DNA of 64,000 nucleotides from contig NZ_VTOW01000003.1 of the NCBI RefSeq assembly GCF_012184425.1, positions 372,001-436,000 on the forward strand. Direction: 5' to 3'. Below the pieces are notes generated by a model. It worked only from the letters and a program-made list of their open reading frames with translations, was not told where the DNA came from and did no database searches. This DNA is from Candidatus Manganitrophus noduliformans (GTDB taxonomy: Bacteria > Nitrospirota > Nitrospiria > SBBL01 > Manganitrophaceae). Every line of letters starts with the position of its first letter. Position 1 is the first letter of the stretch. Of the stretch, positions 1 through 64,000 are shown piece by piece. Position numbers and translations under genes: made by a program.

Positions 1-1062
1 ATGGCGAAGTACGGCCGGGGCTTGGTCTGCCTGACCTTGACGGAGGAGCGGACCGAGCAACTTCAACTCGCCCCGATGGCCCAAGAGAACACCTCTTCTT
101 TCGGAACCGCTTTTACCATCTCGATCGACGCCCGAAAGGACGTCAGCACCGGGATCTCTGCAAAAGACCGCGCCGTCACGATTTTAACCGCCATTCATCC
201 CGACACGCGCCCCGGCGATCTTGTTCGGCCCGGCCATATCTTTCCGATTCGCGCCCAAAAGGGAGGGGTGTTGAAGCGAGCCGGTCAGACCGAAGGTTCG
301 GTCGACTTGGCGCGGCTGGCCGGCCTCATTCCGGCCGGGGTCATTTGTGAAATCATGAATGAAGATGGGACGATGGCCCGCCTTCCCGATCTGATCGAGT
401 TCGGCAAGCAGCACGATTTGAAACTGGTGACGATCAAAGATCTCATCGAGTATCGAATGAAGCGGGAGTCGCTGGTGCATCGGGTCAGCGAGGCTCGGCT
501 TCCGACCGAATATGGCGATTTTAATGCGGTCGTTTATCAGAACGAAATCGATCATGAGGTGCATATCGCCCTGGTGAAAGGGGAGATCGAGGGGAGCCAG
601 CCGATGTTGGTCCGTGTTCATTCCGGCTGCGTCACGGGAGATATCTTTGGATCGAAGCGATGCGACTGCGGCGAACAACTCCACGCGGCGATGGGCCGGA
701 TCGAGAAGGAAGGAACCGGCGTTCTCCTCTACCTCAACCAAGAGGGTCGGGGGATCGGTTTGGTCAACAAGCTGAAAGCGTACCGGTTGCAGGACGGCGG
801 TAAAGACACCGTCCAGGCGAATCTCGAGCTCGGCTTCAAGGCCGATCTCAGAGATTACGGAATCGGCGCGCAGATTTTGGTCGACTTGGGGCTTCGCAAA
901 ATTCGACTGATGACCAATAATCCGCGCAAGATCGTCGGGATCGAGGGTTACGGCTTGGAAGTGGTCGAACGGGTTTCCCTCGAAATTGCGCCGCATGAAA
1001 AGAATGTCCATTATCTGAGAACCAAGAAGAATAAAATGGGACATATGCTTGATAATGTCTAA
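1..1062 (+). CDS. ribBA: RibBA, 3,4-dihydroxy-2-butanone-4-phosphate synthase / GTP cyclohydrolase II (5' partial)
   Basis: This is a bifunctional enzyme of riboflavin synthesis. The N-terminal half makes the four-carbon unit from ribulose 5-phosphate and the C-terminal half opens GTP. The RibB part is recognisable from [19 protein letters not shown] and the GHIFPIRA segment. The RibA part has the zinc site [17 protein letters not shown] and the GTP-site sequence NQEGRGIGL. The first visible ATG is an internal methionine: the usual start of RibB, including the DDEDRENEGD-type motif, is absent, so roughly 45-50 residues lie upstream of the window. The 3' end overlaps ribH by 8 bp, indicating translational coupling. 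Function is certain from motifs; only the start is missing. Confidence 0.97.
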
Positions 1063-1600
1063 TGTGGTGAAAAATGCCGGAAAGCGGAAGGCGGGAGGCG
1101 GGAGGAGTAAGAGAAGCCTTCCGCCGTTTCAGTCTCAGGTTTTGGAATGGAAGGGAAAGACCCATGGGGCGGGGTTCCGCTTCGGGATTATCGTCAGCCG
1201 GTTCAACCAATCGATTACCGATCCGCTCTTGAAGGGAGCGCTTCGGGTCCTGGGAGAACAGGGGGTCGGCCCGGAGGATATTGAGGTCGTAAAGGTGCCG
1301 GGCGCTTTTGAGATTCCCGGCGCGGCCAAGAAGTTGGGCCTCCTGGGACGATTTCACGCACTGATCTGTTTGGGGGCCGTCATTCAAGGGGAGACCCCGC
1401 ACTTTCATTACATCTCCACCGAGGTCAGCCGCGGCATCGGTCAACTCTCTCTGGAACTGGGGCTCCCGGTTATTTTCGGCGTGTTGACCACCGACTCCAT
1501 GGAACAGGCGATCGCGCGATCGGGAAATGAGATCAATAAAGGGGCCGAGGCGGCCCTGGCGGCGATCGAGACGGCTCATTTGTATCGAACATTAAAGTAA
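1055..1600 (+). CDS. ribH: RibH, 6,7-dimethyl-8-ribityllumazine synthase
   Basis: This enzyme condenses the RibB product with 5-amino-6-ribitylamino-uracil in the step before riboflavin synthase. Family segments are visible in order: [13 protein letters not shown] (substrate loop), [28 protein letters not shown] with the catalytic His, and [15 protein letters not shown]. At 181 residues it is about 25 longer than usual, because of a basic N-terminal tail ([12 protein letters not shown]). I chose the ATG at 1055, overlapping the ribBA stop; an in-frame TTG at 1049 would add two residues. The tail could be avoided by a later start, but I see none with a better ribosome binding site. Confidence 0.95.
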
Positions 1601-1620
1601 GACTAAACCGGGTGTAAAAA

Positions 1621-2058
1621 ATGGGTTTTAGAAGAAAGGCCAGAGAGCTGGCCCTTCAATTGCTTTTTCAGATCGATTTTACGGAAGACCGCATCGAGAT
1701 CCCTTCTTCTTTCTGGGCCGAAAACGAATCGCTTCCGCAGGTGAAAGCCTTCACCGAAATCCTGGTCAACGGGGTCTTGAAGCGCCTCTCCGAGATCGAT
1801 CCGATCATTGAAAAATATACACAGCATTGGTCGCGCGATCGGATGGCCGCAATCGACCGAAACATACTGCGATTCGCAATCTTCGAGATGCTCTATTTAA
1901 AAGAGATTCCGCCCAAGGTCACCATTAATGAGGCGATCGAAATTGCAAAGAAGTATGGAAGCGAGGATTCAGGGGCATTCGTAAATGGAATTCTCGACCG
2001 AATCCACCGGGATGAAACGACGTCCGGTTTGACCGACCTGAAGCACGGGGCCATGTAA
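1621..2058 (+). CDS. nusB: NusB, transcription antitermination factor
   Basis: NusB is an all-helical RNA-binding protein that acts with NusE (S10) on boxA RNA in rRNA antitermination. It is 145 residues, normal for the family, with the typical start RRKARELALQLLFQIDF, the central SRDRMAAIDRNILRFAIFEM segment and the C-terminal NEAIEIAKKYGSEDSGAFVNGILDRI signature. It begins 20 bp after ribH. The ribH-nusB order is widespread in bacteria and supports the call. Confidence 0.96.
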   Translation: MGFRRKARELALQLLFQIDFTEDRIEIPSSFWAENESLPQVKAFTEILVNGVLKRLSEIDPIIEKYTQHWSRDRMAAIDRNILRFAIFEMLYLKEIPPKVTINEAIEIAKKYGSEDSGAFVNGILDRIHRDETTSGLTDLKHGAM

Positions 2059-2139
2059 CCGTTCCGGTCGGTCCTGTCCAGTCGGTATCGAACTCCTGAA
2101 CGGATCGCATCCGGTGGACGGGGACATCTGGAGTGAACA

Positions 2140-2685
2140 GTGCGGGTAGGGATCTTCTCCGGGAAGCTGACGAAGCTGCATGCGGAAATTTTGGTCGTTT
2201 CCTGCTTCGAAGATGTCCGGCCTCTCCGGGGATTCGCCGGCGAGGTCGATTGGCTCTACGGCGGAATTTTCTCGAACCTTTTAATGCAGGGGAGAGTCAC
2301 CGGGAAGCTCGGTGAGATTCTCCTTTTGGCGACCCAACAGAAGATGCAGGTTCCCAAGGTCATCTTGGCCGGACTCGGTCCTGCCAACGCTTATGAGGCG
2401 GCCGACTTCGGCTTGATCGCCAAGCGAATCGCCGGGGTGATGATGGGACTTCAGGCGCGCGAGTGCGCGATGGAACTACTCCCTCCTCCCTCGCGGTCAC
2501 TCGACCCAATCCTTTTGATGGAATCTTTTCTCAAGGGGATGGAGGAGACAAAAAAACTGGAGCCGTTTGATTTGACCTTTGTCGTCAAAGACGGTGAAAA
2601 AGCAAGGGCCCTCCAACAACGGATCAAAAACGGATCGTATGTTTGGAGCCACTCTTATTCGTTAGCGAGATCGGAAAATGATTGA
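2140..2685 (+). CDS. Stand-alone peptidase M17 N-terminal (macro-like) domain protein
   Basis: The 181-residue protein resembles the N-terminal domain of leucyl aminopeptidases (PepA, M17): EILVVSCFEDVRPLRG, LYGGIFSNLL, GKLGEILLLATQQKM and KVILAGLGPANAYEAADF match the usual arrangement up to the point where the catalytic domain should start. No metal-binding catalytic domain follows, because the frame stops at 2685 and purB starts 8 bp earlier. It is therefore not expected to be a peptidase. The start is a GTG at 2140; ATGs are absent nearby. The macro-like fold could bind a nucleotide or protein, but that is inference. It lies between nusB and purB in a tight co-directional run. Confidence 0.72.
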   Translation: MRVGIFSGKLTKLHAEILVVSCFEDVRPLRGFAGEVDWLYGGIFSNLLMQGRVTGKLGEILLLATQQKMQVPKVILAGLGPANAYEAADFGLIAKRIAGVMMGLQARECAMELLPPPSRSLDPILLMESFLKGMEETKKLEPFDLTFVVKDGEKARALQQRIKNGSYVWSHSYSLARSEND

Positions 2686-3976
2686 ACGTTACAGCCGGCC
2701 TCAGATGGCGGCGATTTGGGAATCAAAAAATAAGTATGAAACCTGGCTGAAGGTTGAGCTTCTGGCGTGTGAGGCGATGGTCGATCGGGGGGAGGTGCCG
2801 AAATCGGCGCTCAAGACCATTCGATCGAAGGCGAAGATCGATCCGGTCCGGATCGACGAACTGGAAAAGACGGTCAAGCACGATGTGATCGCTTTTTTAT
2901 CGTCGATTACGGAGAAGGTCGGCGAGGAGGGGCGTTACCTCCACATGGGAATGACCTCTTCCGATGTGCTCGACACCGCCCTGGCGGTCCAGATGGTCCA
3001 GGCGGCCGATATTTTAATCGAGGACCTTCAGTGCCTCCTGGAGGTGTTGAAGCAGAAGGCGGAAGAGCACAAAGAGACGGTCATGATCGGCCGTTCCCAT
3101 GGAATCCACGGCGAGCCGATCACCTTCGGTCTGAAGATGGCCCTTTGGTATGAGGAGACGAAGCGAAACCTCCTGCGGATGGGGCAGGCGAAAGAGATCG
3201 TCTCGTTTGGAAAGATCTCAGGCGCGATGGGGACGTTCGCCCATCTTCACCCTTCGGTCGAAACCTTCGTCTGCGAAAAGCTCGGGCTGAACCCGGAGCC
3301 GGTCTCGAACCAGATCGTTCAGAGGGATCGCCACGCCCAGTTTCTTCAGACGCTGGCGTTGATCGCCGCGAGTCTCGATAAATTCGCCACGGAGATCCGC
3401 CATCTCCAACGGACCGAAGTGCTGGAAGCGGAGGAGCCGTTTGAAAAGGGCCAAAAGGGCTCTTCCGCGATGCCGCACAAGCGCAATCCGATCGGCTGCG
3501 AAAACATCTGCGGCTTGGCGCGGGTCATTCGCTCCCACGCCCATGCCGCTTTGGAGAATGTGCCGCTTTGGCATGAGCGGGATATCAGCCACTCGTCGGT
3601 GGAGCGGATTATTCTGCCCGACAGCACGATCCTGCTCGATTTCATGCTGGCGCGTTTTACGAAGATCATGAAAGGGCTTTTCGTTTACCCGGAGAGGATG
3701 ACCCGAAATCTCGATTTGACGGGTGGAACGATCTACTCTCAGAAGGTTCTGCTATTATTAATCCAGAAAGGGATGAAAAGAGAGAAGGCATACGAGATTG
3801 TTCAATCGGCGGCGATGGCGGTGTTCAACAAGGGGGGATCGTTTAAGAAGGCGATTCTTTCACACCCCGACCTCTCGAAACGGTTGAGCGTCAAGGAGAT
3901 CGAGGCTTGCTTCGATCCGCGGCAGTTCGTCAGCCATATCGAAACGATTTACAAACGGGTGTTCAACGAAGCGTAA
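2678..3976 (+). CDS. purB: PurB, adenylosuccinate lyase
   Basis: This lyase splits SAICAR to AICAR and adenylosuccinate to AMP, releasing fumarate in both purine steps. It is 432 residues, standard for the short bacterial type. The fumarase/aspartase superfamily signature GSSAMPHKRNPIGCENICG is intact, as are MGMTSSDVLDTALA and RSHGIHGEPITFG with the general-base His region. It overlaps the preceding gene by 8 bp and is followed by purS, the usual bacterial order. Confidence 0.97.
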   Translation: MIERYSRPQMAAIWESKNKYETWLKVELLACEAMVDRGEVPKSALKTIRSKAKIDPVRIDELEKTVKHDVIAFLSSITEKVGEEGRYLHMGMTSSDVLDTALAVQMVQAADILIEDLQCLLEVLKQKAEEHKETVMIGRSHGIHGEPITFGLKMALWYEETKRNLLRMGQAKEIVSFGKISGAMGTFAHLHPSVETFVCEKLGLNPEPVSNQIVQRDRHAQFLQTLALIAASLDKFATEIRHLQRTEVLEAEEPFEKGQKGSSAMPHKRNPIGCENICGLARVIRSHAHAALENVPLWHERDISHSSVERIILPDSTILLDFMLARFTKIMKGLFVYPERMTRNLDLTGGTIYSQKVLLLLIQKGMKREKAYEIVQSAAMAVFNKGGSFKKAILSHPDLSKRLSVKEIEACFDPRQFVSHIETIYKRVFNEA

Positions 3977-4023
3977 GCCGCCTCATTAAGAGGAGGGCAC
4001 AGTTCATCGGGGTGGATAAAAAG

Positions 4024-4272
4024 ATGCGAGCAAAAATTTATATTACGTTGAAGAGCGGAATCCTCGACCCGCAGGGAAAGGCGATCGAGCATGCCCTTTC
4101 CGTGCTCGGCTTTAAGGGGGTCAAAGAGGCGCGGGTCGGAAAGTATATGGAGCTGGTTCTGGCTCCAGGTCCGATCGATCAAGTGGAGAAAAGCATCAAG
4201 GAGATGTGCGAGAAACTCCTCGCCAATACGGTGATCGAAACATACCGGTACGAACTCGATCCGAAGGAATAG
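4024..4272 (+). CDS. purS: PurS, formylglycinamidine ribonucleotide synthase small subunit
   Basis: PurS is the small scaffold subunit of the PurS-PurQ-PurL complex that converts FGAR to FGAM. The 82 residues MRAKIYITLKSGILDPQGKA.. KGVKEARVGKYMEL.. match the family from start to end. I chose ATG 4024 because the protein then begins at the conserved first strand; the frame is open further upstream, but that part overlaps purB and is not PurS-like. A GGGGTGG stretch 9 nt upstream may serve as ribosome binding site. Its partners purQ and purL lie 16 kb downstream, beyond the chemosensory genes. Confidence 0.93.
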   Translation: MRAKIYITLKSGILDPQGKAIEHALSVLGFKGVKEARVGKYMELVLAPGPIDQVEKSIKEMCEKLLANTVIETYRYELDPKE

Positions 4273-4282
4273 GTGATTCACC

Positions 4283-5458
4283 ATGAGCCTCGAAGGGCGC
4301 CTGGAAGATCTCGGCCTGGCCGATATTTTTCAAATCATCAGCTTAAGCAAGCGATCCGGGGTATTGACGATCATCCGGAAAGAGGGAACCGGGCGTCTTG
4401 TTTTTAATCGCGGCATGCTGATTTATGGGAGTTCCGACAGCGTCAGCCGGCTTGGTTATACCTTGGTGAAGAAGGGGCTGGTCACGACGGAGGAGCTTGA
4501 AAAAGCGCTGCGGCTCCAGAAAACGGGGGGAATGAAGCTGCCGGTGGGGGCCATTCTGGAAAAGACCGGCGCGATCGCGAAGGGGGTGCTCGAGGAGGAG
4601 CTTCGGAATCATCTTGTGGAGGTGGTGCGCGATTTTCTCAATTGGGAGAGCGGATCGTTTCATTTCGAACTGGGAGATCCGGTTGCGAACGACTTGACGC
4701 TGGAGGAAGGGCTCAACCTTGATTTCTTGATGATGGAGGCGAGCCGACGCCAGGATGAATATGAGCGCACCCAGGCGGAACAGCAGAATACCCTTCCGCC
4801 GGCACCGGAAAACGAGGCTTCCGGCGCCGAAGCAACCGTCCCCCCTGGAGGAACTTCGGAAGGGGGCTTGCCTTCTCTTGAGGACAGTCAAGGAGCCGCT
4901 GCGAATGCGCCGGAAAAAACGACATACCGAAAAGATCTTGCGTTACTCACCTCGATGATCGAAGAGCTTTCCGGTCCGGCGAGCGGAAGCGAAATCACCC
5001 TTCTTGTCCTTCGGTTCGCAAGCGAGGTGATGAACCGCGCCATCATCTTTCTCGTCCGGAGCGACGATATCTTGGGCTTGGGTCAATTCGGCCTTCAGGT
5101 CAGGGACGAATCGGCCGATGAGAAGATCCGGGAGGTCCAGATCCCTCTGAATGAGCCGTCCCTTTTTCGAGAGGTGATTGCAAAGAAGAGTAGTTATAAA
5201 GGGGGCCTGGCGCAGGAGAAGTGGCATCGCTACTTTCTCGACCAAATCGGAGGGGGATGGCCGAAAGAGGTCTTTCTCGCCCCGCTCTTGAACGGTTCGG
5301 AGGTCATCGCCCTTCTTTATGGGGATAACCTTCCGCACCAGACGCCGATTCCGGAGACGGAGGGGTTGGAGGCGTTTGTCCGGGTGGCCGGTTTTGCTTT
5401 CGGAAAGGCGAAGCTGGAGCGAAAACTACAGGAAACAAAGCAAAAAGGGCCCGGCTGA
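4283..5458 (+). CDS. DUF4388 (PATAN) protein with C-terminal GAF-like region
   Basis: The N-terminal 110 residues are a DUF4388/PATAN domain: LEGRLEDLGLADIFQIISLS, SGVLTII, GRLVFNRGMLIYG, then GYTLVKKGLVTTEELEKAL. Such domains accompany response regulators in signalling proteins of deltaproteobacteria, cyanobacteria and Nitrospirota. A low-complexity Pro/Glu/Ala linker (about 160-215) leads to a second folded region (215-385) that looks GAF-like but lacks a clear ligand motif. The gene starts 10 bp after purS and is the first of the chemosensory cluster. A role in protein-protein interaction with the receivers is inferred from context. Confidence 0.8.
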   Translation: MSLEGRLEDLGLADIFQIISLSKRSGVLTIIRKEGTGRLVFNRGMLIYGSSDSVSRLGYTLVKKGLVTTEELEKALRLQKTGGMKLPVGAILEKTGAIAKGVLEEELRNHLVEVVRDFLNWESGSFHFELGDPVANDLTLEEGLNLDFLMMEASRRQDEYERTQAEQQNTLPPAPENEASGAEATVPPGGTSEGGLPSLEDSQGAAANAPEKTTYRKDLALLTSMIEELSGPASGSEITLLVLRFASEVMNRAIIFLVRSDDILGLGQFGLQVRDESADEKIREVQIPLNEPSLFREVIAKKSSYKGGLAQEKWHRYFLDQIGGGWPKEVFLAPLLNGSEVIALLYGDNLPHQTPIPETEGLEAFVRVAGFAFGKAKLERKLQETKQKGPG

Positions 5459-5500
5459 TCGGGCGTCGGTTTTATCGGAAGGGATGGGTCTGGAGGAGAG

Positions 5501-5875
5501 GTGAAGAAAAAAGTGCTTGTGGTGGATGATTCGGCAACCATGCGCTCGCTTCTGGTCTCGACCCTGGAGGAGATCGACGGGATTGAAACGGTTCAGGCGA
5601 GCAACGGGTTTGAAGCGCTGAAAGCGCTTCCGATGCAGTCTTTCGATCTGGTTTTGACCGACATCAATATGCCGGAGATCAACGGCCTCGAAATCGTCCA
5701 TTTCATCAAGAATAATGAAACCTATCGGAATATTCCACTGGTCATTGTTTCAACGGAGCATGGCCAAGCGGATATCCAGAAAGGCTTGGCGTTGGGCGCC
5801 CAGAAATATATCACGAAGCCGTTTGACCCCGAGCAAGTAAAGAGGACGGTGAAGGAGCTTCTGAACGTAAAGTAG
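5501..5875 (+). CDS. CheY-like single-domain response regulator
   Basis: This 124-residue receiver has all phosphorylation residues: Asp9/Asp10 (VVDDSATMR), phospho-acceptor Asp54 (TDINMPEINGLE), Ser84/Thr85 and Lys106 (ITKPF). Start is GTG 5501 with a strong GGAGGAGAG just upstream. It ends 8 bp before cheA, so it is the likely direct phosphoryl acceptor. Whether it acts on a motor, pilus or another target cannot be told; no flagellar gene is in the window. Confidence 0.93.
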   Translation: MKKKVLVVDDSATMRSLLVSTLEEIDGIETVQASNGFEALKALPMQSFDLVLTDINMPEINGLEIVHFIKNNETYRNIPLVIVSTEHGQADIQKGLALGAQKYITKPFDPEQVKRTVKELLNVK

Positions 5876-5883
5876 GGAGAGCC

Positions 5884-7971
5884 ATGGCCGAGAAGGGAAG
5901 CGATCCAGCCTTGGATGATTTTGTTCCGGAAGCGGAAGAGCTCATCGAGGTGCTCCATCAAAATCTCCGGCAGATTGAAACATTGCCCGATCGGACGCAG
6001 GTGCGCCCCGATGTGATCAACGCGATCTTTCGCGCCGCGCATACGCTCAAGGGGATGTCCGGAATGATCGGCCTGAGCCGGGTCTCCCAAGTGAGCCATC
6101 ACCTTGAGGATATGCTCGACAAGCTTCGGATGGGGAAACTGACCTTTTCCGCCGAGATTTTCAATGTCCTGATTGACGGGGTCGACCTGCTCCAGAAGAT
6201 GATCGAGTCTGCGGCCCAAGGAAAAGGAGAGCCCGAGATCTCTCAGATGGAGGAGCGGATCCAGGCCGCTTTGAGCGGAAAACCGCAAGAAGGTGGGGCG
6301 AACCAGCTCGACGGCGTCGATCTCGATCCTTCCATTTTAAACGTTCTCACCGAATACGAAAGCCATCGCCTTTTTGAGAACATCAAGTCGAATGCGACCC
6401 TTTTTGAGGTGAAGGCCCGGTTCAAGCTGGAGACATTCGATACCGATCTCTCTTCATTGAACGAAAAGATCCAGAGAATGGGGGAGATCATTACCACCCT
6501 TCCGAGCATCAGCCCCTCCCCGGAGGGGGGGATGGAGTTCAACCTCATTGTCGGCCTTCCCCCGGAGAGCGCCCCGCTCGGTTCCGAGATTGTCTCCAAT
6601 CAGGTGACGATTCGCGAGATTCAAAGGAAAGGAAAGAAGGGGGAAAGCCCGGTCCCTTCGAAGCCGGAGGCGATGGCGCCTGTTCCTTTGCCTTCGGAAG
6701 GGCCTTCCAACCCGGCCCCTCCCTCCTCGCTTTCTCCTCAGGAAGGGGCGTCCCTTCGAAGCATGGCGCAAACGGTCCGGGTCGATATTCAAAAGCTCGA
6801 TGTTCTGCTCAACATGGTTGGAGAGCTCGTTCTGAGCAAGGCGGTCGTCAGCCAGATCAGCAAAGAGCTTTTGGAGCAATCGGGCTTCTCCGGATTGTCC
6901 TTGGAGCTGCTGAAGGCATCGAGGATGCTCGACAAGCGGATCAGCGAGTTTCAGGAGAAGCTCGTTGAGGTGCGAATGATCCCGATCGGGCAAATCTTCG
7001 ACCGTCTGGTCCGGACGGTCCGAAGGCTTTCGAGAGATTTAAATAAAGAGGTCAATCTCATGGTCTCCGGAGAAGAGACCAAGATGGATAAATCGATGGT
7101 GGAAGATCTGGCCGATCCCCTCCTTCATCTTATCCGAAATGCGCTCGACCACGGAATTGAAAGCCGTGAGGAGAGGATCAAGGCACAGAAGCCGGAGGTC
7201 GGCACGATTCATCTTCGCGCGATTCAGAAGGGAAACCACATCGTCATTGAAGTGGAGGACGACGGCGGAGGAATCGATGCCGATCGGATCTATAAGAAAG
7301 CCAAACAGAAGGGGCTGATCGATCCGGCAAAAAAGTACAGCGAGGGAGAGCTGACCCATTTCCTGTTCCTCCCCGGGTTCTCGACGGCCGAACAGGTCAC
7401 GGAGATTTCCGGAAGAGGGGTGGGACTCGATGTGGTCGCGAAGAATATCGCGAAGCTCTCCGGGCTGGTCGATGTCGAAACGACGTTGGGAAGAGGGACC
7501 CTTTTTACGATCACCTTGCCGATCACGTTGATTATCATCAAGGCGTTGATTGTCCGGGTTGGGATGGAAACATTCGCCGTTCCCTTGAATTCCGTTTCGG
7601 AGAGCTTGATGATTTCCTCCAAGGAGATCAAGACCATCGAGCGAAAAGAGGTGGTCCAACTGAGGGACCATACCCTCTCATTGGTTCGGTTGAATGACCT
7701 CTTCGAGCTGGGTGAGGGGAAGGCGGCGGATGACCGGCTTTATGTGATCGTCGTCGGCCTGGCGGAGAAGCGGATCGGTCTCGTGGTCGATGCCGTCGAA
7801 GGCCAGCAGGAGATCGTGATCAAGTCCCTCGGGGGATTGTTAAAAGATGCTCCGGGGATTTCAGGCGCGACCGAACTTGGAAACCGCAAGACGATTTTGG
7901 TCCTGGATGTCGCCTCTTTAATCGACGAGGCGACCCTTGGGAAAGAGAAGAAAGTCGAGATCGCCGGATAA
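5884..7971 (+). CDS. cheA: CheA, chemotaxis histidine kinase
   Basis: The domains in order are: HPt (P1) at about 10-125 with phospho-His53 in FRAAHTLKGMSGMIG; a divergent P2-like region at 145-245; a Pro-rich linker; dimerisation P3 (VRVDIQKLDVLLNMVGELV); ATPase P4 with the N box HLIRNALDHGIES, G1 DDGGGID and G2 GRGVGLDVV; and a CheW-like P5 at about 555-690. At 695 residues it is full length. All catalytic motifs are intact, so it should be an active kinase. It lies between a CheY-like receiver and, after a 375 bp gap, a MerR-like gene and cheW. Confidence 0.97.
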   Translation: MAEKGSDPALDDFVPEAEELIEVLHQNLRQIETLPDRTQVRPDVINAIFRAAHTLKGMSGMIGLSRVSQVSHHLEDMLDKLRMGKLTFSAEIFNVLIDGVDLLQKMIESAAQGKGEPEISQMEERIQAALSGKPQEGGANQLDGVDLDPSILNVLTEYESHRLFENIKSNATLFEVKARFKLETFDTDLSSLNEKIQRMGEIITTLPSISPSPEGGMEFNLIVGLPPESAPLGSEIVSNQVTIREIQRKGKKGESPVPSKPEAMAPVPLPSEGPSNPAPPSSLSPQEGASLRSMAQTVRVDIQKLDVLLNMVGELVLSKAVVSQISKELLEQSGFSGLSLELLKASRMLDKRISEFQEKLVEVRMIPIGQIFDRLVRTVRRLSRDLNKEVNLMVSGEETKMDKSMVEDLADPLLHLIRNALDHGIESREERIKAQKPEVGTIHLRAIQKGNHIVIEVEDDGGGIDADRIYKKAKQKGLIDPAKKYSEGELTHFLFLPGFSTAEQVTEISGRGVGLDVVAKNIAKLSGLVDVETTLGRGTLFTITLPITLIIIKALIVRVGMETFAVPLNSVSESLMISSKEIKTIERKEVVQLRDHTLSLVRLNDLFELGEGKAADDRLYVIVVGLAEKRIGLVVDAVEGQQEIVIKSLGGLLKDAPGISGATELGNRKTILVLDVASLIDEATLGKEKKVEIAG

Positions 7972-8262
7972 CCTGGCCATTTCCGATTCGAAATGTTCAC
8001 GTAGTCATTCCTTAAAGCAAAAACACCTCCCTTACAGCAATCTGAATCAAAACCTGCCGATCCGTTCCGATCGTCCTATCCGCTAGGTCTTACCATGTCA
8101 CAAGGATGTGGTTTGTCGGATGCCGTTTTTTGTTAGACGACCGTGAATGAAGTTACATATTTGGGATAATACCGTTTGGTGGGACAAAAGCGGGATGTGG
8201 AAGAGTATGTTTACGCAGAGGATTTTAGAGACGAATCCGTTCAAGATAGAGGCATACGACTT

Positions 8263-8274
8263 GCAGTTAACTGC
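8263..8274. promoter_or_regulatory. 12-bp perfect palindrome upstream of the MerR-like gene
   Basis: GCAGTTAACTGC is a perfect palindrome 72 bp upstream of the MerR-like gene and 6 bp before a second inverted repeat. It may be an operator; this is inference from symmetry and position only. Confidence 0.35.
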
Positions 8275-8280
8275 TCTTAA

Positions 8281-8300
8281 ATCCCACAACCCTGTGGGAT
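8281..8300. promoter_or_regulatory. Inverted repeat ATCCCACA-N4-TGTGGGAT upstream of the MerR-like gene
   Basis: A perfect 8-bp inverted repeat with a 4-nt spacer lies 46 bp before the start of the MerR-like gene. It has no T-tract, so a terminator is unlikely. MerR-type proteins bind dyads in their own promoters, so an autoregulatory operator is a reasonable guess. Confidence 0.4.
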
Positions 8301-8346
8301 GTGATTCTGAGCTGGTATGTTCGAAGAGTGAGGGGCCGTTCCATCA

Positions 8347-8634
8347 ATGGAAGATTCCATTCCGAAACAACTCGGACCGAAAGAGATCTGCGGCTTGCTG
8401 AACCTTTCACATCGGCAGCTCGACTATTGGGTTTTGATCGGCGTGGTCCGGCCCATTCTGGAGCCGCATGGGAAAAAGGTATTCAAGCGGTTTACCGACG
8501 ATGATTTTTATTTCTTGAAAGAGGTCAAGGCGCTTACGGATGAGGGCTTTCTGGTCAGCAAGGCGGCGCAGAAGGTGCGAGAGAGTTGGTCCAAGCGGAT
8601 AAGGCAAAATGGCCAAGAAGAGTCGGCAAAATAA
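8347..8634 (+). CDS. Small MerR-like helix-turn-helix protein
   Basis: The 95 residues carry a MerR-type winged-helix domain: GPKEICGLLNLSHRQLDYWVLIGVV, a wing segment (KVFKRFTDDDFYFLKEVKALTDEGF) and a helix with SKAAQKV. There is no effector domain and no long dimerisation helix, so it is a minimal DNA-binding protein. The gene sits within the chemosensory cluster and its 3' end overlaps the cheW start by 26 bp, indicating coupling. It could connect the chemosensory pathway with transcription, or simply regulate the cluster. No ligand or target can be inferred. Confidence 0.75.
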   Translation: MEDSIPKQLGPKEICGLLNLSHRQLDYWVLIGVVRPILEPHGKKVFKRFTDDDFYFLKEVKALTDEGFLVSKAAQKVRESWSKRIRQNGQEESAK

Positions 8635-9295
8635 ACCCGCTCGGCGGATGTCAAAAGAACGGCAGGCGTTCCCAGAGATGAAGTGCGCTCCCGAGGCGCA
8701 GGAAGCGGTTGAAGCCGGAGAGGGTTTGATCGGTTCGGAATCGGTTGCGACGGAAGCGGAAGCACCCCCCCCTTCGTCTCCGATGCCGGTCTCTTCTTCC
8801 GAGGAGGTGCCCCCCGACGCGGTTGAAACGGCGCCGTCGATGGAAGAAGAGGGGTCGGAAGTCGTTTCTGAAGAGCGGGAGTTGCTCACGTTCAATCTTG
8901 CGGATGAAGAGTATGCGGTGGATATCGGACTGATTCAGGAAATCACGAAATTGACCGAAATTACGCTTATTCCGCGCATTCAGTCTTACATCAGAGGCAT
9001 TATCACCTTGAGAGGCAATGTGATTCCCGTTTTTGATATGCGCGCCAGATTGGGGCTGGCCCCTTTCGTCAAGGAACCCAAAAACCGGTTCATCATCTGC
9101 GCCACCGAAAAAGGGATGGTGGCGATGTTGGTGGACCGCGTGAATGACGTTGTCCGGCTGATGAGACGTCATTTGGAGCCGACCCCGGCCGGGGTTGCCG
9201 CGATCGATGCCGGCTTTATCAAGAATATCGCAAGGCATGGGGACCGGCTTCTCATTCTCTTGGATATTGAAAAAACATTGCAGATCGACCGATAG
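8609..9295 (+). CDS. cheW: CheW-like adaptor with long acidic N-terminal extension
   Basis: Residues 92-225 form a CheW domain: ELLTFNLADEEYAVDIGLIQEI, the IIRGIITLRGNVIPV-type core (YIRGIITLRGNVIPVFDMR) and MLVDRVNDVVRL. About 90 residues rich in Glu, Ala and Pro precede it and are probably disordered. CheW joins MCPs to CheA. The ATG at 8609 overlaps the MerR-like gene. A later start would remove part of the extension, but no ribosome binding site favours one. The next gene is an MCP, as expected. Confidence 0.92.
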   Translation: MAKKSRQNKPARRMSKERQAFPEMKCAPEAQEAVEAGEGLIGSESVATEAEAPPPSSPMPVSSSEEVPPDAVETAPSMEEEGSEVVSEERELLTFNLADEEYAVDIGLIQEITKLTEITLIPRIQSYIRGIITLRGNVIPVFDMRARLGLAPFVKEPKNRFIICATEKGMVAMLVDRVNDVVRLMRRHLEPTPAGVAAIDAGFIKNIARHGDRLLILLDIEKTLQIDR

Positions 9296-9322
9296 AAAGA
9301 GGATGCGGGATAAGGAGTCATC

Positions 9323-11425
9323 ATGCAAGAGACGGATCAAACGAAACCCAATCGGGGATTGAAATTCAAGTTTTTGCTCGTCATCGGCTTGCTGCTGGGA
9401 ACGATGGGTTTTCTCATCGGCCTGACCTTGCTCATCGGGCTAAAGAGCTCCTTTGAAGGTCAGCTTCAAAAAAGAGGATTGGCCCTGGCGAGCGGCATCG
9501 CGAAGTTCGGCGCGCTTGCGGTGTCTGTCGAAGACCGGGCCGTGCTGGAGCAGATGATTCTCGGCCCCTCCCATGAATTGGATGTCGCATATATCGCCGT
9601 TTTGAACCACGAAGGAAAGGTCATCGTTCATTCGGATGAGAGAGAAAACGGGAAGACGTTGAATGATCCGCTCACCGCGCAAGCCGCGAAGACGTTACAA
9701 CCGACGATCTATCGTTATCAAAATGCGTCGGGACGCTATTTCGATGTCGTCGCGCCGGTTCACCTGGCGGCGATGCAGTCGCATGACGGTAAGAAGGTGG
9801 GGGTCATCCGCGTGGGACTTTCCTTGAGCGGAATCGAGTCGGAAATAAAGAGGCTGCTTCTGGTCACCCTTTCCATCCTCGGCGCGTTGATCGCCATCGG
9901 AATGTCCGTCTCATTGGTGTTCACACGGATCATCATCGCTCCCCTCGAACAAATGGCGGGGCTGGCCGTGAAGATCGCCGGCGGAGATTTCAGGCGACCG
10001 GTCGAGATAAAAACGCAGGATGAGGTGGGCGTCCTCGCCAATGCGTTGGGACAGATGTCGGACGGGCTGAAGGGAATGATTAAAAGAATTCAGGATACGT
10101 CTCAGCAGGTGACGACCGTGGCCGACAAAGTCATGGTCAATTCGCGCAGAATCAACGAAGGGGCCACGCACCAGGCGAAGGCGGCGGAGAAAACCTCGTC
10201 GTCCATTGAGGAGATGAATGCGTCGGTCAAAAACATCTCGGAGAACATCGACGGGCTTTCCACCTCCGCGGAGGCGACCTCTTCGTCGCTCATCGAAATG
10301 AGCGCGGCCATCAGTCAGGTGGCGACGAGCACCGTGACCCTTTCTTCATCGGTCGAAGACACCGCCTCCTCCCTGATTCAAATGTCGAGCTCCATCAAGC
10401 AGGTGGTCGAGCATATCGACGCGCTCTCGATGAACACGGTGGAGACGACCGCCTCGATCAATGAGGTCAACGCGTCGATCCGGGAGGTGGAGAAAAACGC
10501 GAAAGAGTCGGCCGTGATGACGGAGAAGGTGAGTCAGGATGCGACCGACTTGGGGATGGACGCGATCGAGAAAACGATCGAGGGGATGGAAAAAATAAAA
10601 CGAACGGTCGAAAAATCGGCCAGCGTGATCAATAAACTGGATGAACGGACGGAGCACATCGGGAAGATCCTCACCGTCATCGACGAAGTGACCCGGCAGA
10701 CCAATCTGCTTGCATTAAACGCCGCCATCCTGGCCGCCCAGGCCGGCGAGCAAGGGAAAGGGTTTACCGTGGTCGCGGATGAAATTAAGAACTTGGCCGA
10801 TCGGACGGCCTCTTCCACGAAAGAAATCGCGCAGTTGATTCGAGACGTGCAATCCGAGGCGAAAGATGCGGTGGTTTCGATCAACGAGGGGTCCCAAAGC
10901 GTCGAAGAAGGGGTCCGCCTCTCCGTCAATGCGCGCGAGTCGTTGAACAAGATTCTGGATGTCTCGAGACGCTCATCGAACATGTCGCGCCAGATTGAAA
11001 AAGCGACCTATGAACAGGTCCAAGCGATCAATCAGGTCAGTCAGGCGATGGAAAAGATGAACACGATGGTGCAGCAGATCAACCGGGCCATGCAGGAACA
11101 GGGGAGGGGAATCGAGCATATCACCGAGGCCTCGGAGAAAATGCGGGCGATTACGCGCCAGGTGAAGATCTCGACGGAAGAGCAGGCGAATGGAAGCAAA
11201 CAGATCAGCGATGCGGTCGAGGATGTCACGATACGGATACAGCAGATCGGCCGGGGAATGAGCGAGCATAAAAAAGGAAGTGAAGTGATCGTTAAATCGA
11301 TCCTGGAGATACACCAGATCACGCAAGTCAGCATGCAGATGGCGCAGCAGATGAATGAGGCGGTCGAAAGCCTCATCACACAAGCCAACATCTTAAAAGA
11401 AGAGATCAACCGATATAAAGTGTGA
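9323..11425 (+). CDS. Methyl-accepting chemotaxis protein
   Basis: Membrane segment 1 is at about 13-38 ([18 protein letters not shown]), then a periplasmic sensor of about 130 residues with a Cache-like look ([19 protein letters not shown]), membrane segment 2 at about 172-198, a HAMP domain, and a long coiled-coil cytoplasmic domain. The signalling tip reads [20 protein letters not shown]; compared with the canonical NAAVEAARAGE the Glu and Arg are replaced by Leu and Gln. There is no C-terminal NWETF-type tether for CheR. Length is 700 residues. The stop overlaps the following cheW by 4 bp. The ligand is unknown. Confidence 0.94.
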
Positions 11426-11976
11426 CGATCGACATGCCGCTGTTCAAAGAGACGAAAAAAGAAGAAAAGGTCAAGGCGGAAAAGAGAATCGTCCGCTTCA
11501 ACGCTTCAGGAATCGAATACGCGGTCTCCATCGAGCGGATCAAGGAGATTATTTATGCGAAGGAGGTCCATCCCCTGCCGGGGGCGCGGGAGGGGATCGA
11601 GGGGGTCATCAGCCTCAGGGGAGCCGTTGTTCCTGTCATTGACAGCAGGAAGAAACTCAAGGCGGCGGCGGTTCCGCCGGGTCCGCCGGAGCATATCCTG
11701 ATTGTCGAAGTGCGCCGACAGAAGATCGGGTTGATTGTCGATCGTGTGAATGAGGTCATAGCGGTGCGGGAAGATCAAATCCAAAGAACAGAGTCGTTCA
11801 TGGATCAAAACGCAGCGTATGTGGACGGAATTTACAGGGTGGGTGAGCGATTGATCGTGCTGTTGAATCTGGAGCGGTTATGGACTGCGGCCGAAACATC
11901 CGAGTTGGAGGCGACGCTCAGCCGGACGATTTCCAACGGCGCGGATCTCTCTCCTCAAAATAAGAGGAAGCAATGA
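11422..11976 (+). CDS. cheW: CheW-like adaptor (second copy)
   Basis: This 184-residue CheW protein lacks the long extension of the first copy. Core motifs are [40 protein letters not shown] and [14 protein letters not shown]. The GTG at 11422 gives a GTGA overlap with the MCP stop, mirroring the ATGA overlap at its own 3' end. An ATG at 11434 is the alternative start. It lies between the two MCPs, so each receptor is paired with its own CheW in gene order. Confidence 0.93.
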
Positions 11977-14195
11977 GACAACTCAAAGCCTACCTGGCGA
12001 ATCACCTCGAAATGAAGATCCTTGCGATCATCCTGACGTTTCTCGTCTGCGGATTCGGAATTCTCTATTACCTCCTTTCGGAGAGGATCGAAAAGTATTC
12101 GGTCTCTCAAACACATCAGAAATCCGAAATGCTCGCCTCCTCGATTCATCGGACATTGGATCGAAGCATGGTCAACTTTCGGGCCGATATCGCGCGCCAT
12201 ATTATCGAAGACTTGAAAGATATTCCCGGCATGGTTCGCATTCAAATCATTCGTGGAAAGACGGGAAACGGAACGGAAGAGGCTTTTCAGGATTTTATCA
12301 CCCTGGACGATGTCAAAACCCGCGCTCCGGGCGGGTTGAGGCCGGAATGGATCGGCAATCACCGGAACAAGGAGCACAATGTGGCCGATGGTGTCGATAC
12401 GCCGGAGTTTAAAGCGGCTTTCCAGGAATATGTTCAAGATCCGATGCAGCCGGACACCTATTATTTTGAAAAGATCGCCGATCAAAACGTCATGACCTAT
12501 CTGAAGCCGCTTCCGAACTTTGACCGCTGCTTCCTCTGCCATAATTCCGACCACAAGCTGCGGGGGGTGCTGATGATCTCCACCTCGATCGAAGGGATGC
12601 ACGCCGATATTCGGGATCAAAAGCGAAATCTCTTCGTCCTTTCGACGGCGACCCTCCTGATCACCGGATTTGCCCTGAAATTTTCGATGAGCCGGCTGGC
12701 GATGAAACCGCTCATCAAGGTATCGGAGCGGATTCAAGACATCGCCGGCGGGGAGGGAGATCTCTCCAAGCGGCTGGAGGTGAAGAGCAGCGATGAACTC
12801 GGAAAATTGGCGTCCGGGTTCAATCTCTTCGCCGAAAAGATGTCCAATTTGATCGCGCAAATCCTCACGGCGGCGAAGAATGTCTCCTCCACCTCGAGCG
12901 GCGTCATGGAAGGGAGCCGCGAGATCATGCAGGGGGCGGAAATTCAGATCAATGCGACCGAGGCGACCTCCGTCTCCATCGAGCAGATGAACAGCAGCAT
13001 CCGCAGCGTCGCCGAAACCAGCGAAAGCCTCGCCGGCGCATCGAAGGAAAGCGCCGGCGCGATCCAACAAATGACGTTCGCGATGGATGAGATTGCGAAA
13101 AATATGACGATCCTGAACACCTCGGTCGAAGACGCCTCCTCCTCGATTCTTTGGATGTCTTCTTCGGTCAAGAAGATCGATGAAAACGTGGAAACGCTCC
13201 TCGGAGAGGCGGAGGTCACCTCTTCCGCGATGATCCAGATGGATCAATCGCTCAACCAAATGCGCGAAAATGTGGACCAGACGGTTGACCTTTCGCGCGA
13301 GGTCAGCGTCAATGCCGACGCCGGAAAGAGAACGGTTGAAATGACGATGGACGGGATGACGCGGATCAAGGAATACTCGACCGAGGTCGGCCGGGTCATC
13401 CGCAATCTCCAGAAGCAGACGGAGAACATCGGCCGATTCTTGAATGTCATCGATGAGGTGGCCGAGCAGACGAATCTGCTGGCGCTGAATGCCGCCATCA
13501 TCGCCGCCCAGGCGGGCGAACATGGAAAGGGCTTCAGCGTGGTGGCGAATGAGATTAAGGAGTTGGCGGATCGGACGGCCGCATCGACGCACGAAATCCA
13601 TGAGATCATCAAGGCCCTCCAGTCCGAAGGGAAGATGGCGGTGGAGGCGATCGATGTCGGGAACGCCCGCGTCGAGGAGGGGGTGGTCCTCTCGAACTCG
13701 GCTCACGCGGCGCTCGGAAAAATCGTGGAGAGCATCAGTCATTCGACACAGAAGATCACCTTTGTGGCGAATACGATGGAAGAACAATCGAAGAGCGTGA
13801 AGCGGGTGACGACCTCCATGGAGCGGGTCAACCAAATGGTTCACCAAATCGCCAAGGCGACCAATGAGCAAAGCAAAGGCTCTGAACAGATCATCGAGGC
13901 CACTCACCGGATGAAGTCGATCACGCAGGGGCTTCAGTCCGTTTTATTGTCCCATTCGAAGGGAATGAAAAAAGTCACCGAGACGGTCGAGGAGGTCTCC
14001 CGCCTGGCCCAAGAGATCGCGAATGCGACGTCGGACCAAAAGGTCCAGAGCGAAGAGATTATGCACGCCATCGATCAGATCAAGAAGGTGACCCACGAAA
14101 ACGTCGACACCGTCGGAAAGGTCGGTTTTTCCGTCGAGGAACTGATGCGCCAAGCCAAGCAACTGGAAGCGGAAATATCGAGATTTAAGCTGTAA
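11973..14195 (+). CDS. Methyl-accepting chemotaxis protein with c-type heme (CxxCH) sensor
   Basis: Membrane segment 1 is at about 14-36, followed by a periplasmic domain of about 180 residues resembling the DUF3365/Tll0287-like heme sensors. Cys186-Phe-Leu-Cys189-His190 forms a CxxCH heme c motif in [18 protein letters not shown], just before membrane segment 2 (about 218-236). HAMP and a full signalling domain follow, with tip [20 protein letters not shown]. Covalent heme in this family is known from Geobacter MCP-type sensors; that this one senses redox state, oxygen or NO is inference. It overlaps cheW by 4 bp. Length is 740 residues. Confidence 0.93.
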
Positions 14196-14217
14196 GTCGG
14201 AAGGGAAGGAGCGGGGA

Positions 14218-15342
14218 ATGATTGTACAATGTCCAAAGTGTCAAACGGAACTCGCGCTCGACATGAAACATCTGGACGAGGATACCGCCTTGGTTTGCAG
14301 GGGATGCCGGTCCATTTTAAAAACAAAAATCGTCGTCGAAATCCTTGTGGAAAAAGGGGCGCACTCCTCCAAGAGCCCCTCCCCGCAAAATGAAGGAACG
14401 GCATCCCCGGAACGATCGAAGCCGGCGGAGACTCCGGCGAGAACGGTAGAAGCGCTCCAAGAAGACCCTCTTCCCGCCGCCGTCGATCCTCAAAAGGTGC
14501 TTGTCGCCATTGACGGAGAGGGGACCAAAGAGATGATCAAGGAGCTCCTTTCCGGGGCAAGCTTCAAGGTGGTCGAGGCCAACTCGGGAAAGGAAATTCT
14601 CCCTCTTCTAAACCAGCAGCGCCCCGCGATCGCGCTCATCGATGTTGGCCTGCCCGACGGTTTGGGGAGCGAATTCTGCAGCATGATCAAAAAAGACGAC
14701 CGGCTCAAGGAGACGATCGTCATCCTGATGGCCTCCATCTATGAGAAGAACAACAAATATCGGAGGCAACCGAGCTCCCTTTTCGGCGCCGACGATTATA
14801 TCGAACGCCATCATATCGAGAAGGATCTTCTCGTCAGGATCCGAAAACATTTGGATCGGAAGCAGAATGGCGATTCCCCCGCCGCGCCTCCTCGGCCGGC
14901 CGAAACCTCCAAGGATCCCTCCTTGAGAGAGACGTCGATGCCGTCCTTAGAGGAAACGGCCCGGACCCGGCGTCCCGAAATGGAGTCGATTCCACCGGCG
15001 ATCGATCAGGGAAGGACCCTGGACGTTGAGCAGTCCACCCGTCCTGCATTGGAAAAGGGTGTCCCTCCCCCCGCCGTGGAGCCGGGGTCTGAAAAGGCGC
15101 CGGAGCCGAAGGAGCACGAGGATGCCAGGCGTCTGGCGCGGATCATTGTTTCCGACATCGTTCTCTACAATAAAAAGAAGGTCGAAGAGGGGCTGCGTTC
15201 CAATCGGTTTTATGAATTGCTGAAAGAAGAGATCGAGGAGGGAAAAAAACATTATGATTCCAGGGTCCCTCCGGAAGTTCAAAAGGTGCGGGATTTCTAT
15301 AAAGAGGCCTTCGAAGATTTTATCAGGAAGAAAAAGGGCTGA
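14218..15342 (+). CDS. Zinc-finger response regulator (MJ0042-type finger + receiver)
   Basis: The N-terminus is a small zinc-finger-like motif with Cys5, Cys8, Cys27 and Cys30 (IVQCPKCQTELAL .. VCRGCRSIL), like the MJ0042/zinc-ribbon fingers found in deltaproteobacterial proteins. A receiver domain follows (about 95-220) with acceptor Asp142 in ALIDVGLPDG. The usual Lys-Pro near its end is replaced by DDYIERHH, so the switch residue Lys is missing. A Pro-rich linker (about 225-300) leads to a conserved-looking C-terminal helical segment (RLARIIVSDIVLYNKKKVEEGL). It is likely an output or scaffold protein of the pathway. Confidence 0.8.
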   Translation: MIVQCPKCQTELALDMKHLDEDTALVCRGCRSILKTKIVVEILVEKGAHSSKSPSPQNEGTASPERSKPAETPARTVEALQEDPLPAAVDPQKVLVAIDGEGTKEMIKELLSGASFKVVEANSGKEILPLLNQQRPAIALIDVGLPDGLGSEFCSMIKKDDRLKETIVILMASIYEKNNKYRRQPSSLFGADDYIERHHIEKDLLVRIRKHLDRKQNGDSPAAPPRPAETSKDPSLRETSMPSLEETARTRRPEMESIPPAIDQGRTLDVEQSTRPALEKGVPPPAVEPGSEKAPEPKEHEDARRLARIIVSDIVLYNKKKVEEGLRSNRFYELLKEEIEEGKKHYDSRVPPEVQKVRDFYKEAFEDFIRKKKG

Positions 15343-15380
15343 TCGTCCGCCGGGCGGTTGATCGATCATTTCGGGTGTTC

Positions 15381-17423
15381 ATGCGATCTCTCCAAGAAGA
15401 TATTGCAAAACGTTTAACGAGTCCGGATGTAGAGGTGCGACTCTCCGCATTGAATGCGTTGGCCGGTCTTCCCGATGCCTCGGTCATCGACCCCGCCATC
15501 ACCGCGTTGGGCGATTCCGATTGGAGGGTTCGGAAAATGGCGGCCGCCATCCTGCTGGAGGGGGTCGATCGAAATCGGATCGTTCATCAACTGATCGACC
15601 GTCTCAGCGGAGAGAAGAATATCGGGATGCGGAATGCGGCGGTCGAGGTCTTTATTCAGTTCGGAAAGACCTCTGTCGATCCCCTCCTTTTTTCGCTTCG
15701 CCGCACCGATGACGAGGTCAAGAAGCTGATCATCGATACGCTGGGTGAAATCAAGGAGAGAAAGGCCGTCCCCCCCTTGGTGGCCCTCTTGTCGGATCAA
15801 AACGAGAATGTCGCCGCTTCGGCGGTCGAAGCGTTGGGAAAAATCGGAGATCCCGGGTCGGTCCCGCCGCTGTTGGAGATTTTAACGCGGGAGAACCCGC
15901 TTCTCGTCTTCTCGGCGGTCAAGGCCCTGGAGCAGATCGGCGATCCCCGTGCGGTGGGGCCGCTGATCGGCCTCCTCGCCAAGAATGCCTATAGACGGGT
16001 CGGCCTGGAAGCGCTCGGGGCGATGGGAGATATGCGTGTCTTGGAGGCGTTGACGGCCGCCCTTCAATCGGGCTCGAAGAGCATCCGCTGCTCCGCTCTG
16101 AAGGCAATCGCCGCATTGGAATCGAGACAATCGACGGCCGATCGAGACGTGATTCATCGCCGCGTGAAGGAGATTTACCAAGATCCGATCCGCGCTCTTC
16201 TCGACGATGCCGTTCAGGACGCCGACCCTTCTTTGAGGCGGGCTGCGATCCGTATGTACGGATGGGCGGCGGAGGCCCGAAGCGTTTCAATCCTTATTCC
16301 GCTGATCACCGGCGCGTGCCGGGAGGATGCGCTTTCTGCGCTGGTCGCGATCGGCAAGGAGAATGTCGCGCCGCTCATCGCCGGATTGTCCGCGCAGGAC
16401 GACGCCGTTCGGGAGGTCATGGCGACCGTCTTGGGAAGGGTCGGGGGGAGCCGGGTGGTTCCGGCCCTCTTGGAACTGTTGCAGGATCGCAGCGGCCATG
16501 TTCGCCAGGCCTCCGCGGCCGCCTTGGGAGAAGTCGGAGACCCCGAAACCATCGGCGCCCTGTTGCCCGTTCTTGCCGATGTTTACCCGAACGTACAGGA
16601 GAGCGCGGTCAAGGCGTTGTTGCAGATGAAGGAGGCGCTCCCCCGGGCGACGCTCCTCGATTATCTACGCCACGATTCTTCGGCGCTTCGCAGCAATGCC
16701 GCTTTTCTTCTGGGACGGGTAAAAGAGGAAAAAGCGATCGCCTCCCTGCTGTTCCTCCTCAGCGATCCCGAGCAGAGCGTTCGAAAAGCGGCGGTCGATG
16801 CCTTGGGTTGTTTCCATTCGCCGGAGGTGAGCCAACATATTCTCCTCGCTCTCGGTGATGAGTCTGCCGATGTCCGGCTGGCGGCGCTCAAGATTCTGGC
16901 GGGGGATGAGATCGGGCACCTTGCCAATCTGGCAGACACCCTGCATCCGCTTGTTCACGACGAGAACATCTGGGTTCGGTCGGCGATCCCTCCGATTCTG
17001 GCCCGGGTCGAGGAAGAAAAGGCGCGAACCCTCCTCCTCGAATTGCTCTCGGATCGGGTCGGCGCCGTGAAAATATCCACCCTTTCCGTTCTCGGCGAGC
17101 GTCGTGAAAAATGGGCGCTCCCGCTCCTTTTGGCCGAGACAAATAACCCCGACCTCGACGTAAAGAAAGCGGCCATTTTGGCTTTGGGTCTTCTGAACGA
17201 GCCCTCGGTGGTTCCGCTGCTCCAAAGTTTCTTGACCGATCTGAATTGGACCGTACGAGTGGCCTCGATTCAGGCCATCGGGCGGCTCCGTGATCGCTCG
17301 TCGATCCTTCGTCTGAAAGAGATGGCCGATTCCGATTCGGATCCGATGGTGCGTGAAACCGCCCGCCAGTGCCTCTCTCAAATAGAATCGGGGAGCGGAC
17401 CCATTTTGATGGGAAACGAATGA
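15381..17423 (+). CDS. HEAT-repeat protein of the chemosensory cluster
   Basis: The protein is almost entirely built of about 20 HEAT/PBS-lyase-type repeats of 30-32 residues, such as AVEALGKIGDPGSVPPLLEIL and ASAAALGEVGDPETIGALLPVL. It has no signal peptide or membrane segment. Such proteins act as binding scaffolds. The gene sits between the zinc-finger regulator and cheR, and its last codon overlaps cheR (ATGA), so it is co-translated with the pathway. Start could be ATG 15381 or the in-frame GTG at 15375; neither has a clear ribosome binding site. Confidence 0.88.
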   Translation: MRSLQEDIAKRLTSPDVEVRLSALNALAGLPDASVIDPAITALGDSDWRVRKMAAAILLEGVDRNRIVHQLIDRLSGEKNIGMRNAAVEVFIQFGKTSVDPLLFSLRRTDDEVKKLIIDTLGEIKERKAVPPLVALLSDQNENVAASAVEALGKIGDPGSVPPLLEILTRENPLLVFSAVKALEQIGDPRAVGPLIGLLAKNAYRRVGLEALGAMGDMRVLEALTAALQSGSKSIRCSALKAIAALESRQSTADRDVIHRRVKEIYQDPIRALLDDAVQDADPSLRRAAIRMYGWAAEARSVSILIPLITGACREDALSALVAIGKENVAPLIAGLSAQDDAVREVMATVLGRVGGSRVVPALLELLQDRSGHVRQASAAALGEVGDPETIGALLPVLADVYPNVQESAVKALLQMKEALPRATLLDYLRHDSSALRSNAAFLLGRVKEEKAIASLLFLLSDPEQSVRKAAVDALGCFHSPEVSQHILLALGDESADVRLAALKILAGDEIGHLANLADTLHPLVHDENIWVRSAIPPILARVEEEKARTLLLELLSDRVGAVKISTLSVLGERREKWALPLLLAETNNPDLDVKKAAILALGLLNEPSVVPLLQSFLTDLNWTVRVASIQAIGRLRDRSSILRLKEMADSDSDPMVRETARQCLSQIESGSGPILMGNE

Positions 17424-18280
17424 ATCCCTGCGAACAGCAGATTGTTCTGACCGATGAAGTTTTTCGGCTTCTTCGAGACATGATTTATGAGATCTCGGGG
17501 ATCTATTTCTCCGACGATTCGAAGTTCATCATGGAAAGCCGGTTGCAGCAGAGCGTCAAGCGGAGACAGTTCACTCATTTCCGTGACTACTATTATTTTT
17601 TAAAATACGACCTAAAAAGAGATGAGGAGCTGGCTTCTTTAATCGACATCGTCACCATCCATGAAACCTACTTCTTTCGCGAGAATCAGCAGCTTCAGAC
17701 GTTTAGCCAGGAGATCCTTCCGGAGCTGGCCCATATGGAGGAAAAAACAAAACAGTTGAAGATCTGGAGCGCGGGCTGCTCCACCGGCGAAGAGCCGTAT
17801 ACCCTCTCCATGTTGATCCTGGAAAGTCCGTTATTCCATGACTGGAGCGTTGAAATTTATGCCAGCGATATCAGCCAAAATGTCCTTCAGAGCGCGCGAC
17901 GCGGCATTTACCAGCCGACCTCCTTCCGTTCGACGGACCCCTATTTTCAAAAGAAGTATTTCACGAAAGAAACGGCCGGATTTAAAATCAACGATCGGGT
18001 AAAAAAAAATGTCACTTTTCTCCACCTGAACCTGAACGATCGGGAGAGATGGATTCTGCTTCCCGCAGTGAACGCGGTCTTCTGCAGGAATGTCATTATC
18101 TACTTTGACATGACCGCGAAGAGGCGGGTGATCGAGGGGTTTTACGGAAAGTTGAAAGAGGGGGGGTATCTCCTCCTCGGCCATTCCGAATCGTTGATGA
18201 ATCTTTCCACCCATTATGCGTTAAAACATTTCAAGAACGATCTTGTTTACCAAAAGCCGCTTCTCGCGAAACATGGATGA
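17420..18280 (+). CDS. cheR: CheR, MCP glutamate methyltransferase
   Basis: CheR methylates glutamates of MCPs using SAM. The helical N-terminal domain (MIYEISGIYFSDDSKFIMESRL, ETYFFRENQQL) is followed by the SAM-binding SAGCSTGEEPYTLSMLI and the motif NAVFCRNVIIYFD. Length is 286 residues from ATG 17420, which overlaps the HEAT gene stop. The frame is open upstream but that part lies inside the HEAT gene. No TPR extension is present. Confidence 0.96.
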   Translation: MNPCEQQIVLTDEVFRLLRDMIYEISGIYFSDDSKFIMESRLQQSVKRRQFTHFRDYYYFLKYDLKRDEELASLIDIVTIHETYFFRENQQLQTFSQEILPELAHMEEKTKQLKIWSAGCSTGEEPYTLSMLILESPLFHDWSVEIYASDISQNVLQSARRGIYQPTSFRSTDPYFQKKYFTKETAGFKINDRVKKNVTFLHLNLNDRERWILLPAVNAVFCRNVIIYFDMTAKRRVIEGFYGKLKEGGYLLLGHSESLMNLSTHYALKHFKNDLVYQKPLLAKHG

Positions 18281-18290
18281 GAGGAAAGAG

Positions 18291-19373
18291 ATGGAGAAAG
18301 GAAAGCTTCAACAAACGCCGATCAAACTCCTGATCGTTGATGATTCGCCGCTGTTTAGACAAATGATCAACGTCATTCTTCAGAAGTATCCCCACCTGGC
18401 TGTTGCGGGATTGGTGGAAAACGGCGAGAAGGCGATGCGGCTCGTCGTCGAGAAAAAACCCGATGTGATTCTCCTCGATCTGGAGATGCCCCATATCGAC
18501 GGATTTACGTTTCTTCGCTGGCTGATGGCCTATTATCCGACCTCGGTATTGGTCGTCTCCGCCCGATCCGACGGCTACACTGTTTTCAGGGCGCTGGAGC
18601 TGGGGGCGTGTGATTTCTATGGAAAACCCGAACCGAACGGAACGCTCCTGGAGCAGCCGGAGGCGCTCATCTCAAAAATCGAGACCCTTTCTAAAATTCC
18701 AAAGGAGAGCTTGTCAAAAAAATATTCCAAGCTCACCCGTTCCAAAAAACGGGTCGAGGTCTCTCTTCAGCCCCCCAAACAGAGAGAAGGCCTCTCCCGG
18801 CTCTTGGCGATCGGGGCATCGACGGGGGGGCCCCCCGCCCTGGTTGAAATCATCTCGAATCTCTCGGAGGATCTCCCCATTCCGGTTGTGATCTCCCAGC
18901 ATATGCCGCCCGGTTTCACCAAATCTTTTGCGGAGCGTCTGAATAAGTTGTCGCGCTTGCAGGTCTCGGAGGTCGGCGGGGGGGAGCCGCTGGAGGCCGG
19001 CCGGGTTTATATCGCCCCCGGCGGTTATCATCTTTTATTCGAAAAGATCGGCTCCCGGATTCATACTTGTCTGAAGGCGAAGGGAGAGACCGATCGATAC
19101 GCCCCCTCGGTCGATCTGATGATGATCTCCGCCGCGGAGTTCTTCAAGGATGGCGTCTACGGGGTGGTCCTGACCGGGATGGGGGACGATGGAAAGATCG
19201 GATTGAAGAAGGTAAAAGAAACGGGGGGGATCACGCTCGCGGAGTCGGAGGAGACGGCGGTTGTTTTTGGAATGCCGCGAGAAGCAATCCAAGCGGGGGT
19301 CGTCGATCAGGTTTTGCCGCTTCACAAGATTGCGGCGGAGATCACGCGGCATTACCGCCGTTTTCCAAAATAG
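18291..19373 (+). CDS. cheB: CheB, chemotaxis response regulator methylesterase
   Basis: The receiver domain (about 10-125; IVDDSPLFR, acceptor in ILLDLEMPHIDG) is joined by a linker to the methylesterase domain (about 170-358). The Ser-His-Asp triad is visible in ASTGGPPAL, ISQHMPPGFTKSF and LTGMGDDG. It reverses CheR methylation. ATG 18291 has AGGAAAG just upstream; an earlier ATG at 18273 overlaps cheR but lacks such a site. With CheR it gives this pathway an adaptation system. Confidence 0.96.
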   Translation: MEKGKLQQTPIKLLIVDDSPLFRQMINVILQKYPHLAVAGLVENGEKAMRLVVEKKPDVILLDLEMPHIDGFTFLRWLMAYYPTSVLVVSARSDGYTVFRALELGACDFYGKPEPNGTLLEQPEALISKIETLSKIPKESLSKKYSKLTRSKKRVEVSLQPPKQREGLSRLLAIGASTGGPPALVEIISNLSEDLPIPVVISQHMPPGFTKSFAERLNKLSRLQVSEVGGGEPLEAGRVYIAPGGYHLLFEKIGSRIHTCLKAKGETDRYAPSVDLMMISAAEFFKDGVYGVVLTGMGDDGKIGLKKVKETGGITLAESEETAVVFGMPREAIQAGVVDQVLPLHKIAAEITRHYRRFPK

Positions 19374-19375
19374 GG

Positions 19376-19405
19376 TTGGCGCTTTGAAATAGGCTGTGTT
19401 ATAAT
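19376..19405 (+). promoter_or_regulatory. Sigma-70-like promoter for the coiled-coil/GAF gene
   Basis: TTGGCG, an 18-nt spacer and TATAAT lie in the 66-bp gap after che[11 protein letters not shown] ribosome binding site follows before the start at 19440. This is an internal promoter that could express the GAF protein, CheY and purQLF apart from the upstream genes. Confidence 0.65.
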
Positions 19406-19439
19406 CCACAAGGCCTTCAAATCCGGAAGGAAATCGCTT

Positions 19440-20291
19440 ATGGAGCGAAGAGAAAACGAGATCGCGAAAAAGGCCGAAGAGTTCTTGAGGGTATTCAAGA
19501 AGGGGGAGGAATTCACTCAAGAATTGCTCAAGGAGAACGAGCGGCTCCGATATACGGTCCTCAAGCTCGAAGAGGAAAGGAACGGGTTGGTCCAGCTTTC
19601 CAATCCGGTTGAAGTAAAAGCGCTTCAGGAGCAGTTGGCCAAGGCTGAGGAAGAGCGCAATCGCCTGATCAACCGTTTTAAGGAGGTTGAAGAGGAAAAT
19701 AAGGGCTTCGCTTCAAAGTATTTGGAAGTGGAAGAGGAAAACAACAACCTCGCCAACCTCTATGTCGCCAGCAATCAGCTCCACTCGACCCTCGACTTCG
19801 AAGAGGTGCTTCGAATCATCATCGAAATCATGATCAACCTGGTCGGGGCGGAGCGGTTTGTGATCATGTTGCTGGATGAAGCCTCTGGCGTTCTCTCTAC
19901 CATCGCTTCAGAGGGGATGGAAGAGGGGACAATCCGCAAGGCCCGGATCGGCGAAGGGGTCATCGGCCGGGCGGTCCAGAGCGGCGAAAACTTCTTCGAA
20001 AGCGATTTAAGCGTGGGAAGCGTCGAAGGGGAGCCTCGTCCCATTGTTTGCATCCCGCTGAAAATCAAAGATCAAACGCTCGGCGTCATCGTCGTTTTTT
20101 CGCTCCTGGAGCAAAAGAAAAAGACATTGACCCACGTCGACAAAGAGCTTTTCACTATGTTGGCGGGGCATGCCGCCACGGCGGTTTTCAGCGCCAAACT
20201 TTATTCGCAATCGGCCAGAAAGTTATCAACGATTCAAGGTTTTATTGATCTGCTGAGCGGTCGAGAAGATTCCTGGGGGCAAAATGGCTGA
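19440..20291 (+). CDS. Coiled-coil GAF-domain protein
   Basis: Residues 1-115 are predicted coiled coil (heptad-rich, Glu/Lys/Leu: EENKGFASKYLEVEEENNN). A GAF domain follows (about 120-265), beginning STLDFEEVLRIIIEIMINLVGAERF and including GEGVIGRAVQSGE and RPIVCIPLKIKDQTLGVIVV. No catalytic domain is present, so it is probably a cytoplasmic sensory adaptor. It has its own promoter and overlaps the next CheY-like gene by 8 bp. The ligand is unknown. Confidence 0.87.
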   Translation: MERRENEIAKKAEEFLRVFKKGEEFTQELLKENERLRYTVLKLEEERNGLVQLSNPVEVKALQEQLAKAEEERNRLINRFKEVEEENKGFASKYLEVEEENNNLANLYVASNQLHSTLDFEEVLRIIIEIMINLVGAERFVIMLLDEASGVLSTIASEGMEEGTIRKARIGEGVIGRAVQSGENFFESDLSVGSVEGEPRPIVCIPLKIKDQTLGVIVVFSLLEQKKKTLTHVDKELFTMLAGHAATAVFSAKLYSQSARKLSTIQGFIDLLSGREDSWGQNG

Positions 20292-20661
20292 CATCCGTTT
20301 CCTCGTCGTCGAAGATTCGCCGACGATGCGTCAACTGATCACCTTCAGCTTGAAACGAATTCCGAACTCCAAGATCGTTGAGGCGAGCGACGGCGTCGAT
20401 GCCCTCAAGAAATTGAAGGAAAATCGATTCGATTTAATCGTTTCGGATATCAACATGCCGCTGATGGATGGGCTCAAGCTGGTCAGCATGATTCGAAGCG
20501 ATCCCGCCTATCGATCGACCCCGATTGTGATTGTCACGACGGAAGGCTCCCAAACCGACCGAGAAAAAGGGCTTGCCTTGGGCGCCAATGCCTACCTTTC
20601 CAAACCGATTCAAACCAACGAGCTTCTTAAGATTGTCAGGGATTTATTAAAAGCGGAATAG
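20284..20661 (+). CDS. CheY-like single-domain response regulator (second)
   Basis: This 125-residue receiver has Glu10/Asp11, acceptor Asp55 ([13 protein letters not shown]), Thr85/Thr86 and Lys107 (YLSKPI), all intact. It differs from the CheY-like protein at 5501-5875 but is of the same type. It overlaps the GAF gene by 8 bp and ends 14 bp before purQ, so it closes the chemosensory block on the same likely transcript as the purine genes. Confidence 0.93.
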
Positions 20662-20675
20662 AATTAGAGGATAGA

Positions 20676-21389
20676 ATGCGTTTCGGAATCGTTGTTTTTC
20701 CCGGGTCGAATTGCGACCAAGATTGTCATTACGTCACCGGTGGGATCCTGAAAGAGCCGACCACCTTCATCTGGCATAAGGAGACAAAAATTCCGGATGT
20801 GGATGCCCTGATTATTCCGGGGGGCTTCTCCTATGGAGATTATCTCCGCGCGGGGGCGATCGCCCGTTTCTCTCCGGTGATGAAGGGGGTGGTCGATTTC
20901 GCCGCGAAAGGGGGAATGGTTCTCGGGATCTGCAACGGATTTCAAATTTTGGTCGAGTCGGGGCTGCTTCCGGGAGCGCTCCGGCGGAACCGCTCCCTCA
21001 AGTTTATCTGCAAGCCGGTCTTCGTTCGGGTCGAAAACCATCAAACCCCGTTCACCTTGCTCTATCAACCGGGTCAGGTTCTCTCGCTTCCGATCGCACA
21101 CGCGGAAGGAAATTATTATATCGATCCCGCCGGGTTGGCGCGGTTGAAGGAGCGAAATCAGATCGTCTTCCGCTATGTTACGAAGGAAGGAGCGGTCTCG
21201 GATGAAGCAAACCCGAACGGCTCCGTCGACCAGATCGCCGGAATCTCCAATGAGGCGGGGAATGTCCTCGGCATGATGCCCCACCCGGAGCGCGTCGCCG
21301 ATCCCCTCCTTGGCGGCGAAGATGGGATCAAACTCTTTGAATCTCTCCGCCGCTCTCGCAGGGAGCGCGCTGCCCCCGTTATTCGTTAA
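20676..21389 (+). CDS. purQ: PurQ, formylglycinamidine ribonucleotide synthase glutaminase subunit
   Basis: A class I glutamine amidotransferase that supplies ammonia to PurL. The nucleophile Cys is in [12 protein letters not shown] and the catalytic His-Glu pair in [11 protein letters not shown]. The start [18 protein letters not shown] is typical. Length is 237 residues, with AGAGG-like upstream sequence. It belongs with purS, from which the chemosensory cluster separates it. Confidence 0.97.
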
Positions 21390-21411
21390 ACGTAAGATTT
21401 TACGAATAACG
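21377..21411 (+). repeat. Inverted repeat across the purQ stop codon
   Basis: CGTTATTCGT and its perfect complement ACGAATAACG are separated by 15 nt, with the purQ stop in the loop. No T-tract follows, so it is not a standard terminator. It may protect or process the mRNA between purQ and purL. Confidence 0.4.
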
Positions 21412-21446
21412 ATTCACGGACTACGAATACGATATCTGGAGAATCC

Positions 21447-23690
21447 ATGACAGACCCTCAGAAAACGGCCCAAAATCAAGGGCTCCCTCCGGAACGACCG
21501 GCCCATCCGGTGACCGATGAGGAGTATCAGAAAATTGTCGCGCTCCTCGGTCGCGAGCCGAACACCACGGAGCTTGCGATCTTCTCCGCGATGTGGAGCG
21601 AGCATTGCAGTTACAAGAGCTCCAAGGTCCACTTGAAGCGTTTTCCGACGCAAGGGGAGCATGTCCTCCATGGACCGGGCGAGAATGCGGGGGTGGTCGA
21701 CATCGGCGGAGGATGGGTCGCCGCCTTTAAGATTGAAAGCCACAATCATCCCTCCTTTATCGAGCCGTACCAGGGAGCGGCGACCGGCGTCGGAGGAATT
21801 CTCCGGGATATTTTCACGATGGGGGCGCGGCCGGTGGCGCTGCTCAACTCGCTTCGTTTCGGCCCGCTGGAGGTTCCCAAGAACCGTTACCTGTTCGAGC
21901 GGGTGATCGCCGGCATTGCCGGTTACGGCAATTGCATGGGGGTTCCGACCGTCGGCGGGGAGATCTACTTCAACGAGATCTATTCGAAGAATCCGCTCGT
22001 GAATGTCTTCTGCCTTGGAATTGCGAAAAAGGAAGAGATCGTGACGGCGGCGGCCGGCGGGGTCGGGAATCCGGTTATCTATGTCGGCTCGAAGACCGGA
22101 AGAGACGGCATCCACGGGGCGACGATGGCGAGCGCGGAGCTCGGCCAATCGGAAGAGAAGCGGCATACCGTCCAGGTCGGCGATCCCTTTACCGAAAAGC
22201 TCCTCCTGGAGGCCTGTTTGGAGGTGATGCAGACCGGTTGTGTGGTCGGCATCCAAGACATGGGGGCGGCCGGTCTGACGAGCTCGTCCTCCGAAATGGC
22301 CCACCGCGGCGGAACTGGAATCGAAATCGACGTCTCCAAGGTGCCGAGCCGAGAGCCCGGAATGACGCCGGAGGAGTTCATGATCTCCGAATCCCAAGAG
22401 CGGATGCTCCTGGTTGCAAAGAAGGGGAGAGAAGCCGAGGTCGAGGCGATCTTCAAGAAGTGGGATCTCGATATGGCGGTGATCGGAAAGGTGACCGAAG
22501 ATCGGCTGCTGACGATCAAGAATCGGGACGAGATCGTGGCGCAGATTCCGGTGTCGGCCTTGACCTCCGAAGCGCCGGTTTATGAACGTCCGATGGCTAC
22601 CCCCAAGTTCCAGGAGTTGGTTCAATCGCTCAATATCGAATCGATTCAGGAGCCGAAATCGTATTCCGAAGCCTTACGGACGTTGCTCGGCTCGCCGTCC
22701 CTGGCAAGCAAAGAGTGGGTCTACCGCCAGTACGACCATATGGTCCAAACCAATACGGTGGTCGGGCCGGGCGGGGGGGATGCGGCGGTGATCCGGATCA
22801 AAGGGACCGATCGCGCCCTGGCGATCAGCGTCGACGGAAACAGCACCTACTGCTTGCTCAACCCCTACTATGGCGGGGCGATCGCCGTGGCGGAAGCGGC
22901 GCGGAACCTCGTCTGCGTCGGCGCGAAACCGATTGCGCTGACCGATTGTCTGAACTTCGGAAATCCGGAGCGGCCGGAGGTGATGTGGTCGTTCGCCCTC
23001 TGCGTCGAGGGGATGAGCGAGGCTTGCGACCAGTTCAAAATCCCGGTCGTCAGCGGAAACGTCAGCCTCTACAATGAAACGCGGGGTCTGGGAATTTATC
23101 CGACCCCCGTCGTCGGCGTGCTGGGTCTGATCGAAGGGATGAAGACCCCTCTGACCGCGGGATTCAAGGAGCCGAATGAGGTGATTGTGTTGATCGGAGA
23201 GACGCTCGAAGAGCTGGGAGGGAGCGAATACCTAAAGGTTCTCCATTCCCAAGAGCGCGGCTATCCGCCGATCCTCCATTTTGAGAAGGAGAAGGGGGTC
23301 CAGAAGGTGGTCCTCACCGCAGCGCGGGAAGGGATTCTCTCCTCCGCGCACGACTGTTCCGAAGGGGGATTGGCGGTGGCGCTGGCGGAGAGTTGCATCT
23401 TGTCTCCGACCTCCATGGGTGCTATGATTGCGCTGGATGCGGGGACGATCCGGCCGGACGCCTATTTATTCGGTGAGTCGCAATCGCGGATTCTCGTCAG
23501 CGTTCCGGAGCGATCTCTTTCGAGATTGCAGGCCCTCATCGCAGAAGCCGGGGTCGGTCACTCGGTCTTGGGGACAACGGGGGGAGGCTCTCTCGATATC
23601 CGGTTGGAAGGAAAGGAGCAGGCGATCCATCTCTCCGTTTCGGAGATGAAAGAGGCCTACTCGAGGGGTTTGGCAAAATACTTTGATTAA
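21447..23690 (+). CDS. purL: PurL, formylglycinamidine ribonucleotide synthase large subunit
   Basis: The 747-residue small-type PurL lacks a fused glutaminase domain and works with PurS and PurQ. Family motifs are [51 protein letters not shown] and, in the second half, [20 protein letters not shown] and [17 protein letters not shown]. The start at 21447 follows CTGGAG. It uses ATP and glutamine-derived ammonia to make FGAM. Confidence 0.97.
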
Positions 23691-23708
23691 CATTTTTATT
23701 AACAACGG

Positions 23709-25148
23709 GTGAGCCAGGTGGACGAATCGGTGTTCGATAAGCTGCAAGAAGAGTGTGCCATCTTCGGAATCTATGGCCATCCGGAGGCGGGCAATCTCAC
23801 TTACCTCGGTCTTTATGCCCTCCAGCATCGCGGCCAGGAGGCGAGCGGCATCGTCACCTATGACGGCAATACCTTCTACCAGGAAAAAGGAACCGGGCTG
23901 GTGGCCGACATCTTCTCTGAGGACCGCCTCAGAAAGCTGAAGGGGAACGCCGCTATCGGCCACAATCGATACTCGACCACCGGCGACAATTGTCTCGAAA
24001 ATGTCCAGCCGCTGATGGTCAACTATGCCCTGGGCACCCTCGGGATGGTGCACAACGGCAACCTGATCAATGCCAGCTTTCTGCGCGATGAGATGGAAGC
24101 CTACGGCGCCATCTTTCAGTCTTCCATGGACAGCGAAGTCATCATCCACCTCATCGCCCATTCCCGGCAGGAGCGCCTCGTGCAACGGATTGTCGATGCG
24201 TGCGAGCGGGTGCGCGGAGCCTACTCTCTTCTCTTTCTTTCGGAAGAGGGTCTGATCGGCGTTCGCGATCCGTATGGGGTGCGGCCTCTCTGCCTTGGGA
24301 AGATGAAAGAAGGTTATGTCCTTGCTTCGGAGACCTGCGCTTTTGATCTGATCGATGCCGAATATGTCCGCGACATCGAGCCGGGAGAGATCGTTCAGAT
24401 CAACGAGAAAGGGGTCTTCTCGTTCAAGCCCTTTACCAAAGTTTCGCCGGCGCAGTGCGTCTTTGAATATGTCTACTTCTCACGGCCCGACAGCCGTGTT
24501 TTCGATCGGAATGTTTACCATATCCGAAAGCGGCTCGGAATGGAGTTGGCGCGGGAGGGGGAGATTAAGGCCGATATCGTGATCCCCGTTCCCGATTCGG
24601 GAGTTCCGGCTGCGTTGGGGTTTGCCGAGGCGTCCAAAATTCCGTACGATACGGGGCTGATCCGAAATCATTATGTCGGCCGGACCTTCATCGAACCGCA
24701 GCAGTCGATCCGCCATTTCGGCGTGAAGATCAAGTTGAACGCGGTGCGTGAGATCCTGGATGGAAAGCGGGTGGTGGTGGTCGATGATTCGATCGTCCGG
24801 GGGACGACCAGCCGGAAGATCGTCAAAATGATCCGCGCGGCGGGGGCGAAAGAGATCCACGTTCGCATCAGCTCCCCGCCGATCATTTCGCCTTGCTTTT
24901 ACGGGATCGATACGCCGACGCGCCAAGAGCTCGTCGCTTCGAGTCACAGCGTCGAAGAGATCAGAAAATATATCACTGCCGACAGCCTTTCCTATCTCTC
25001 AACGGAAGGGATGTTCCGCGCCGTCTACAACTCGGATTCGGGGGAGAATCGGCATTTCTGCACCGCCTGTTTTTCTGGAAACTATCCTATTCCGTTCACG
25101 GGCGAAGAAATTATCCAGTTGGGACTTTTTGAAGAGCGAGAGCCGTAA
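23709..25148 (+). CDS. purF: PurF, amidophosphoribosyltransferase
   Basis: PurF catalyses the first committed purine step, making phosphoribosylamine from PRPP and glutamine. After a short propeptide the Ntn nucleophile is Cys16 ([11 protein letters not shown]). The PRPP loop [16 protein letters not shown] is intact. Cysteines in [17 protein letters not shown] and [12 protein letters not shown] match the [4Fe-4S]-containing, Bacillus-type PurF. Start is GTG 23709; another GTG lies at 23718. A strong terminator follows. Confidence 0.96.
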
Positions 25149-25164
25149 CAGAGGCAAAATGAAT

Positions 25165-25199
25165 AAAAAAGGGATGGAGTTTTCTCCATCCCTTTTTTA
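25165..25199. terminator. Bidirectional rho-independent terminator after purF and moaE
   Basis: A 9-bp perfect stem GGGATGGAG / CTCCATCCC with a TTTT loop is flanked by A6 on the left and T6 on the right, so it works for both strands. It ends the rib-pur-che-pur array on the + strand and moaDE on the - strand. Confidence 0.93.
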
Positions 25200-25221
25200 T
25201 TGCAGAGCTTTTATCCGAAAA

Positions 25222-25662
25222 TTACGGATGTTCTTCGACCCAGACCTCGCCTTGGGGAGTGGTCTCCTTCTTCCAGATCGGCGTGATCCGCTTCAATTCA
25301 TCGATGCACCAGGAGCAGGCCCGGAAGGCGTCTTTGCGATGCTCCGCCCCGACCACGATGAGAACAATGTTGTCGCCGATCGAAATTTCGCCGACCCGGT
25401 GGATGATCGAAACCTCGATGATGTCGTAATCTTTGAGCGCCTGTTCCCGGATTTCCGCGAGGCGTTTTTGGGCCATTCCGGGATAATGTTCAAAATCGAT
25501 CTTATGGATATCGCGTCCCTTTGAGAAATCCCGCGCCGTTCCGAGGAAGGTGACGATCCCGCCGATCCGCTTCGAGCTGTTTTTCACCTTATTGGTTTCT
25601 TCTTCGACGCTGAAATCTTCGGTTTGAACGCGGATTCTTTCGGAAAGCTGTTTTGTATCCAT
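25222..25662 (-). CDS. moaE: MoaE, molybdopterin synthase catalytic subunit
   Basis: MoaE transfers sulfur from MoaD thiocarboxylate to precursor Z, forming the molybdopterin dithiolene. The 146 residues include GGIVTFLGTARDFSKG, FEHYPGMAQKRL, HRVGEISIGDNIVLI and the Lys-containing EHRKDAFRACSWCIDELK. Ribosome binding site is AAGGAT upstream of the ATG. It follows moaD by 56 bp. Other molybdopterin genes are not in the window. Confidence 0.95.
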   Translation of the reverse strand: MDTKQLSERIRVQTEDFSVEEETNKVKNSSKRIGGIVTFLGTARDFSKGRDIHKIDFEHYPGMAQKRLAEIREQALKDYDIIEVSIIHRVGEISIGDNIVLIVVGAEHRKDAFRACSWCIDELKRITPIWKKETTPQGEVWVEEHP

Positions 25663-25718
25663 GGCCGATCCTTATTAAATGAATGAATAAACGTTTTGTT
25701 TGAGATCTTCTCGAAGCC

Positions 25719-25967
25719 TCATCCCCCGGCGAAGGGGGGAAGGAAGGCGATCTCATCTCCGTTCTGAATCAAACACTCTTTTGGAACCACCTCTTGGTTG
25801 ACCGAGATCAAGACCTTTCCTTCTTTCATGATCTGTTGCAAGGGAGGAAGATCCCGCTCCAGGCGATTGAGAAGCTGCTCCAGCGTGGTCCCTTTTTCAA
25901 CATCGAGAACCACCTCTTCTTTGCCGACGATCTTCTTGAGGACTGCAAAAAAACGTATTTTAACCAT
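25719..25967 (-). CDS. moaD: MoaD, molybdopterin synthase sulfur carrier subunit
   Basis: An 82-residue ubiquitin-fold sulfur carrier ending in the required Gly-Gly (LPPFAGG). The start VKIRFFAVLKKIVGKEEV is typical. I chose ATG 25967, which has AGGAG nine nt upstream; the open frame continues further but that part overlaps the promoter and is not MoaD-like. Confidence 0.94.
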   Translation of the reverse strand: MVKIRFFAVLKKIVGKEEVVLDVEKGTTLEQLLNRLERDLPPLQQIMKEGKVLISVNQEVVPKECLIQNGDEIAFLPPFAGG

Positions 25968-25995
25968 CTTCGAAAACTCCTGAAAAGTTAGAAAA

Positions 25996-26024
25996 AGGAT
26001 ACCTTTTTCGGCATTCTCTGTCAA
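25996..26024 (-). promoter_or_regulatory. Sigma-70 promoter for moaDE
   Basis: On the - strand TTGACA, a 17-nt spacer and TATCCT lie about 30 nt upstream of the moaD start: a near-consensus promoter. Confidence 0.8.
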
Positions 26025-26151
26025 GGTTTTTATCGATTCACGGAGAGGGTGTAAAAGGAGATTTCCGGGCGGATGGAACATCTTTGTCATAGGCTAAAGC
26101 ATCGGAACAAATTCAAACGGGATGAAATCGATCTCTTCTGCTCGCTTCTGC

Positions 26152-26180
26152 TTGTCTGTCTTGTAAAAAAAAGGTAGAAT
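26152..26180 (+). promoter_or_regulatory. Sigma-70-like promoter for the NYN-domain gene
   Basis: TTGTCT, 17 nt and TAGAAT, 35 nt upstream of the start codon at 26216. It diverges from the moaDE promoter. Confidence 0.6.
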
Positions 26181-26215
26181 GACCTTTTTTAAACTATAGA
26201 GGAGCATTAAAACCA

Positions 26216-27121
26216 ATGGCGACTTCTGAGAGTACATTCAATATGGCGGTTTTCTGCGACCTGGAAAACGTTGCGATCGGGGTTCGAGACGCCCGTTATG
26301 CTCAATTCGATATCGAAAAGGTGTTGGAGCGGCTTCTTCTGAAGGGAAATATCGTCGTTAAAAAAGCCTATTGCGACTGGGAGCGGTATAAGGATTTTAA
26401 GGGAGGAATGCATGAGGCCGCCTTCGAGCTGATTGAGATTCCCCATATTCGCCAATCGGGGAAGAACTCGGCCGATATCCGAATGGTCGTCGACGCGCTC
26501 GATCTCTGCTATACCAAGTCCCATATCAACAGTTTTGTCGTCGTCAGCGGCGATTCCGATTTTTCCCCCCTCGTCAGCAAGCTGCGGGAGAACAATAAAA
26601 ATGTCATCGGGGTCGGGGTGAAGAAGTCGACTTCCGATCTGTTGATCTCCAATTGCGATGAATTTATCTTCTACGATGACCTGGTCCGAGAAACGGTCGC
26701 CCGACGCAAGCGGAAAACACCCCGGCCGGCGGCGAAGGCGGCCTCTGTGAAGACCGATGTCAAGACCGAGGTGACCAAGGACGATGAGGAAAAGAGGGAG
26801 TCGAAGCAGCAGGAGGCGTTGAACTTGGTGTTGGAGACGGTTGAAGCGATCTTCAACGAACGGGGAGAGCGAAAAGTGTGGGGATCGATGGTCAAGCAGA
26901 CCCTCCGGCGGCGGAAGCCCGGTTTCAACGAATCGTATTACGGGTTTCGAAACTTCAACCAGCTTTTGGAAGAGGCGGAGAAGCGGAAACTGTTGATCCT
27001 GGAAAAGGACCAAACCTCGGGAGGATTCATCGTCCTTGATTTCGGTCCCGAGTGGACTTCAGCGGAGGTAGAGGAGCCTGCGGCGGCGAATCCGCTACCG
27101 GCCAATCCATCCGCCGGATGA
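26216..27121 (+). CDS. NYN-domain (PIN-like) protein with C-terminal LOTUS/OST-HTH-like domain
   Basis: Residues 8-160 form a NYN/LabA-type PIN-like nuclease domain, with acidic residues in AVFCDLENVAIG, SADIRMVVDALD and VVSGDSDFSPLVSKL. A basic linker (about 160-200) precedes a domain that resembles OST-HTH/LOTUS (ALNLVLETVEAIFNERGE .. SMVKQTLRRRKPGFNESYYG), known to bind RNA or regulate RNA in other proteins. Length is 301 residues. RNA cleavage or binding is inferred from the domain families; target RNAs are unknown. recQ follows 52 bp later with its own apparent promoter. Confidence 0.88.
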   Translation: MATSESTFNMAVFCDLENVAIGVRDARYAQFDIEKVLERLLLKGNIVVKKAYCDWERYKDFKGGMHEAAFELIEIPHIRQSGKNSADIRMVVDALDLCYTKSHINSFVVVSGDSDFSPLVSKLRENNKNVIGVGVKKSTSDLLISNCDEFIFYDDLVRETVARRKRKTPRPAAKAASVKTDVKTEVTKDDEEKRESKQQEALNLVLETVEAIFNERGERKVWGSMVKQTLRRRKPGFNESYYGFRNFNQLLEEAEKRKLLILEKDQTSGGFIVLDFGPEWTSAEVEEPAAANPLPANPSAG

Positions 27122-27136
27122 TTGCTCTTTTCCCCC

Positions 27137-27165
27137 TTGAGTTTTTTCCCCGCCTCCGTTAAGCT
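27137..27165 (+). promoter_or_regulatory. Putative promoter placing recQ in a leaderless position
   Basis: TTGAGT, 17 nt and TAAGCT. Only 8 nt separate the -10 from ATG 27174 and there is no ribosome binding site, so a transcript would start at or next to the start codon. Confidence 0.45.
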
Positions 27166-27173
27166 CACCGGCG

Positions 27174-28943
27174 ATGATGAAATCCTGGACGAAAGATCGG
27201 GTGGCGGAGGAGGTCGAGGCCCTGGCCCGCTTGGCGGCGTTCGGAAAGGTCGGGGAGGCCGAAGGGGCGCGCCTTTTTCACGAGCGGCTTCAGGGTCTGC
27301 GCGATCTTTTTCGGGTGGAGCCGGATCTCTTCACCTCGGCGCTGGTCGCCTCCCTCAAACGACTGGCGGCGACCGTTCCGATCCATCCTCCGGCGCTGGC
27401 CTGTGCGTGCCCTCCGCTTTCGCCCGATGCCGTTCTGAAGTCGGTTTTCGGCTACACCGGCTTTCGCCCCGGCCAAAGGGAGATCATCGAGTCGGTCCTC
27501 TCCGGGCGTGATTGCATCGGCGTCATGCCGACCGGAGCCGGAAAATCGCTCACCTATCAGATTCCTGCTCGAATCCTTTCAGGAACGACCCTCGTCATTT
27601 CGCCGCTCATCGCGTTGATGAAAGACCAGGTCGATGGAATGACGGAGGTCGGCATCCCGGCCACTTTCATCAATTCGAGTCTCACCTCTGACGAGCGGCT
27701 CGACCGGATCGCGCGTTTGAGAGCCGGGGAATACCGGCTTGTTTATGCCGCGCCCGAAGGGTTGGAAGGGGGGCTCCTCGATCTATTTTCTTCGTGCAGA
27801 ATCGGGCTGATTGCGGTCGACGAGGCCCACTGCATCAGCCAATGGGGACACGATTTCCGCCCCTCTTACCGAAACCTCTCCGGTCTGAAGCGCCGCTTCG
27901 GCAATATCCCCGTCCTCGCGCTCACCGCCACGGCGACCGATGCCGTCGCCTCCGATATCGTTGAACAGATGGGGATGGTCTCCCCCCTTCGTTTTCGGGG
28001 CTCCTCCTTCCGTCCGAACCTGCGCCTTCACGCTTACAAGAAGGGGGGAGGACGGGACACCAAGGGGGAGATCCTCAATCTGGTCCTCTCCCGCGCCGGC
28101 CGGCAGGGAATCATCTACTGTCTCAGCCGCCGGGGTGCGGAGCAGACGACCGAATTTCTCAAAGCAAACGGCGTCCGCGCGTCGGCTTACCATGCCGGGA
28201 TGGAGAACGACCAGCGGACCATCGTCCAGGAAGCCTTCCGCCGGGACGATATCGAAGTGGTGGTGGCGACCGTCGCCTTTGGGATGGGGATCGACAAATC
28301 GAATATCCGTTATGTCATCCATCGGGACATGCCGAAGAGCATCGAAGGCTACTACCAAGAGATCGGACGGGCCGGGCGGGACGGCGTCGAAAGCGATTGC
28401 GTGCTCTTTTACTCTTGGTCGGAGGTGATCAGCTATGATCGATTCTCCGAAAGCGCCTCCGATTCTCAGGTGAACAAAAAAATGCGGATGCAGACGCGCG
28501 AGATGTTTTCCTTTGCGGAGGGCGAGGGATGCCGTCACCAGCGGCTGGTCGCCCACTTCGGGGAGCGGATCGCCGGCTGCGGGAGCGCATGCGATCACTG
28601 CGCCGGGTGGGACCTTCTCGAAGAGATCCGCCCCGCCGCCCCCTTGGAACAGGAACGGTCCGTCCAGAGGGGTAAAAAGCGGGCCTTTGTTTCGAGCGAG
28701 AACGTCGGAGAGGAAGCGGGGAATCTCTTCGCGCGGCTGCGGGCGTTGCGAAAAAAACTGGCCGACGAGAAAGGGCTGCCGGCCTATCTGATTTTCAGCG
28801 ACGCGGTCTTGCTTCAAATGGCGACCCATCGGCCGCGCAGCGGCGATGAACTTCTTCAGATCAACGGCGTCGGACCGAAGAAACTCGCGCAGTACGGCGA
28901 CCTCTTTCTTGAGGCGCTTCATAAGGCGGGGGAGGTCAGTTAA
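27174..28943 (+). CDS. recQ: RecQ-family ATP-dependent DNA helicase, variant lacking the winged-helix domain
   Basis: Helicase motifs are intact: [17 protein letters not shown] (motif 0), [15 protein letters not shown] (Walker A), [18 protein letters not shown] (DEAH), LTATAT (III) and [10 protein letters not shown] (VI). The zinc site has Cys residues in EGCRHQR and GCGSACDHC. Only about 45 residues separate it from an HRDC domain ([20 protein letters not shown]), so the RQC winged-helix of about 100 residues is absent. About 90 N-terminal residues precede motif 0, an unusual extension. ATG 27177 is an alternative start. The gene is 8 bp upstream of corA. Confidence 0.93.
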
Positions 28944-28951
28944 GCCGAGCG

Positions 28952-29917
28952 ATGACTTCGATACTCGTTTACTCGGAAGCGGAGGGGCACCGCTCTTTTG
29001 ATGATTTGTCGCTTTTGCCTTCACTCCTGGCCAATAAGCGGAATCAGGTCTGGGTCGATTTCGAAGGACCCGCCCCCGAAGCGGCGGAAAGCCTCTCCCG
29101 CGACTTCCACTTTCATACCCTCGCGATCGAAGATTGCATCTCCGAAACCCTCCTTCCCAAAATCGACGACTACGGCGACTATATTTTTCTGGTGCTGCAT
29201 GGCGCCCGCACGATGGCCGATGAGACTTTCGTTACCGCGGAGGTCAATTTCTTCCTCGGGCCGAACTATCTGGTCAGCTACCATGACGAGCCGTCGCGCA
29301 GCATCAGCCAAGCCCGGGAACGATGTCTGCGGGGGGGACCTTCCATCACCCGAGGGGTCGATTTCCTTCTTCATGAAATTTTGGATGCGATGGTCGATCA
29401 TTATTTCCCCGTTCTCGATCAGTTCGACGCCATCATCGATCAGATCGAGGAAGAGGTCTTTGCCCATCCGGATCGGGAGACGCTCAACAAAATCTTCAGC
29501 ATGAAAAAGGAGGTCATGCACCTTCGAAGGGTGGCCGGTCCGCAGCGGGAAATCCTCAATCGCTTAAGCCGCGATCCCCTCAAGGTGATCAGTCCCACGG
29601 CGGCCGTCTACTTCCGGGATGTGTATGATCACCTGGCCCGGATTACCGATCTGGCGGAGTCGTACCGGGATCTGGTGACCAGCGCCCTGGACGCTTATCT
29701 CTCGGTCGTCTCGAACCGCCTCAACGAGATCGTGAAGCTCCTGACGATTTTTACCGCAACCCTGATGCCGTTGACGGTGATTACCGGAATTTACGGGATG
29801 AATTTCGAGAATATGCCGGAGCTTCATACCCGGTACGGCTATTTCATCGTCATCGCGGTGATGGCGGCGATCACCGTCGGGATGCTCGCCTTCTTCCGAA
29901 AAAAGAAATGGCTTTAA
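28952..29917 (+). CDS. corA: CorA-family magnesium/divalent metal transporter
   Basis: The 321-residue protein has the large cytoplasmic N-terminal domain and long helix of CorA, then two C-terminal membrane helices. The selectivity motif Gly-Met-Asn is at 282-284 (TGIYGMNFENMPEL). It forms a pentameric Mg2+ (or Co2+/Ni2+) channel in the inner membrane. It follows recQ by 8 bp, so it is probably co-transcribed, though no functional link is evident. Confidence 0.94.
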   Translation: MTSILVYSEAEGHRSFDDLSLLPSLLANKRNQVWVDFEGPAPEAAESLSRDFHFHTLAIEDCISETLLPKIDDYGDYIFLVLHGARTMADETFVTAEVNFFLGPNYLVSYHDEPSRSISQARERCLRGGPSITRGVDFLLHEILDAMVDHYFPVLDQFDAIIDQIEEEVFAHPDRETLNKIFSMKKEVMHLRRVAGPQREILNRLSRDPLKVISPTAAVYFRDVYDHLARITDLAESYRDLVTSALDAYLSVVSNRLNEIVKLLTIFTATLMPLTVITGIYGMNFENMPELHTRYGYFIVIAVMAAITVGMLAFFRKKKWL

Positions 29918-29981
29918 GAAACGGCCTATGTTAAACTCCGCCAAATTGTAGGGGTGTTATTATCCTTGTAGGAGTAGAGCG

Positions 29982-31004
29982 ATGAGAGACTTTATCCGGA
30001 AAATGGAAGAGAAGGCGATCGCAGGGGAGCGCCTGACTTACGAGGAAGGATGCCGGCTGATGCAGGTCTCCGGCCCCGATCTCTTTGATCTCATCGCCTC
30101 GGCCAACCGCGTCCGGCATCATTACCGGGGAGATCAGATCAACCTCTGCTCCATCGTCAATGCCAAGGCGGGGAACTGCTCCGAGAATTGTAATTTCTGC
30201 GCCCAATCGGCCTATCACGACACCGGGATTCCCAGTTACCCGCTGATGGATTCGGAGGGGATTGTCCAGGCGGCCAAAGAGGCGGGAAGCAATGGGGCGG
30301 AAGCCTTCGGGATCGTCGCCGCCTGGTGGGGGCTTCGCGAAGGCCGGGACCTGGAGATGGTGCTGCAGCGGATTCGCGAATTGGTCGCCGCCGGTCACAC
30401 CCGGACCGATGCCTCGCTCGGGATCATCGCCGACCGGCGGATCGCCTTTAAATTAAAAGAGGCGGGACTCGCCTTTTACAATCATAATCTGGAGACCGCC
30501 CGGTCCCACTTCCCGAAGATCTGCACCACCCACACCTACGACGACCGGGTCCGTACGATTCAATATTGCAAAGAAGCGGGGATCGGCATCTGCTCCGGCG
30601 GGATCTTCGGAATGGGGGAGAGCCCGGATCAGCGGATCGAGTTGGCCGTCGCCCTCCAGGAGCTCGATGCCGATGTGGTGCCGCTCAACTTTCTTCACGC
30701 CATCAAGGGAACGCCGTTTGAAAACCTGCCGCCGCTTCAGCCGATGGAGATCTTGAAGATCATCGCGGTTTATCGTTTGATGCTTCCGTCGAAAGACATC
30801 ATGACCGCCGGCGGGCGGGAGGTCCATCTGCGCGATCTGCAATCGTGGATGTTCGCCGCCGGCGCCAGCCATACATTGATCGGGAACTATCTGACGACGC
30901 TGGGGCGGAAGTCCGAAGACGATTTGAAGATGATCGAAGATCTCGGGCTGCGCGCCGTCGCTTATTGCGGCGAGACCTTGCAGGAGACGAAGGTAAAGGC
31001 GTAG
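29982..31004 (+). CDS. bioB: BioB, biotin synthase
   Basis: BioB is a radical SAM enzyme that inserts sulfur into dethiobiotin. The cluster motif Cys66-x3-Cys70-x2-Cys73 is in GNCSENCNFCAQSA, with the family segments YNHNLETA, HTYDDRV, GICSGGIFGMGES and PLNFLHAIKGTPFE. Length is 340 residues. The start has TAGGAG 9 nt upstream. Other bio genes are not present here. Its 3' end overlaps the convergent thioredoxin-like gene by 43 bp. Confidence 0.95.
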   Translation: MRDFIRKMEEKAIAGERLTYEEGCRLMQVSGPDLFDLIASANRVRHHYRGDQINLCSIVNAKAGNCSENCNFCAQSAYHDTGIPSYPLMDSEGIVQAAKEAGSNGAEAFGIVAAWWGLREGRDLEMVLQRIRELVAAGHTRTDASLGIIADRRIAFKLKEAGLAFYNHNLETARSHFPKICTTHTYDDRVRTIQYCKEAGIGICSGGIFGMGESPDQRIELAVALQELDADVVPLNFLHAIKGTPFENLPPLQPMEILKIIAVYRLMLPSKDIMTAGGREVHLRDLQSWMFAAGASHTLIGNYLTTLGRKSEDDLKMIEDLGLRAVAYCGETLQETKVKA

Positions 31005-31957
31005 AGGGAGAGCCCTCTCGCCTGGGTGAAGAGCCGGAGTTCGTGTTTCTCGAAGCCGGGATTCCGCACCAGCTGATACATCCGGGGCGCTTTCACCCGA
31101 ACAAACGCTCGCCCCTTCTCATCGATCGCGACATCCTCGCCGATTTCATCTTTCCGCATCGTCCGCCGGTCTTGATTGATCCAGACGATCGCCTCTTCTT
31201 CGGCCGACGCCACCAGATTCACTTCCATCGCTGAATAAACCAAATGGATCGCCCCGCCCCGCGGACCGGTGAACGTCAGACGGTCGGCCATCACCTCCCA
31301 CGATCCCTCGGCATAAAAAATATCTTCCATCAGCCGATCGGGAAGGGTGTATTGAACGGTCTTCCCCTCCGGGAGTCCCTCGTTGTTTCCGATCCTTCCC
31401 CGGTCGGCGCCGAGATAAAGCTCCGGGGTCGGGGGGTAACAGACGGCGCCGGGATAGTCGCTCTCCCGGATCGGCCGCATCGGGTCGGGGAGGGGCAAAG
31501 CGGGGTCGATCTCCATCAGAAGGGCCTGAATCGCCAGCTCGGTCTCGACGTAGTTCCCCTCGCCGTCGTGGCGGTAGCGGATGATTCCGTTTCGATCGAT
31601 TAAATATTTTGCCGGCCAGTAGCGATTGGCGTAGGCCCGCCAGGTCTTGTAATCATGATCCATCACGATCGGGTAGGTGAGGCCGAACGAATTTAAGGCC
31701 CGCTCGACCTGGGAAGCCTCCCGTGCGAAGGGGAACTCCGGCGAATGAACCCCGACGAGGACCAAGCCTTTTTCGGCATACCGTTCGTGCCAGGCCTTGA
31801 GGTAGGGAAGGGTGCGGATGCAGTTGACGCAGGTGTAGTCCCAAAAGTCGATCAGGACGATCTTTCCGCGCAGCGCCTTGATGGAGAGAGGCGTTGAATT
31901 GAACCATCGACCCCCCTCGATCTCCGGGGCCCGGATCTTCTCACGATCCAGAAACAT
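30962..31957 (-). CDS. Thioredoxin-like (redoxin) protein with C-terminal beta-rich domain
   Basis: Residues 1-150 form a thioredoxin/AhpC-type fold with Cys43-Val-Asn-Cys46 in IDFWDYTCVNCIRTLPYL, typical of the C-terminal domain of DipZ-like proteins. The remaining 180 residues (GRIGNNEG.., ITFTGPRGGAIHLVYSA) look like the carbohydrate-binding-like module fused to these redoxins. No signal peptide is seen, so it may be cytoplasmic, which is unusual for TlpA-like proteins. It is the third gene of an operon after bcp, 6 bp downstream of it. Confidence 0.85.
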   Translation of the reverse strand: MFLDREKIRAPEIEGGRWFNSTPLSIKALRGKIVLIDFWDYTCVNCIRTLPYLKAWHERYAEKGLVLVGVHSPEFPFAREASQVERALNSFGLTYPIVMDHDYKTWRAYANRYWPAKYLIDRNGIIRYRHDGEGNYVETELAIQALLMEIDPALPLPDPMRPIRESDYPGAVCYPPTPELYLGADRGRIGNNEGLPEGKTVQYTLPDRLMEDIFYAEGSWEVMADRLTFTGPRGGAIHLVYSAMEVNLVASAEEEAIVWINQDRRTMRKDEIGEDVAIDEKGRAFVRVKAPRMYQLVRNPGFEKHELRLFTQARGLSLYAFTFVSCKVSPQ

Positions 31958-31963
31958 CCCGTC

Positions 31964-32440
31964 TTATTCCATCGGGAGGGAAGGGGCCAGCGCCTTCACG
32001 GCGGTGAATAGCTCCTCGCTGTGCCCATCGACCGTCACATTCGGCATGATCCGCCGAATGATCCCGTCCTTGTCGATCAGATAGGTCATCCGGCGGGCGT
32101 ATCCCTTCTCAGGATTGAGCGCCCCATAAAGCCGGGCGACCTCTTTTTTCTCGTCGGCCAGAAGCGGGAAGTTGAGATCGTACTTTCGGGCGAAGGCCTG
32201 GTGGGACGCGATCGGATCGGTGCTGACCCCAAGGATCTCGACGCCGAACGGCTTGAACTTATTGTAGTCGTCCCGGAAGGCGCAGGCCTCTTTGGTGCAG
32301 CCGGGGGTGTCGTCCTTCGGATAGAAATAAAGGATGACGTGGTTTTTCCCCTTGTAGTCGGAAAGACGGATCGTTCTTCCGTCATGGGCGGGGAGCGAAA
32401 AGTCGGGGGCGGGAACCCCTTCTGCGAGATGTTTCTCCAT
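31964..32440 (-). CDS. bcp: Bcp-type peroxiredoxin (thioredoxin-dependent thiol peroxidase)
   Basis: The 158-residue atypical 2-Cys peroxiredoxin reduces peroxides using thioredoxin. The peroxidatic Cys48 and resolving Cys53 lie in YPKDDTPGCTKEACAFRD. The adjacent thioredoxin-like gene may supply electrons (inference). It starts 18 bp after the DUF1841 gene. Confidence 0.95.
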   Translation of the reverse strand: MEKHLAEGVPAPDFSLPAHDGRTIRLSDYKGKNHVILYFYPKDDTPGCTKEACAFRDDYNKFKPFGVEILGVSTDPIASHQAFARKYDLNFPLLADEKKEVARLYGALNPEKGYARRMTYLIDKDGIIRRIMPNVTVDGHSEELFTAVKALAPSLPME

Positions 32441-32458
32441 CGGTTCTCCTTTCTGGCG

Positions 32459-32881
32459 TTAATAAATGAGCGCTCGGACTTTCAAGAGATAATCTGCTTC
32501 ATCGATCGGTTTGTTCCGGGTGACCGCGTCGTAAAGCACCTGGGCCAGGATGCCGCCGATCTGGTGAACGGCGTCGTGCCGCGTGTCGCCGCGCGCGATC
32601 ACCGAGAGCAGGGCCTGTTCTACTTCGATCGGTTCATGGGCTTGAAGCTGCTGCTCGACGACCGCATGGAGCGAGGTATGAAGGAAAGGGTTGGTCTGGC
32701 GGCGGCCCGCAAAGTCGATATTCATCGCGGCCTCGCCGAGGTCGAAGAGGGGATGATGCTCCCGGTGCTCCAGCATGATCTCTGCGAAGAGGGCTTCTTC
32801 CCCCTCCATCGGGAGATTCTCTTTGGCCTTCTTCCAAATCTCAAAGAAACGGGCCCGATTTTGCGCGGTCATGAAATCCAT
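32459..32881 (-). CDS. DUF1841 family protein
   Basis: The 140-residue protein matches DUF1841 in length and in the segments NRARFFEIWKKAKENLPMEG, HREHHPLFDLGEAAMN, NPFLHTSLHAVVEQQ and GDTRHDAVHQIGGILAQ. The many His and acidic residues suggest metal binding, but the function is unknown. It is the first gene of the bcp/redoxin operon. Start ATG 32881 lies 9 nt after a -10 box; an in-frame ATG at 32872 is possible. Confidence 0.82.
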   Translation of the reverse strand: MDFMTAQNRARFFEIWKKAKENLPMEGEEALFAEIMLEHREHHPLFDLGEAAMNIDFAGRRQTNPFLHTSLHAVVEQQLQAHEPIEVEQALLSVIARGDTRHDAVHQIGGILAQVLYDAVTRNKPIDEADYLLKVRALIY

Positions 32882-32890
32882 CTTCAGAAG

Positions 32891-32918
32891 CTTATAATGG
32901 TGGATGGCATGAAGTCAA
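32891..32918 (-). promoter_or_regulatory. Promoter of the DUF1841-bcp-redoxin operon (leaderless-type)
   Basis: TTGACT, 16 nt and TATAAG on the - strand; the -10 ends 9 nt before ATG 32881 and no ribosome binding site intervenes. Confidence 0.6.
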
Positions 32919-32974
32919 TTCTTAGAGACGAAAACACGGGAGGGGTAAGGCGAAAGGCGTCAGGGGGCAGAGAC

Positions 32975-34144
32975 TTATTTGAAGTAAGAGGTCAACTTTT
33001 CCATGGCCGTCTGAAGCAGCGACGGTTCGGAGACAAAGCTGAGGACCAGGTGGGGCGGTTCGAGATCGTAGAAGAAACCGGGATGGAGCAGAAGCGAGCG
33101 CCGCCGCAGGAGATCGAGGGCGATCTCCTCTTCGTCGGCCTTCGGATCGTTCATCTGAACCGTCAGATAAAATCCCCCTTCGGGGGGAACGAAAGAGAGT
33201 CGATCCGATCGGGAGAGAAGGTCCATGGCGAGTTGAGCGCGTTCGCGGATGGCGGACTGATAGGCGGGTAGAAATCCCTTCGCTCCTTCAAAGAGGGCCA
33301 GGACGGAGAATTGGGCGATTTCGTTGACCGGGAGAAAGGTGTCGGAGATCGTCTCCAGGGCGGCCAGTGCCTTTCGGACGAGCGGGGCTTCTCCGGAGAG
33401 GGCGATCCAGCCGATCTTCATCCCGGGCAGGGCAAGCATCTTAGAAAAACCGTTTAGCGTGAAGACAAGCGGCGCGTTCGTTGCCGCCGGGCGGGGGAGC
33501 CGGTTTTGCCGGAAGAGAAAGGGGCTGAAGACTTCGTCGGAGAGGATCGGAAGACGGTGGCGGGCGGCGATCTCGGCGAGACGGGTCACTTCATCCTCCT
33601 GGGCCACGGCGCCGGTCGGGTTGTGGGGGGAGATCAAAATGATCGCCCGTGTTCGAGGCGTGATTTGGGATTCGAGATGATCGAGATCGATCGTCCATCG
33701 ATCGGCCTCGCGAAGACGATAATCGACCATTCGAACGCCGGCGAGTGTGGCGATGGCGTCGAAGAGGGGATAGGTCGGGCGGGGGGAGAGGATCTCGTCT
33801 CCCGGTCCGGCAAAAAGCGTGAAGGCATACCAGTACGAAAGGCTGGTTCCCGGTGTGAGGACGATCTGCTCGGCGGGGATGGAGAGCCCTTCTTCCCGAT
33901 AGGAACGGCTGATCGCTTCACGGGCGATCGGCTGTCCGAGGGGATTGGGTTTATAGATTCGGGCTTGTTCGGCGGCAGATGCGAGGGCTTGGTTTAGAAT
34001 CGATTGCGGGTAGAGAATACCATGGTGATGGACGTTTCCGGAGACGAGGTCGATGACCTTTTTGCCTTGGGCCAGGAGCCTGTCCCGTTCCCGGTAGAGG
34101 GGGTTGGTCTCTCCTTGGAAGTGATCGGCGATTTCGGAAAACAT
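32975..34144 (-). CDS. PLP-dependent class I aminotransferase
   Basis: The 389-residue fold-type I aminotransferase has the PLP Lys in LNGFSKMLALPGMKIGW, PNPTG-like binding segment SPHNPTGAV and the Asp/Tyr region ILSDEVFSPFLF. N-terminal residues such as LVSGNVHHHGI are like those of the aspartate/alanine aminotransferase group. Substrate cannot be assigned. It is a single-gene unit with its own promoter. Start ATG 34144 is preceded by CCCCCC, not by a Shine-Dalgarno. Confidence 0.88.
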   Translation of the reverse strand: MFSEIADHFQGETNPLYRERDRLLAQGKKVIDLVSGNVHHHGILYPQSILNQALASAAEQARIYKPNPLGQPIAREAISRSYREEGLSIPAEQIVLTPGTSLSYWYAFTLFAGPGDEILSPRPTYPLFDAIATLAGVRMVDYRLREADRWTIDLDHLESQITPRTRAIILISPHNPTGAVAQEDEVTRLAEIAARHRLPILSDEVFSPFLFRQNRLPRPAATNAPLVFTLNGFSKMLALPGMKIGWIALSGEAPLVRKALAALETISDTFLPVNEIAQFSVLALFEGAKGFLPAYQSAIRERAQLAMDLLSRSDRLSFVPPEGGFYLTVQMNDPKADEEEIALDLLRRRSLLLHPGFFYDLEPPHLVLSFVSEPSLLQTAMEKLTSYFK

Positions 34145-34152
34145 ATGGGGGG

Positions 34153-34181
34153 ATTTTAATCCGGTAAGGTCAAAAGATCAA
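34153..34181 (-). promoter_or_regulatory. Promoter of the aminotransferase gene (leaderless-type)
   Basis: TTGATC, 17 nt and TAAAAT on the - strand, with 8 nt (CCCCCCAT) between the -10 and ATG 34144. There is no ribosome binding site. Confidence 0.65.
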
Positions 34182-34206
34182 TCCTCTTGATTCCTACTGA
34201 TCATTC

Positions 34207-36156
34207 TCATGCCGCTTCGGGCTTCGCCGCATCGGTCGGCGGTTCAAGAAGATCGTGGACTTTCGTGGCCAGTTCCGACGGGCTGAACGGTTTGAGAAGA
34301 AGGGGGAGGTTGTTTTTTTTGAGCCACTCTTGGTGGTCCGGGAGATCGGTGTAGCCGCTGACGAAAAGAAATTTGGTTCCCGGTTTGATCATTTGGACCT
34401 GCTCGTAGAATTCCCTTCCATTCATCTTCGGCATCACGAGATCGGAGATAACGACTGGGACCGGATCGGTCTGCTGCTTGATCTGACGGAGGCCCTCTTC
34501 TCCATTTTCGGCAAGGAGGACGGAATGACCCCGCTCCTCTAAGCTCCGCTGAAAAACCGCCTTCAGAAGCGGGTCGTCTTCGACGATGAGAATCTTTTCG
34601 GAGCGTCGGGGAAGATGCCGGGTGAATTCCCGGCCGGGGGCGGCGTGCGCTGATTTTTCAACAGCCGGGAGAAAGATTTTGAAGGTCGATCCCTTCCCGA
34701 TCCGGCTCTCGACGGTGACCCAGCCGCCATGTTGGCCGACGATCCCGTGAACGATTGAAAGACCCAAACCGGTCCCGTGATCGGGATCTTTTGTTGAAAA
34801 GAACGGGTCGAAAATCCGTTCGATGGTTTTTTCATCCATCCCGACGCCGGTATCGGAGACCGATAGAAGAACATAGTCGCCGGGGTGAATGAAGGGGGTT
34901 TCTCGAATGTCCGATTCCGTCGAAGAGAGGTTCTTCGTTTGCAGGATGAGCCGTCCCCCCGCCGGCATGGCATCGCGTGCATTGACGCAGAGATTCAATA
35001 TCACCTGCTCAATTTGCGAGAGATCGGCATGTACGTTTTTTAAATGCGGATCGGGGTGAAAGGTCATCTCGATCTCTTCGCTTAAGACCTTTTCTAGAAG
35101 GGGAAGCAGTTCGAGGAGCACCGTATTGAGATTCAGAGGGGTCGGCTCGATCACCTGCCGGCGTCCGAAGGTCAGCAATTGCCGGATCATCTTGGAAGCC
35201 TTCCAGACCAACTGGCGGATGTGGGTGAGGTAGCTGTGGAGGGGATGCGTCTCGTCGATTTTAAGAAGGGAGAGATCGGTGTAACCGAGAATGCCGGTCA
35301 AGACATTGTTAAAGTCATGGGCGATCCCGCTTGCGAGCCGGCCGAGGCTCTCCATCTTTCGCACCTGAAAAAGCTGCCGCTCCAATGCTTTCCGTTCCGT
35401 GTTGTCGAAGAGGTACCCTTTAAATTCGATCAACTTGTTTTCCGGGTCGAAACGGCCGACCACGTTGGCGATGGCATCGACGCGGGCTCCGCCGGGGCAA
35501 CGGAGCTCGACCTCGCACCATTGGAGTTTTCTTTTTTCCCGGAGCGCGTCGATAAAACGGTCCCAAGCGGCTCGGTCGGGAAAGAGCGATTTTAAGTCGT
35601 GAGAGGCCGCTTCCTCCGTGGAGGAAAATCCGAAAAGACGGACAAAGGAAGGGTTGCAGACGAGGATCTTTCCGTCCGGGGTGGAGATGAAGTCGGCGCT
35701 GAGATCTTCTTCGAAGAACCGCCGATATTTTTCTTCAGACTCCCGCAGTGACGCCTCCGCGCGGCGCAGCGCCGCGCGATTGACCGCCTCCTTCAACTCG
35801 CGCCGGACCGTTTCATTCAGGCGGGTCAGATTGTCTTTCATGAGATAGTCGTTCGCTCCGGCCCGCATGGCGGCGGTGGCGGTCTCCTCGCCGATGCTCC
35901 CGGTGACGATGATAAAGGGGATATCTTGGTTCTTTTGCTTAAGAATCGAAAGCGCGGCGATGGCATTAAAGTGGGGCATTTTATAGTCTGCAAGAATAAT
36001 GTCCCATGTGTGACGCCCAAGCGCGGCGGTCATTTCCTCCGCTGTGTCCACCCGCTCGTGGGTCGGATCGAAACCGCCCCGTTCCAGTTCAAGCAGCAAC
36101 AGGGCCGTGTCGTCTGGGGAATCTTCAAGAATGAGCGTGCGCAATGGGGTGGCCAT
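34207..36156 (-). CDS. Hybrid histidine kinase: receiver-PAS-kinase-receiver
   Basis: Order of domains: receiver at 1-120 (LRTLILEDSPDDTALL; acceptor in ILADYKMP), PAS (about 145-265, FISTPDGKILVCNPSFVRLFG), HisKA with His280 (SGIAHDFNNVLTGILGYTDL, the NtrB-like/hybrid type), HATPase (VLNLCVNARDAMPAGG, DTGVGMDEKT, GTGLGLSIV) and a C-terminal receiver (ILIVEDDPLL, VISDLVMPKMNG, LKPFS). I chose ATG 36156, which has GGAGGG four nt upstream. No membrane segments, so it is cytoplasmic. It is the last of four signalling genes; phosphotransfer between them is likely but not provable. Confidence 0.93.
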   Translation of the reverse strand: MATPLRTLILEDSPDDTALLLLELERGGFDPTHERVDTAEEMTAALGRHTWDIILADYKMPHFNAIAALSILKQKNQDIPFIIVTGSIGEETATAAMRAGANDYLMKDNLTRLNETVRRELKEAVNRAALRRAEASLRESEEKYRRFFEEDLSADFISTPDGKILVCNPSFVRLFGFSSTEEAASHDLKSLFPDRAAWDRFIDALREKRKLQWCEVELRCPGGARVDAIANVVGRFDPENKLIEFKGYLFDNTERKALERQLFQVRKMESLGRLASGIAHDFNNVLTGILGYTDLSLLKIDETHPLHSYLTHIRQLVWKASKMIRQLLTFGRRQVIEPTPLNLNTVLLELLPLLEKVLSEEIEMTFHPDPHLKNVHADLSQIEQVILNLCVNARDAMPAGGRLILQTKNLSSTESDIRETPFIHPGDYVLLSVSDTGVGMDEKTIERIFDPFFSTKDPDHGTGLGLSIVHGIVGQHGGWVTVESRIGKGSTFKIFLPAVEKSAHAAPGREFTRHLPRRSEKILIVEDDPLLKAVFQRSLEERGHSVLLAENGEEGLRQIKQQTDPVPVVISDLVMPKMNGREFYEQVQMIKPGTKFLFVSGYTDLPDHQEWLKKNNLPLLLKPFSPSELATKVHDLLEPPTDAAKPEAA

Positions 36157-36181
36157 GGCTCCCTCCATTTTTAATAAACAC

Positions 36182-37306
36182 TTAATCTCCCGCTTCAGGA
36201 GAGGCAAACGGCGGGCCTCCCTTCAGCGGAATTTTCAAGTGAACATGGGTTCCTTTTTTGGGGGCGCCGCTGATGCGGATCTCGCCGTTGAGCAGGAGCA
36301 CCCGCTCCCGCATTCCGAGAAGCCCAAGCGATTTCGGATTGGAGCGCTCTTCCGTCGTGATCCCGCGGCCATTGTCTTTGATATCCACATAGAGGCGACC
36401 CGCTTTCTCTTTGATTCGGATCTCAACCCGGGTGGCGCCGGCGTGGCGGACGATATTGGTCAACACTTCCTGGAAGATCCGAAAGACGGCTGTCGCCTGC
36501 TCGCGATCGAGCTGAACGATCTGAAGGTCCGTGTGAAGCCTGCAGGCGATCCCGGTCCGTTGTTGAAATTCAGAGGCCTGCCACTCAATCGCCGCCATCA
36601 GGCCGAGGTCGTCCAGAATGCCCGGCCTTAACTCGGTCGCGATCTTTTGGACCGTCTTGATTGCGGTGTCGACCATGTCCGATGTTGATTTGAGTCTTTC
36701 CTCGATATCTGTTTTTGCCTCGGAGTGGCCTTCTTGTTTCACGATGCGTTTTCGTAGAAGAGAGAGCTCGTATTTGATGCTGGTGAAAAGCTGGCCCAAT
36801 TCATCGTGAATTTCACGCGAGATCCAGGCTCTCTCTTTCTCCCGGATGGAATTGAGACGGGCGGCCAGATCTCGGAGTTGTTGACGGGAGTTCTTTAATT
36901 CATCATCGGCCTGCCGATGTTGACGCCGCCGGACGGCCTCTTGCATTTCCCGCTCGATCGCCGGACTGAGCCTCGATAGGTTGTCTTTCATCATATAGTC
37001 GTGGGCGCCCGCTTTCATCGCACGGACGGCAATCTCTTCACCGATGCTGCCGGTCACGATGATGAACGGGATATCGAGCCCGGCCTCTTTAATCAGGCGC
37101 ATCGCCGCAAGCGCATTGAAGCGCGGCATCGTGTAATCGGAGACGACCACGTCCCAAGGGCTCTGGCGGAGGGCGTCGATCAGCTCTTCGGGGGTTTCAA
37201 CCCGTTTGTAAACCGGGTGAAAGTCCCGCTCCTTCAGCGTTTCCAGAACCAATGCGGTGTCGTCTTCCGAGTCCTCTACGATTAATACCCGAAGCGATTT
37301 TTCCAT
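36182..37306 (-). CDS. Receiver-histidine kinase (HisKA_3, NarX/LiaS-like)
   Basis: A receiver (1-120; VLIVEDSEDDTALV, VVSDYTMPRFNA) is followed by a HisKA_3 kinase with His167 in WISREIHDELGQLFTSIKYE and an ATPase end (EVLTNIVRHAGATRVEIRI, DNGRGITTEE, GLLGMRERVLLL). It has 374 residues and no membrane segment. The receiver closely resembles that of the downstream hybrid kinase (both have DIPFIIVTGSIGEE), so the pair probably arose by tandem duplication. Start ATG 37306 lies 2 bp after the upstream stop, with GGGAG upstream. Confidence 0.92.
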   Translation of the reverse strand: MEKSLRVLIVEDSEDDTALVLETLKERDFHPVYKRVETPEELIDALRQSPWDVVVSDYTMPRFNALAAMRLIKEAGLDIPFIIVTGSIGEEIAVRAMKAGAHDYMMKDNLSRLSPAIEREMQEAVRRRQHRQADDELKNSRQQLRDLAARLNSIREKERAWISREIHDELGQLFTSIKYELSLLRKRIVKQEGHSEAKTDIEERLKSTSDMVDTAIKTVQKIATELRPGILDDLGLMAAIEWQASEFQQRTGIACRLHTDLQIVQLDREQATAVFRIFQEVLTNIVRHAGATRVEIRIKEKAGRLYVDIKDNGRGITTEERSNPKSLGLLGMRERVLLLNGEIRISGAPKKGTHVHLKIPLKGGPPFASPEAGD

Positions 37307-37308
37307 TT

Positions 37309-37749
37309 CTATCTCCCGGGGGGAGGTTCGTTTAATAGAAGCCAATAGAGGCCGAGTTGCTTCACCGCGTCGGTGAACTGTTGAAAATCGACCGGCTTTC
37401 GGACATAGCTGTTTGCGCCGAAGCTGTATCCGGCGAGAAGGTCCTGCTCTTCGTTCGACGAGGTGAGAATGACGACCGGAAGGAATTTTGTCCGGTCATC
37501 GGCGCGGATAGCGCGAAGGACGTCGAGGCCGTCGAGCTTCGGGAGCTTCAAATCGAGGAGAACCACTTGAGGTTTGTCGTTGAGATCTCGTCCGGCATGC
37601 CTTCCTCTCCCGAACAGGTAATCGAGCGCTTCGACGCCGTCGTGGGCGACCACGATTTCGTTGAGAAGGTTGTTTTCTTGAAGCGCCATCCGGGTGAGCA
37701 TCTCGTCGTCCGGATTATCTTCCACCAGCAGGATGGTTTTCTTCGACAT
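37309..37749 (-). CDS. Rcp1-like response regulator
   Basis: This 146-residue receiver has the long form of the phytochrome-associated Rcp1 family: LLVEDNPDDEMLTRMAL, ALDYLFGRGRHA, LLDLKLPKLDGLDVLR (acceptor Asp), LTSSNEEQD and YVRKPVDFQQF. It follows the six-PAS kinase by 12 bp, matching the known pairing of Rcp1-type regulators with phytochrome-type kinases. It has no output domain, so it is likely to relay phosphate. Confidence 0.93.
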   Translation of the reverse strand: MSKKTILLVEDNPDDEMLTRMALQENNLLNEIVVAHDGVEALDYLFGRGRHAGRDLNDKPQVVLLDLKLPKLDGLDVLRAIRADDRTKFLPVVILTSSNEEQDLLAGYSFGANSYVRKPVDFQQFTDAVKQLGLYWLLLNEPPPGR

Positions 37750-37761
37750 GTGGCTTCCTTA

Positions 37762-40700
37762 TCAAAGGGTGAAGTAGAAAGTGGCCCCGTTCTCCACCTC
37801 TCCTTCGGCCCAGACTTGTCCGCCGTGGCGATGGATGATCCGTTGAATGGTGGCGAGGCCGATTCCCGTTCCCGGAAACTCGCTCAGGCTGTGGAGGCGT
37901 TGAAAGGGTCCGAAGAGCTTGTCGGCGTATGCCATGTCGAATCCGGCCCCGTCGTCTCGGACGAAATAGATCGTTTTTCCCTCCCGTTCGATCCGCCCGA
38001 ATTCGATTGTTGCGACCGGCCGCTTCATGGTGAACTTCCAAGCGTTTCCGAGCAGGTTTTCCAGAGCGATTCTCAGGAGGCGGGGGTCTGCCGATGCCTT
38101 CAGATCTTCCTGGATGAGGAAGGTCACCTTCCGTTCAGGCTCGGAATGCTGAAGTTCTTCGGCGATGGATTTGGCAAGGGAGCTCAGGTCAACCGGCTCT
38201 TCGCGAATTTCGCTTCGGGTGATACGGGAGAGATTCAGCAGATCTTCGATCAGCTCTCCCATCCGGCGGCTGGCGGCATCGACCCGTTGGAGAAAATCTT
38301 TTCCCTGGGCATCGAACCGGTCGGCGTACCTGGCCAGGAGGACCCGGCTGAAGCCGCTGATCCCCCTAAGCGGCGCCCGCAGATCGTGCGAAACGGAGTA
38401 GCTGAACGACTCCAGTTCCTTGTTGGTCGCTTCAAGCTGGGCCGTCCGCTCGGCGACCCGCCGTTCCAGATCCAAGTTCAATTTCTTGATCTCTTCTTCG
38501 GCCCGTTTCCGTTCGGTGATGTCGAGCATCGCGCCGATCATCCGGACCGGTCTTCCGTTCTCATCGTGAACGATATAGCCCCGGTCGAAAACGGTGACGT
38601 AACTCCCGTCTCTCCGACGGAATCGATACTCACCCGACCAATTCTCGTGCCCCTGTTTGATTGCGGCATCGACCTCCGAGAGGACCCACCCTTTGTCTTC
38701 GGGGTGAATCCGGTTGGTCCAGGACTCGACCCCCGATTCGATCTCCTCGGGCTGATAGCCGAATAGGGTCTGGAACCGTTCGTTCCATCGAACGGCATTC
38801 GTCACCAGATCCCAATCCCAGATGGCGTCATTGGTGGCGCGGGAGGCGAGTTGGAAGCGCTCCTCGCTTTTGCGAAGCGCCTCTTCCGCCTGTTTGCGTT
38901 CGGTAATATCCATGACCACGCCGATCATCCGCACCGGCTGTCCCGCGTCGTCATAGAAGGGTTCCCCCTGGCCCGCAATCCAATGGACGCTGCCGTCGGA
39001 CCAAACGATCCGATACTCAATGCGGAAATTTGAACGCTCGGCGATCGCCCGTGCCGTCGCGCGCTTCACTCCATCGCGGTCGTCGGGATGGAGGCGCGCC
39101 TCAAACTCCTCGTAGGTCCCTTTAAAGGTGCCGGGCGCCATCCCCCACAAGGCCTCGTGCCTGGAGGACCAGACGATTTTGCCGGTCGTTAGGTTCCAAT
39201 CCCATGTTCCGATCCGGCCGGCCTGCAGCGCCAGCCGGAGCCGCGCTTCCGCCTCTTGCAGCGCCTGCTCCGCCTGTTTGCGATCGGTGATGTCCATGAT
39301 GGCCCCGACCATCCGGACCGGCTTCGCGTTCTGATCACGAAGAACAAAGCCTCGGTCTAAAACGGTTGCATAGCTTCCGTCCCCCCGACGGAGCCGATAC
39401 TCTGCCGCCAAAGACTGCTCGCCCTTATCGATCGTCGCTTGAAGATTTGAGAGAAGTGGTTCTCTGTCTTCCGGGTGTATCAGACTTTCCCAAAATTCGA
39501 ACCCCGGTTTGATCTCCCCGGTCTTATAGCCGAACGTTTCCTTGAAGGTTTCGTTCCACCAGATTGTGTTCGTCGCCAGATCCCAATCCCAAACCGCATC
39601 ATGCGTGGCAAGGGTGACGAATCGGAGACGCTCCTCGCTCTTGCGCAGCGCCTCTTCCGCCTGCTTACGCTCCGTGATGTCGGTTGCCACCCCACCGATA
39701 CCGTAAACCTTCCCCTGTCGGTCCCGCAGGGGAAACTTAACCGTCATCACGATGCGCGGCTCTCCACCGCTTCTGCGAGCAACGATCTCTTCGAGTTCCA
39801 GCGTCGTTCCGGTCTTCATGATCTTTTTATTAGCCGCTTGAATCCTGTCCGCAATCTGTTTGGGAAAAAGATCTTGTTCCGTCTTGCCCAAGATCTCTTT
39901 TTTGGAGATTTCAAAGAGCCGGCCCAGCGCATCGTTGGCCAGAATAATACGATGTTGCAGATCCTGCGCGAAGATATAGGAAGGGGAGCTATCGATGATG
40001 TTATTCAACAACTCGCGGCTTGCATGCAGCGCCTCTTCGGCCTGTCGACGCGCGGTGGTTTCGATGATCACTCCTCGAAGCCGGCGGGCCTTGCCGTTTT
40101 CGTCAAAGGTGAATTCACCGCGGCCGAGCACCCAATGGAGGCTGCCGTCGGGCCAGACGACGCGAAACTCGCGTGCCAAGGGCTCCCGAGCCGCGATGGT
40201 GCGGGAGATCTCCGCTTCTATCCCCGGCAGATCTTCGGCATGGACTCTTTCCGAGAACGCTTCATAAGTGCCGCCGAATTCGCCGGGCGCCAAACCCCAG
40301 AGTTTTTCATGGCCGCGCGACCAGGTGACCCGATTCCGCCGCATGTCCCAATCAAAGGTTCCCATCTGCGCGGCGTCGAGCGCCAGTCGAAGCCGCTCCT
40401 CGCTCTCCCTCAGCGTTTCCTCCGCCCGTTTGCGCTCGGTGATATCTTCCAGCAGCGCCACGAAGTGGTCGACCGAGCCGTCCGGACGGCGCTCGCATTT
40501 CACCGAAATGGTGGAGTCAATGATCTGGCCGTCCTTGCGGATAAACCGTTTGTCCATCGAATAGTCGTCGATCTCTCCCGCCGTGACTCGGTTGAAATGG
40601 GCGACATCTGCCGCCAGATCGTCAGGATGGGTTAGCTCCGCCCAAGTCCGTTTCACCAACTCGTTCCGATCATATCCTAAGATTTCGCAGATCTTGTCGT

Positions 40701-41097
40701 TGACCTCCAAAATCCCTTTGGTCGGAGAGGTGATCGCCATGCCGATCAGACCGAGCTCGAAATAGCGCCGAAAACGTTCTTCGCTCCGGCGCAGCGCCTC
40801 CTTGGATTCCTTCATCGAAACAAAAAGAGGGGTGATCGCCGCAATACCGGCCGCCATCAGAACCGAAATGATCATGGAGACGGTCAAGGGGATTGACTCA
40901 GTGTAAAGGTCAGAGGGACCCCCATTTGTGAGATGGTGAAACAGGGTGATGGAGCGTCGGACGGCCATCAGGGTGATGGCGGCGGCGATCAAGCTCCAGC
41001 CGGTCCATCTTCCCGTAATTCGAATCAGCCTCAGGGCAAGCAACGCCGCGACGAACTGGAGGATGATCGATATCGTCAGGATCAGCGTTTCCAACAT
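37762..41097 (-). CDS. Membrane-bound histidine kinase with six PAS domains
   Basis: The N-terminal 100 residues have about three membrane helices (LETLILTISIILQFVAALLA, SLIAAAITLMAV, VSMIISVLMAAGIAAI). Six PAS/PAC modules follow in tandem (about 105-870), each ending in an ITERK-like motif. PAS4 and PAS6 are similar (DAVWDWDLATN, DAIWDWDLVTN), as are PAS2 and PAS5 (GTFDWDM, GTWDWNL). The kinase core has His904 in SYSVSHDLRAPLRGISGF, then ENLLGNAWKFT, DDGAGFDMA and GTGIGLAT. I chose ATG 41097 because it starts at the first membrane helix; the open frame upstream lies in non-coding sequence. It is 1111 residues long. The phytochrome-like core and neighbouring Rcp1 regulator suggest a cognate pair. 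Confidence 0.9.
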   Translation of the reverse strand: MLETLILTISIILQFVAALLALRLIRITGRWTGWSLIAAAITLMAVRRSITLFHHLTNGGPSDLYTESIPLTVSMIISVLMAAGIAAITPLFVSMKESKEALRRSEERFRRYFELGLIGMAITSPTKGILEVNDKICEILGYDRNELVKRTWAELTHPDDLAADVAHFNRVTAGEIDDYSMDKRFIRKDGQIIDSTISVKCERRPDGSVDHFVALLEDITERKRAEETLRESEERLRLALDAAQMGTFDWDMRRNRVTWSRGHEKLWGLAPGEFGGTYEAFSERVHAEDLPGIEAEISRTIAAREPLAREFRVVWPDGSLHWVLGRGEFTFDENGKARRLRGVIIETTARRQAEEALHASRELLNNIIDSSPSYIFAQDLQHRIILANDALGRLFEISKKEILGKTEQDLFPKQIADRIQAANKKIMKTGTTLELEEIVARRSGGEPRIVMTVKFPLRDRQGKVYGIGGVATDITERKQAEEALRKSEERLRFVTLATHDAVWDWDLATNTIWWNETFKETFGYKTGEIKPGFEFWESLIHPEDREPLLSNLQATIDKGEQSLAAEYRLRRGDGSYATVLDRGFVLRDQNAKPVRMVGAIMDITDRKQAEQALQEAEARLRLALQAGRIGTWDWNLTTGKIVWSSRHEALWGMAPGTFKGTYEEFEARLHPDDRDGVKRATARAIAERSNFRIEYRIVWSDGSVHWIAGQGEPFYDDAGQPVRMIGVVMDITERKQAEEALRKSEERFQLASRATNDAIWDWDLVTNAVRWNERFQTLFGYQPEEIESGVESWTNRIHPEDKGWVLSEVDAAIKQGHENWSGEYRFRRRDGSYVTVFDRGYIVHDENGRPVRMIGAMLDITERKRAEEEIKKLNLDLERRVAERTAQLEATNKELESFSYSVSHDLRAPLRGISGFSRVLLARYADRFDAQGKDFLQRVDAASRRMGELIEDLLNLSRITRSEIREEPVDLSSLAKSIAEELQHSEPERKVTFLIQEDLKASADPRLLRIALENLLGNAWKFTMKRPVATIEFGRIEREGKTIYFVRDDGAGFDMAYADKLFGPFQRLHSLSEFPGTGIGLATIQRIIHRHGGQVWAEGEVENGATFYFTL

Positions 41098-41246
41098 GGA
41101 TTGGTCAACCCTCGTTGTTGATGTTGAGGATTTCGAAATTGCCCTGGTTTGTTTCGGGTGTTTTGTGCGCGGTTTGAGAGCGTTGCACCTAAGTATACTA
41201 AAGTAAATATCGTCGTAAGGCAAGGGGGAGCGCTCAAAGGGAGCGC

Positions 41247-42065
41247 TCAAAGATAAGACAGATCGTTGAGGAGAAAGTGGCGGATGGCTTCCGCAACCTC
41301 TTTCGGTTTGTCCATCTGAGGAAGATGTCCGCAATCGGGGAGGGTGGTCAACTGACTGTTCGGAAGGCGTTGCCTCAGTCGGTGAGCATGGTCGATCGGC
41401 AGCCAGCGGTCGTTTTCGCCCCAGAGGATGAGGACCGGCTGCTGAATTTGAGGGAGGAGGTCATCGATCTCCCGCATCGTTTCGGTGGAGATTCCCTGAA
41501 GGAATCGGAAGAGGTCCTTCCGTCGGCGTAATGTCGCGAAGGGGGCGATCACCCGCTCGACCAATGCGTCGGTGAGGAGACGGGGATCATGGAGGGAGCG
41601 GGAGAAGAGGGCCCGGGCGCAGCGTTTCAGGACCGGTTTATTCAAGAGATAGGGGAGGAGGGTGCCGAGAATCCGGCTCCGGGCGACTTCCGCCGCGACG
41701 GGGGGAGAGGGGAATCCATATGGATTGATCAGGACGATTTTGTCGACCCGCTCCGGATGTCTTCCCGCGACCCCCAGGGCGATGCCCCCCCCCATCGAGC
41801 TTCCGACGATCGAGACTTTCTCGATTCCTTTCCAATCGAGAAAGGCGACGACCGCCTCGATCATCCCCGAAAAACTCTCTTCCCATTCCTCGGGAAGAGG
41901 GCTCTTCCCGAACCCCGGCAGATCGATCGCGCAGAGTTTGAATTGATCCGATAGAAGCGGGGTCAACCGCTCCCACGTTTCGAGCAGGTCGAAGAGACCA
42001 TGAATGAAGAGCAGCGGCGGGCCGGCACCGGTTTCAAGGCAATGAAGTCGATTGAGTGGGTCCAT
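41247..42065 (-). CDS. Alpha/beta-hydrolase
   Basis: The 272-residue protein has the fold's oxyanion segment LLFIHGLFDLLETW, nucleophile Ser in IVGSSMGGGIAL, Asp in LILWGENDRWLPID and His in LPDCGHLPQMD, so it should be active. It resembles ester or C-C hydrolases of the MhpC/BphD-like type. The substrate is unknown. It diverges from the OB-fold lipoprotein gene. Confidence 0.9.
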   Translation of the reverse strand: MDPLNRLHCLETGAGPPLLFIHGLFDLLETWERLTPLLSDQFKLCAIDLPGFGKSPLPEEWEESFSGMIEAVVAFLDWKGIEKVSIVGSSMGGGIALGVAGRHPERVDKIVLINPYGFPSPPVAAEVARSRILGTLLPYLLNKPVLKRCARALFSRSLHDPRLLTDALVERVIAPFATLRRRKDLFRFLQGISTETMREIDDLLPQIQQPVLILWGENDRWLPIDHAHRLRQRLPNSQLTTLPDCGHLPQMDKPKEVAEAIRHFLLNDLSYL

Positions 42066-42100
42066 GGCGTCGTTGACCAGGTGAGTTGTTCTTTTCCGGA

Positions 42101-42129
42101 ACTATATCAGATCAAGCGGATATTTTGAA
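42101..42129 (-). promoter_or_regulatory. Promoter of the alpha/beta-hydrolase gene
   Basis: TTCAAA, 17 nt and TATAGT on the - strand, 36 nt before the start codon. It diverges from the lipoprotein promoter. Confidence 0.5.
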
Positions 42130-42145
42130 GGTGACTCCGCCTCCC

Positions 42146-42175
42146 TTGTGATCCATTGCGGAATGAGCCTAAAAT
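42146..42175 (+). promoter_or_regulatory. Promoter of the OB-fold lipoprotein gene
   Basis: TTGTGA, 18 nt and TAAAAT, 29 nt before the start codon. Confidence 0.55.
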
Positions 42176-42204
42176 ATTAAAAGGAAATGATTGGAGGAAG
42201 AACG

Positions 42205-42558
42205 ATGAAGAAGATTAATTCAGGTTGGGTGCTGATCACGCTGGTGATCGTCCTTTTCTCAGGGTTCGGATGTGCCTCCATTCGGAAAGAGAAAGCGATC
42301 CCCGTCCCCATTTCGGAGATCCAAGACCATCCGCGCGAATGGGTCGGCAAGACAGTCCAGGTCTCCGGAGAGGTCAAGGAGGCCTTCTCTTTGGTTCTTT
42401 ATAAATACTTCATTGTGAAAGATAAAACCGGTGAAATCAGGGTGGTCACCTCAAAGCCGCTTCCACGAAAGGGAGAGCAGATCAGGGTGGAAGGAAAAGT
42501 AGCGGAGGGCTTCGCGATCGGGAGCGATCCGCAAACCATCATTAAGGAGAAAGGTTAG
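42205..42558 (+). CDS. Small OB-fold-like lipoprotein
   Basis: Start ATG 42205 has GGAGGAAGAAC upstream; an ATG at 42187 is less suitable. A signal peptide (LITLVIVLFSGFGC) ends in a lipobox Cys. The mature 95 residues (IQDHPREWVGKTVQVSGEV, YFIVKDKTGEIRVVTSK, GEQIRVEGKV) have the beta-strand pattern of a small OB fold, like the YdeI/NirD-type domains of outer-membrane lipoproteins. Function unknown. Confidence 0.78.
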   Translation: MKKINSGWVLITLVIVLFSGFGCASIRKEKAIPVPISEIQDHPREWVGKTVQVSGEVKEAFSLVLYKYFIVKDKTGEIRVVTSKPLPRKGEQIRVEGKVAEGFAIGSDPQTIIKEKG

Positions 42559-42609
42559 GTTTTTAACGGCCCGATCTCCAACCGAATCGGCTCTGATCCG
42601 CCGGATACC

Positions 42610-42637
42610 TTGACAGACCCGAAACATCTGGTACCCT
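42610..42637 (+). promoter_or_regulatory. Promoter of the coiled-coil/SPFH/zinc-ribbon cassette
   Basis: TTGACA, 16 nt and TACCCT, with about a 100-nt leader before the start at 42746. Confidence 0.6.
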
Positions 42638-42745
42638 TTCATCATAATACTAGGGCGGCATGAAGGAGGCCTCGATTCACCTGCCTTCCTCACCTCAGGC
42701 CGTCCCATCCGGACGAAAATCGCACGACAAAACGAGAGAAGCAGT

Positions 42746-43240
42746 ATGAAGATGGCACAGCATCTGAAGCGCTTTGCGAGGGTTGTTCCCGGCGTCGCCG
42801 GATATCAAAATATGGAGGACCTGCGGGAGACCGATCGAATGATTCGCGTGCGCCTTGCCGAGGATCTCAGGGAAAGGGAACGTGACATTGAAGGGATCAA
42901 ACGTCGATTGATAGAGAAAAAAGAGCTTTCCTTTCTCCCCGCGCTCGATTACCTGACGGCGAAAATGGATAAGTTAAGTAACGTGATGAGATATGCCGGC
43001 CAAGGCTACCGTGGGTTCTTCGACCCATTTCCGGTCGATCGGGAAAAGCTGGAACAGCTCTATGCGTTTGATCTCACGCTCTTCGACGAAGTCCAAGCGA
43101 TCCAGGAGAAGGTCCACACGCTGGAGGAGGTCGCCGGCGATCCCTCGGCCCTCAAAGAAGCGATCCATGCCTTGGATGAGGCCCTGGACGGGTTGGAGAA
43201 GATCTTTTCAACCCGCTGCAATCTCTACACGATCCATTAG
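42746..43240 (+). CDS. Coiled-coil protein of the SPFH cassette
   Basis: The 164-residue all-helical, charged protein (VVPGVAGYQNMEDLRETDRM, RERERDIEGIKRRLIEKK) has no membrane segment or recognised domain. A central region (SNVMRYAGQGYRGFFDPF) is the only non-coiled part. It ends 6 bp before the SPFH gene and shares its promoter, so it is probably a partner of it. I do not recognise a named family. Confidence 0.7.
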   Translation: MKMAQHLKRFARVVPGVAGYQNMEDLRETDRMIRVRLAEDLRERERDIEGIKRRLIEKKELSFLPALDYLTAKMDKLSNVMRYAGQGYRGFFDPFPVDREKLEQLYAFDLTLFDEVQAIQEKVHTLEEVAGDPSALKEAIHALDEALDGLEKIFSTRCNLYTIH

Positions 43241-43246
43241 GAGGCG

Positions 43247-44395
43247 ATGATGTCTCAATTCATGGAAGTGATCGAGTGGTTGGATCAGACCGGATCGGAG
43301 ATCGTCCATCGTTATCCCAAGCAGGGGTCGGCGGAGATCAAATTCGGCGCGCAGCTGGTCGTCCGGGAAAATCAGGCGGCGATCTTCGTTCGAGACGGGA
43401 AAGGGCTCGATATCCTCGGCCCGGGACGGCACACCCTCTCGACAATGAATCTTCCGATCCTGACCAAAGTCCTCTCGCTTCCCTGGGGATTCAAGAGCCC
43501 CTTCCGGGCGGAGGTCTACTTTGTCAGCCAGAAGATCTTCACGAACATGCGATGGGGAACCAAAGATCCGGTGGCGTTCAAAGACAGCGAGCTGGGGCTG
43601 ATCCGCCTGCGCGCCTTCGGCGCCTTTACGATGCAGGTGACGCAGCCGCTTCTTTTTGTGAACACCCTGGTCGGCACCCAAGGCTCTTTCCAAACGACCC
43701 ATATCGAGGATTATCTGCGCGAGGTGATCGTCTCGCGTCTGAACGATTTTCTCGGAGAGATGGTCGATAGCCTGATCCACCTTCCCAAGTATTACGATGA
43801 AATGGGGGTGGCGGTGAAGACCCGTCTGACGGAGGATTTCCGGAAATACGGAACCGAGCTGGTCGATTTCTATATCAATCGGATCACCCCTCCCGAAGAG
43901 GTCCAGAAGATGATCGACGAGCGGGCCGGAATGGCCGCCGTCGGCGACATCGAAAAATTTATGAAGTACAAAGCGGCAAAGGCGATGGGGGATGCGGCGA
44001 CCTCCGGAGGAGGGGCGCCCGGAATGGGACTGGGACTCGGCGCGGGGATGGGCGCCGGTATTGGGATGATGATTCCCGGCATGCTCTATCAAACCCTTGG
44101 GAAAGAGGGGATCGCTCCGGAGATCTCCTCCAAGGGGACGGTTCATTGTCCGGAGTGTCATGGCGAGGTGAATCTCGACAGCCGGTTTTGCGCCCACTGC
44201 GGCCATCAGATGGTGGTGATCAAGAAATGTCCTCAATGCAATAAAAACATTACCGCCAACGCCAAATTCTGCCCCGCCTGCGGGGTCGATCTGAAGAGTA
44301 AATTGCAGTGTCAGCAATGCAAGACGAAGCTCCCGCCCGGAACGAAATTCTGCTTCAACTGCGGCGAGCCGATTTCCGCGCCGGCGAAATCATGA
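43247..44395 (+). CDS. SPFH-domain protein with three C-terminal zinc ribbons
   Basis: Residues 20-240 are an SPFH (stomatin/prohibitin-like) domain of the YdjI/virion-core type (AQLVVRENQAAIFVRDGKGL, KVLSLPWGFKSPFRAEVYFV). A Gly/Met-rich stretch (GMGLGLGAGMGAGIGMMIPG, about 260-280) follows and may associate with membrane. The C-terminus has three zinc ribbons: CPEC..CAHC, CPQC..CPAC and CQQC..CFNC. ATG 43247 is preceded by TAGGAGGCG. Related SPFH proteins form membrane-associated assemblies; the task of this one is unknown. Confidence 0.88.
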   Translation: MMSQFMEVIEWLDQTGSEIVHRYPKQGSAEIKFGAQLVVRENQAAIFVRDGKGLDILGPGRHTLSTMNLPILTKVLSLPWGFKSPFRAEVYFVSQKIFTNMRWGTKDPVAFKDSELGLIRLRAFGAFTMQVTQPLLFVNTLVGTQGSFQTTHIEDYLREVIVSRLNDFLGEMVDSLIHLPKYYDEMGVAVKTRLTEDFRKYGTELVDFYINRITPPEEVQKMIDERAGMAAVGDIEKFMKYKAAKAMGDAATSGGGAPGMGLGLGAGMGAGIGMMIPGMLYQTLGKEGIAPEISSKGTVHCPECHGEVNLDSRFCAHCGHQMVVIKKCPQCNKNITANAKFCPACGVDLKSKLQCQQCKTKLPPGTKFCFNCGEPISAPAKS

Positions 44396-44420
44396 CCTCT
44401 CCCCATCCCGCCTAGGACCG

Positions 44421-45926
44421 ATGAACAGCCGGCTGACCGTTTCAACCGGATGTCCCTCCTGCGGGGCGCCCCTTGATTTTACGGAGGGGAGTCACGCGAT
44501 TCAATGCGGCCACTGCCGCTCCCGCCTCCTCGTCACCGGTCGAAAACAGCTCCTCAGCTACTTTATCTCCCCCAAGCTTGATGTCCATCGCGCGGTGGCG
44601 AAAGCGCTCCTGGCTCTAAAGGAAGAAGGGGTTGAATGCCGGGTCATCGAGCCGCGTCTCTATTTTATTCCCTATTACCGCCTGACCGGCCACGATTTTC
44701 TCTGGGAGAAATCGGCTCCAAAACCGAAGATCGAGCCGATCGATCTTTCGGCGTTTTCTCCCGACCCTCCGCAGGCCGATCTGACGATGACGCTTCAAGT
44801 GGCCTCCGATTTTCTGGGAGATCTCTGGGAAATCGGAAAGAAAATGTATCGGGGAGAGGATGAACCCCTCTCTGAGCCCGATGAATCGAAACCGACGGGG
44901 CCGATCGAGCGCAAGCAACCGGTTGTGGATCTGCGGCGAAAAGGGGCGGCGCCGGCCTCCGAAGAAGAGGAGATGACATTTCGGGATCGGTATGTTGAAA
45001 AGAATTTTATCGCCTGCGACTTAAAGGGATGGGGATCTTATTCGCTCGGTGTCCGGGCGGCTGTTCTCAGGCTGGAACTGTTCCGGAAAGAGGTCCTGGA
45101 GGCGCAGGGGACGATCGTGGGGGTGACGCTTTCCTCCGAGGAGGCGCTCCGTCAGGGAATGAGGAAGGCCGAACCGGAGAATGTTCTCTATCGCCAGGTT
45201 CTCGGCCGGGTTTTATCGCTGATCTATTTTCCCTTCTGGGTGATCCGGGTGCAACGCCAGGGAGAAGAGCGGTTGGTTTTTCTTGATGCCGTCTCCGAGC
45301 GGGCGGTTCATTCGGATGCCCCGATCTCTCTTCTCGAGTTTTTGGGCCGTCCCGCGTCGGGTGAGGCCGCGACGGTCGGCTTTCGACCCCTCACCTGTCC
45401 GAATTGCGGATGGGACCTTCCGTTTGATCCGGAGGATATTCTCTTCTTTTGCACCTCCTGTGCCCGAGGATGGCAGATCGAGGGGAGCGCCCTTTCCCCG
45501 ATCGATTACCAGGTTGTTTCTCCGCCGGCGGGAGCAGCCGTCTCTCGGTATCTCCCCTTTTGGGTGCTTCAGGCGGAGGGGGAGGGGAATCCTCCCGCCC
45601 GCTTCTTTCTCCCTGCGTTCCGTTATCGCCGCTTGAAGCTCCTCGGCGATTTGGCCAAACGGCTCTCCAAGGCACAGCCTGTCTACACGGTTTCAACGGC
45701 GCCGTTCGTTCCTTCCCAGGGGGGGTGCTACGATTCGGAAGACGCCGCTTCCCTTGCCCGGTTTACCTGGGCTGGAATGCGGGGGACGCAGGAGATGAAA
45801 CCGCCGGAGGAAAAGCCCTTCTTCGTTCGGAGTGCCACGCTGATCTGGTTTCCGTTTCAATTCGAGGGGAATGCCCTGCGCGATCCGTTTACGGGGATGA
45901 GTCTTCCCCAAAATCTTTTCGTCTGA
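44421..45926 (+). CDS. Zinc-ribbon protein of the SPFH cassette, unknown function
   Basis: The 501-residue protein has an N-terminal zinc ribbon (TGCPSCGAPLDF .. QCGHCRSRL) and an internal one (LTCPNCGWDLPF .. FFCTSCARGW). Between and after them are regions with conserved aromatics (FIPYYRLTGHDFLWE, YFPFWVIRVQRQG, RYLPFWVLQAEGEG), which repeat a Y-x-P-F/Y-W/Y pattern. No signal peptide or membrane helix is evident. It follows the SPFH gene by 25 bp and has the same zinc-ribbon character. I do not recognise the family; working with the SPFH protein is inferred from the operon. Confidence 0.75.
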   Translation: MNSRLTVSTGCPSCGAPLDFTEGSHAIQCGHCRSRLLVTGRKQLLSYFISPKLDVHRAVAKALLALKEEGVECRVIEPRLYFIPYYRLTGHDFLWEKSAPKPKIEPIDLSAFSPDPPQADLTMTLQVASDFLGDLWEIGKKMYRGEDEPLSEPDESKPTGPIERKQPVVDLRRKGAAPASEEEEMTFRDRYVEKNFIACDLKGWGSYSLGVRAAVLRLELFRKEVLEAQGTIVGVTLSSEEALRQGMRKAEPENVLYRQVLGRVLSLIYFPFWVIRVQRQGEERLVFLDAVSERAVHSDAPISLLEFLGRPASGEAATVGFRPLTCPNCGWDLPFDPEDILFFCTSCARGWQIEGSALSPIDYQVVSPPAGAAVSRYLPFWVLQAEGEGNPPARFFLPAFRYRRLKLLGDLAKRLSKAQPVYTVSTAPFVPSQGGCYDSEDAASLARFTWAGMRGTQEMKPPEEKPFFVRSATLIWFPFQFEGNALRDPFTGMSLPQNLFV

Positions 45927-45942
45927 TTTCATCCGTCGGGGA

Positions 45943-45971
45943 TTGTCCATCACGGAGCCGAATGATATAAT
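45943..45971 (+). promoter_or_regulatory. Strong promoter of the YdjM-like gene (leaderless-type)
   Basis: TTGTCC, 17 nt and consensus TATAAT, then six nt (CCCGCC) and GTG 45978. With transcription starting about 6-7 nt after the -10, the mRNA begins at the start codon itself. Confidence 0.75.
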
Positions 45972-45977
45972 CCCGCC

Positions 45978-46916
45978 GTGGATCCCGTGACACATACTCT
46001 GGTCGGCGTCGGCATCGCGAACGCTTTTTTTCGGAAGCGGATCGGAAAGGCCGCCGTCCCGATTCTTGCCTTCGCCTCCAATCTTCCCGACATCGACGGC
46101 GCCGTCATGCTGACCGGAGATCCGACCGCCGTCCTGATGCGGCGGACCTTCGGCCACTCCCTCTTTCTCCTTCCAATCTGGATAGTGGCGCTCAGCTTTA
46201 TTTTTCGCCGTTATTATCCGCATCTTCGCTGGAAGACGCTGATCGGTCTGACTTCCATCGGCGCATTGATTCACCTCTTCTTTGATCTGGTGAACTCTTT
46301 CGGCGTGGTCCTTCTCTGGCCGTTCAGCGATTGGCGGCCGGAGCTTGGAATTATCTTCATCATCGATCTGATCCTGACCGGATTGCTCGCCGCCCCTTTA
46401 TTCCTCTCCCGGATTCCATCGATGCGGGAGTCGCTTGTTCCCCTGTCGCGCGGAGCGGTCGCCCTGGTGGCGGTGTATGTTCTTCTTTGCGTCTTCAGCA
46501 GGACGCAGGCCGAGCAGCTCTTGGAAGAGGGATCGACACAGCCGGCCGATTTCAGCTATGTCTTCCCGGAGCCGCTCGGGCCCCATCGGTGGCGCGGGGT
46601 GTGGCGGGAGGGGGATCTCTACCGGGTCTATTTGCTTCACCTCTTCTCCGGGGAAAAGGAGGAGCGCGATCAGGTAATCACTGAGATCGGCGACCCGCGG
46701 GTCGAGAAAGCTCGGGCCACCCCGTTGGCCCGCCGGATTGAGTGGTTCTTCAAGGCGCCGGTCTGGCAAATAGATGAAACGGCGGAGGGAGGGTCCGCAG
46801 ATGCGCCGGCCGACGTTTCGGTTTATGATTTGAGGTTTAGAACATTGGTGGTGGAGCGTTCCGTTCCGTTCGTCTACCGGTTTAGAGTCGATGACGAGGC
46901 GCGGGCCGCCGACTGA
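45978..46916 (+). CDS. YdjM-like membrane-bound metal-dependent hydrolase (DUF457/LexA-binding family)
   Basis: The 312 residues start DPVTHTLVGVGIANA, the conserved start of this family, so GTG 45978 is secure. Typical features are NLPDIDGAVMLTG and GHSLFLLPI with the His/Asp metal residues, and HLFFDLVNSFG, with about five membrane helices across residues 20-165. The C-terminal 130 residues are soluble. Function is poorly known; the family is named for YdjM, a LexA-controlled inner-membrane protein of E. coli. Confidence 0.85.
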   Translation: MDPVTHTLVGVGIANAFFRKRIGKAAVPILAFASNLPDIDGAVMLTGDPTAVLMRRTFGHSLFLLPIWIVALSFIFRRYYPHLRWKTLIGLTSIGALIHLFFDLVNSFGVVLLWPFSDWRPELGIIFIIDLILTGLLAAPLFLSRIPSMRESLVPLSRGAVALVAVYVLLCVFSRTQAEQLLEEGSTQPADFSYVFPEPLGPHRWRGVWREGDLYRVYLLHLFSGEKEERDQVITEIGDPRVEKARATPLARRIEWFFKAPVWQIDETAEGGSADAPADVSVYDLRFRTLVVERSVPFVYRFRVDDEARAAD

Positions 46917-46921
46917 GTCGG

Positions 46922-47815
46922 TCAGGGGCCGCTGAGACAGCAGGTCCGGTTTCGGCCTTCCTGTTTTGCCCGGTAGAGGGCTTTGTCGGCGCGGGCGATC
47001 AGCGGTTCAATCGTTTGATCGGCGTCGATTCGTTCGGTGACCCCGATGCTGATCGTGACCGGAAGCCGCTGTCCTTCGAAGAGGAATGGATGATTTTCGA
47101 TCCGGTTCCGAATCCGCTCGGCTGCAATCGGAGCCTCTTTCAATCCGGTGTGGGGGAGAATCAGGCCGAATTCTTCGCCGCCCCATCGGGCGAAAAGATC
47201 GGTCGGACGGATCGTCGGTTTAATCAGATTTGCGAACTCCTTTAAAACAGCGTCGCCCGCAGGGTGCCCCCACTGGTCGTTGATCCTTTTGAAAAAATCG
47301 AGATCGATCATGGCGACAGAGAGGGGCTCGCCGAGATCCTTGCAGCGCAGGAGGATCTTCTCCAGACAAGTATAGAAGGTCTGTTTATTGAACAGCCCCG
47401 TCAGCGCGTCGCACTTGGCCCGCTCGGAGAGCTCATCCAGATAAAACTGCTCCACATTGTTCGGCCCTAGGTACTTCAACGTCGCATTTCCGGTCCGGAT
47501 CAGATCGCCATCCTTTAACTCGATCTCCAGAATTTTGTGGTCGTTGATATAGGTCCCGTTTTTACTTCCCAGATCACGAAGAAAGAGGCGGCCCCCCTTT
47601 GAGAGGATCTCGGCATGTTTGCGCGACATTGAATCGTCATTAATCCAGACCTCCGCTTCCCGATGGCGGCCGAGGATGGTCCGCTCTTTGGTGAGCGGGA
47701 ACTTTTCCCCGAGGGATGGGCCGGCGACGACCACCAGACAGGGGAAATGGAAATGAACCCGGTCGAGCCGCCTTCTCTCTATTTTGACGGTATGTGTTTT
47801 TGTCTCATCTTCCAT
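46922..47815 (-). CDS. FHA-GGDEF diguanylate cyclase
   Basis: Residues 25-115 form an FHA domain (KERTILGRHREAEVWINDD, SMSRKHAEI, FLRDLGSKNGTYIND) that binds phosphothreonine. A GGDEF domain follows (about 130-290) with an intact active-site GGEEF in RWGGEEFGLIL, so it should make cyclic di-GMP. Start ATG 47815 has GGGGAG upstream. There is no membrane segment. The gene ends 5 bp from the convergent YdjM-like gene. FHA control suggests a Ser/Thr kinase upstream, none of which is in the window. Confidence 0.93.
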   Translation of the reverse strand: MEDETKTHTVKIERRRLDRVHFHFPCLVVVAGPSLGEKFPLTKERTILGRHREAEVWINDDSMSRKHAEILSKGGRLFLRDLGSKNGTYINDHKILEIELKDGDLIRTGNATLKYLGPNNVEQFYLDELSERAKCDALTGLFNKQTFYTCLEKILLRCKDLGEPLSVAMIDLDFFKRINDQWGHPAGDAVLKEFANLIKPTIRPTDLFARWGGEEFGLILPHTGLKEAPIAAERIRNRIENHPFLFEGQRLPVTISIGVTERIDADQTIEPLIARADKALYRAKQEGRNRTCCLSGP

Positions 47816-47854
47816 CGACACTCCCCAAGCGATCCTCATCGGAAAATCGTTTTA

Positions 47855-47882
47855 AGATTACCAGCTTTTGTCCCGCTGTCAA
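47855..47882 (-). promoter_or_regulatory. Promoter of the FHA-GGDEF gene
   Basis: Consensus TTGACA, 16 nt and TAATCT on the - strand, about 40 nt before the start codon. Confidence 0.7.
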
Positions 47883-47910
47883 TCCGGCAGCTATCATCTA
47901 CTCGAATGAA

Positions 47911-47939
47911 TTGACGCTCCTTTCAGCCGATGTTAGCCT
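47911..47939 (+). promoter_or_regulatory. Putative promoter of the secreted-protein gene
   Basis: TTGACG, 17 nt and TAGCCT; good -35, weak -10. It lies 45 nt before the start codon and diverges from the FHA-GGDEF promoter. Confidence 0.4.
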
Positions 47940-47984
47940 GAGCTTAATAGACAACAAGAAACCCGAAATGAAAGGAGGACATTG

Positions 47985-48608
47985 ATGCGATATAAATTGT
48001 ACGGTGCAGTTGTTCTCGGCCTATTTCTCCTGGCCGGAATTTCATTTGTGTCGGCGCAGGAAGGTACGACGGAAGATAAAGGAGGGCTGGTCCCAAAACT
48101 TTCAGAGAGTGATCAGATCCGGCTTGCGATGAGCGCCGGTCCCGATCGGATTGCAAAAAATGCCGCCATCGTGGCGCTTGACCAAAATGGAACCCTCATG
48201 ACGGTCAAAGAGGGGACGAACCAATTCACCTGTTTGGCCGATCTTCCGGGCACCCCTAAGGCCGATCCGGTCTGCGCCGATCCGAATGCGATGCAATTTT
48301 TAACGTCGCTTCTGAAGGGGGAGCCGCAGCCGGCAAACAAAGCGCCCGGGATTGCCTACATGGGCAATGGAGGACAACATTGGAACAAGGACGGAAAGAT
48401 CCTGCTGCAAGAAGAGGAGGGGGCCAAATTGGTGAATGAGCCGCCCCATTGGATGCTCCTCTGGCCGTTCGATGCGGAGACGACCGGTCTTCCGACGGGT
48501 GAAAACCCGGGGGGCGTTTACATCATGTGGGAGGGGACGCCGTACGCCCACTTGATGATTTATCAAGACCCGAATAAAATACCCGCCGTTCCCAGCGGCA
48601 CCGGATAG
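47985..48608 (+). CDS. Secreted protein of unknown function
   Basis: Start ATG 47985 follows AAAGGAGGACATTG. A Sec signal peptide (LYGAVVLGLFLLAGISFVSA) is cleaved before Gln-Glu. The mature 180 residues (LAMSAGPDRIAKNAAIVALD, LMTVKEGTNQFTCLADLPGT, CADPNAMQFL, EPPHWMLLWPFDAETTGLPT, GVYIMWEGTPYAHLMIYQDP) have two Cys likely disulfide-bonded. It looks like a conserved periplasmic family seen in environmental bacteria, but I cannot name it. No binding motif is evident. Confidence 0.75.
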   Translation: MRYKLYGAVVLGLFLLAGISFVSAQEGTTEDKGGLVPKLSESDQIRLAMSAGPDRIAKNAAIVALDQNGTLMTVKEGTNQFTCLADLPGTPKADPVCADPNAMQFLTSLLKGEPQPANKAPGIAYMGNGGQHWNKDGKILLQEEEGAKLVNEPPHWMLLWPFDAETTGLPTGENPGGVYIMWEGTPYAHLMIYQDPNKIPAVPSGTG

Positions 48609-48613
48609 TGAGT

Positions 48614-48640
48614 GCAGGCGCCGGGTTTGCGTGCTTTTTT
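48614..48640 (+). terminator. Weak intrinsic terminator after the secreted-protein gene
   Basis: GCAGGC and GCGTGC pair with one mismatch around a 9-nt loop and are followed by T6. Confidence 0.45.
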
Positions 48641-48695
48641 ATATTTTGAGCGGAAGCGAAGTCTCTCTCGTTATTTCGGAAAAGGATACGAACGG

Positions 48696-48722
48696 GGATG
48701 CTTCGCTACGCTCAGCATGACA
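48696..48722. repeat. Dispersed-repeat-like imperfect palindrome
   Basis: GGATGCTTCGCTACGCTCAGCATGAC has 5-bp arms ATGCT/AGCAT. Short elements of this form recur between genes in many bacterial genomes; only one copy is visible here, so the identity as a repeat is inference. Confidence 0.35.
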
Positions 48723-48750
48723 AGATGATTAATAACGTGACAAGTGACAC

Positions 48751-49980
48751 TTAGAGATACCGCCGAACCCCATCGGGCCGCCAGGCGGGGGAGAGGACCC
48801 CTTTATGGTTCTGTCGCTCGATCAGGCTGCCCCAGGTGAGGGTCCATTCGCCGAAGCGCTCGTTGACCCGATCGAGCGCTTCATAGAGTTGTTCCGATTT
48901 ATTCACCTCCGGGAAGAGGGAAGTTTGCGTTCCCCTGGGTACCAGGTCGGCCATGCTCACGCCGACCAAACGAATCGGTTGAGGAAGGGAGATCGATTCG
49001 AAAAGGGCTTGCGCGGCCTCATAGATCTTCCGGCTCTCCCAGGCGGGGGAGGGGAGGCGGCGCTGATGGGTGTGGGTGGTGAAGTCGCGATTCCGGAGGG
49101 TCAAGCCGACCACCCGCCCGGCCCAGCCGCCCCGCCTCAGCCGGCGGCCGACCTTTTCCGAGAGTTGTAGCAGGAAAATTGAAAGCTGCGTCCGATCCGA
49201 GATATCTTGCGCAAGGGTCATCGAGTGGCCGATCGATTTCGGATCGGCCCGGATCTCTTCCGGCACCACCTCTCCCGGATCTTCCCCTCGCCCCATCATT
49301 GAAAGCCGCTCCCCCCAGATGCCGAAGGCCCCCCTTAACGTCGAGACCGGCATCCGGCCCAGCTCCCCGCACATTTTGATTCCCATGGAGTTCAACTTTA
49401 ACTTTAATTTCGGGCCGATTCCGCAAAGCGCTTCGATCGGAATCTCTTCGAGAAGTGCCGGAATGAGAGCTGGTTTCAGAAGGGTCAGGCCGTTCGGTTT
49501 CTGAAGCCCGGAAGCGAGCTTGGCCATCAGCTTATTGGGAGCGATTCCGACGGAGCAGGCGAGCCCAAGCTCTTTCTGAATCTCCGCTTTGATCAACCGG
49601 CCGATCCGCTCCGCCCCCTTGAAGAGGGAGAGAGAGCCGGTGATGTCGAGAAAGGCTTCATCGATCGAGAAGACCTCCACCTCCGGCGTGTACCGCCGGA
49701 GGATTTCCATAATCCGATTGCAGGCGGCGACATAGGCGGCGTTATTCGCCGGGACGCGAATCAGGTGAGGGCACTTCCGATACGCCTCCGGAACCCGCAT
49801 CCCGGTCCGGACGCCGAAGGCCCGCGCTTCATACGAAGCGGTGAGAATTACCGTCCGCTCCCCCGCGCCGGTCACCGCAATCGGCTTCCCGCGAAGCGCC
49901 GGATTGCGCGCCTGCTCGACCGAGGCGAAGAAGGCGTCCATATCGACGTGAAGGATGGTGCAGGGAGCGGATGGATCCAT
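48751..49980 (-). CDS. dinB: DinB, DNA polymerase IV
   Basis: This Y-family translesion polymerase has the catalytic residues in LHVDMDAFFASVEQ and VFSIDEAFLDITG, the helix-hairpin-helix ALCGIGPKLKLKLNSMG and a little-finger domain. A beta-clamp-binding motif QTSLF is seen near residue 370. The start ATG 49980 puts LHVDMDAFF near residue 10 as in other DinB; the upstream frame is not conserved. Length is 409 residues. No LexA box was evident to me upstream. Confidence 0.95.
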   Translation of the reverse strand: MDPSAPCTILHVDMDAFFASVEQARNPALRGKPIAVTGAGERTVILTASYEARAFGVRTGMRVPEAYRKCPHLIRVPANNAAYVAACNRIMEILRRYTPEVEVFSIDEAFLDITGSLSLFKGAERIGRLIKAEIQKELGLACSVGIAPNKLMAKLASGLQKPNGLTLLKPALIPALLEEIPIEALCGIGPKLKLKLNSMGIKMCGELGRMPVSTLRGAFGIWGERLSMMGRGEDPGEVVPEEIRADPKSIGHSMTLAQDISDRTQLSIFLLQLSEKVGRRLRRGGWAGRVVGLTLRNRDFTTHTHQRRLPSPAWESRKIYEAAQALFESISLPQPIRLVGVSMADLVPRGTQTSLFPEVNKSEQLYEALDRVNERFGEWTLTWGSLIERQNHKGVLSPAWRPDGVRRYL

Positions 49981-50114
49981 GGGGTTATCTCGGGTTGGAA
50001 TGCTTGAGGAAAGGATAATGAAGTGGGGAAGGGAAGTCAATCGATCAGGTTTCCAATGGTCCGTAGGTTCTGCGCATCCTATCGGATGATGCCCTACCTG
50101 TCACTACTTCCATT

Positions 50115-50143
50115 TTGACCATTAATATATCCTCGGGTATACT
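50115..50143 (+). promoter_or_regulatory. Strong promoter of the GT2 glycosyltransferase gene (leaderless-type)
   Basis: TTGACC, 17 nt and TATACT, then six nt (CCCATT) and GTG 50150/ATG 50153. No ribosome binding site. Confidence 0.75.
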
Positions 50144-50152
50144 CCCATTGTG

Positions 50153-50941
50153 ATGAAGCTCTCCGTGATCATCCCTGTCTATAATGAGGAATCAACCGTC
50201 GGCGCAGTGATCGAACAGGTCTTGTCGGTTGAACTCTCCGGCGTCGAAAAGGAAGTGATTGTCGTTGACGACGGCTCCACCGATGGGACGGCGGAAGTCT
50301 TAAAGCACGAGCAGTCGGAGCACGCCGACATCGTCACGGTCTGCAGCTCGCAAAAAAACTTTGGGAAGGGGAGGGCGGTCCGAATCGGCCTGAAATATGT
50401 CACCGGGGAGATTGTTCTCATCCAAGACGCCGATCTGGAACTCGACCCCAAGGAGTACGGCGTCCTCCTCGTCCCGATCCTCTCCGGCCAAGCCTCGGTG
50501 GTCTACGGCTCCCGCTTTCTCAATTCCGCCAATCGAATTCCCTGGAAAAGCCGTCTGGCCCAGCGGATTCTCACCCCTCTGATCCGCCTTCTCTACAACG
50601 CCCGCCTGACCGATGAAGCGACCGCTTATAAGCTCTTTAAGGCCGACATCCTGAAAAGTCTCGACCTCCGGTGCACCGGTTTTGAGTTCTGCCCGGAAGT
50701 GACCGCCAAGCTCTTGAAGCGGGGTTATCGGATCAGAGAGGTTCCGATCTCCTATCAGCCGCGAACCGATGCCGAAGGAAAAAAACTCCGGTTCGTTCGG
50801 GACGGGATGATTGCGCTCTATACGCTCATTAAATATCGCTTTACCCGTGAGCAAGCGATGAGATCAAAAATTGATTTCTCAGCGGTCGAAGCGGGTGGGA
50901 AGATTCCCTTCAGGAAATCTCATAGGGAAAGGTCACCGTAA
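50153..50941 (+). CDS. GT2 family glycosyltransferase (dolichyl-phosphate mannose synthase-like)
   Basis: The GT-A fold shows in KLSVIIPVYNEESTVGAVIE, VVDDGSTDGTAEVL, GKGRAVRIGLKYVTGEIVLI and the metal-binding QDADLELDP. The 262-residue protein lacks membrane helices, so it transfers to a lipid-linked or soluble acceptor at the cytoplasmic face. GTG at 50150 is an alternative start one codon earlier. Its 3' end overlaps the convergent kinase by 32 bp. The donor sugar cannot be read from sequence. Confidence 0.92.
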   Translation: MKLSVIIPVYNEESTVGAVIEQVLSVELSGVEKEVIVVDDGSTDGTAEVLKHEQSEHADIVTVCSSQKNFGKGRAVRIGLKYVTGEIVLIQDADLELDPKEYGVLLVPILSGQASVVYGSRFLNSANRIPWKSRLAQRILTPLIRLLYNARLTDEATAYKLFKADILKSLDLRCTGFEFCPEVTAKLLKRGYRIREVPISYQPRTDAEGKKLRFVRDGMIALYTLIKYRFTREQAMRSKIDFSAVEAGGKIPFRKSHRERSP

Positions 50942-52109
50942 ACGTGGAGCCTGTTTCCGGCTCACTCTTTACATCAATCGTTCCTTTTAAAACATCGACA
51001 AACTTCTTCACGATCGGCAGTCCCAATCCGACCCCTTCTTTCTCTGCCGGCCGGCCTGACTGGTAGAACGGCTCGAAGATGTGGGATAGATCTTCTTTGG
51101 AAATACCGTAACCGGTATCTTTAATTTCGACCGAGACCTTCTTTGCCTCGGGGTTGTGGATAATGCGGACGGTAATGGAGCCCTTTTCGGTAAACTTCAT
51201 TGCATTTGTAATGAGATTGACGAAGATCTGGCGAAGTTTTACACGATCAGAATAGATCTTCGGCCCGGTGGGGTCATCGATCAGGCTGACCTTCAACCCT
51301 TTCTCCTCCCATAAAGCTTTGTGGTCCTCTAAAACTTGTTGGACGACTTCCGAAATTGAAGTCTCCGTCACCTCTGCGCGGAGGTCGGTTTGTCCGGCTT
51401 CAATTTTATTGAGGTCAAGAATTTGATTGATCAGGTCGAGTAGGTTGGTGGCATTTCTGTAAATGTGTCCGTAAATCTCCCGTTGCTTCTCGGCCTCTCT
51501 AATCCTTCCTTCTTCTTTTAAAAGACTGGCATACCCGAGGATGGCGTTGAGGGCGTTTCGTATCTCATGGGAAGCGATAGAGAGAAAGTAGCTCTTCACC
51601 CGGTTTGCTTCTTCCAGTTGATTCGTTTTCTGTTTTAGTTTTTCTTCCGTTTCTTTGAGGTAAGTGATATCGACCGAAAGGCCGCGATAGACAATCTTAC
51701 CCTTATTACGGGCAGCGTGGATCCCCGTATGAAACCAAACGACACGCCCATCCGCTGCAACGAACCGATGATCGGAGTGTTCGTCCTCTCCATCCAACGC
51801 TTTCTGAAATTTAGCCATGACCCGATCCCGGTCCTCCGGGTGAAGGTGTTTCTCCCAGAAATCAGGCTCGCACCATTCATCGAGAGAATAGCCGACCATC
51901 TGCTCGGCCCTCCGGCTCACCATGCAGAACCGGAACGCTTCATTGGCTTCCCAGACGATGCCGTGGTCGATCCCTTCCGCCAGGTCCCGATATCGCTCCG
52001 CCGCAACCGCCGCATCTTCCTCTTGCGCCTGTTGACCTGCGGAGGGCTGTGTGCTTTGATTATTTTTTTCTTTATTCATAATTCTTAATTCAAGGGGTAA
52101 CATTTTCAT
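50910..52109 (-). CDS. PAS-domain histidine kinase
   Basis: A PAS domain (about 45-165; GIVWEANEAFRFCMVSRRAEQ, VGYSLDEW, GRVVWFHTG) is joined by a coiled coil to HisKA with the phospho-His in FLSIASHEIRNALNAILGY and an ATPase (LINLVTNAM-like segment FVNLITNAMKFTEKGS, DTGYGISKEDL, GVGLGLPIVKKF). The 399 residues lack membrane helices. The start is uncertain: ATG 52109, 52103 or 52079, none with a clear ribosome binding site. It has no adjacent regulator, so its partner is elsewhere. Confidence 0.9.
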   Translation of the reverse strand: MKMLPLELRIMNKEKNNQSTQPSAGQQAQEEDAAVAAERYRDLAEGIDHGIVWEANEAFRFCMVSRRAEQMVGYSLDEWCEPDFWEKHLHPEDRDRVMAKFQKALDGEDEHSDHRFVAADGRVVWFHTGIHAARNKGKIVYRGLSVDITYLKETEEKLKQKTNQLEEANRVKSYFLSIASHEIRNALNAILGYASLLKEEGRIREAEKQREIYGHIYRNATNLLDLINQILDLNKIEAGQTDLRAEVTETSISEVVQQVLEDHKALWEEKGLKVSLIDDPTGPKIYSDRVKLRQIFVNLITNAMKFTEKGSITVRIIHNPEAKKVSVEIKDTGYGISKEDLSHIFEPFYQSGRPAEKEGVGLGLPIVKKFVDVLKGTIDVKSEPETGSTFTVTFPYEIS

Positions 52110-52259
52110 GCAGTGAAGTCAACCCGATGGGTTCCTTACTAAGATGGATCGAAATTCCAAAAAGGTGAGGCGCTGGCTCAGACGGGTCTATCAGCGGTTT
52201 GCAGCTCGACCCGGACGGTTCTAAACAGCAAATTCTGCTGGCATCTCGTTCCCGTAACC

Positions 52260-52268
52260 TGGTATACT
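52260..52268 (+). promoter_or_regulatory. Extended -10 promoter for the radical SAM gene
   Basis: TGGTATACT is a TGn-extended -10 element about 112 nt before the start codon. No -35 is recognisable. The 271-bp gap upstream of 52381 holds no convincing gene: a 61-codon open frame at 52199-52384 has no family resemblance. Confidence 0.45.
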
Positions 52269-52380
52269 CTTCCCTGCCAGCCCAAATTTCCTGCCTGCGT
52301 TGGCTTCCACATCCCCGGTGCCTTTGTTTCTACCAGGGAGCACCTGCCCAAAGAAATGACTTTTCGCCTAAGGAGGCCGT

Positions 52381-54120
52381 TTGAAGCGATCGTTTCGCGT
52401 CGTGCTGATCAAGCCCTCGCATTATGACGATGAAGGGTATGTCATTCGGTGGATGAGGTCCTCCATCCCGAGCAATACGCTTGCCTGTCTCTATACGATC
52501 GCGGAAGCGGTCAAAACCTCAGGCAGATTGGGAGAAGGGATCGATCTGTCGATCGACGTCTATGACGAGATCAATCAGCGGATTCCCGTTGAAAAAATCA
52601 TCCGGCAACTGTCGGCGCGGAATACGTCGGGAGTCATCTGTTTTGCGGGGGTGCAGTCGAATCAGTTTCCGCGCGCGGTCGATTTGGCGCGGCCGCTCCG
52701 GGTCGCGGGGCTTCCGGTGATGATCGGCGGGTTTCATGTCAGCGGATGCCTTTCGATGTTGAAGCGCCTTCCAGAAGATTTGACTTCGGCGATGGACGAA
52801 GGGATCACGCTGGTGGCGGGGGAGGTGGAGGCACGCTTCGGAGAGTTGTTGGAAGATGCGCTGCACGGCCGCTTAAAGCCGCTCTATAATTTCCTCGACG
52901 ATCTTCCGTCGCTCGAAGGGCAGCCGATGCCGATCCTGCCGGCCGAGGTGATCTCGCGCAACGTGGGCCGGATGACGACTTTTGATGCCGGGCGGGGATG
53001 CCCCTTCGAGTGCAGTTTCTGCACGATCATCAACGTCCAAGGGAGAAAATCGCGCTGGCGGACGGCGGATGACGTTGAGGGGATCATCCGGGAAAATCAC
53101 AAGCGCGGCTTGAACTGCTACTTCATCACCGATGATGATTTCGCCCGGAACCGAAACTGGGAAGCGATTTTGGATCGGATCATTCTCCTGCGCGAGCGGG
53201 ACAAAATCCGGATCTCCCTCCTCATCCAGGTCGACACCGCCTGCCATCGGCTGCCGCGGTTTATTGAAAAGGCCGCAAAGGCCGGCTGCCGGAAGGTCTT
53301 CATCGGCCTCGAGAGTGTGAACCGCGACACCCTGAAGGAAACCGGGAAGAAGCAGAACAATGTGGAAGAGTACCGCGCGATGCTTCAGGCATGGCGGAAG
53401 GCGAAAGCGGTCACCTACGCCGGATACATCATCGGTTTTCCGAACGACACCTATGAATCGGTGATGCAGGACGTGGAAGTTCTCAAGAAGGAGTTGCCGC
53501 TCGACCTGGTCGAGTTCTTCGTCCTGACGCCGCTTCCCGGATCGGAGGACCATCAGATCTTGGTGAACGAGGGGGCGTGGCTTGATCCCGACATGAACAA
53601 GTACGATTCCGAACATCCCTGCGCCAACCACCCGAAGATGTCGCATGAAGAGTGGATGCGGGCGTATCAGCACGCATGGAAATCGTTCTATACGTTCGAG
53701 CACATCGAGACGATTTTCCGCCGGCGCCTGGCCGACGGGCAGCGCAACGTCGGAAAGATGATCAGCCAGATGATCTGGTTTCGCGGCTCGATATTTGTCG
53801 AGGGGGTCCATCCCCTTCAGGCCGGGTTTTTCCGGCGGAAAGACCGCTCCGAGCGGCGGCCGTCCTTCCCCCGCGAGGGGCGTCTGGTTTTCGCTTGGCG
53901 CCGTGTGCGGGAGATCGGATCTTCGTTGTTCGGCGTGGCCGCATTATATTGGAAGCTCTATCGGATCGCCCGGAAGGTCGAGAGAGATCCCTCCGTGAAA
54001 ACCTACCGGGACCTGGCGCTGACTCCTCCCGAGAGCAAATCCCACCCGCTGAGGGTCCTTCCCTCCATTTCTTCGGGAACGGCGGAGCCGCTTGCGGTCA
54101 AAGAGGCTTCGAGCAAATAG
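52381..54120 (+). CDS. B12-binding-domain radical SAM protein
   Basis: An N-terminal B12-binding-like domain (1-150; ISGVICFAGVQSNQFPRAVD-like segment, ending VAGEVEARFGELLED) precedes a radical SAM domain with the cluster motif Cys-x3-Cys-x2-Cys in AGRGCPFECSFCTIINVQG, and KVFIGLESVNRDTLKETGKK and YIIGFPNDTYESV. The C-terminal 150 residues are Arg-rich and follow the DUF4070-type pattern. The TTG start at 52381 has a perfect AAGGAGG upstream. Enzymes of this group methylate or rearrange hydrophobic substrates; the substrate here is unknown. The gene is 579 codons. Confidence 0.9.
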   Translation: MKRSFRVVLIKPSHYDDEGYVIRWMRSSIPSNTLACLYTIAEAVKTSGRLGEGIDLSIDVYDEINQRIPVEKIIRQLSARNTSGVICFAGVQSNQFPRAVDLARPLRVAGLPVMIGGFHVSGCLSMLKRLPEDLTSAMDEGITLVAGEVEARFGELLEDALHGRLKPLYNFLDDLPSLEGQPMPILPAEVISRNVGRMTTFDAGRGCPFECSFCTIINVQGRKSRWRTADDVEGIIRENHKRGLNCYFITDDDFARNRNWEAILDRIILLRERDKIRISLLIQVDTACHRLPRFIEKAAKAGCRKVFIGLESVNRDTLKETGKKQNNVEEYRAMLQAWRKAKAVTYAGYIIGFPNDTYESVMQDVEVLKKELPLDLVEFFVLTPLPGSEDHQILVNEGAWLDPDMNKYDSEHPCANHPKMSHEEWMRAYQHAWKSFYTFEHIETIFRRRLADGQRNVGKMISQMIWFRGSIFVEGVHPLQAGFFRRKDRSERRPSFPREGRLVFAWRRVREIGSSLFGVAALYWKLYRIARKVERDPSVKTYRDLALTPPESKSHPLRVLPSISSGTAEPLAVKEASSK

Positions 54121-54134
54121 TGCCAAGAAAAGGG

Positions 54135-54163
54135 TTGTCCGGTTTGGCCCCCTCCGCTATAAT
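54135..54163 (+). promoter_or_regulatory. Strong promoter of the exoD gene
   Basis: TTGTCC, 17 nt and consensus TATAAT in the gap after the radical SAM gene. Transcription from it would begin around 54170, two to three nt before ATG 54173 and 48 nt before ATG 54218. Confidence 0.7.
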
Positions 54164-54217
54164 CGTCTTATCATGGAAACGATCAAGAAAGAGCATGCGG
54201 AGAGGAGGGTGGGGGGG

Positions 54218-54838
54218 ATGAGGGCCGAGAGAATCCGTCCCACGCGTCTTTCCGAAGACCTCCGGCGGATCTTGGACCAGGCGAACGGCAAGGGGGTGAC
54301 GATCGGGAAGATCATCGAAATCCTCCACGGCCGTGGCTTCGATGTCCTCATTATCATCTTGGTTCTGCCGTTTTGCACGCCGATTCCGCTTCCCGGCCTC
54401 TCGACCCCCTTCGGGCTGATCTTGATGTTCTTCGGCCTTCGCATCGCGCTCCGACAGCGTCCCTGGCTCCCGAAACGACTGCTCAACATGGAGATTCCCT
54501 ATCCGACCCTCACGAAGGTCATCAAGGGGGCACTGGCCGTCTCCACCCGCCTGGAAAAGGTTCTCCATCCACGGTTTCGTTTCTTCAAAGATTGGCCTTC
54601 CTTCAATTTTCTGAACGGGCTCGCCATCCTCTTGAGCGGGTTGGTCTTGAGTCTCCCCCTTCCAATCCCCTTTACCAATACGATTCCGGCCTGGTCGATC
54701 CTTCTGATCGCGGCGGGGATGATGGAAAACGACGGCGCCGTCATCGTCACCGGTTATTTGATGGCCGGCATGACCTGGGTCTATCTGGCTTCGTTGGTGT
54801 GGGTTGGAAAAGCGGGACTCACCTGGATGGGATTCTAA
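54218..54838 (+). CDS. ExoD-family exopolysaccharide synthesis protein
   Basis: The 206-residue membrane protein has the ExoD pattern: a soluble N-terminal part (LSEDLRRILDQANGKGVTIG, HGRGFDVLIIILVLPFC), TPIPLPGLSTPFGLIL with the conserved PxPxPG, FGLRIALRQRPWLPKRL and four to five membrane helices. ATG 54218 has AGGAGGG eight nt upstream. An ATG at 54173 lies 9 nt after the -10 box and could serve as leaderless start. ExoD is linked to exopolysaccharide export or alkali tolerance in rhizobia. Confidence 0.88.
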   Translation: MRAERIRPTRLSEDLRRILDQANGKGVTIGKIIEILHGRGFDVLIIILVLPFCTPIPLPGLSTPFGLILMFFGLRIALRQRPWLPKRLLNMEIPYPTLTKVIKGALAVSTRLEKVLHPRFRFFKDWPSFNFLNGLAILLSGLVLSLPLPIPFTNTIPAWSILLIAAGMMENDGAVIVTGYLMAGMTWVYLASLVWVGKAGLTWMGF

Positions 54839-54839
54839 T

Positions 54840-57311
54840 CTACTTTTTCGGTTTTCTCAAAACGTCCCCCTCCACATTGAACTTCTGAGCATCGCCCCGG
54901 GTGTACAATTCAATCCACTCGGAGGGGATGACTCTGAAAATAAAGTGGGGGCGGAAGGTCATGATGGCGGCGGGGATGAGAATCACCGCCGCGGCGGCGC
55001 TCGTCAGCATGGCGAGCGGCATCAGGATCCCTTCCATGTGAAGGTAGTAACCGGTGAAGGTGACGAGGAAAGTGCCGGCGGCGAAGGCGACGGCGATCAG
55101 GAGAATCGCCTTTCCGGCGGTGGCGAGGGTGACCTGGACGACCCGGTCGAGGTGGCGGTTGAGCGAGAGCTCCTCGCGTAATCGATAGAGAATGTAGATC
55201 GCGTAATCGGCTCCCATTCCGACCGCCATCGCGGAGACCGCCGCCGTCGAGATGCCGAGCGGAATGCCGGTCAATCCCATGAAACCGAAATTCCAGAGGA
55301 CGGCAAAGAGAAGGGGAATGGTGACGACCACCCCTCCCCAGAACGACCGGAAGATCACCGAGGAGAGGATAAACGTAATGGCGATCATCTGCACCACGTT
55401 CAAAAGCTTGCCGTGGATGATCACATCGTTGAGCGCCAGGGTGACCGGGACGCTTCCCGCGATCCCGACCGTCACATCAGGGGGGAAATGGGCCGCCTTG
55501 TATTCATCGATCGTCCGGATCAACTGCTCGGCCAGTTCTGTCGCATCCGATTTTAGAAAGGTGAGGATCACGGCATTCTGGTATCCGACGTCGGCCAGCC
55601 GCTTGAAGTCATCGGGATTGCCGGAGACCGAATAGAGGAAGAGAAACTGCGCCGCCTCTTCCGGGCTGTCGGGAACCTGCTCCGAGCGGGGATCGTCCCG
55701 GTAAAAGGTCCGCCGCATCCGCTTCACGTAATCGACGTACGATTCAGTCCGGCCGACCGCCGGGTTCTCCTTCAGCCGTGTTTGAAGACCTTCGATCGCC
55801 CGCATGATATTCGGGTCTTTCAGGCCGTCCGGCGCGGGTGTGCTGATCAGGATGTTCAAGGTCGAAGTCCCGCCGAACTTTTGGTTCAAGACCCGATCAT
55901 CTTTTCGCAGATCGGTCTGCTCAAAGAAGAGATCGCGAAGCGAGTTGGTCAGGACGATCCGGTTGGCGAAGATCAGGGCGACCAATACGACGATCACCCC
56001 TCCCGCGAGAATCCATTTCTGCTCCGGACCGAGGATCGATCGGCTGATCTTGGTAAGAAACCGGTCGGCGAAGGTCTTGCGCAGGACCACCTCCAACTCC
56101 TCGCCGCTCGGCGGGGGGATCAGCGAGCGGAGGGCGGGGATGAAGGTCATCTCCAGAATCAGCGCGCTGACGATCCCGAAGGCGGTCATCAATCCGAACG
56201 ATCGGAAGGTCGCGAGCTGAAAAGTCACCAGCGAAGCGAAGCTCGCCGCGGCGACCAGTCCCGCGGTCAGAAGAACCGGCGCCATCTTGGCGCCCGCTTG
56301 AACCACGGCGGTTTTCTGCGCCGGCTCCGGAACATCCATTCCGATCGCATATTCGAGCTCATCGTAAAAACGGCGGAGGATCTGGACCGAGTGGCCCGCC
56401 GCCATCGCGACGATCAAAATCGGCGTCAGCCCCTTCGTCCAGAGATCGAGCTTCATCCCGGTCAAACTGATAAATCCCAAGGCCCAGACCACACTGAGAA
56501 GCGCGGTCAGCGGGGGAATCAACATCCCCTGAAAGGTCCTGAAAGAGAGATAGTGGATCACCATGATCAGGAGGAACGCGACCGGGAAGACCCACCGGTT
56601 CATGACGGCGGTGTCCATCTCCAGGAAGGCGAGGGAGACCGGAAGGCCGCCGAGATGGATCGTGGTGTTGGCATCGGTTTCCTTGTCGGCAATCGCTTTG
56701 ATCTGCCGGTAGATCGCAAGATCGCTGATCGGCTCCGGCGCTTCCCCCTCGATCACCGCCTCGGTGGCTTTTCGGATCGCCTCGGCCGCCTCGGTGTCCT
56801 GCACATCGATGATAATGGCGGCGGCGGTTGCGTCGGACGAAACGAGGGAGCCGACATAAAGGGGGTTGGCGAAGAGGCGCTTGCGGACCGCCTCGGCCCC
56901 TTCCGGCGTGGTCGGGACCTCGGGCATCAGCCGCTCGACGTTGAATCCCTGATCGTTGATCTGAAGGTGTTTGACTTTCCGGGAAGCGAGGCTGAGGACA
57001 TTGTCGGCGTAGATCCCGGGGATCTTCTCGATCTCCTGGGCCATCCGATCGATCTTGGCGAGGGTGGAAGGGGTGAAGACGCTCCCTTCTTTGGAGACGA
57101 CGCCGACCACCACCACCCGGCCGCCGCCGAAGCGCTGCTCGATCTGATTGTTCATCTGTATGTAGGGGTGGTCTTGCGGGAGGATCCGTTTTGGATCGAG
57201 TTCCGTTTTCAGGAAAGGGAGTCGAAAGAGACAGAACAGGGTAATCAGCAAGACGCCCGCCATCACGGCGTAAGCGTGATCGGTCACGAACTCAAAATAC
57301 TTTCGGGCCAT
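54840..57311 (-). CDS. MMPL/RND-superfamily exporter
   Basis: The 823-residue protein has two repeats of a membrane helix, a large periplasmic loop and five or more helices, as in the COG1033-type RND family. Typical features are DPKRILPQDHPYIQ, GGRVVVVGVVSKEG, the helix block around FISLTGMKLDLWTKGLTPIL and its second-half partner MGLTGIPLGISTAAVSAMAVG with GADYAIYILYRLREE. Such proteins move lipids or hydrophobic molecules; no accessory partner gene is seen. ATG 57311 has AGGAG upstream. It ends 1 bp from convergent exoD. Confidence 0.9.
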   Translation of the reverse strand: MARKYFEFVTDHAYAVMAGVLLITLFCLFRLPFLKTELDPKRILPQDHPYIQMNNQIEQRFGGGRVVVVGVVSKEGSVFTPSTLAKIDRMAQEIEKIPGIYADNVLSLASRKVKHLQINDQGFNVERLMPEVPTTPEGAEAVRKRLFANPLYVGSLVSSDATAAAIIIDVQDTEAAEAIRKATEAVIEGEAPEPISDLAIYRQIKAIADKETDANTTIHLGGLPVSLAFLEMDTAVMNRWVFPVAFLLIMVIHYLSFRTFQGMLIPPLTALLSVVWALGFISLTGMKLDLWTKGLTPILIVAMAAGHSVQILRRFYDELEYAIGMDVPEPAQKTAVVQAGAKMAPVLLTAGLVAAASFASLVTFQLATFRSFGLMTAFGIVSALILEMTFIPALRSLIPPPSGEELEVVLRKTFADRFLTKISRSILGPEQKWILAGGVIVVLVALIFANRIVLTNSLRDLFFEQTDLRKDDRVLNQKFGGTSTLNILISTPAPDGLKDPNIMRAIEGLQTRLKENPAVGRTESYVDYVKRMRRTFYRDDPRSEQVPDSPEEAAQFLFLYSVSGNPDDFKRLADVGYQNAVILTFLKSDATELAEQLIRTIDEYKAAHFPPDVTVGIAGSVPVTLALNDVIIHGKLLNVVQMIAITFILSSVIFRSFWGGVVVTIPLLFAVLWNFGFMGLTGIPLGISTAAVSAMAVGMGADYAIYILYRLREELSLNRHLDRVVQVTLATAGKAILLIAVAFAAGTFLVTFTGYYLHMEGILMPLAMLTSAAAAVILIPAAIMTFRPHFIFRVIPSEWIELYTRGDAQKFNVEGDVLRKPKK

Positions 57312-57377
57312 TGATCTCCTAAACCCCCGTCAGGTGCCGCTCCGTATTATTTACTGCGGGGGCGAAAAAGTCCCCAA

Positions 57378-57406
57378 AGGATACCATTTTATCGGTAAGA
57401 GTGCAA
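57378..57406 (-). promoter_or_regulatory. Promoter of the MMPL exporter gene
   Basis: TTGCAC, 17 nt and TATCCT with a TGG-extended -10 on the - strand, about 67 nt before the start codon. Confidence 0.65.
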
Positions 57407-57416
57407 ACAAGCCGGG

Positions 57417-57986
57417 TTAGATATGAGAGGGATCGGGCCGGATCGCCAGAAGAGAAGCGACCGCCGAGTGGCTGGTCGTTCCCTGGAGTCCTGATTCATG
57501 ATAATAGAGGACTCTCAGATCTTTGAAGGCGTGAAGAAGCTCGTTTTGTTCCAGACACCACTCCCTCGGAAAGGTCGGATTTATCTTTAATTCCTCAACC
57601 GTAACACTTTGATAAAAAATGGCTCCACCGGGCCGGAGGCCTTCCTTCATCGCGGTGAAAAGGGGCCGGGCCAGAAAGAAAAAGCAGCAGATCAGATCGT
57701 AGCGGTTCGGGGGGATTCGATAATGATCGAGGTCGGCGACGATCCCGTTGATCGAAACGCCGCGCGAACGGGCAAGCGCGGTTCCTTTTCGGACCGCTTT
57801 TTCGGAAATGTCGACGGCATCGACGGTGAATCCTTGCTCCGCCAGATAAACGGCGTTGCGTCCCTCTCCCATCGCCAGGTCGAGCGCCCGTCCCTTCCGA
57901 AGCCGCGGAAGCTGCTCCACGAGAAACGGGACCGGCTTGTCCCAGTAGTACTCTTTAATATCTTTGAGGATCAGTGAATCGCTCAC
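57417..57986 (-). CDS. SAM-dependent methyltransferase (TehB-like)
   Basis: The 189-residue class I methyltransferase has the SAM motif LDLAMGEGRNAVYLAEQG and VDAVDISEKAV. It resembles tellurite-resistance TehB-like enzymes in size and order. I start at GTG 57986, which has AGGAG six nt upstream and places the SAM motif near residue 35; the longer open frame reading upstream runs across the promoter. The methyl acceptor is unknown. Confidence 0.87.
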   Translation of the reverse strand: MSDSLILKDIKEYYWDKPVPFLVEQLPRLRKGRALDLAMGEGRNAVYLAEQGFTVDAVDISEKAVRKGTALARSRGVSINGIVADLDHYRIPPNRYDLICCFFFLARPLFTAMKEGLRPGGAIFYQSVTVEELKINPTFPREWCLEQNELLHAFKDLRVLYYHESGLQGTTSHSAVASLLAIRPDPSHI

Positions 57987-58008
57987 GCATTTCTCCTTTT
58001 GCTGCCGG

Positions 58009-58037
58009 AGTATAGACCGGTTTGCCGATACGGTCAA
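58009..58037 (-). promoter_or_regulatory. Strong promoter of the methyltransferase gene
   Basis: TTGACC, 17 nt and TATACT on the - strand, about 22 nt before the start codon. Confidence 0.75.
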
Positions 58038-58202
58038 GGCGGGTGATTGCATTACGCACGGCAAAAGGAATATCATTTTTACATATGACGAGGAAATCGG
58101 ACCGGTCTGCTTTTCCACCGATCCGGAGAGCGGGGGAGGGTCTCTCCTCTGATGCGGGTTCGCATGAGGGGTTCGTCTGGATGATGATGACAGGAGGTAT
58201 TC

Positions 58203-58604
58203 ATGAGACCCAAGTATCAAACCGTCGGAGAAATTAAAAAGGGAAACACCCTCTTCACGAGGGAAGGAAGCTCGGCCTTTGATGTATCGAGCCTCCTTCT
58301 CGACAGCCATGAAAGCGGCATGCCGGTGGTCAGCGAGGATGACCGGGTGGTCGGCTTTATCAGCGAGCAGGATATCCTCATGGCGCTTCGGGGAACGCGC
58401 CGTTTGGAAGAGATTGCCGTTCGAGAGATCATGAACCCCGTCGTGGTGGTCGCGGAGGAAGATGCGACCCTCGAAGAGGCGAGTCAGGCGATGGAAGATC
58501 TTCATATCCACCGCCTGCCGGTCGTCCGGGGCGAGCGATTGATCGGGACGATTACACGAAACGATCTGATCCGCGCCTGGCTCGGCATGAACGTCGAAGT
58601 GTAA
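58203..58604 (+). CDS. CBS-domain protein
   Basis: The 133-residue protein consists of two CBS motifs: SSAFDVSSLLLDSHESGMPV.. with VVGFISEQDIL, and the second with VVVAEEDATLEEASQAME and RLPVVRGERLIGTITRND. Such pairs bind adenosyl ligands. No effector domain is fused, so it acts on a separate partner. AGGAGGT upstream supports ATG 58203. It diverges from the methyltransferase. Confidence 0.92.
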   Translation: MRPKYQTVGEIKKGNTLFTREGSSAFDVSSLLLDSHESGMPVVSEDDRVVGFISEQDILMALRGTRRLEEIAVREIMNPVVVVAEEDATLEEASQAMEDLHIHRLPVVRGERLIGTITRNDLIRAWLGMNVEV

Positions 58605-58612
58605 ATGTGGCG

Positions 58613-58642
58613 TGTAGGGGCGTATGGCCATACGCCCCTACA
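58613..58642. repeat. 30-bp perfect palindrome (REP/MITE-like)
   Basis: The half-site TGTAGGGGCGTATGG is followed by its exact complement, with no spacer, 9 bp after the CBS gene stop. Palindromes of the type GTAGGGGCGTA...TACGCCCCTAC recur between genes in many bacterial genomes. It has no T-tract, so a classical terminator is unlikely. Only one copy is in this window. Confidence 0.7.
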
Positions 58643-58691
58643 TTGCGTCTTCCCCGGTATTTCCCCACGGTTTGCCTGATCACAAATCCTA

Positions 58692-58721
58692 TTGATCGAA
58701 CCGACTGAAGCGTGGTATTCT
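58692..58721 (+). promoter_or_regulatory. Promoter of mtnB
   Basis: TTGATC, 18 nt and TATTCT, 35 nt before the start codon, which has GAGAGGAGGATC upstream. Confidence 0.5.
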
Positions 58722-58756
58722 CTCGGACGTTTTCGACGAACAGAGAGAGGAGGATC

Positions 58757-59398
58757 ATGCCGACACCGCGCGCCACGGAAGCGACCACCCGCGCCCTGAT
58801 CTCCGAGATGCTTTCCCTCTTTTATGAAAAGGGATGGGTCGCGGGGACCGGCGGCGGCATCTGCGCCGGGCTCGATGCCGATCGATTCCTGATGGCGCCG
58901 ACCGGCGTTCACAAAGAGCGGGTCCAGCCTTCCGATCTCTTCATCGTCGATCGGCGCGGCGGGGAGATCCTCCGTACGCCGAAAAACAAAACATTGCGCC
59001 TGTCCGAATGTTCTACCATCTTCTGCCTCTTGATCAATCAGCGGGGGGCCGGATCGGTCATGCACAGCCATGGTCTCTCGTCCGTCTTGGCTGGCGATCT
59101 GGCCGGGAAGTCCGACCGGGTCGTCTTTCACGGTCTTGAGATGCTGAAGGGGATTCGCGGCTTAAGCAACATCGATCGGCATGCCGTCCCGGTCATTCAG
59201 AATACGCCGCGCGAGCCGGAGCTGGTCGGGCAGATTAAGACGGCGATCGAGCATCCCGACTTCGCGAAGGCGCACTGCATTTTGGTGAAGGACCATGGGG
59301 CCTATATCTGGGGGGCCGATCTCTGGGAGACGAAGCGGCACGCGGAGGTCTACCACTTTTTGTTTGAAGCGATGGTCGCGCGCGCGGACAGGAGATGA
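58757..59398 (+). CDS. mtnB: MtnB-like methylthioribulose-1-phosphate dehydratase (class II aldolase family)
   Basis: The 213-residue protein has the MtnB pattern GWVAGTGGGICAG, PTGVHKERVQPSDLF, LSECSTIFCLL, GAGSVMHSHGLSSV (zinc His), EMLKGIRG, IQNTPREPEL and KDHGAYIWGADLWETKRHAE. It dehydrates methylthioribulose 1-phosphate in the methionine salvage pathway. Other mtn genes are not nearby. Start ATG 58757 has AGGAGG. The aldolase family also includes fuculose-phosphate aldolases, but the motif set favours MtnB. Confidence 0.88.
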   Translation: MPTPRATEATTRALISEMLSLFYEKGWVAGTGGGICAGLDADRFLMAPTGVHKERVQPSDLFIVDRRGGEILRTPKNKTLRLSECSTIFCLLINQRGAGSVMHSHGLSSVLAGDLAGKSDRVVFHGLEMLKGIRGLSNIDRHAVPVIQNTPREPELVGQIKTAIEHPDFAKAHCILVKDHGAYIWGADLWETKRHAEVYHFLFEAMVARADRR

Positions 59399-59425
59399 CG
59401 AAGCCTCATCGGAAAAGCGAACATA

Positions 59426-59462
59426 AAAAGGGCCGCCTCTTTGATTCGGAGGCGGCCCTTTT
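59426..59462. terminator. Bidirectional rho-independent terminator after mtnB
   Basis: GGGCCGCCTC and GAGGCGGCCC pair perfectly around a 9-nt loop and are flanked by A4 and T4, so the element serves mtnB (+) and the DUF1059 gene (-). Confidence 0.9.
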
Positions 59463-59463
59463 A

Positions 59464-59649
59464 TTAAACCGCTTGTTTTTCCTCGCGGATGAGGGAGCGC
59501 ATTTTCTGTTGAAGGTCGGGAGGAATATTGGTCATGCCATGTTTCTGTCGGCCATGTTCCGCGGCGGCTTTCATGACTTCATCCGCGGTGTTGCCCCGTG
59601 CAACGAAGTCACAATCGATTCCGGCGTCTCTACAGCTGATCGTTTTCAT
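59464..59649 (-). CDS. DUF1059 family small protein
   Basis: The 61 residues (MKTISCRDAGIDCDFVARG, EVMKAAAEHGRQKHGM, PPDLQQKMRSLI) match DUF1059 end to end, with two Cys near the start. Start ATG 59649 has AGGAGG upstream. Function is unknown; the family is widespread and often found near stress genes. Confidence 0.88.
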   Translation of the reverse strand: MKTISCRDAGIDCDFVARGNTADEVMKAAAEHGRQKHGMTNIPPDLQQKMRSLIREEKQAV

Positions 59650-59683
59650 GTCATACCTCCTCGTTTGATGGTGAATCATGCTT

Positions 59684-59713
59684 AGGGTAACAAATCCAGG
59701 AGACAGGATACAA
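59684..59713 (-). promoter_or_regulatory. Putative promoter of the DUF1059 gene
   Basis: TTGTAT, 18 nt and TACCCT on the - strand, about 35 nt before the start codon. Confidence 0.4.
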
Positions 59714-59736
59714 GGGTCAGTTTGGGCCGGGGCGGA

Positions 59737-59765
59737 TTGAAAATCGGGGTCCGAAGTGGTATGAC
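59737..59765 (+). promoter_or_regulatory. Promoter of xth
   Basis: TTGAAA, 17 nt and TATGAC, 31 nt before the GTG start; GGAGG follows. Confidence 0.55.
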
Positions 59766-59796
59766 AAAGACATAAGCCCCGGATTGCGGAGGAAAT

Positions 59797-60567
59797 GTGA
59801 TCAAGATCGCCACCTGGAACGTGAACTCGGTTCGCACCCGGCAGGATTCCATTTTAAACTGGCTTCGGAAGCACGAGCCCGATCTTCTCTGTCTTCAGGA
59901 GACGAAGGTGGAGGATGAGAAATTCCCGATGGAAGCCTTTCGGGCAGCCGGATATGAGCCGGCGGTTGCCGGGCAGAAGAGCTACAACGGGGTGGCGATG
60001 TTGTCGAAGCGGCCGTTGACCGACGTGAGGATCGGCTTTCCCGATCTTCCGCTCGATGAACAGAAACGGCTGATGGCGGCGACGATCGACGGCATCCGTG
60101 TCATCAACGTCTATATGCCGAACGGCCAATCGGTCGGCTCTGAGAAGTTTATCTATAAGCTCGGTTTTATCGCGCGGCTTCGGACCTATCTCGATCAATG
60201 CCACAAGCCCGAGGAGCCGCTTGTGATGGTCGGCGACTTCAATGTCGCGCCGGAGCCGATCGACGTCCATGATCCGGCGGCATGGGTGGGGGAGGTCCTC
60301 TTCCATCCCGAAGCGCGGGCGGCGCTGGCGCATCTCAAATCGTGGGGGCTGGAAGATCTCTTCCGGCTCCATCACGCGGAGGCGGGGGTATACAGTTGGT
60401 GGGATTATCGGATCGCCGCCTTCCGCCGGAACCTCGGTCTTCGGATCGACCACATCTGGGGAACACCCGCTGTGGCGGCGCGGTGCCGCGCGTGCGAGAT
60501 CGATAAAGATCCCCGCGCCGAAGAGCGGCCGTCGGACCACGCGCCGGTCATTGCAATGATTGAATAG
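59797..60567 (+). CDS. xth: Xth-type exodeoxyribonuclease III (AP endonuclease)
   Basis: The 256-residue endonuclease/exonuclease/phosphatase-fold enzyme has the ExoIII residues in WNVNSVRTRQ, LCLQETKVEDEKF, MVGDFNVAPEPIDVHDP, LRIDHIWGTP and PSDHAPVIA. It cleaves DNA at abasic sites. GTG 59797 has GGAGGAAAT upstream. The HNH gene starts 7 bp downstream and is likely co-transcribed. Confidence 0.95.
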   Translation: MIKIATWNVNSVRTRQDSILNWLRKHEPDLLCLQETKVEDEKFPMEAFRAAGYEPAVAGQKSYNGVAMLSKRPLTDVRIGFPDLPLDEQKRLMAATIDGIRVINVYMPNGQSVGSEKFIYKLGFIARLRTYLDQCHKPEEPLVMVGDFNVAPEPIDVHDPAAWVGEVLFHPEARAALAHLKSWGLEDLFRLHHAEAGVYSWWDYRIAAFRRNLGLRIDHIWGTPAVAARCRACEIDKDPRAEERPSDHAPVIAMIE

Positions 60568-60574
60568 GCAAGCG

Positions 60575-60904
60575 ATGGTAGAGCCGTTTTATACCGATGT
60601 GGATGACGATGACATTAAGAAGGAGAAGGCGAAGGCGCGCGAGCTTCGGAACAGCCAGTGGTGGAAGCGCCGCCGGAGCACCGGCATCTGCCATTACTGC
60701 GGGCGGAAGTTCAAGCCGTCCGAGCTGACGATGGACCACATCGTCCCGATCGGGCGGGGAGGGAAGAGCGCCAAGGGGAATGTCGTGCCCGCCTGCAAAG
60801 AATGCAATACCAGAAAAAAGTATATGCTCCTGGTCGAGTGGGAGGAGTACTTGAAATCGGTGAGGGAGGAAGGGGCAAACGACGGGAAAAACCCCTCGTC
60901 CTGA
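60575..60904 (+). CDS. HNH endonuclease
   Basis: The 109-residue protein has a compact HNH domain with two zinc pairs: ICHYCGRKFKPSELTMDHIVPIG and GNVVPACKECNTRKKYML. The motif D-H-I..N..  is complete. It follows xth by 7 bp. Free-standing HNH proteins of this type may nick DNA; the target is not known. ATG 60575 is preceded by AGGCAAGCG. Confidence 0.87.
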   Translation: MVEPFYTDVDDDDIKKEKAKARELRNSQWWKRRRSTGICHYCGRKFKPSELTMDHIVPIGRGGKSAKGNVVPACKECNTRKKYMLLVEWEEYLKSVREEGANDGKNPSS

Positions 60905-60909
60905 TCAAT

Positions 60910-60970
60910 CGGTAGAAACGTGATCGCATTGAATCCTCCTTGTTAGCCGTTATTATTTGCGATCATTATC
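60910..60970. repeat. Partial duplicate of the lipoprotein leader (copy A')
   Basis: About 60 bp resembles the start and leader of the lipoprotein gene (62981-63042). On the - strand it retains an ATG (60929), the first seven codons (MRSRFYR versus MQSRFYR) and the AACAAGGAGG ribosome binding site, with about 85 % identity. No long gene follows, so it is a relic. Confidence 0.75.
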
Positions 60971-60972
60971 TT

Positions 60973-61000
60973 TTTCAATCTTAGAAGAGTTCCATCGCGA
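60973..61000. repeat. 28-bp direct repeat, copy B'
   Basis: TTTCAATCTTAGAAGAGTTC and the following CCATCGCGA recur with one mismatch at 63189-63216. Here B' follows A' directly; near the lipoprotein gene A and B are about 145 bp apart. Confidence 0.85.
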
Positions 61001-61001
61001 G

Positions 61002-61124
61002 ATGTCAATCAAAGGAGATCCGGATCACGAAAAAGTGGATCACGACACACTTTTTTACATGTTAGATTATTGCTGGATGGAATTGAAGTTCATTAGGGAA
61101 ACTGATGTTCCGATTGCCGTGAAC
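61002..61124 (+). pseudogene. Possible gene remnant between the duplicated leader and the terminator
   Basis: From ATG 61002 the frame reads SIKGDPDHEKVDHDTLFYML and continues with a helical stretch DYCWMELKFIRETDVPI, then runs through the terminator hairpin at 61124-61155 into the convergent gene. The protein-like first 40 residues could be the end of a small gene that has decayed. No family is recognised and the coding status is doubtful. Confidence 0.25.
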
Positions 61125-61155
61125 CCCAGGCCCCGCATGTTGACGGGGCCTGGGG
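61124..61155 (-). terminator. Terminator hairpin downstream of the large lipoprotein gene
   Basis: A perfect 12-bp GC-rich stem CCCCAGGCCCCG / CGGGGCCTGGGG with an 8-nt loop lies 12 bp beyond the lipoprotein stop. The T-run is short on both strands. Confidence 0.65.
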
Positions 61156-61167
61156 CTTTAGACGGTA

Positions 61168-63000
61168 TTATTCTTGGAAGGCGTACCAGATTCCCGTTTC
61201 TTCCCCATTCTTCCCGCGCACCACAACGTTGATGCTCGGATAGGAGGGGTCGATTTCAACCGCTTCCTCCTCACACAGGCTCGGAAGGGTAATGGTGCCT
61301 GAAGTCGCTGTTGTTGCCAACAGCGGTCCTTCGACGTTGCAGCCGATGCCGGTGTCCGACCCCTTCACGAAGCCATACATAAAGACTTCCTCGATGGGGA
61401 ACGACACCGGGAGAGTCCAGCTAAGCGTCACTGGAGTGTCCTTTATGTCGTTGAAGCTATGACCGACCGCCGCTTCAACCCCAGCCTGGACGTCAAACGA
61501 CTCACTGGTCGATGCTCCGAGAACGCGGGTATAGACCGCTTGACTTGAGTCTGCAAAAGTCACAGTGATCGTGTAGACCGTTCCCGCCGGAGGAAACTGG
61601 TCCGGTCCGGTCAATTGGTACCACCAGCTTCCCTCGTCATTGAGATCGAAATGTTCCGTTTCGACCCCGTCGTCGCTGAAAGTGCCGCTATTTTTGGTTA
61701 AAGGAACATTGGTCTGTTGGGATTCGCCGATCAGACCGCTGATCGTCGCCGATGTGATCTCGCCGACCGGCGCGCTGACCTGAACCTTCAAGGCGTAGTA
61801 GACATCATCGCAGCCGGAGTCGCAGGTCGTTCCGAGCCTCCTTCGCTCCGTAATCACTCCCACCTGAGCCCGCGCCCGTTCTTGGTTTCCGTAGAAGAGC
61901 CATTGCCCGTTGCTCTGTTTCTTGAAGATGAGGCCGTCCCCTTCTTCATCGATAATCTCTACGACAGTAAGGTCACCCTGGCTGAGGGTGGCCCGTCCGG
62001 CGACACTGACGATGTTGTTGTCCGAGTCGAAGGAGAGGACGCGATCGATGACGAAAGCGTCGATGGTGACTCCACCTAAGTCGTCCGCAAATCCCGCCGC
62101 GTCCTGCTCGGCGTTCAACCCCCGGTGTAGGTAGTCGGCGTCGTAGAGGGGGAGCAGGTCGGCCGTCGCGAGATCATCCCCTTTCGAAGTTGCCGTGGCG
62201 GCGAGGCTCTGCAGCGTGGCGAGGGCGCCGGCCACCCCTTCGCGCTCCGCGGCGGTGGTCGGGATGAAAGCGGAACTGAAGCTGGTGCTGGTGATCCCGT
62301 TTACGGTGACCGTGGTGCTGGCCGAGACGGTGCCTCCGTCAAGACTGAGCGTCGTTTCCTGCTCGTTGGTGCCGTCTCCATCCGTATCGACATGGATGAC
62401 AAGGTTGGTTGTGTCGACCGTGAGATCGTCCAGGAATCCGTCGAACCCGCTCTGGTCGGCATCGAACGGTGTGGAAATCAGGTCGAATTCTTCCGGATCC
62501 AAACCGGCATTGACGAGCCATTGCGATACAAGGTCTTTAATCACCGAGACCATCACCGCCAACTCTGTTTCGGTCGGCGGGGGAGCGGCCGCCGGGTCTG
62601 AAAATGCGGCGTCGATGGTGCCGTTCTGCACTTCATACCAGGTTCGGATAATTAAATCGGTGAGCGGATGGACATTGACGACCCCGGCTGCGCTTCCGAC
62701 GCTGTAGAGGGCGGTTCCGCCGGGGAGATCGACCTTCACGAGAAAAGGAGCGGTCATACCGGTGACATCGATCGTATATTTCCCGTCTGCGCCGGTGGTG
62801 GCCGTTTCAGACGCCCCCGTGGCGTCTTTGATCGTGATTGTGGCGCTCGCGACGGCGGCGCCGGTTGCGGCCGTTCCCGACACCGTTGCGCCGGACGGCG
62901 GGTTTCCTCCGGAGCTTCCCCCTCCCCCGCCGCAGTTCTGCAGCAGAAGAGGAGAGAAGAAGAGTAGGACGAGCATCCAGCGGTAGAAACGTGATTGCAT
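61168..63000 (-). CDS. Large lipoprotein with carboxypeptidase-regulatory-like domain
   Basis: A signal peptide (FYRWMLVLLFFSPLLLQNC) ends in a lipobox Cys, then a Gly/Ser linker. Residues 38-110 form a carboxypeptidase-regulatory-like beta domain (ATVSGTAATGAAVASATITI, GADGKYTIDVTG). The middle part is helical; the C-terminal half (from about 390) is beta-rich and repeats Ser/Thr-rich strands. Total length is 610 residues. It should be anchored in the outer membrane. The upstream AACAAGGAGG and an extended -10 are present. Part of its leader is duplicated at 60910. Confidence 0.85.
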   Translation of the reverse strand: MQSRFYRWMLVLLFFSPLLLQNCGGGGGSSGGNPPSGATVSGTAATGAAVASATITIKDATGASETATTGADGKYTIDVTGMTAPFLVKVDLPGGTALYSVGSAAGVVNVHPLTDLIIRTWYEVQNGTIDAAFSDPAAAPPPTETELAVMVSVIKDLVSQWLVNAGLDPEEFDLISTPFDADQSGFDGFLDDLTVDTTNLVIHVDTDGDGTNEQETTLSLDGGTVSASTTVTVNGITSTSFSSAFIPTTAAEREGVAGALATLQSLAATATSKGDDLATADLLPLYDADYLHRGLNAEQDAAGFADDLGGVTIDAFVIDRVLSFDSDNNIVSVAGRATLSQGDLTVVEIIDEEGDGLIFKKQSNGQWLFYGNQERARAQVGVITERRRLGTTCDSGCDDVYYALKVQVSAPVGEITSATISGLIGESQQTNVPLTKNSGTFSDDGVETEHFDLNDEGSWWYQLTGPDQFPPAGTVYTITVTFADSSQAVYTRVLGASTSESFDVQAGVEAAVGHSFNDIKDTPVTLSWTLPVSFPIEEVFMYGFVKGSDTGIGCNVEGPLLATTATSGTITLPSLCEEEAVEIDPSYPSINVVVRGKNGEETGIWYAFQE

Positions 63001-63042
63001 TTGAGCCTCCTTGTTGGCCGTTATTGTTCGTGGGTCATTATT
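62981..63042. repeat. Leader of the lipoprotein gene (copy A)
   Basis: Contains the start codon, first seven codons and ribosome binding site of the lipoprotein gene; about 85 % identical to 60910-60970. Confidence 0.75.
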
Positions 63043-63072
63043 TATTTAAAGGCGTTAAAATAATCCTAAGAA

Positions 63073-63081
63073 AGTATACCA
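63073..63081 (-). promoter_or_regulatory. Extended -10 promoter of the lipoprotein gene
   Basis: TGGTATACT on the - strand, about 73 nt before the start codon. No clear -35. This region is missing from the duplicate leader at 60910-60970. Confidence 0.5.
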
Positions 63082-63188
63082 AAGGATTAAAAATGTGGGG
63101 TGACTCATTGCGGAGGGAGGACGGCAGCCCTCGACGGGGAGAATGGGGGGGTTGAAAATCGATGGCCGGAGTAAGTAGACTGTACCTA

Positions 63189-63216
63189 TTTCAATCTTAG
63201 AAGAATTCCATCGCGA
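63189..63216. repeat. 28-bp direct repeat, copy B
   Basis: Lies just upstream of the dienelactone hydrolase gene and matches 60973-61000 with one mismatch. Confidence 0.85.
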
Positions 63217-63236
63217 TCAGCGGAAGGAGAAACGGC

Positions 63237-64000
63237 ATGGAAGAACCTCTAGAGACGTTCCTGTCAAAGAAGCCATTTACTCGGCGGGAGTTTGTGGTGA
63301 CGGCGCTGGCCGCCGGGTTCGCCCTGGCGGTGCGGCCGGCGTTCGGCGAGCTCCTCACGACCGACGCGGGCGGCCTGACCGCGGGTGAAGTGAAGATCCC
63401 GGCCAAGGGTGGAGAGATGCCGGCGTATCGGGCGATGCCGGAAAAGGGAGGGGGCTTCCCGGTCGTCCTGGTGGTCCAGGAGATCTTCGGGGTCCACGAA
63501 CATATCAAAGACATCTGCCGCCGTCTCGCCAAACGCGGCTATCTCGCCGTCGCCCCCGAGCTGTACGCCCGGCAGGGGGATGTGTCGAAGATGGCCGACA
63601 CGCAGGAGATTTTCAAGGTGGTCTCCAGGGTCCCGGACGCGCAGGTGATGGCCGATCTCGACGCCGCGGCCGATTGGGCGGGAAAGTCGGGCAAGGGGGA
63701 TCTCAAACGATTGGGGATCACCGGGTTCTGCTGGGGCGGGCGAATTGTCTGGCTTTACGCGGCGCACAGCCCGCGTTTGAAAGCGGGGGTCGCATGGTAC
63801 GGGCGCCTGGTGGGACAGGCAAGCGATCTGCAGCCGCAACATCCGATCGACGTGGCGGCGAAATTGAAAGCGCCGGTCCTCGGTCTCTACGGCGGCGCCG
63901 ACACTGGCATTCCGATCGAAACGGTCGAGCGAATGCGCCAGGCGCTGAAAGCCGCCGGGGGCGGGTCGGAGATCGTCGTCTACCCCGACGCCCCGCACGC
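63237..64000 (+). CDS. Dienelactone hydrolase family protein with Tat-like signal (3' partial)
   Basis: The frame runs off the window end. ATG 63237 has GGAAGGAGA upstream. The N-terminus has a twin-arginine motif ([19 protein letters not shown]), so export by the Tat system is likely. An alpha/beta-hydrolase domain follows with [19 protein letters not shown], the nucleophile Cys in [17 protein letters not shown] and the Asp in [13 protein letters not shown]; the catalytic His would fall in the last visible residues (YPDAPHA). The family hydrolyses dienelactones and similar esters; the substrate is unknown. About 254 codons are visible. Confidence 0.9.

Follow-up and report, generated by a model that had tools for sequence, protein, structure and literature searches.

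A predicted heme c chemoreceptor with an invariant distal methionine in a conserved chemosensory operon of Candidatus Manganitrophus noduliformans

A 64,000-nucleotide stretch of the Candidatus Manganitrophus noduliformans genome (contig NZ_VTOW01000003.1, positions 372,001 to 436,000; hereafter the window) encodes a methyl-accepting chemotaxis protein (MCP) with a CxxCH motif in its periplasmic part. Chemoreceptors with heme c are known as structures. The locus raises the question of whether this receptor carries a heme, what such a heme would sense, and which pathway and output it would serve. Its features are as follows (window positions).

11973 to 14195, + strand: MCP with predicted heme c, 740 aa (open reading frame)
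11994 to 12083, + strand: first transmembrane helix (TM1), about residues 8-37 (hydropathy)
12078 to 12629, + strand: periplasmic sensor domain of the sCache_heme type, residues 36-219 (PF21563, PDB profile matches, AlphaFold2, Foldseek)
12168 to 12170, + strand: Met66, predicted switchable distal heme ligand, equivalent to Met60 of GSU0935 (invariance, profile alignment)
12528 to 12542, + strand: CFLCH heme-attachment motif, residues 186-190, with His190 as predicted proximal ligand
12630 to 12686, + strand: second transmembrane helix (TM2), about residues 220-238 (hydropathy)
12687 to 12842, + strand: HAMP domain, residues 239-290 (PF00672)
12843 to 14192, + strand: cytoplasmic signalling hairpin of about 64 heptads (PF00015; arms of 220 and 230 residues)

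The sequence-only reading had placed a CxxCH motif (Cys186 to His190) before the second membrane helix of an MCP, and the open reading frame, hydropathy, and HAMP and MCPsignal domains all agree with that description. CFLCH is the sole CxxCH in the protein, and the positions of the two membrane helices put it in the periplasm, about 30 residues ahead of TM2. There are three cysteines in total, one of which (Cys26) lies inside TM1, leaving Cys186 and Cys189 as the sole extramembrane cysteines. Chance is a poor explanation for the motif, because CxxCH arose in just 15 of 100,000 shuffles of the sequence and is invariant in relatives: in 19 of 19 homologues (24-100% identity), and in all 30 best-matching sensor domains of a phylum-wide search, a count that covers the best matches short of the weakest partial ones and in which seven repeat earlier sequences. 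A search of NCBIfam gave no equivalog for either MCP of the operon described below.

The sensor belongs with the heme c sensors of GSU0935 (PDB 3b42) and GSU0582 (3b47) of Geobacter sulfurreducens (PF21563; 'sCache_heme'). Taken singly, the PF21563 (Mcp40H-20_sensor) match on residues 167-207 is borderline, at 25.5 bits, or 27.1 in a six-frame search, against a cut-off of 27. A PDB search with the single sensor sequence returned 3b47 (E = 0.002) and 3b42 (E = 0.015), and a profile of eight sensor relatives matched only 3b42 (E = 4e-9) and 3b47 (E = 1e-8) among 177,635 PDB sequences. An AlphaFold2 monomer of the sensor, built from 18 sequences of the window and related loci, has a mean pLDDT of 79.8, with a weaker middle (about residues 95-135), and Foldseek against the PDB ranks 3b42 first (E = 1e-6) and 3b47 fourth; the ranks between them go to sCache domains, WalK among them. 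TM-scores of the model against 3b42 and 3b47 are low (0.36-0.51), in part because the model is a monomer whereas the crystal chains are domain-swapped, and the fold evidence therefore rests on the ranking by E-value. As modelled, the sensor has a PAS/Cache fold nearest to GSU0935/GSU0582. It is about 45 residues longer than the Geobacter domains, and the extra segment has conserved positions of its own (F..F.T...V, W).

The earlier suggestion of a heme c sensor MCP of the Geobacter kind is thus supported by the profile and the fold, as well as by the invariant distal methionine and the complete cytochrome c maturation locus discussed next. The same reading had likened the domain to DUF3365/Tll0287 and proposed a structure prediction against such sensors; here a distant kinship is what survives, as the best structural match is 3b42/GSU0935 and the nearest family PF21563. 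Membership in PF11845 (DUF3365, Tll0287-like) was rejected, with the sensor scoring 12.6 bits against a cut-off of 24.1.

In GSU0935 the heme is attached to Cys140 and Cys143, with His144 as proximal ligand and, in a fraction of the molecules, Met60 as distal ligand; Met60 binds the heme on reduction and is displaced by CO or NO, and both Geobacter domains carry covalent heme c, change spin state upon reduction, and bind CO and NO (PMC8396549). The profile aligns Met66 of the window's receptor with chain residue 26 of 3b42, which is Met60 when counted back from His144. Because of this alignment, and because Met66 is as invariant as CxxCH (19 of 19 homologues and 30 of 30 best phylum-wide domains), we predict with some confidence a His/Met ligation of the redox-switchable kind, and not the His/Cys ligation of Tll0287. 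No periplasmic cysteine occurs in the heme MCP besides those of CxxCH, so that the distal Cys ligand of the Tll0287 type is absent. Attachment of the heme would fall to a Ccm system. The genome (5.17 Mb in 22 contigs, searched family by family for Ccm, MCP, CheA and flagellin) has in a row, on contig C4, ccmA, ccmB, ccmC, two ccmE-like genes, ccmF, a ccmG-like thioredoxin, ccmH and a ccmI-like TPR gene. A lack of maturation genes had been named as one observation that would refute a heme; with a complete locus this objection does not apply. The two CcmE-domain genes are adjacent, between ccmC and ccmF (L042:6154-7192). We infer that the periplasmic domain of this receptor carries covalent heme c.

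The heme MCP is the eighth of 14 genes in an operon flanked by purS and purQ/purL, all on one strand (window 4023-21389), in the order DUF4388-cheY-cheA-merR-cheW-MCP (sCache_3_2)-cheW-heme MCP-zinc-ribbon/receiver-HEAT-cheR-cheB-GAF-cheY. The other members are listed here.

4283 to 5458, + strand: DUF4388 (PATAN-like) protein, first operon gene (PF14332)
5501 to 5875, + strand: CheY-like receiver 1 (PF00072)
5884 to 7971, + strand: CheA, with Hpt, dimerisation, HATPase and CheW domains
8347 to 8634, + strand: MerR-type HTH protein, 95 aa (PF13411)
8609 to 9295, + strand: CheW 1
9323 to 11425, + strand: partner MCP with sCache_3_2 sensor, without CxxCH, of the same 64-heptad signalling length as the heme MCP
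11422 to 11976, + strand: CheW 2 (PF01584)
14218 to 15342, + strand: zinc-ribbon and receiver protein with a conserved C-terminal helical tail
15375 to 17423, + strand: HEAT-repeat protein (PF13646)
17369 to 18280, + strand: CheR
18243 to 19373, + strand: CheB
19440 to 20291, + strand: GAF-domain protein with N-terminal coiled coil
20284 to 20661, + strand: CheY-like receiver 2, last operon gene (purQ follows at 20676)

Four congeneric genomes share this order, as do members of three additional families, with an extra CheY-like gene in one family; the comparison includes relatives whose contigs end inside the operon. The heme MCP occupies the same slot in nine genomes besides the window's, from four Nitrospirota families, so the pairing with a HEAT/DUF4388 pathway that had been remarked on in the window alone proves to be a conserved arrangement. 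In several relatives from other families purQ also directly follows the operon. In one genome (G003; L032, 10446-15888) the heme MCP and HEAT genes are each broken by an apparent frameshift, perhaps a sequencing error. Literature searches for DUF4388 together with CheA and HEAT repeats found nothing relevant, and the single paper found to mention both Manganitrophus and chemotaxis does not deal with this operon.

A scan of the genome collection with the single sensor sequence returned one locus only, in Candidatus Manganitrophus GAC4 (Nitrospirota; 94% identity), and a sensor match at E <= 1e-8 was found in 57 of 296 Nitrospirota genomes. In one family (f16; L088, L089 and L090) the heme sensor occurs in open reading frames of about 290-300 aa with no in-frame signalling domain. 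The operon CheA is more widespread than the heme MCP. In one relative (G006; L044:8735-10492) the MCP in its place is present but has no periplasmic domain, and in two others (G019, L045; G021, L047) the heme MCP is wholly absent from the operon. Since the operon exists without the heme sensor in these relatives, heme input would not be essential to the pathway; judging from the genomes compared, the sensor is a common input that the pathway can do without. In the tree, the sensors encoded in the operon group together (94/94; 100/99 against the other labelled group), which is consistent with a single origin and later losses.

Which kinase the receptor serves is suggested by its length. The cytoplasmic parts of both operon MCPs comprise about 450 residues, or 64 heptads, a length found only in these two among the 10 measured of the 11 MCPs of the genome; the hairpin of the heme MCP fits 64.3 heptads, making it a candidate for class 64H. 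It has been argued that chemoreceptors of equal length class assemble into joint arrays (PMC2577667). Because the operon MCPs share a length class unique among those measured, the CheA and CheW of its own operon are the most likely partners of the heme MCP. In the mechanism that we propose, a single c-type heme would be held by the periplasmic sCache/PAS-like domain of a membrane chemoreceptor, attached by the Ccm machinery to Cys186 and Cys189; His190 would be the proximal ligand, and Met66 a distal ligand that can be exchanged. If the heme changes its redox state, or if NO or another small ligand displaces Met66, the sensor dimer would be altered, and this change would pass through TM2, HAMP and the 64-heptad hairpin to CheA/CheW, from where the two CheY-like proteins and the receiver, HEAT and DUF4388 proteins would carry it to an output, probably one other than the flagellar motor. 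Taken as a whole, we consider this explanation very probable.

The description of the cluster as non-motile-looking holds for the operon, which has no flagellar genes, but not for the genome, which encodes flagellins on contig C5 beside a separate CheA and five MCPs. It is this second locus that makes a non-flagellar output the more likely one for the 14-gene operon. One might still take the latter for a flagellar chemotaxis operon, and its heme MCP for an ordinary redox or aerotaxis receptor for swimming, given that flagellins are encoded and that the CheY-P of a given system can act on the motor irrespective of gene location. With another CheA and its five MCPs sharing a contig with the flagellins, and with HEAT, DUF4388 and zinc-ribbon/receiver proteins but no flagellar gene in the operon, we regard this as unlikely, and an output other than the flagellar motor as probable. 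In other bacteria, type IV pili have been connected with proteins of the DUF4388/PATAN type, and residues 56-107 of the operon's DUF4388 protein match the c-di-GMP-binding MshE-type motif NF053729 below threshold (32.7 bits; cut-off 38). Type IV pili are in the core genome of the Manganitrophus family (PMC9040806). Together these point toward surface attachment as leads, no more. The tail of the zinc-ribbon/receiver protein, about 80 residues long, conserved and helical, matches no Pfam family; it is a possible output module.

As for the signal, it is highly improbable that CxxCH binds no heme and reflects chance, a metal site or a disulfide, considering the invariance of both CxxCH and the distal methionine, homology to two heme c crystal structures, and the presence of Ccm genes. 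A heme that is present might yet be a structural or electron-transfer cofactor, while the signal is an ordinary ligand that binds at another place in the Cache domain, for which the extra segment of about 45 residues could hold a site; this seems quite unlikely when heme-attachment and distal-ligand residues are both invariant and the characterised relatives switch heme ligation with redox state. More weight attaches to the idea that the receptor is primarily an NO sensor, in which NO would bind tightly to the ferrous heme with loss of Met66, and the pathway would report NO. Among sCache_heme domains fused to signalling modules, NO binding is slowly reversible (koff 6e-4 per s) and O2 is not stably bound, and NO sensing has been assigned to them from one Pseudomonas protein (PMC12889525, a 2026 preprint); GSU0935 and GSU0582, moreover, bind NO in both redox states (PMC8396549). 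However, the NO-binding protein of the preprint has no reported Met ligand, whereas the ligand here is an invariant methionine, nitrification genes are reported absent from the family by comparative genomics (PMC9040806), and no NO-related gene was seen in the 14-gene operon. We view primary NO sensing as possible, if somewhat doubtful.

Our order of preference is the redox state of the periplasmic electron pool and then NO. Work on the Geobacter heme c MCPs stresses redox (PMC8396549), and a second heme c MCP of the genome bears on the group: a protein of 595 aa with CNACH and a sensor 39% identical, which stands first in an operon on contig C4 (about 241.3-247.5 kb; L040:3299-9510, minus strand), followed by genes for a heme protein of the EB_dh (ethylbenzene-dehydrogenase-like) type, a decaheme cytochrome of the DmsE family and an MtrB/PioB porin. 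Three more genomes (G003, L085; G013, L086; G095, L087) have these four genes in identical order, for three families in all. Since this paralogue heads a porin-cytochrome conduit operon, it mildly favours redox sensing for the group, and says nothing direct about the window's receptor. A third PF21563 match in the genome (contig C1, E = 0.4), weak and without CxxCH, was dropped.

This kind of sensor is already known, from crystal structures available since 2008 and from a 2026 family preprint that reports sCache_heme as enriched in Nitrospirota and fused to MCPs (PMC12889525). Like the heme MCP, GSU0935 and GSU0582 have a periplasmic PAS/Cache-like domain between the two transmembrane helices of an MCP and CxxCH before TM2, and GSU0935 has its distal methionine on the N-terminal helix at the same alignment position. 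They differ in the shorter sensor, in a Pfam family named for class 40H in place of a hairpin of about 64 heptads, and in that the gene studied here is located inside a che operon. The sCache_heme family (DUF3365/Tll0287 and relatives, PMC12889525) likewise fuses a heme c Cache domain to a signalling module, although the distal ligand of Tll0287 is Cys and the one predicted here Met. DcrA of Desulfovibrio vulgaris (PMC8396549), likened by description, is also an MCP with periplasmic c-type heme and a proposed redox/oxygen sensor, but has an additional cytoplasmic PAS domain. Also by description, the Esn system and the delta-proteobacterial beta-group (PMC5585712, PMC2577667) resemble the operon in having cheA, cheB, cheR and cheW clusters apart from flagellar genes, with outputs proposed in biofilm/extracellular matrix and c-di-GMP; in contrast to the 14-gene operon, mcp genes are missing from beta-group clusters, and EsnA lacks a periplasmic domain. 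What is new is the fixed operon with its natural sensor-less versions, the phylum-wide invariant distal methionine, the greater length of both sensor and receptor, and a paralogue encoded within a porin-cytochrome operon, none of which we found described in the searchable literature, a limited set.

The Manganitrophus group are Mn(II)-oxidising chemolithoautotrophs (PMC9040806). It is tempting to speculate, though we think it less likely than not by a good way, that heme c chemoreceptors of Nitrospirota gauge extracellular electron transfer, one with a porin-decaheme conduit and the other feeding periplasmic redox state to a dedicated long-receptor (64H) array, through which manganese- or metal-oxidising cells would control pili, attachment to surfaces or c-di-GMP. 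Because the receptor is fixed in an operon that also encodes a CheA, CheW, partner receptor and outputs of its own, and has relatives with and without the heme sensor, an assignment of input to output becomes possible; in organisms living on Mn(II), a periplasmic redox sensor on a chemosensory pathway, together with a conduit-linked paralogue, would offer a direct way to learn how cells find or hold a mineral.
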